Source of the DNA: CBDUXZ01 sp965371325 [NCBI: uncultured bacterium]
Lineage (GTDB): Bacteria; JAUYMQ01
DNA: 9,066 nt
Assembly (NCBI GenBank): GCA_965371325.1
Contig: CBDUXZ010000050.1
Span: 1-9,066 of the forward strand
Direction of reading: 5' to 3'
In this document: positions 1 through 9,066 of the stretch, one piece after another
How positions within the stretch are numbered: position 1 is the first letter of the stretch
Layout: every line of letters starts with the position of its first letter
Translations under genes and position numbers: made by a program
The notes under the pieces: generated by a model
Databases searched by the model: none
The model's input: the letters and a program-made list of their open reading frames with translations, nothing else
What the model was told of the DNA's origin: nothing

Positions 1-1146
1 GGAGGAGGATTCGCACGGGATATCCCCATCGTCCTGCCGGTAGAGCCTGGGCACCCGGGCGGAGATGCCGCAGAGAATTTCGTAGTCGATCGTTTCCGCC
101 CAGGTCGCAAACTCCTCCGCGCTGATGCGGGCGTCGCCCTGGCCGCCGATCAGAACGGCCTCCTCTCCCACCTCGAGATCGGCCATTCCGGTGGCGTCGA
201 CCAGCGTGAGATCCATGCAGACCCGGCCGACAATCGGCAACCTCCGGCCCCGGATCAGCACTTCCCCCCGGTTCGAGAGCAGGCGCGGCACCCCGTCCGC
301 GTAGCCGACGGGCAGCGTCGCGATGATGCTCTCCCGCTCGGTGACAAACGTGCGACCGTAACTGATCGACGTGCCCGCGGGCACCCGTTTCACGAAAACC
401 GTCTCCGTCACGAAGCGCATCACCGGCCGAAGGAGGATCTCCGGATCAAAGTCGGGCGCCGGCCGCACGCCGTAGAGCATGATCCCCGGACGCACCATCT
501 CCGCCTCGCCCCGGAGCCGGCGCACCGTCGCGGCGGAATTGGCGAAGTGACGAATGCCCACGGGCCGGCCCGCCTCTTCCATCACCGTGGCGGCCTGGCC
601 GAAACGGGCGACCTGCTCCCGCGCGTAGGCGAGATCGGCAATATCGGCATCGGCGAGATGGGTCAGGAGCCCCTCGATCTCGACACGCGAAAAGCGTTTC
701 AGTTCCGCAACGAAGCCGCCCAGATCGGCGTGTGGAACACCGACCCGGCCCATCCCCGTGTCGATCTTCAGGTGCGCGCGGGCCCGATCGTTCCGGTCAC
801 CGGCCGCCGTCTCGAGATCCCGCAGCTGCTCCAGGGTGTAAACCACGGGGGTAAGATCGTGGGCGAGGCAGGCTTCCGCCTGTCCCGGAAACAGGCCGTT
901 CAGGACCAGAATTCGCGCCGACACGCCCGCTTCCCGAAGCGCAATCCCCTCCTCGACAAGCGCGATCCCCAGCCAGCGCGCCCCCACACGCTCCAGCGCC
1001 CGGGCACAGGGCACGGCGCCGTGGCCATAGGCATTCGCCTTCACCACGGCGAGCAGTTCCCGCTCCCCGGACGCGCCGAGGAGGGCCTTGAAGTTGGCGA
1101 CAAGGGCGTCCAGGTCTATTTCGGCGCGCGTGGGTCTTGGCTGCAT
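1..1146 (-). CDS. alr: Alanine racemase, partial (C-terminal end beyond left edge)
   Basis: PLP-dependent racemase interconverting L- and D-alanine in the cytoplasm, supplying D-Ala for peptidoglycan. The minus frame is open from 1146 to base 1 (382 codons) with no stop, so only the last few residues and the stop should lie outside, given a usual family length near 370-390. Visible signatures are the start PRPTRAEIDLDALVANF, the PLP-lysine motif AVVKANAYGHG (Lys36), HLKIDTGMGRVG (Lys127, the usually carbamylated lysine), VRPGIMLYG (Arg219, facing the PLP pyridine nitrogen) and SISYGRTF (catalytic Tyr263). All key residues are present, so it should be active. Start choice: ATG at 1146 matches the family N-terminus and has a weak GGCGGGA upstream. 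An in-frame ATG at 1194, just after a stop codon, would add 16 residues without family support. It diverges from the thi cluster and is probably functionally unrelated. Confidence 0.96.
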   Translation of the reverse strand, partial: MQPRPTRAEIDLDALVANFKALLGASGERELLAVVKANAYGHGAVPCARALERVGARWLGIALVEEGIALREAGVSARILVLNGLFPGQAEACLAHDLTPVVYTLEQLRDLETAAGDRNDRARAHLKIDTGMGRVGVPHADLGGFVAELKRFSRVEIEGLLTHLADADIADLAYAREQVARFGQAATVMEEAGRPVGIRHFANSAATVRRLRGEAEMVRPGIMLYGVRPAPDFDPEILLRPVMRFVTETVFVKRVPAGTSISYGRTFVTERESIIATLPVGYADGVPRLLSNRGEVLIRGRRLPIVGRVCMDLTLVDATGMADLEVGEEAVLIGGQGDARISAEEFATWAETIDYEILCGISARVPRLYRQDDGDIPCESSS

Positions 1147-1318
1147 GGGCTTATCCCGCCGGGGGCCCGCTCGCGAAGCAGTCCCCCGGTTCATCGGTTA
1201 TGCGCGGGGGCGCCGCGATGACAGGCGCTCTCTCGCCGCGCCGCTCCCCCCCTGCGCTCCCATGGGTAACACCCGGTCTTCCGACTGTAAAGCCGCGACA
1301 ATCCCACGGAAAATGGCC

Positions 1319-1346
1319 CGACGCGTCTTGACAGTCCGGCGCGTCG
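1319..1346. promoter_or_regulatory. Dyad symmetry around the -35 box, candidate operator
   Basis: Perfect 7-base arms CGACGCG (1319-1325) and CGCGTCG (1340-1346) flank a 14-base centre that contains TTGACA. The arm centres are 21 bp apart, about two helical turns, which suits a dimeric DNA-binding protein. The hexamer CGCGTC also recurs as a direct repeat (1322-1327 and 1340-1345). No regulator is encoded in the window. GC-rich DNA makes such dyads more likely by chance, so operator function is inference. Confidence 0.3.
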
Positions 1347-1357
1347 AAACGTAACTT
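1328..1357 (+). promoter_or_regulatory. Candidate sigma70-type promoter for the thi cluster
   Basis: A perfect -35 hexamer TTGACA (1328-1333) is followed after 18 bases by TAACTT (1352-1357), which keeps the TAnnnT core of a -10 box. Transcription would begin near 1364, giving a leader of about 40 bases before thiS. The -10 is only 3/6 to consensus. The rest of the 1147-1402 intergenic region contains no gene. I searched it for the conserved TPP-riboswitch core (a CTGAGA-like segment and the later ACCTGAT-like segment) and found none. Confidence 0.45.
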
Positions 1358-1392
1358 GTAAGGTCGAACGTCCCGGATTTCTCCTGCGCATC

Positions 1393-1396
1393 GAGG
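1393..1396 (+). promoter_or_regulatory. Ribosome binding site deciding the thiS start
   Basis: GAGG at 1393-1396 directly abuts the first ATG (1397), leaving no spacer, but lies 6 bases before the second in-frame ATG (1403). The second ATG is therefore the better start. Confidence 0.5.
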
Positions 1397-1402
1397 ATGA
1401 CC

Positions 1403-1648
1403 ATGGCCTCCGGCGACACCGCGGGGCAGCCGGCCTTGAAAATCACCGTCAACGGCGAGACGATGGAGGTTCGGGGGGTGAGGACGGTTGCCGATCTTCT
1501 GAGATCGCTCAAAATGGATCCGGAAGGCGGCGGCCCCCGCGTCGCGGTCGCGGTGAACCTCGAGGTCATCTCCAAAGCGAAGCGGCCGGGGCAAATTCTC
1601 AAGCCGGGCGACCAGGTGGAGATCATTCACGCCGTCGGAGGCGGCTGA
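1403..1648 (+). CDS. thiS: Sulfur carrier protein ThiS
   Basis: Small ubiquitin-like (beta-grasp) sulfur carrier. Its C-terminal glycine is adenylated and converted to a thiocarboxylate that donates sulfur to ThiG for thiazole formation. The product is about 81 residues. The core reads KITVNGETMEV, then VADLLRSLKM, VAVAVNLEVI and KPGDQVEIIHAVGGG at the C-terminus; the terminal Gly-Gly required for activation is present. ThiS proteins are usually about 65-70 residues and begin at the KITVNGE strand, so the first ~11 residues here are extra. An in-frame TTG at 1436 would give exactly the canonical start with a loosely placed GGGG upstream and is a real alternative; ATG at 1397 is a third. It is followed by thiG, its partner. 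The adenylyltransferase ThiF and sulfur-transfer genes are not in the window. Confidence 0.9.
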   Translation: MASGDTAGQPALKITVNGETMEVRGVRTVADLLRSLKMDPEGGGPRVAVAVNLEVISKAKRPGQILKPGDQVEIIHAVGGG

Positions 1649-1741
1649 ACGGAACGTTATCCGCGCCCCGGCCTTATCTCTTGCGCATGATTTATTAAGG
1701 ATCGGCAGAAAAGTCCTGAAACTTCACCCCCCGGGAGGAAC

Positions 1742-2518
1742 ATGAGCGAGCCGCTCAAGCTGGGTAAACACACGTTCCAATCACGGCTGATCGTGGGGAC
1801 GGGCAAGTATCCTTCCCTCGACGTGCAGCGTGAGGCGATCGCGGCCTCCGGCGCGGATCTCGTCACGGTGGCCATCCGCCGGGTCGATCTGAAAGCGCGG
1901 GGTGAGGGGAGCTTCATTTCAAGCCTCGATCTCTCAAGGATAAAGCTGCTCCCCAACACGGCGGGCTGTTATACGGTTGACGAAGCTGTGACCACGGCGC
2001 GCCTGGCGCGGGAGCTTCTGGAGACCGATCTCATCAAGCTCGAAGTGATCGGTGATGAGCGGACCCTCTTCCCGGACGGGGAGGCGCTCCTCAGCGCCTC
2101 CGAAATTCTTCTCAAGGAAGGGTTCACCGTTCTCCCCTACACGAACGACGACCCCATCCTGAACCGCAAGCTGGCGGATCTCGGCTGCCCCGCCGTCATG
2201 CCCCTGGGCGCCCCGATCGGTTCGGGGCTGGGTGTGCGTAACCCGACAAATGTCCGGATCATTCTCGAGACGGTGGATGTACCGGTTGTTCTTGACGCGG
2301 GCGTTGGCACGGCTTCCGACGCCGCCATTGCCATGGAACTGGGCTGCGCCGCCGTCCTGATGAACACGGGCATCGCCGGCGCAAAAGATCCGGTCGGCAT
2401 GGCGACCGCCATGAATCACGCCGTCAAGGCCGGACGCATGGCCTTCGAGTCGGGCCGGATTCCGAAAAAGCTGTACGCGACCGCCTCGAGTCCTCTCGAT
2501 CACCGGATCGAGAGCTAA
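1742..2518 (+). CDS. thiG: Thiazole synthase ThiG
   Basis: Condenses 1-deoxy-D-xylulose 5-phosphate, ThiS-thiocarboxylate and 2-iminoacetate into the thiazole phosphate of thiamine. At 258 residues it has the normal length for this TIM-barrel enzyme. Signatures in order are [12 protein letters not shown] (12-23), [14 protein letters not shown] (70-83), LIKLEVIGD with the expected Schiff-base lysine at 99, [42 protein letters not shown] and a late [13 protein letters not shown] segment. All are typical, so it should be functional. A strong GGGAGG (1733-1738) precedes the ATG with a short 3-base spacer. The 93-base gap after thiS shows no convincing terminator or internal promoter, so I treat the two as one operon. 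ThiG needs a source of 2-iminoacetate, and neither ThiH nor ThiO is present nearby; see the cofH-like gene. Confidence 0.97.
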
Positions 2519-2526
2519 CCCCGGAG

Positions 2527-3165
2527 ATGAGCGGCGTTTATCTCATCACGGATCGCCGCCGGAGCCGGGGGCGGACGGTCGAGGAGGTCGTTCGGGCCGC
2601 GGTGGCGGGAGGCGTCAGGTGGATCCAGATCCGCGAGAAGGATCTTCCCACACGCACCCTCACCGCGCTGGTCCGGAACGCTCTTGCGCGCGCGGGACCA
2701 GCACGGGTTTTCGTGAACGATCGGGTGGATGTGGCGCTTGCCACGGGATGCCACGGCGTTCACCTGGGTGCTTCGACCCTGCCCGTTGCGGAAGTGAAAC
2801 GCATGGCGCCGTCGCTTAACGTCGGTTACTCGGCCCACGCCCTTGACGAGGCGCTGGCGGCCGAAGGGGACGGCGCCGGCTACGTGACCTTCAGCCCGAT
2901 CTACCCGACGCGCTCGAAGGGCGCCATGACCGGTGCGCCCCAGGGCGTCGGGATGCTCGCAAAGGTTTGCAGCGCGCTGGAGATTCCCGTTTACGCCCTG
3001 GGCGGCATCACGCCTTCACGCGTCGGGGAAGCGCTGGCGGCCGGGGCTGCCGGCGTGGCCGTCGTTTCCGCCATCACGGAGGCGGCGGATGTGGAGAAGG
3101 CCTCCCGCGACCTTGTTGAGCGGTTCAACCTCTTCCAGGCGGAGCGACAGGAGCGGACACCATGA
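2527..3165 (+). CDS. thiE: ThiE/TenI-family protein (thiamine phosphate synthase or thiazole tautomerase)
   Basis: TIM-barrel protein of 212 residues, a normal ThiE length. ThiE joins HMP diphosphate to thiazole phosphate to give thiamine phosphate; the related TenI aromatises the ThiG product. Seen here are VYLITD (4-9), WIQIREKD with Gln34, Arg36 and Lys38, VFVNDRVDVAL with Asn64 and Asp65, GYSAH with Ser102 and His104, YPTRSKG with Lys131 and a phosphate-binding ALGGITP. These match the Bacillus subtilis ThiE diphosphate ligands. One key position differs: where ThiE has GQED with the second Mg2+-binding aspartate (Asp112), this protein reads GAST, giving Thr84 and no glutamine. It may therefore be a TenI-like tautomerase, a Mg-site variant or a degenerate synthase. 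The start lies 8 bases after the thiG stop with GGAG abutting the ATG, suggesting translational coupling. The stop overlaps the next gene. Confidence 0.85.
   Translation: MSGVYLITDRRRSRGRTVEEVVRAAVAGGVRWIQIREKDLPTRTLTALVRNALARAGPARVFVNDRVDVALATGCHGVHLGASTLPVAEVKRMAPSLNVGYSAHALDEALAAEGDGAGYVTFSPIYPTRSKGAMTGAPQGVGMLAKVCSALEIPVYALGGITPSRVGEALAAGAAGVAVVSAITEAADVEKASRDLVERFNLFQAERQERTP
3150..3153 (+). promoter_or_regulatory. Ribosome binding site of the cofH-like gene, inside the thiE end
   Basis: GGAG lies 8 bases before the ATG at 3162, within the last codons of the upstream gene. With the ATGA start/stop overlap (3162-3165) it fixes the start and indicates coupled translation. Confidence 0.6.
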
Positions 3166-4439
3166 ACGGACCCACGCAGGCTGCGCGCCTTCATCACCCG
3201 GACATCCGGGAGGCGCGATTTCTCTCCGTTCTCAATCCCGATGTCGCCCGCATTCTGGGCGACTCCCTCGCGGGCCGCGAGATTTCGGAAGACGATGCCA
3301 CGATCCTTTTCGACGCGGAGGGGGCCGAGCTGGCCGCGGTCCTCGCGGTCGCCGATCATTTCCGCCGCGAGGCGAATGGCGATCTCGTCACCTTCGTGGT
3401 CAACCGCAACATCAATTTCACGAATCGCTGTTTCGTCGGATGCAAGTTCTGCAACTTCAAGGTCCGCAGCGACGGCCCTGACGCCTACTTCCAGGATCTC
3501 GAAGAGGTCGCGGACCGGGCCGACGAGGCCGTGGAGCGCGGCGCGACGGAAGTCTGCATCCAGGCCGGCCTTAACAAGGACCTGCCCGGCAGCCATTACG
3601 AAGCCGTTCTCCGCGCCATCAAGGCCCGCCATCCAGATCTCCACATCCATTCGTATTCGCCCATGGAAATTCACTACGGCGCGAAGCGCACGGGACGGAC
3701 CGTTCGCGAGCAGCTCCAGGCGCTCCGGGAAGCCGGCCTCGACACCATTCCGGGAACGGCCGCGGAGATTCTCGTTGACCACGTGCGAAAGCGCATGTCG
3801 CCCTACAAGCTGACCGTTTCGGACTGGGTGGATGTCATCACCACGGCGCACAATCTCGGCATCCCCACCACCTCGACGATCATGTTCGGCCATATCGAAG
3901 AGCGGCGCGACTGGTCGCGCCATCTTTCCGTGCTCCGGAACATCCAGCGCAAGACGGGCGGCTTTACCGAGTTCGTCCCCCTGGCCTTCGTGCACACCCT
4001 GACGCCGCTTTATCTCGCCGGCGGCTGCCGACCGGGGCCAACGAAGGAGGAGAAGCTCAAGATGTACGCGGTGAGCCGGATCTTCCTCAGGGGATGGATC
4101 GACAACATCCAGGTCTCCTGGCCCAAGCTGGGGCCGGCCATGGCACAGATGTGCCTCGACGCGGGTGCCAACGATTTCGGCGGCACGCTCATGGAGGAGT
4201 CGATCTCGAGGATGGCCGGCGCCGTGCACGGAGAGTACGTCAGCCCGGACGCCTTCAAGCAGATGACCCATATGATGGGACGCACGCCTGCACAGCGCAG
4301 CACCCTGTACAGGATCCTTCGGTTCTTCCCGCGGCCGGGCCACCCCGCGGTGGAGCCGGACGCGCTTAAAATTCCCTCGACAGCCGGCGCGCCGGCCATC
4401 GAAGAGAGCACCATGCTCGCCGAGAACGCCTGCGCATAG
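3162..4439 (+). CDS. cofH: CofH-family radical SAM enzyme (FO synthase subunit 2-like) in the ThiH position
   Basis: Radical SAM protein of 425 residues. The CX3CX2C cluster motif is NRCFVGCKFCNF (Cys90, Cys94, Cys97). The downstream signature is that of CofH and the C-terminal half of FbiC: HSYSPMEIHYG (163-173), AGLDTIPGTAAEIL (191-204), TTAHNLGIPTTSTIMFGHIE (227-246), TGGFTEFVPLAFVH (265-278), GANDFGGTLMEESISRMAGA (335-354). CofH couples tyrosine to 5-amino-6-ribitylaminouracil to form the F420 precursor FO, releasing 2-iminoacetate. It is not ThiH by motif. The residue after the third cysteine is Asn where most CofH have Ala. No cofG or other F420 gene is in the window. It overlaps thiE by 4 bases, in the place where thiH often stands in thi operons. 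That position suggests, but does not prove, a role in supplying ThiG. The family is certain; the role in this operon is open. Confidence 0.9.
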   Translation: MNGPTQAARLHHPDIREARFLSVLNPDVARILGDSLAGREISEDDATILFDAEGAELAAVLAVADHFRREANGDLVTFVVNRNINFTNRCFVGCKFCNFKVRSDGPDAYFQDLEEVADRADEAVERGATEVCIQAGLNKDLPGSHYEAVLRAIKARHPDLHIHSYSPMEIHYGAKRTGRTVREQLQALREAGLDTIPGTAAEILVDHVRKRMSPYKLTVSDWVDVITTAHNLGIPTTSTIMFGHIEERRDWSRHLSVLRNIQRKTGGFTEFVPLAFVHTLTPLYLAGGCRPGPTKEEKLKMYAVSRIFLRGWIDNIQVSWPKLGPAMAQMCLDAGANDFGGTLMEESISRMAGAVHGEYVSPDAFKQMTHMMGRTPAQRSTLYRILRFFPRPGHPAVEPDALKIPSTAGAPAIEESTMLAENACA

Positions 4440-4521
4440 ACCTCACCCCCGGGAGAATGCAGACAGGACGACCGCCCGGCGTCTCAGCGATTTTCGCACC
4501 AGGCATACCCTTCACGGAGGA

Positions 4522-6177
4522 ATGATGATCGGACAAGGTGGGCAACTCATCGCACGGCAGCTGAAGAAGGAGGGCGTGGACACCATTTTCACGCTCTGCG
4601 GCGGGCACGTGTTCGCGATTTACGATGGATGCATCGACGAAGGCATCCGGGTCATCGACGTTCGCCACGAGCAGGCGGCTGCCCATGCAGCGGACGCCTG
4701 GGGACGAATCACGGGAACTCCCGGCGTGGCGGTCGTTACCGCAGGCCCCGGCGTGACAGACGCGGTGACGGGCGTAGCCAACGCCTGGCGGGCATCCTCT
4801 CCGATGATCTGCATCGGCGGCCAGGGCCCCTTCTCGATGTTCAAGAAGGGAGCGCTCCAGGAGATGGATCACGTCGCGCTCATGGCTCCGATTACGAAGT
4901 GGTCGGACAGGTGCTTCGAGACGAGGCGCCTTCCGGAGTATGTGGCGATGGCGTTTCGCCATGCGGTCTCCGGAAGGCCGGGACCGGCCTTCCTCGAGAT
5001 TCCGCTCGACGTGATGATCAACGCCATGGACATCAATGAGGTCGAGTTCCCGACGCACTCCTACAGCCGGGCCAAGTCGTATGGAGATCCGGAGTACGTG
5101 GAACTTGCAGTAAAGGTTCTTCAGACCGCACAGAAGCCTGTGGTGATGGCGGGCTCATCCGTCTGGCTCTCCCGTGCCCAGGACGTGCTGAGGCGTTTCA
5201 TCGAGGAGGCGGACATCCCCGTCTACCTAAACGGCATGGGGCGGGGCTGCATGCCTCCGGATCATCCGAATTTCTTCCGCCACACACGCGGCTTCGCGCT
5301 CGATCAGTGCGACGTGGCCGTCGTTCTGGGCACGCCCCTCGACTTCAGGCTCGGCTACGGAAAGTCGATTCCGGAAAGCGCGAAGATCATCCAGATCGAC
5401 ATCGACCCGCTGGATATCGGCGTGAACCGAGGAGCGGACGTCGGAATCTCAGGCCACGTGGGCGCGATCCTCGATCAGATCGTGAAGGCCCTGCCCGAGA
5501 TCGCCGGGCCGCGAGATGAGCGGCTGCACACGGAGTGGATCGAGGAGCTCCGGAACATGGAGAACAAATCGCTCGAGCGTCTCGCGCCGCAGCTCATCTC
5601 CGATCTGAAACCCATCCATCCGAACCGCTTCAGCGCGGAGCTCAAGAAATTCGTCGACAGGAACACCATCGTCGTCGGGGACGGCGGCGACATCGTGGCC
5701 ATCGCCTCGAAGGTGCTGGACGTAGACCTTCCTGGAAACTGGATGGATCCGGGGCCCCTGGGGTGCCTGGGCGTGGGGATGCCCTTCGCCATCGCGGCGA
5801 AGCTCGCGCGCCCTGAAAAGCGCGTCATGGTGCTGTTCGGGGACGGCTCCTTCGGCCTCACCGGCTTCGAGTTCGACACAGCCATCCGTTTCAAGCTCCC
5901 CATCATCGCTATCGTGGGCAACGACTCAGCCTGGGGCCAGATGCGAAAGCCCCAGCTAGCGACCTACGGTGAAGAGCGGGCCATCGCCACGGCCCTCGCC
6001 CCCACGCGCTACGACAAGGTCGTGGAGGCCCTCGGCGGCCACGGAGAGCTGGTCACCGATCCGGAAGAGATAGTCCCCGCGCTCGAGCGCGCGGAAGCAT
6101 CGGGCAAACCGGCCTGCGTGAATGTCATGATCCATCCCAATCCGCAGGATCTCATGAGAAACCCTCCGAAGTACTGA
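4522..6177 (+). CDS. Thiamine-diphosphate-dependent enzyme, acetolactate synthase / 2-hydroxyacyl-CoA lyase superfamily
   Basis: Cytoplasmic ThDP enzyme of 551 residues with the three expected domains. The N-terminal pyrimidine-binding domain carries the activating glutamate in DVRHEQAAAHAADAWGR (Glu50) and VVTAGPGVTDAVTG. The central domain carries VLGTPLDFRLGYG (268-280), where acetolactate synthases have a RFDDR-type segment; this version is closer to the oxalyl-CoA decarboxylase/2-hydroxyacyl-CoA lyase side. The C-terminal domain has the diphosphate and metal motif GDGSFGLTGFEFD (440 onward) ending in VGNDSAWGQ (Asn467). No acetolactate synthase small subunit follows. The substrate cannot be fixed from sequence. 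GGAGG at 4516-4520 sits 1 base before ATG 4522 and 4 bases before ATG 4525, so the second Met may be the real start. It lies 82 bases after the cofH-like gene with no clear terminator, so it is likely co-transcribed with genes making its cofactor. Confidence 0.88.
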   Translation: MMIGQGGQLIARQLKKEGVDTIFTLCGGHVFAIYDGCIDEGIRVIDVRHEQAAAHAADAWGRITGTPGVAVVTAGPGVTDAVTGVANAWRASSPMICIGGQGPFSMFKKGALQEMDHVALMAPITKWSDRCFETRRLPEYVAMAFRHAVSGRPGPAFLEIPLDVMINAMDINEVEFPTHSYSRAKSYGDPEYVELAVKVLQTAQKPVVMAGSSVWLSRAQDVLRRFIEEADIPVYLNGMGRGCMPPDHPNFFRHTRGFALDQCDVAVVLGTPLDFRLGYGKSIPESAKIIQIDIDPLDIGVNRGADVGISGHVGAILDQIVKALPEIAGPRDERLHTEWIEELRNMENKSLERLAPQLISDLKPIHPNRFSAELKKFVDRNTIVVGDGGDIVAIASKVLDVDLPGNWMDPGPLGCLGVGMPFAIAAKLARPEKRVMVLFGDGSFGLTGFEFDTAIRFKLPIIAIVGNDSAWGQMRKPQLATYGEERAIATALAPTRYDKVVEALGGHGELVTDPEEIVPALERAEASGKPACVNVMIHPNPQDLMRNPPKY

Positions 6178-6223
6178 GAGGCGCTGAAGACCCGGCAACC
6201 CCCCCATCGAGGTTTCGGAAGCA

Positions 6224-7237
6224 GTGGATAGCCCGACAAACAAGCGTCACTACGCCTTCGAGATTGCCCGCACGCCGGGTGAGGAGGCCTTTGCGCGTAT
6301 CCGCCAGTACCTCCTCTGGACCTTCCCCGATCAACCGCCTGAAAACATCGACCTCGCCCTGGCACGCCGCCCGGTCCGCTTTACGAGCATCACGACGCGT
6401 GAGAACGCGGAGCGCCTGATTCGCCAGTTCCGGCAGATGGGCGCCGAGGTCACGCTGACCGATCTCTCGGCTGCTTCGCCGTTGCCGGAGGTGTCGCCAG
6501 AACCAACGCCCGGAACGGCGGCTGCGGCAGTTCCCGTTGATGACGCCGCATCCTCCGTGGCGGACCATCGCGCGCGTCTCGCACGGCATCGTCTCGAGGG
6601 TGCCGAGGAGGGCGTCCGCGAGGCCGAGCGGCTTGCCGCCGAGCGCGCGGAAATGGAGAGCCGTCCACCGATATTTTTCTGGAGCGCCTGGGCCGAAGCG
6701 GTGTTCTCGCCCGTAACGTTCTTTGCCCGCCTGCGGGCGCCCGGCGGAACCATGCAGGCCCTCCTCTTCGCCGCCACGCTGGGTCTGCTCGCGATGATCC
6801 TCTCCTTCCCGGCGAGCACCCTCGCGCTCCTCGACGAGGGAGCGATCTCGGCGAGCGATCTCGGCGAGCGATACGTAACGGGGCTTTTCACGCAGCCCTT
6901 CGTGACCGTCATCGCGACATGCCTCACCGCCTGGCTCTTTCACACCGGCCTGCGGATTGTCGCCGGACCGCGCCCCTTCCATGTAACGCTCAAGGTCGTG
7001 GCCTACACAACCGCCGCGGCGGTCTTCGCGGCGATCCCGAGGGCCGGCCCGGCCATTGCCACCTTCGTCACGTTTCTCCTGATCCTCGTGGGTCTCTCAA
7101 GCGCCCAGCGAATTTCTCCGATCAGAGCTCTTGGGGCCGTGCTGTTGCCCCTCTTCTTCGTGGGCTTCCTGATCATTCTTGCCGTCGGCAGCTTCGTCCT
7201 CGGCAGCTACTTCATTCTGGAGGCGCTCCGGTCCTGA
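6224..7237 (+). CDS. Yip1-type membrane protein with N-terminal L7/L12-C-terminal-like module
   Basis: Protein of 337 residues with a GTG start; GAGG lies 11 bases upstream. Three parts can be seen. Residues ~9-80 follow the pattern of the ribosomal protein L7/L12 C-terminal fold: a helix, ENIDLALARRPVRF, then SITTRENAERLIRQF and MGAEVTL. Residues ~82-148 are a low-complexity Pro/Ala linker and a charged helix rich in Arg, Glu and Ala. The C-terminal half has about five hydrophobic segments (roughly 178-198, 222-246, 255-271, 274-292, 302-326), preceded by WAEAVFSPVTFFARLR, which resembles the entry segment of Yip1-domain proteins. It is probably an inner-membrane protein with a cytoplasmic N-terminus. 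Function is unknown; bacterial Yip1 proteins are poorly characterised. The gap to the upstream gene is 46 bases, so it could be the tail of the operon, but no functional link to thiamine is visible. Confidence 0.75.
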   Translation: MDSPTNKRHYAFEIARTPGEEAFARIRQYLLWTFPDQPPENIDLALARRPVRFTSITTRENAERLIRQFRQMGAEVTLTDLSAASPLPEVSPEPTPGTAAAAVPVDDAASSVADHRARLARHRLEGAEEGVREAERLAAERAEMESRPPIFFWSAWAEAVFSPVTFFARLRAPGGTMQALLFAATLGLLAMILSFPASTLALLDEGAISASDLGERYVTGLFTQPFVTVIATCLTAWLFHTGLRIVAGPRPFHVTLKVVAYTTAAAVFAAIPRAGPAIATFVTFLLILVGLSSAQRISPIRALGAVLLPLFFVGFLIILAVGSFVLGSYFILEALRS

Positions 7238-7268
7238 ACTGTCCAGCCGCTAGAGCAGCGCGATGGCC

Positions 7269-7286
7269 ATTCCGACCAAGCGGAAT
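7269..7286 (+). promoter_or_regulatory. Small hairpin covering the likely htrA ribosome binding site
   Basis: ATTCCG (7269-7274) and CGGAAT (7281-7286) are perfectly complementary with a 6-base loop. The 3' arm contains GGAA (7282-7285), the only Shine-Dalgarno-like stretch before the ATG at 7291 (5-base spacer). Folding would hide it, so translation could be structure-controlled. The stem is only 6 bp and the role is inference. Confidence 0.3.
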
Positions 7287-7290
7287 TCTC

Positions 7291-8814
7291 ATGCACTTGC
7301 CGAAAGCCCAAACCGTATTCAATACCCAACGCCGCGGATCGCGCGCCCTCTCCTTCCTGCTCGCCGCGCTTTGGCTCCTTGGCATGCCGGGCTGCGGCGA
7401 AGCCGGAACCGCCGGACCGGATCAGGAGAAGCTTGCCCGTTTCGAGGAGTTGCAGGAGACGATCATCGCGGTATCCGATCTGATCAAGCCGACGGTCGTG
7501 CACATCGAGGCAATCGTCCGGAAAAACAGCCGACGGGCCAAGGTGACCGGCTCGGGGATCATCATCGACGCCGAAGGGCACATCATGACGAACCATCACA
7601 TCGTCAACGAGGCGGATAAGATCACGGTCACCGTCCCCGGCAGGAAGAAAAAACTCAACGCGAAGTTGCTGGGCGCGGACATTCAGACCGACGTCGCCGT
7701 CATCAAGGTGGATGCCGTCAAGCCCCTCCCCTTCCCCAAGTTCACCGACTCCGACAAGGTCCGCGTGGGGGAGTGGGTCGTCGCTATCGGAAACCCCTAT
7801 GGCCTCGACGGCACCGTGTCCTTCGGCATCGTGAGCGCCAAGGGGCGGAACCTGCAACTCCCGAATCTCATCAACGAGTTCATTCAGACCGATGCGATGA
7901 TCGATCACGGCTCGAGCGGAGGGCCGCTGGTCAACCTGCGCGGGGAGGTTCTCGGCGTGAACAGCCGCGGGCAGGGGCGCGGCATCGGCTTTACGATTCC
8001 CATCAATACGGCCATGAAGGTCAAGGAGCAGATAGTGGCCTCCGGTGCGATTGAGCGCGGATATCTCGGCGTTTCCGTTCAGCCCTTCGATCGCGACATG
8101 GCGGAGCACTTCGGAATCCCCGACACGAACGGGGTGATCATCAACGGGGTTCGGACCGGTACACCGGCCGAAAAGGCGGGACTCGCCCCGGGCGACATCC
8201 TCACCCATTTCGATGGTAAAGAGATCGAGGCCGAGGAAGAGAAGGAGCTCAGCAAGTTTCAGAGGCTTGTGGCGAGGACGGGCATCGGGAAAACCGTGGA
8301 GCTGTCCGTCGTGCGGAATGGAAAGCCGGTGAGGTTAAGCGCCCTCATCGGCCGGCAGCCCAAGGCGCAAGCCGAAGAAGAGGAAGCGCGCGATTTCGGG
8401 ATCAACATCAAGGAGATCACGGAGTCGATCTATTTGAGCCAGCGACTTGATACGAAGGACGGCGTGATCGTCTCCCACGTCGAGAACGGTACGCCGGCCG
8501 CAGAGTCGAAGCTCGCGACCGGCGACGTGATCCAGGAGATAGCCGGACGACCAGTTCAGAACCTGGAAGACTTCCAGAGCGCCCTGGGCGAGGCGGAGAA
8601 GAAGCGGCGCTTTCTCGTGAAGGCCCGCCGGGGAAAGGATCTGAGGTTCTTCCTTGTCAAGATGGACACCGGGCGACGCGGGCCCAGGGAGGAAGGGCTC
8701 AGCGAAACGGCGGAAGGGGAGAAAAAAGTGCTGCCGCCCCAGCCCATCCCGGCGCCGGCGAAAGAGCAGGTTCCGGGCACGACCGGAGGCAGCCTCCGGC
8801 CCCCGGGCGGCTGA
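7291..8814 (+). CDS. HtrA/Deg-family serine protease with two PDZ domains, probable lipoprotein
   Basis: Envelope quality-control protease of 507 residues (DegP/DegQ-like layout). The N-terminus has a basic region, a hydrophobic stretch ALSFLLAALWLL and LGMPGC with Cys35, a lipobox-like site; Met at -3 is unusual, so lipidation is probable rather than certain. The trypsin-like domain has GSGIIIDAEGHIMTNHHIV with catalytic His103, IQTDVAVIKV with Asp134 and IQTDAMIDHGSSGGPLVN with catalytic Ser209. The common GNSGG is GSSGG here, but the triad is complete. PDZ1 (~255-352) starts at GYLGVSVQPF and contains NGVRTGTPAEKAGLAPGDIL; PDZ2 (~366-458) contains VSHVENGTPAAESKLATGDV. A charged, Pro-rich tail follows. 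The frame is open further upstream to 6919, but that lies inside the membrane-protein gene; the signal peptide supports ATG 7291. Likely roles are degradation or chaperoning of misfolded envelope proteins. Confidence 0.93.
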   Translation: MHLPKAQTVFNTQRRGSRALSFLLAALWLLGMPGCGEAGTAGPDQEKLARFEELQETIIAVSDLIKPTVVHIEAIVRKNSRRAKVTGSGIIIDAEGHIMTNHHIVNEADKITVTVPGRKKKLNAKLLGADIQTDVAVIKVDAVKPLPFPKFTDSDKVRVGEWVVAIGNPYGLDGTVSFGIVSAKGRNLQLPNLINEFIQTDAMIDHGSSGGPLVNLRGEVLGVNSRGQGRGIGFTIPINTAMKVKEQIVASGAIERGYLGVSVQPFDRDMAEHFGIPDTNGVIINGVRTGTPAEKAGLAPGDILTHFDGKEIEAEEEKELSKFQRLVARTGIGKTVELSVVRNGKPVRLSALIGRQPKAQAEEEEARDFGINIKEITESIYLSQRLDTKDGVIVSHVENGTPAAESKLATGDVIQEIAGRPVQNLEDFQSALGEAEKKRRFLVKARRGKDLRFFLVKMDTGRRGPREEGLSETAEGEKKVLPPQPIPAPAKEQVPGTTGGSLRPPGG

Positions 8815-8820
8815 GGGGGA

Positions 8821-8849
8821 TTGCCGCTCTTTCGCTTCTGTGTTACTTG
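8821..8849 (+). promoter_or_regulatory. Weak candidate promoter for tRNA-Thr
   Basis: TTGCCG (8821-8826) and TACTTG (8844-8849) are separated by 17 bases, with an extended -10 TG (8841-8842). Both hexamers are poor matches. It begins just after the htrA stop and would start RNA about 35 bases before the tRNA. Confidence 0.22.
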
Positions 8850-8864
8850 CTTCGCCGATTTTTG

Positions 8865-8888
8865 GGGAGCGGCCTGATGCCTGCTCCC
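8865..8888 (+). other. 9-bp hairpin just before tRNA-Thr
   Basis: GGGAGC (8865-8870) pairs with GCTCCC (8883-8888), and inside it GGC (8871-8873) pairs with GCC (8879-8881) around a 5-base loop, with one bulged T at 8882. No T-run follows on either strand, so it is not a standard intrinsic terminator. It ends 3 bases before the tRNA and could be a processing or end-of-htrA structure. Confidence 0.4.
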
Positions 8889-8891
8889 TGA

Positions 8892-8967
8892 GCCGAGGTA
8901 GCTCAGCTGGTAGAGCAGCTGATTCGTAATCAGCAGGTCGGCGGTTCGAGTCCGCCCGTCGGCTCCA
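8892..8967 (+). tRNA. tRNA-Thr (anticodon CGT), CCA encoded
   Basis: Full cloverleaf of 76 bases: acceptor GCCGAGG, D-arm GCTC/GAGC, anticodon stem GCTGA/TCAGC with loop TTCGTAA (anticodon CGT at 8925-8927), five-base variable loop, T-arm GGCGG/CCGCC with loop TTCGAGT, 3' acceptor strand CGTCGGC, discriminator T and encoded CCA. It reads ACG threonine codons. Six of the seven acceptor pairs form; position 6 is a G-G mismatch with position 67. The other arms are perfect, so the gene is most likely functional. Confidence 0.95.
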
Positions 8968-9066
8968 AGATTCCCCTTCCCTGGCACGAGGTTACTGGGT
9001 CGCTCCGCAGCAAGGCTGTCCGCATCGTTCGCCTGGGCCGGGCTGGGTCGGGCAGACGGGGCGAGC
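8968..9066. other. Right-edge stretch, nothing recognised
   Basis: These 99 bases after the tRNA show no gene, T-rich terminator or second tRNA. I looked for a repeat of the tRNA 3' end that would mark an integrated element and found none within the window. Confidence 0.5.

Follow-up and report, generated by a model that had tools for sequence, protein, structure and literature searches.

Why would a gene for a CofH-type enzyme, which splits tyrosine in F420 synthesis, stand in an operon for the thiazole of thiamine, and what does its product do there? Two routes to the 2-iminoacetate used by the thiazole synthase ThiG are generally described, ThiH and ThiO. The window, the whole 9,066-nucleotide stretch of DNA that was analyzed, carries a cofH in this setting, and the features that bear on the question are listed in Table 1.

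Table 1. Features of the thi-cofH locus, with positions in the window.
Feature	Positions	Strand	Evidence
thiS, sulfur carrier protein, 83 aa, C-terminal GGG	1397..1648	+	TIGR01683 66.7 bits, cut-off 37.45
thiG, thiazole synthase, 258 aa	1742..2518	+	PF05690 365 bits, cut-off 23
thiE, thiamine phosphate synthase, 212 aa	2527..3165	+	TIGR00693 161.2 bits, cut-off 145.1
ATGA overlap, stop of thiE and start of cofH	3162..3165	+	sequence
thi-linked cofH, unfused, 425 aa	3162..4439	+	TIGR03551 492.6 bits, cut-off 374.1; 79% identity to relative L001
Cluster motif CX3CX2C (C90, C94, C97), followed by Asn98 and Phe99	3429..3455	+	sequence and alignment
Asn138-Lys139 of the thi-linked CofH (other CofHs: His or another residue, then an invariant Pro)	3573..3578	+	alignment
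Thiamine-diphosphate (TPP) enzyme, 551 aa, 82-base gap after cofH	4522..6177	+	PRK05858 585.7 bits, cut-off 587
tRNA gene, downstream of a DegP/HtrA-type protease gene	8892..8964		Rfam RF00005 66.2 bits

The original prediction, made from the letters of the window, described the order thiS-thiG-thiE-cofH with a four-base ATGA overlap before cofH, CofH signatures with a CX3CX2C motif, and a cluster free of thiH and thiO. Our analysis agrees on each point. The four genes form a single run on the plus strand with the four overlap bases common to thiE and cofH, the three cysteines of the motif are in place, and no ThiH or ThiO was among the matches listed from an NCBIfam scan (E 0.001) of eight window proteins. 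Between positions 1195 and 4650, a promoter scan gave 0 promoter-like sites against 0.3 expected, and a terminator scan gave 3 terminator-like sites against 2.5 expected, with 0 between thiE and cofH.

A scan of a genome collection yielded 17 pattern matches, from which 4 loci were confirmed; as the scan depends on short exact peptides, it would miss distant thi-linked CofHs. One of the four loci, L001, is a close relative (79% identity) and comes from the metagenome-assembled genome (MAG) "Deltaproteobacteria bacterium isolate C24_metabat.bin.90", referred to here as G001. The three remaining loci carry fused CofGH genes (46-47% identity). A phylum-level search around G001 found no genome besides G001 itself, a scan of viral_contigs found no relatives, and all 74 records from a plasmid scan were below 60% identity. 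The single match of a phage scan was an MqnC: Microcystis phage MaAM05 (MW495066.1, 5151-6095) carries a gene with the annotation mqnC (40% identity over 75% of the query), which is an unusual phage cargo. Only two thi-linked CofHs are known, those of the window and L001, both from uncultured bacteria.

The order thiG-thiE-cofH-TPP enzyme is common to both loci, and cofH adjoins thiG and thiE on the same strand in two of two. In L001, the cofH start lies 4 bases past the thiE stop, the start having been chosen to match that of the window. Third positions are 49-62% identical between the two sequences, and dN/dS is 0.142/0.917 for cofH, 0.094/1.09 for thiG, and 0.300/0.942 for thiE; the part of the TPP gene that was compared gives 0.076/0.809. 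Given this divergence and these dN/dS values, many synonymous changes have accumulated while the order stayed intact. The cofH gene is under purifying selection, like its neighbors, and because the order recurs in L001 with such selection on cofH, its linkage to the thi genes is more than chance. The TPP enzyme, of the acetolactate synthase or 2-hydroxyacyl-CoA lyase kind, is the next gene 3' of cofH in the window and in L001 (3168-4196, plus strand); the two copies are 89% identical over 343 residues, and the NCBIfam matches listed for the window copy are the best 25 of 51. Neither locus gave a TPP riboswitch at gathering score. We did not find thiS in the 340 bases 5' of thiG in L001. They contain an interspersed repeat, which has matches in 6 of the 49 other contigs fetched as well. 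The ThiS of G001, 61% identical to that of the window, is encoded close to one end of contig C540, pointing outwards, as would be expected if the assembly had broken between thiS and thiG.

Both thi-linked proteins exceed the curated CofH cut-offs. Against TIGR03551 (374.1 bits) and PRK07360 (426 bits), the window protein scores 492.6 and 458.1 and the L001 protein 475.8 and 451. Pfam assigns the window protein a Radical_SAM and a CofH_C domain only, the latter (PF19288) at 67.6 bits against 27. Like CofH and the C-terminal half of FbiC (TIGR03551, FO synthase), the thi-linked protein scores above the cut-off, and its identity to 21 others is about 41 to 50%, but it differs in Pro139, which is Lys, and in lying in a thiazole operon, not beside cofG, cofC, cofD, or cofE. 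MqnE and MqnC, of the futalosine route to menaquinone, belong to the same radical SAM subfamily. An Mqn-type identity was rejected, as the scores fall below both cut-offs (MqnC 343 versus 428.1; MqnE 298.1 versus 434.55). With ThiH (2-iminoacetate synthase, TIGR02351), the thi-linked CofH shares an operon slot, a proposed role, and a related fold, and both ThiH and CofH cleave the C-alpha to C-beta bond of tyrosine. It differs from ThiH in its CofH_C domain, it was not matched by the ThiH model (cut-off 380 bits) at E 0.001, and a Pfam scan found no BATS domain, the C-terminal domain of ThiH, in the window protein. A structure model of the protein, built from 5 sequences, has a mean pLDDT of 74.3 that is low at residues 371-425. 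Its nearest solved fold is MqnE (6xi9_A; Z score of 38.6, 2.6 Å over 351 residues), followed by HydG and ThiH near Z 28 (ThiH 7pd2_B, Z score of 28.1, 3.3 Å over 321 residues). As for names, one paper gives COG1060 the name ThiH although the COG member in question is FbiC; COG names assigned automatically can therefore mix up these two proteins.

Release of 2-iminoacetate by CofH fits the chemistry. Philmus et al. are said to have found in 2015 that the other half of tyrosine in the CofH reaction leaves as 2-iminoacetate. A review describes how CofH takes hydrogen from the tyrosine amine, whereupon tyrosine fragments and the p-hydroxybenzyl radical so formed adds to ribityldiaminouracil (PMC8498797); the words iminoacetate, dehydroglycine, and thiamin are absent from that review. 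ThiH is described in another paper as breaking tyrosine between C-alpha and C-beta, with dehydroglycine and p-cresol as products (PMC9046217). Among open-licence papers, we found none joining cofH with thiG or 2-iminoacetate. Two papers that mention both CofH and thiamine biosynthesis make no connection between cofH and the thiazole step; one of the two reports cofH-like genes near purine genes in Halobacteria.

We consider it somewhat probable that the CofH of this locus is functional and that ThiG draws on its co-product, 2-iminoacetate, with CofH replacing ThiH or ThiO. The basis for this reading is the gene order, the family assignment, the linkage in two genomes, the purifying selection, and the contents of G001, where neither ThiH nor ThiO is over its cut-off. 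A genuine, unfused CofH would be made together with ThiS, ThiG, and ThiE, presumably from one transcript. With SAM, it would split L-tyrosine between C-alpha and C-beta and place the p-hydroxybenzyl part on 5-amino-6-ribitylaminouracil, and the resulting F420 intermediate would be used by a CofG encoded elsewhere. The other half of tyrosine would leave the thi-linked enzyme as 2-iminoacetate, which ThiG may then take for the thiazole, with CofH standing in for ThiH or ThiO.

The 4.1-Mb genome G001 shows what else is available to such a pathway. It encodes ThiC (702 bits) and one ThiG over the cut-off, the copy adjoining cofH. Profile searches found no ThiH over the cut-off (best 21.2 bits versus 380) and no ThiO (best 68 bits versus 250.8). 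The one BATS domain match lies within a BioB frame (356.2 bits versus 225), and the best match of the ThiO model passes as L-2-hydroxyglutarate oxidase (366.9 versus 299). For F420, we found a fused CofGH on contig C202 (1145.2 bits versus 1018), an unfused CofG on C467 (426.2 bits versus 213.35), CofD on C599 (305.5 bits versus 257.45), and a CofE fragment covering positions 104-244 at the edge of C566, at 165.6 bits and below the cut-off of 180.65. The thi-linked gene in G001 is a second, unfused CofH. Two FO synthase gene sets thus occur in one MAG on separate contigs, a fused CofGH, and an unfused CofG with the thi-linked CofH (C202, C467, and C328, or L027, L026, and L135). G001 has 42 tRNA profile matches and 41 ARAGORN genes covering 18 of 20 isotypes (Phe and Trp unseen), and 4 matches to the class II synthetase domain PF00587; from these counts we estimate roughly 90% completeness. 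Since the MAG is in short contigs and shows 18 of 20 isotypes, a ThiH or ThiO could have been missed. In composition, the thi contig and the CofG contig are typical of the bin, at the 14th percentile of distance among 76 pieces, while C202 stands at the 80th and Aromatoleum DNA scores at the 83rd, measured from a baseline of 45 contigs with 3 masked ones left in the reference. It is possible that C202 is contamination.

The original prediction had named, as counting against it, a ThiH or ThiO elsewhere in the genome, a sole cofH, and a placement unique to one strain. In G001, the only genome where this combination could be tested, we found neither ThiH nor ThiO over the cut-off, a second CofH in the fused CofGH, and the linkage present in two genomes.

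Three comparison genomes (G002, G003, and G004), reached via the other confirmed loci, show how the slot beside thiG is otherwise filled. None has a ThiH over the cut-off. ThiO scores in the three are 345.2 and 332.1 bits, over the cut-off, and 230.5 bits, just under it. ThiO (glycine oxidase, TIGR02352) is an FAD enzyme unrelated to CofH that acts on glycine and oxygen. G003 has the order thiO-thiS-thiG and then a ThiE-like frame that runs off the end of the fetched stretch, G002 has a ThiO-like gene adjoining thiG and then a cut ThiE-like frame, and in G004 there is no thiG within the stretch fetched around thiO. A ThiO-type gene thus fills in G002 and G003 the slot that cofH fills in the window and G001. 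Going by these two of three comparison genomes, the thi operon is a usual home of a 2-iminoacetate source. We also inspected 23 plasmid loci fetched for their cofH-like genes, a set that takes in Mqn-type outgroups: thiS, thiG, or thiE occurs in the fetched stretch of 0 of the 23, a further annotated F420-synthesis gene occurs in 13, and 4 stretches are without any annotation. At L047 (5001-6077; a plasmid of Streptomyces sp. NBC_01643), a CofH-like stretch with no annotated gene and a broken frame looks like a decayed gene; with its frame broken up, this sequence (StrepNBC01643) was left out of the tree and the residue counts.

The contents of G001 also bear on the strongest alternative, namely that the thi-linked protein is an ordinary F420 enzyme paired with the unfused CofG, that its place among the thi genes reflects chance gene order or shared regulation, and that ThiG is served by an unseen ThiO or ThiH or by some other source. 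The CofH residues are fully kept, G001 is incomplete, and its unfused CofG, with which the thi-linked CofH could serve F420 alone, speaks against the co-product reading as well as for this one. In a CofG tree, that CofG pairs with the unfused CofG of Miltoncostaea (84/82). In a CofH tree of 29 rows, the position of the thi pair among other CofHs has low support (63/78), and placing the pair with four unfused CofHs as one clade is not rejected (p-AU 0.24), in a test from which Miltoncostaea, also unfused, was left out; such a grouping would suit an F420 enzyme. Against it stand the linkage preserved in two genomes, the fused CofGH that G001 already has, the missing ThiH and ThiO over the cut-off in G001, and the plasmid loci, with 0 of 23 showing a thi gene. 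On balance, we regard this alternative as rather unlikely.

In the same CofH tree, the CofHs of the window and L001 form a clade at 100/100. The suggestion that thi-linked CofHs form a clade therefore holds for these sequences, but the clade has two members only. The fused CofGH of G001 groups with Rhodospirillales and Aromatoleum (95/92). Recent duplication of this fused gene as the origin of the thi-linked copy was rejected, with a p-AU of 2.3e-10 for the thi pair and the fused gene as one clade.

The residues themselves bear on a second alternative, that the thi-linked protein is a neofunctionalised CofH acting as a plain tyrosine lyase like ThiH, independent of the diaminouracil. Its coexistence with a fused CofGH in G001 would allow such a change. 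Of 62 columns invariant in 21 other bacterial CofHs, 61 are retained in both thi-linked proteins; in a leave-one-out control, single canonical CofHs depart at 0 to 8 invariant columns. Only at position 139 is such a residue lost, with Lys in place of Pro; in the model this site falls in the loop that follows strand 130-134, and next to it is Asn138, at a position that is His in 17 of the 21 others. The thi pair has 8 residues of its own at near-invariant columns, a mild excess over the 0 to 4 of five other sister pairs. This excess, like the small membership and the silent G004 control, counts against the co-product reading, and together with the Lys at an otherwise invariant column it is what the lyase reading has in its favor. 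The high retention of invariant columns argues the other way, as do the CofH-specific columns (invariant in the 21 CofHs and absent from 4 Mqn-type sequences), retained at 8 of 8 in both thi-linked proteins. As judged from the sequences, there would seem to be little sign of new chemistry, and a neofunctionalised lyase is improbable. The original prediction had the homologue supply ThiG either in this way or by sharing the co-product of F420 synthesis. Its general claim is supported by the two-genome linkage, the contents of G001 without ThiH or ThiO over the cut-off, and the other CofH there, but the lyase version is the less fitting one; sharing of the co-product fits better because all eight CofH-specific residues are retained.

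The Asn after the third cysteine, which had been put forward as the mark of a distinct clade, does not serve as one, as the haloarchaeal CofHs of Natrinema and Natronosalvus carry Asn too. These haloarchaeal plasmid CofHs (L044, 2279-3634; L045, 2303-3667) stand without a further annotated F420-synthesis gene within 2.5 kb, and they may represent a separate CofH-like subfamily that has another role.

Finally, an artefact of metagenome assembly or binning can be set aside as highly improbable: L001 does come from a MAG whose fused-CofGH contig is not firmly placed in the bin (80th percentile), but the same order stands in two sequences that diverge at about 40 to 50% of third positions, and in composition the thi contig is typical of its bin (14th percentile).

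If the co-product of the thi-linked CofH does feed ThiG, the discarded half of CofH's tyrosine would gain a use, and F420 and thiamine synthesis would be linked. Genomes that by gene list seem unable to make the thiazole would then be explained. We see about an even chance that this adds a third natural route to the thiazole precursor, in which a CofH recruited to the thi operon replaces both ThiH and ThiO, so that thiamine synthesis would run on the co-product of F420 synthesis and the two pathways would be tied together.
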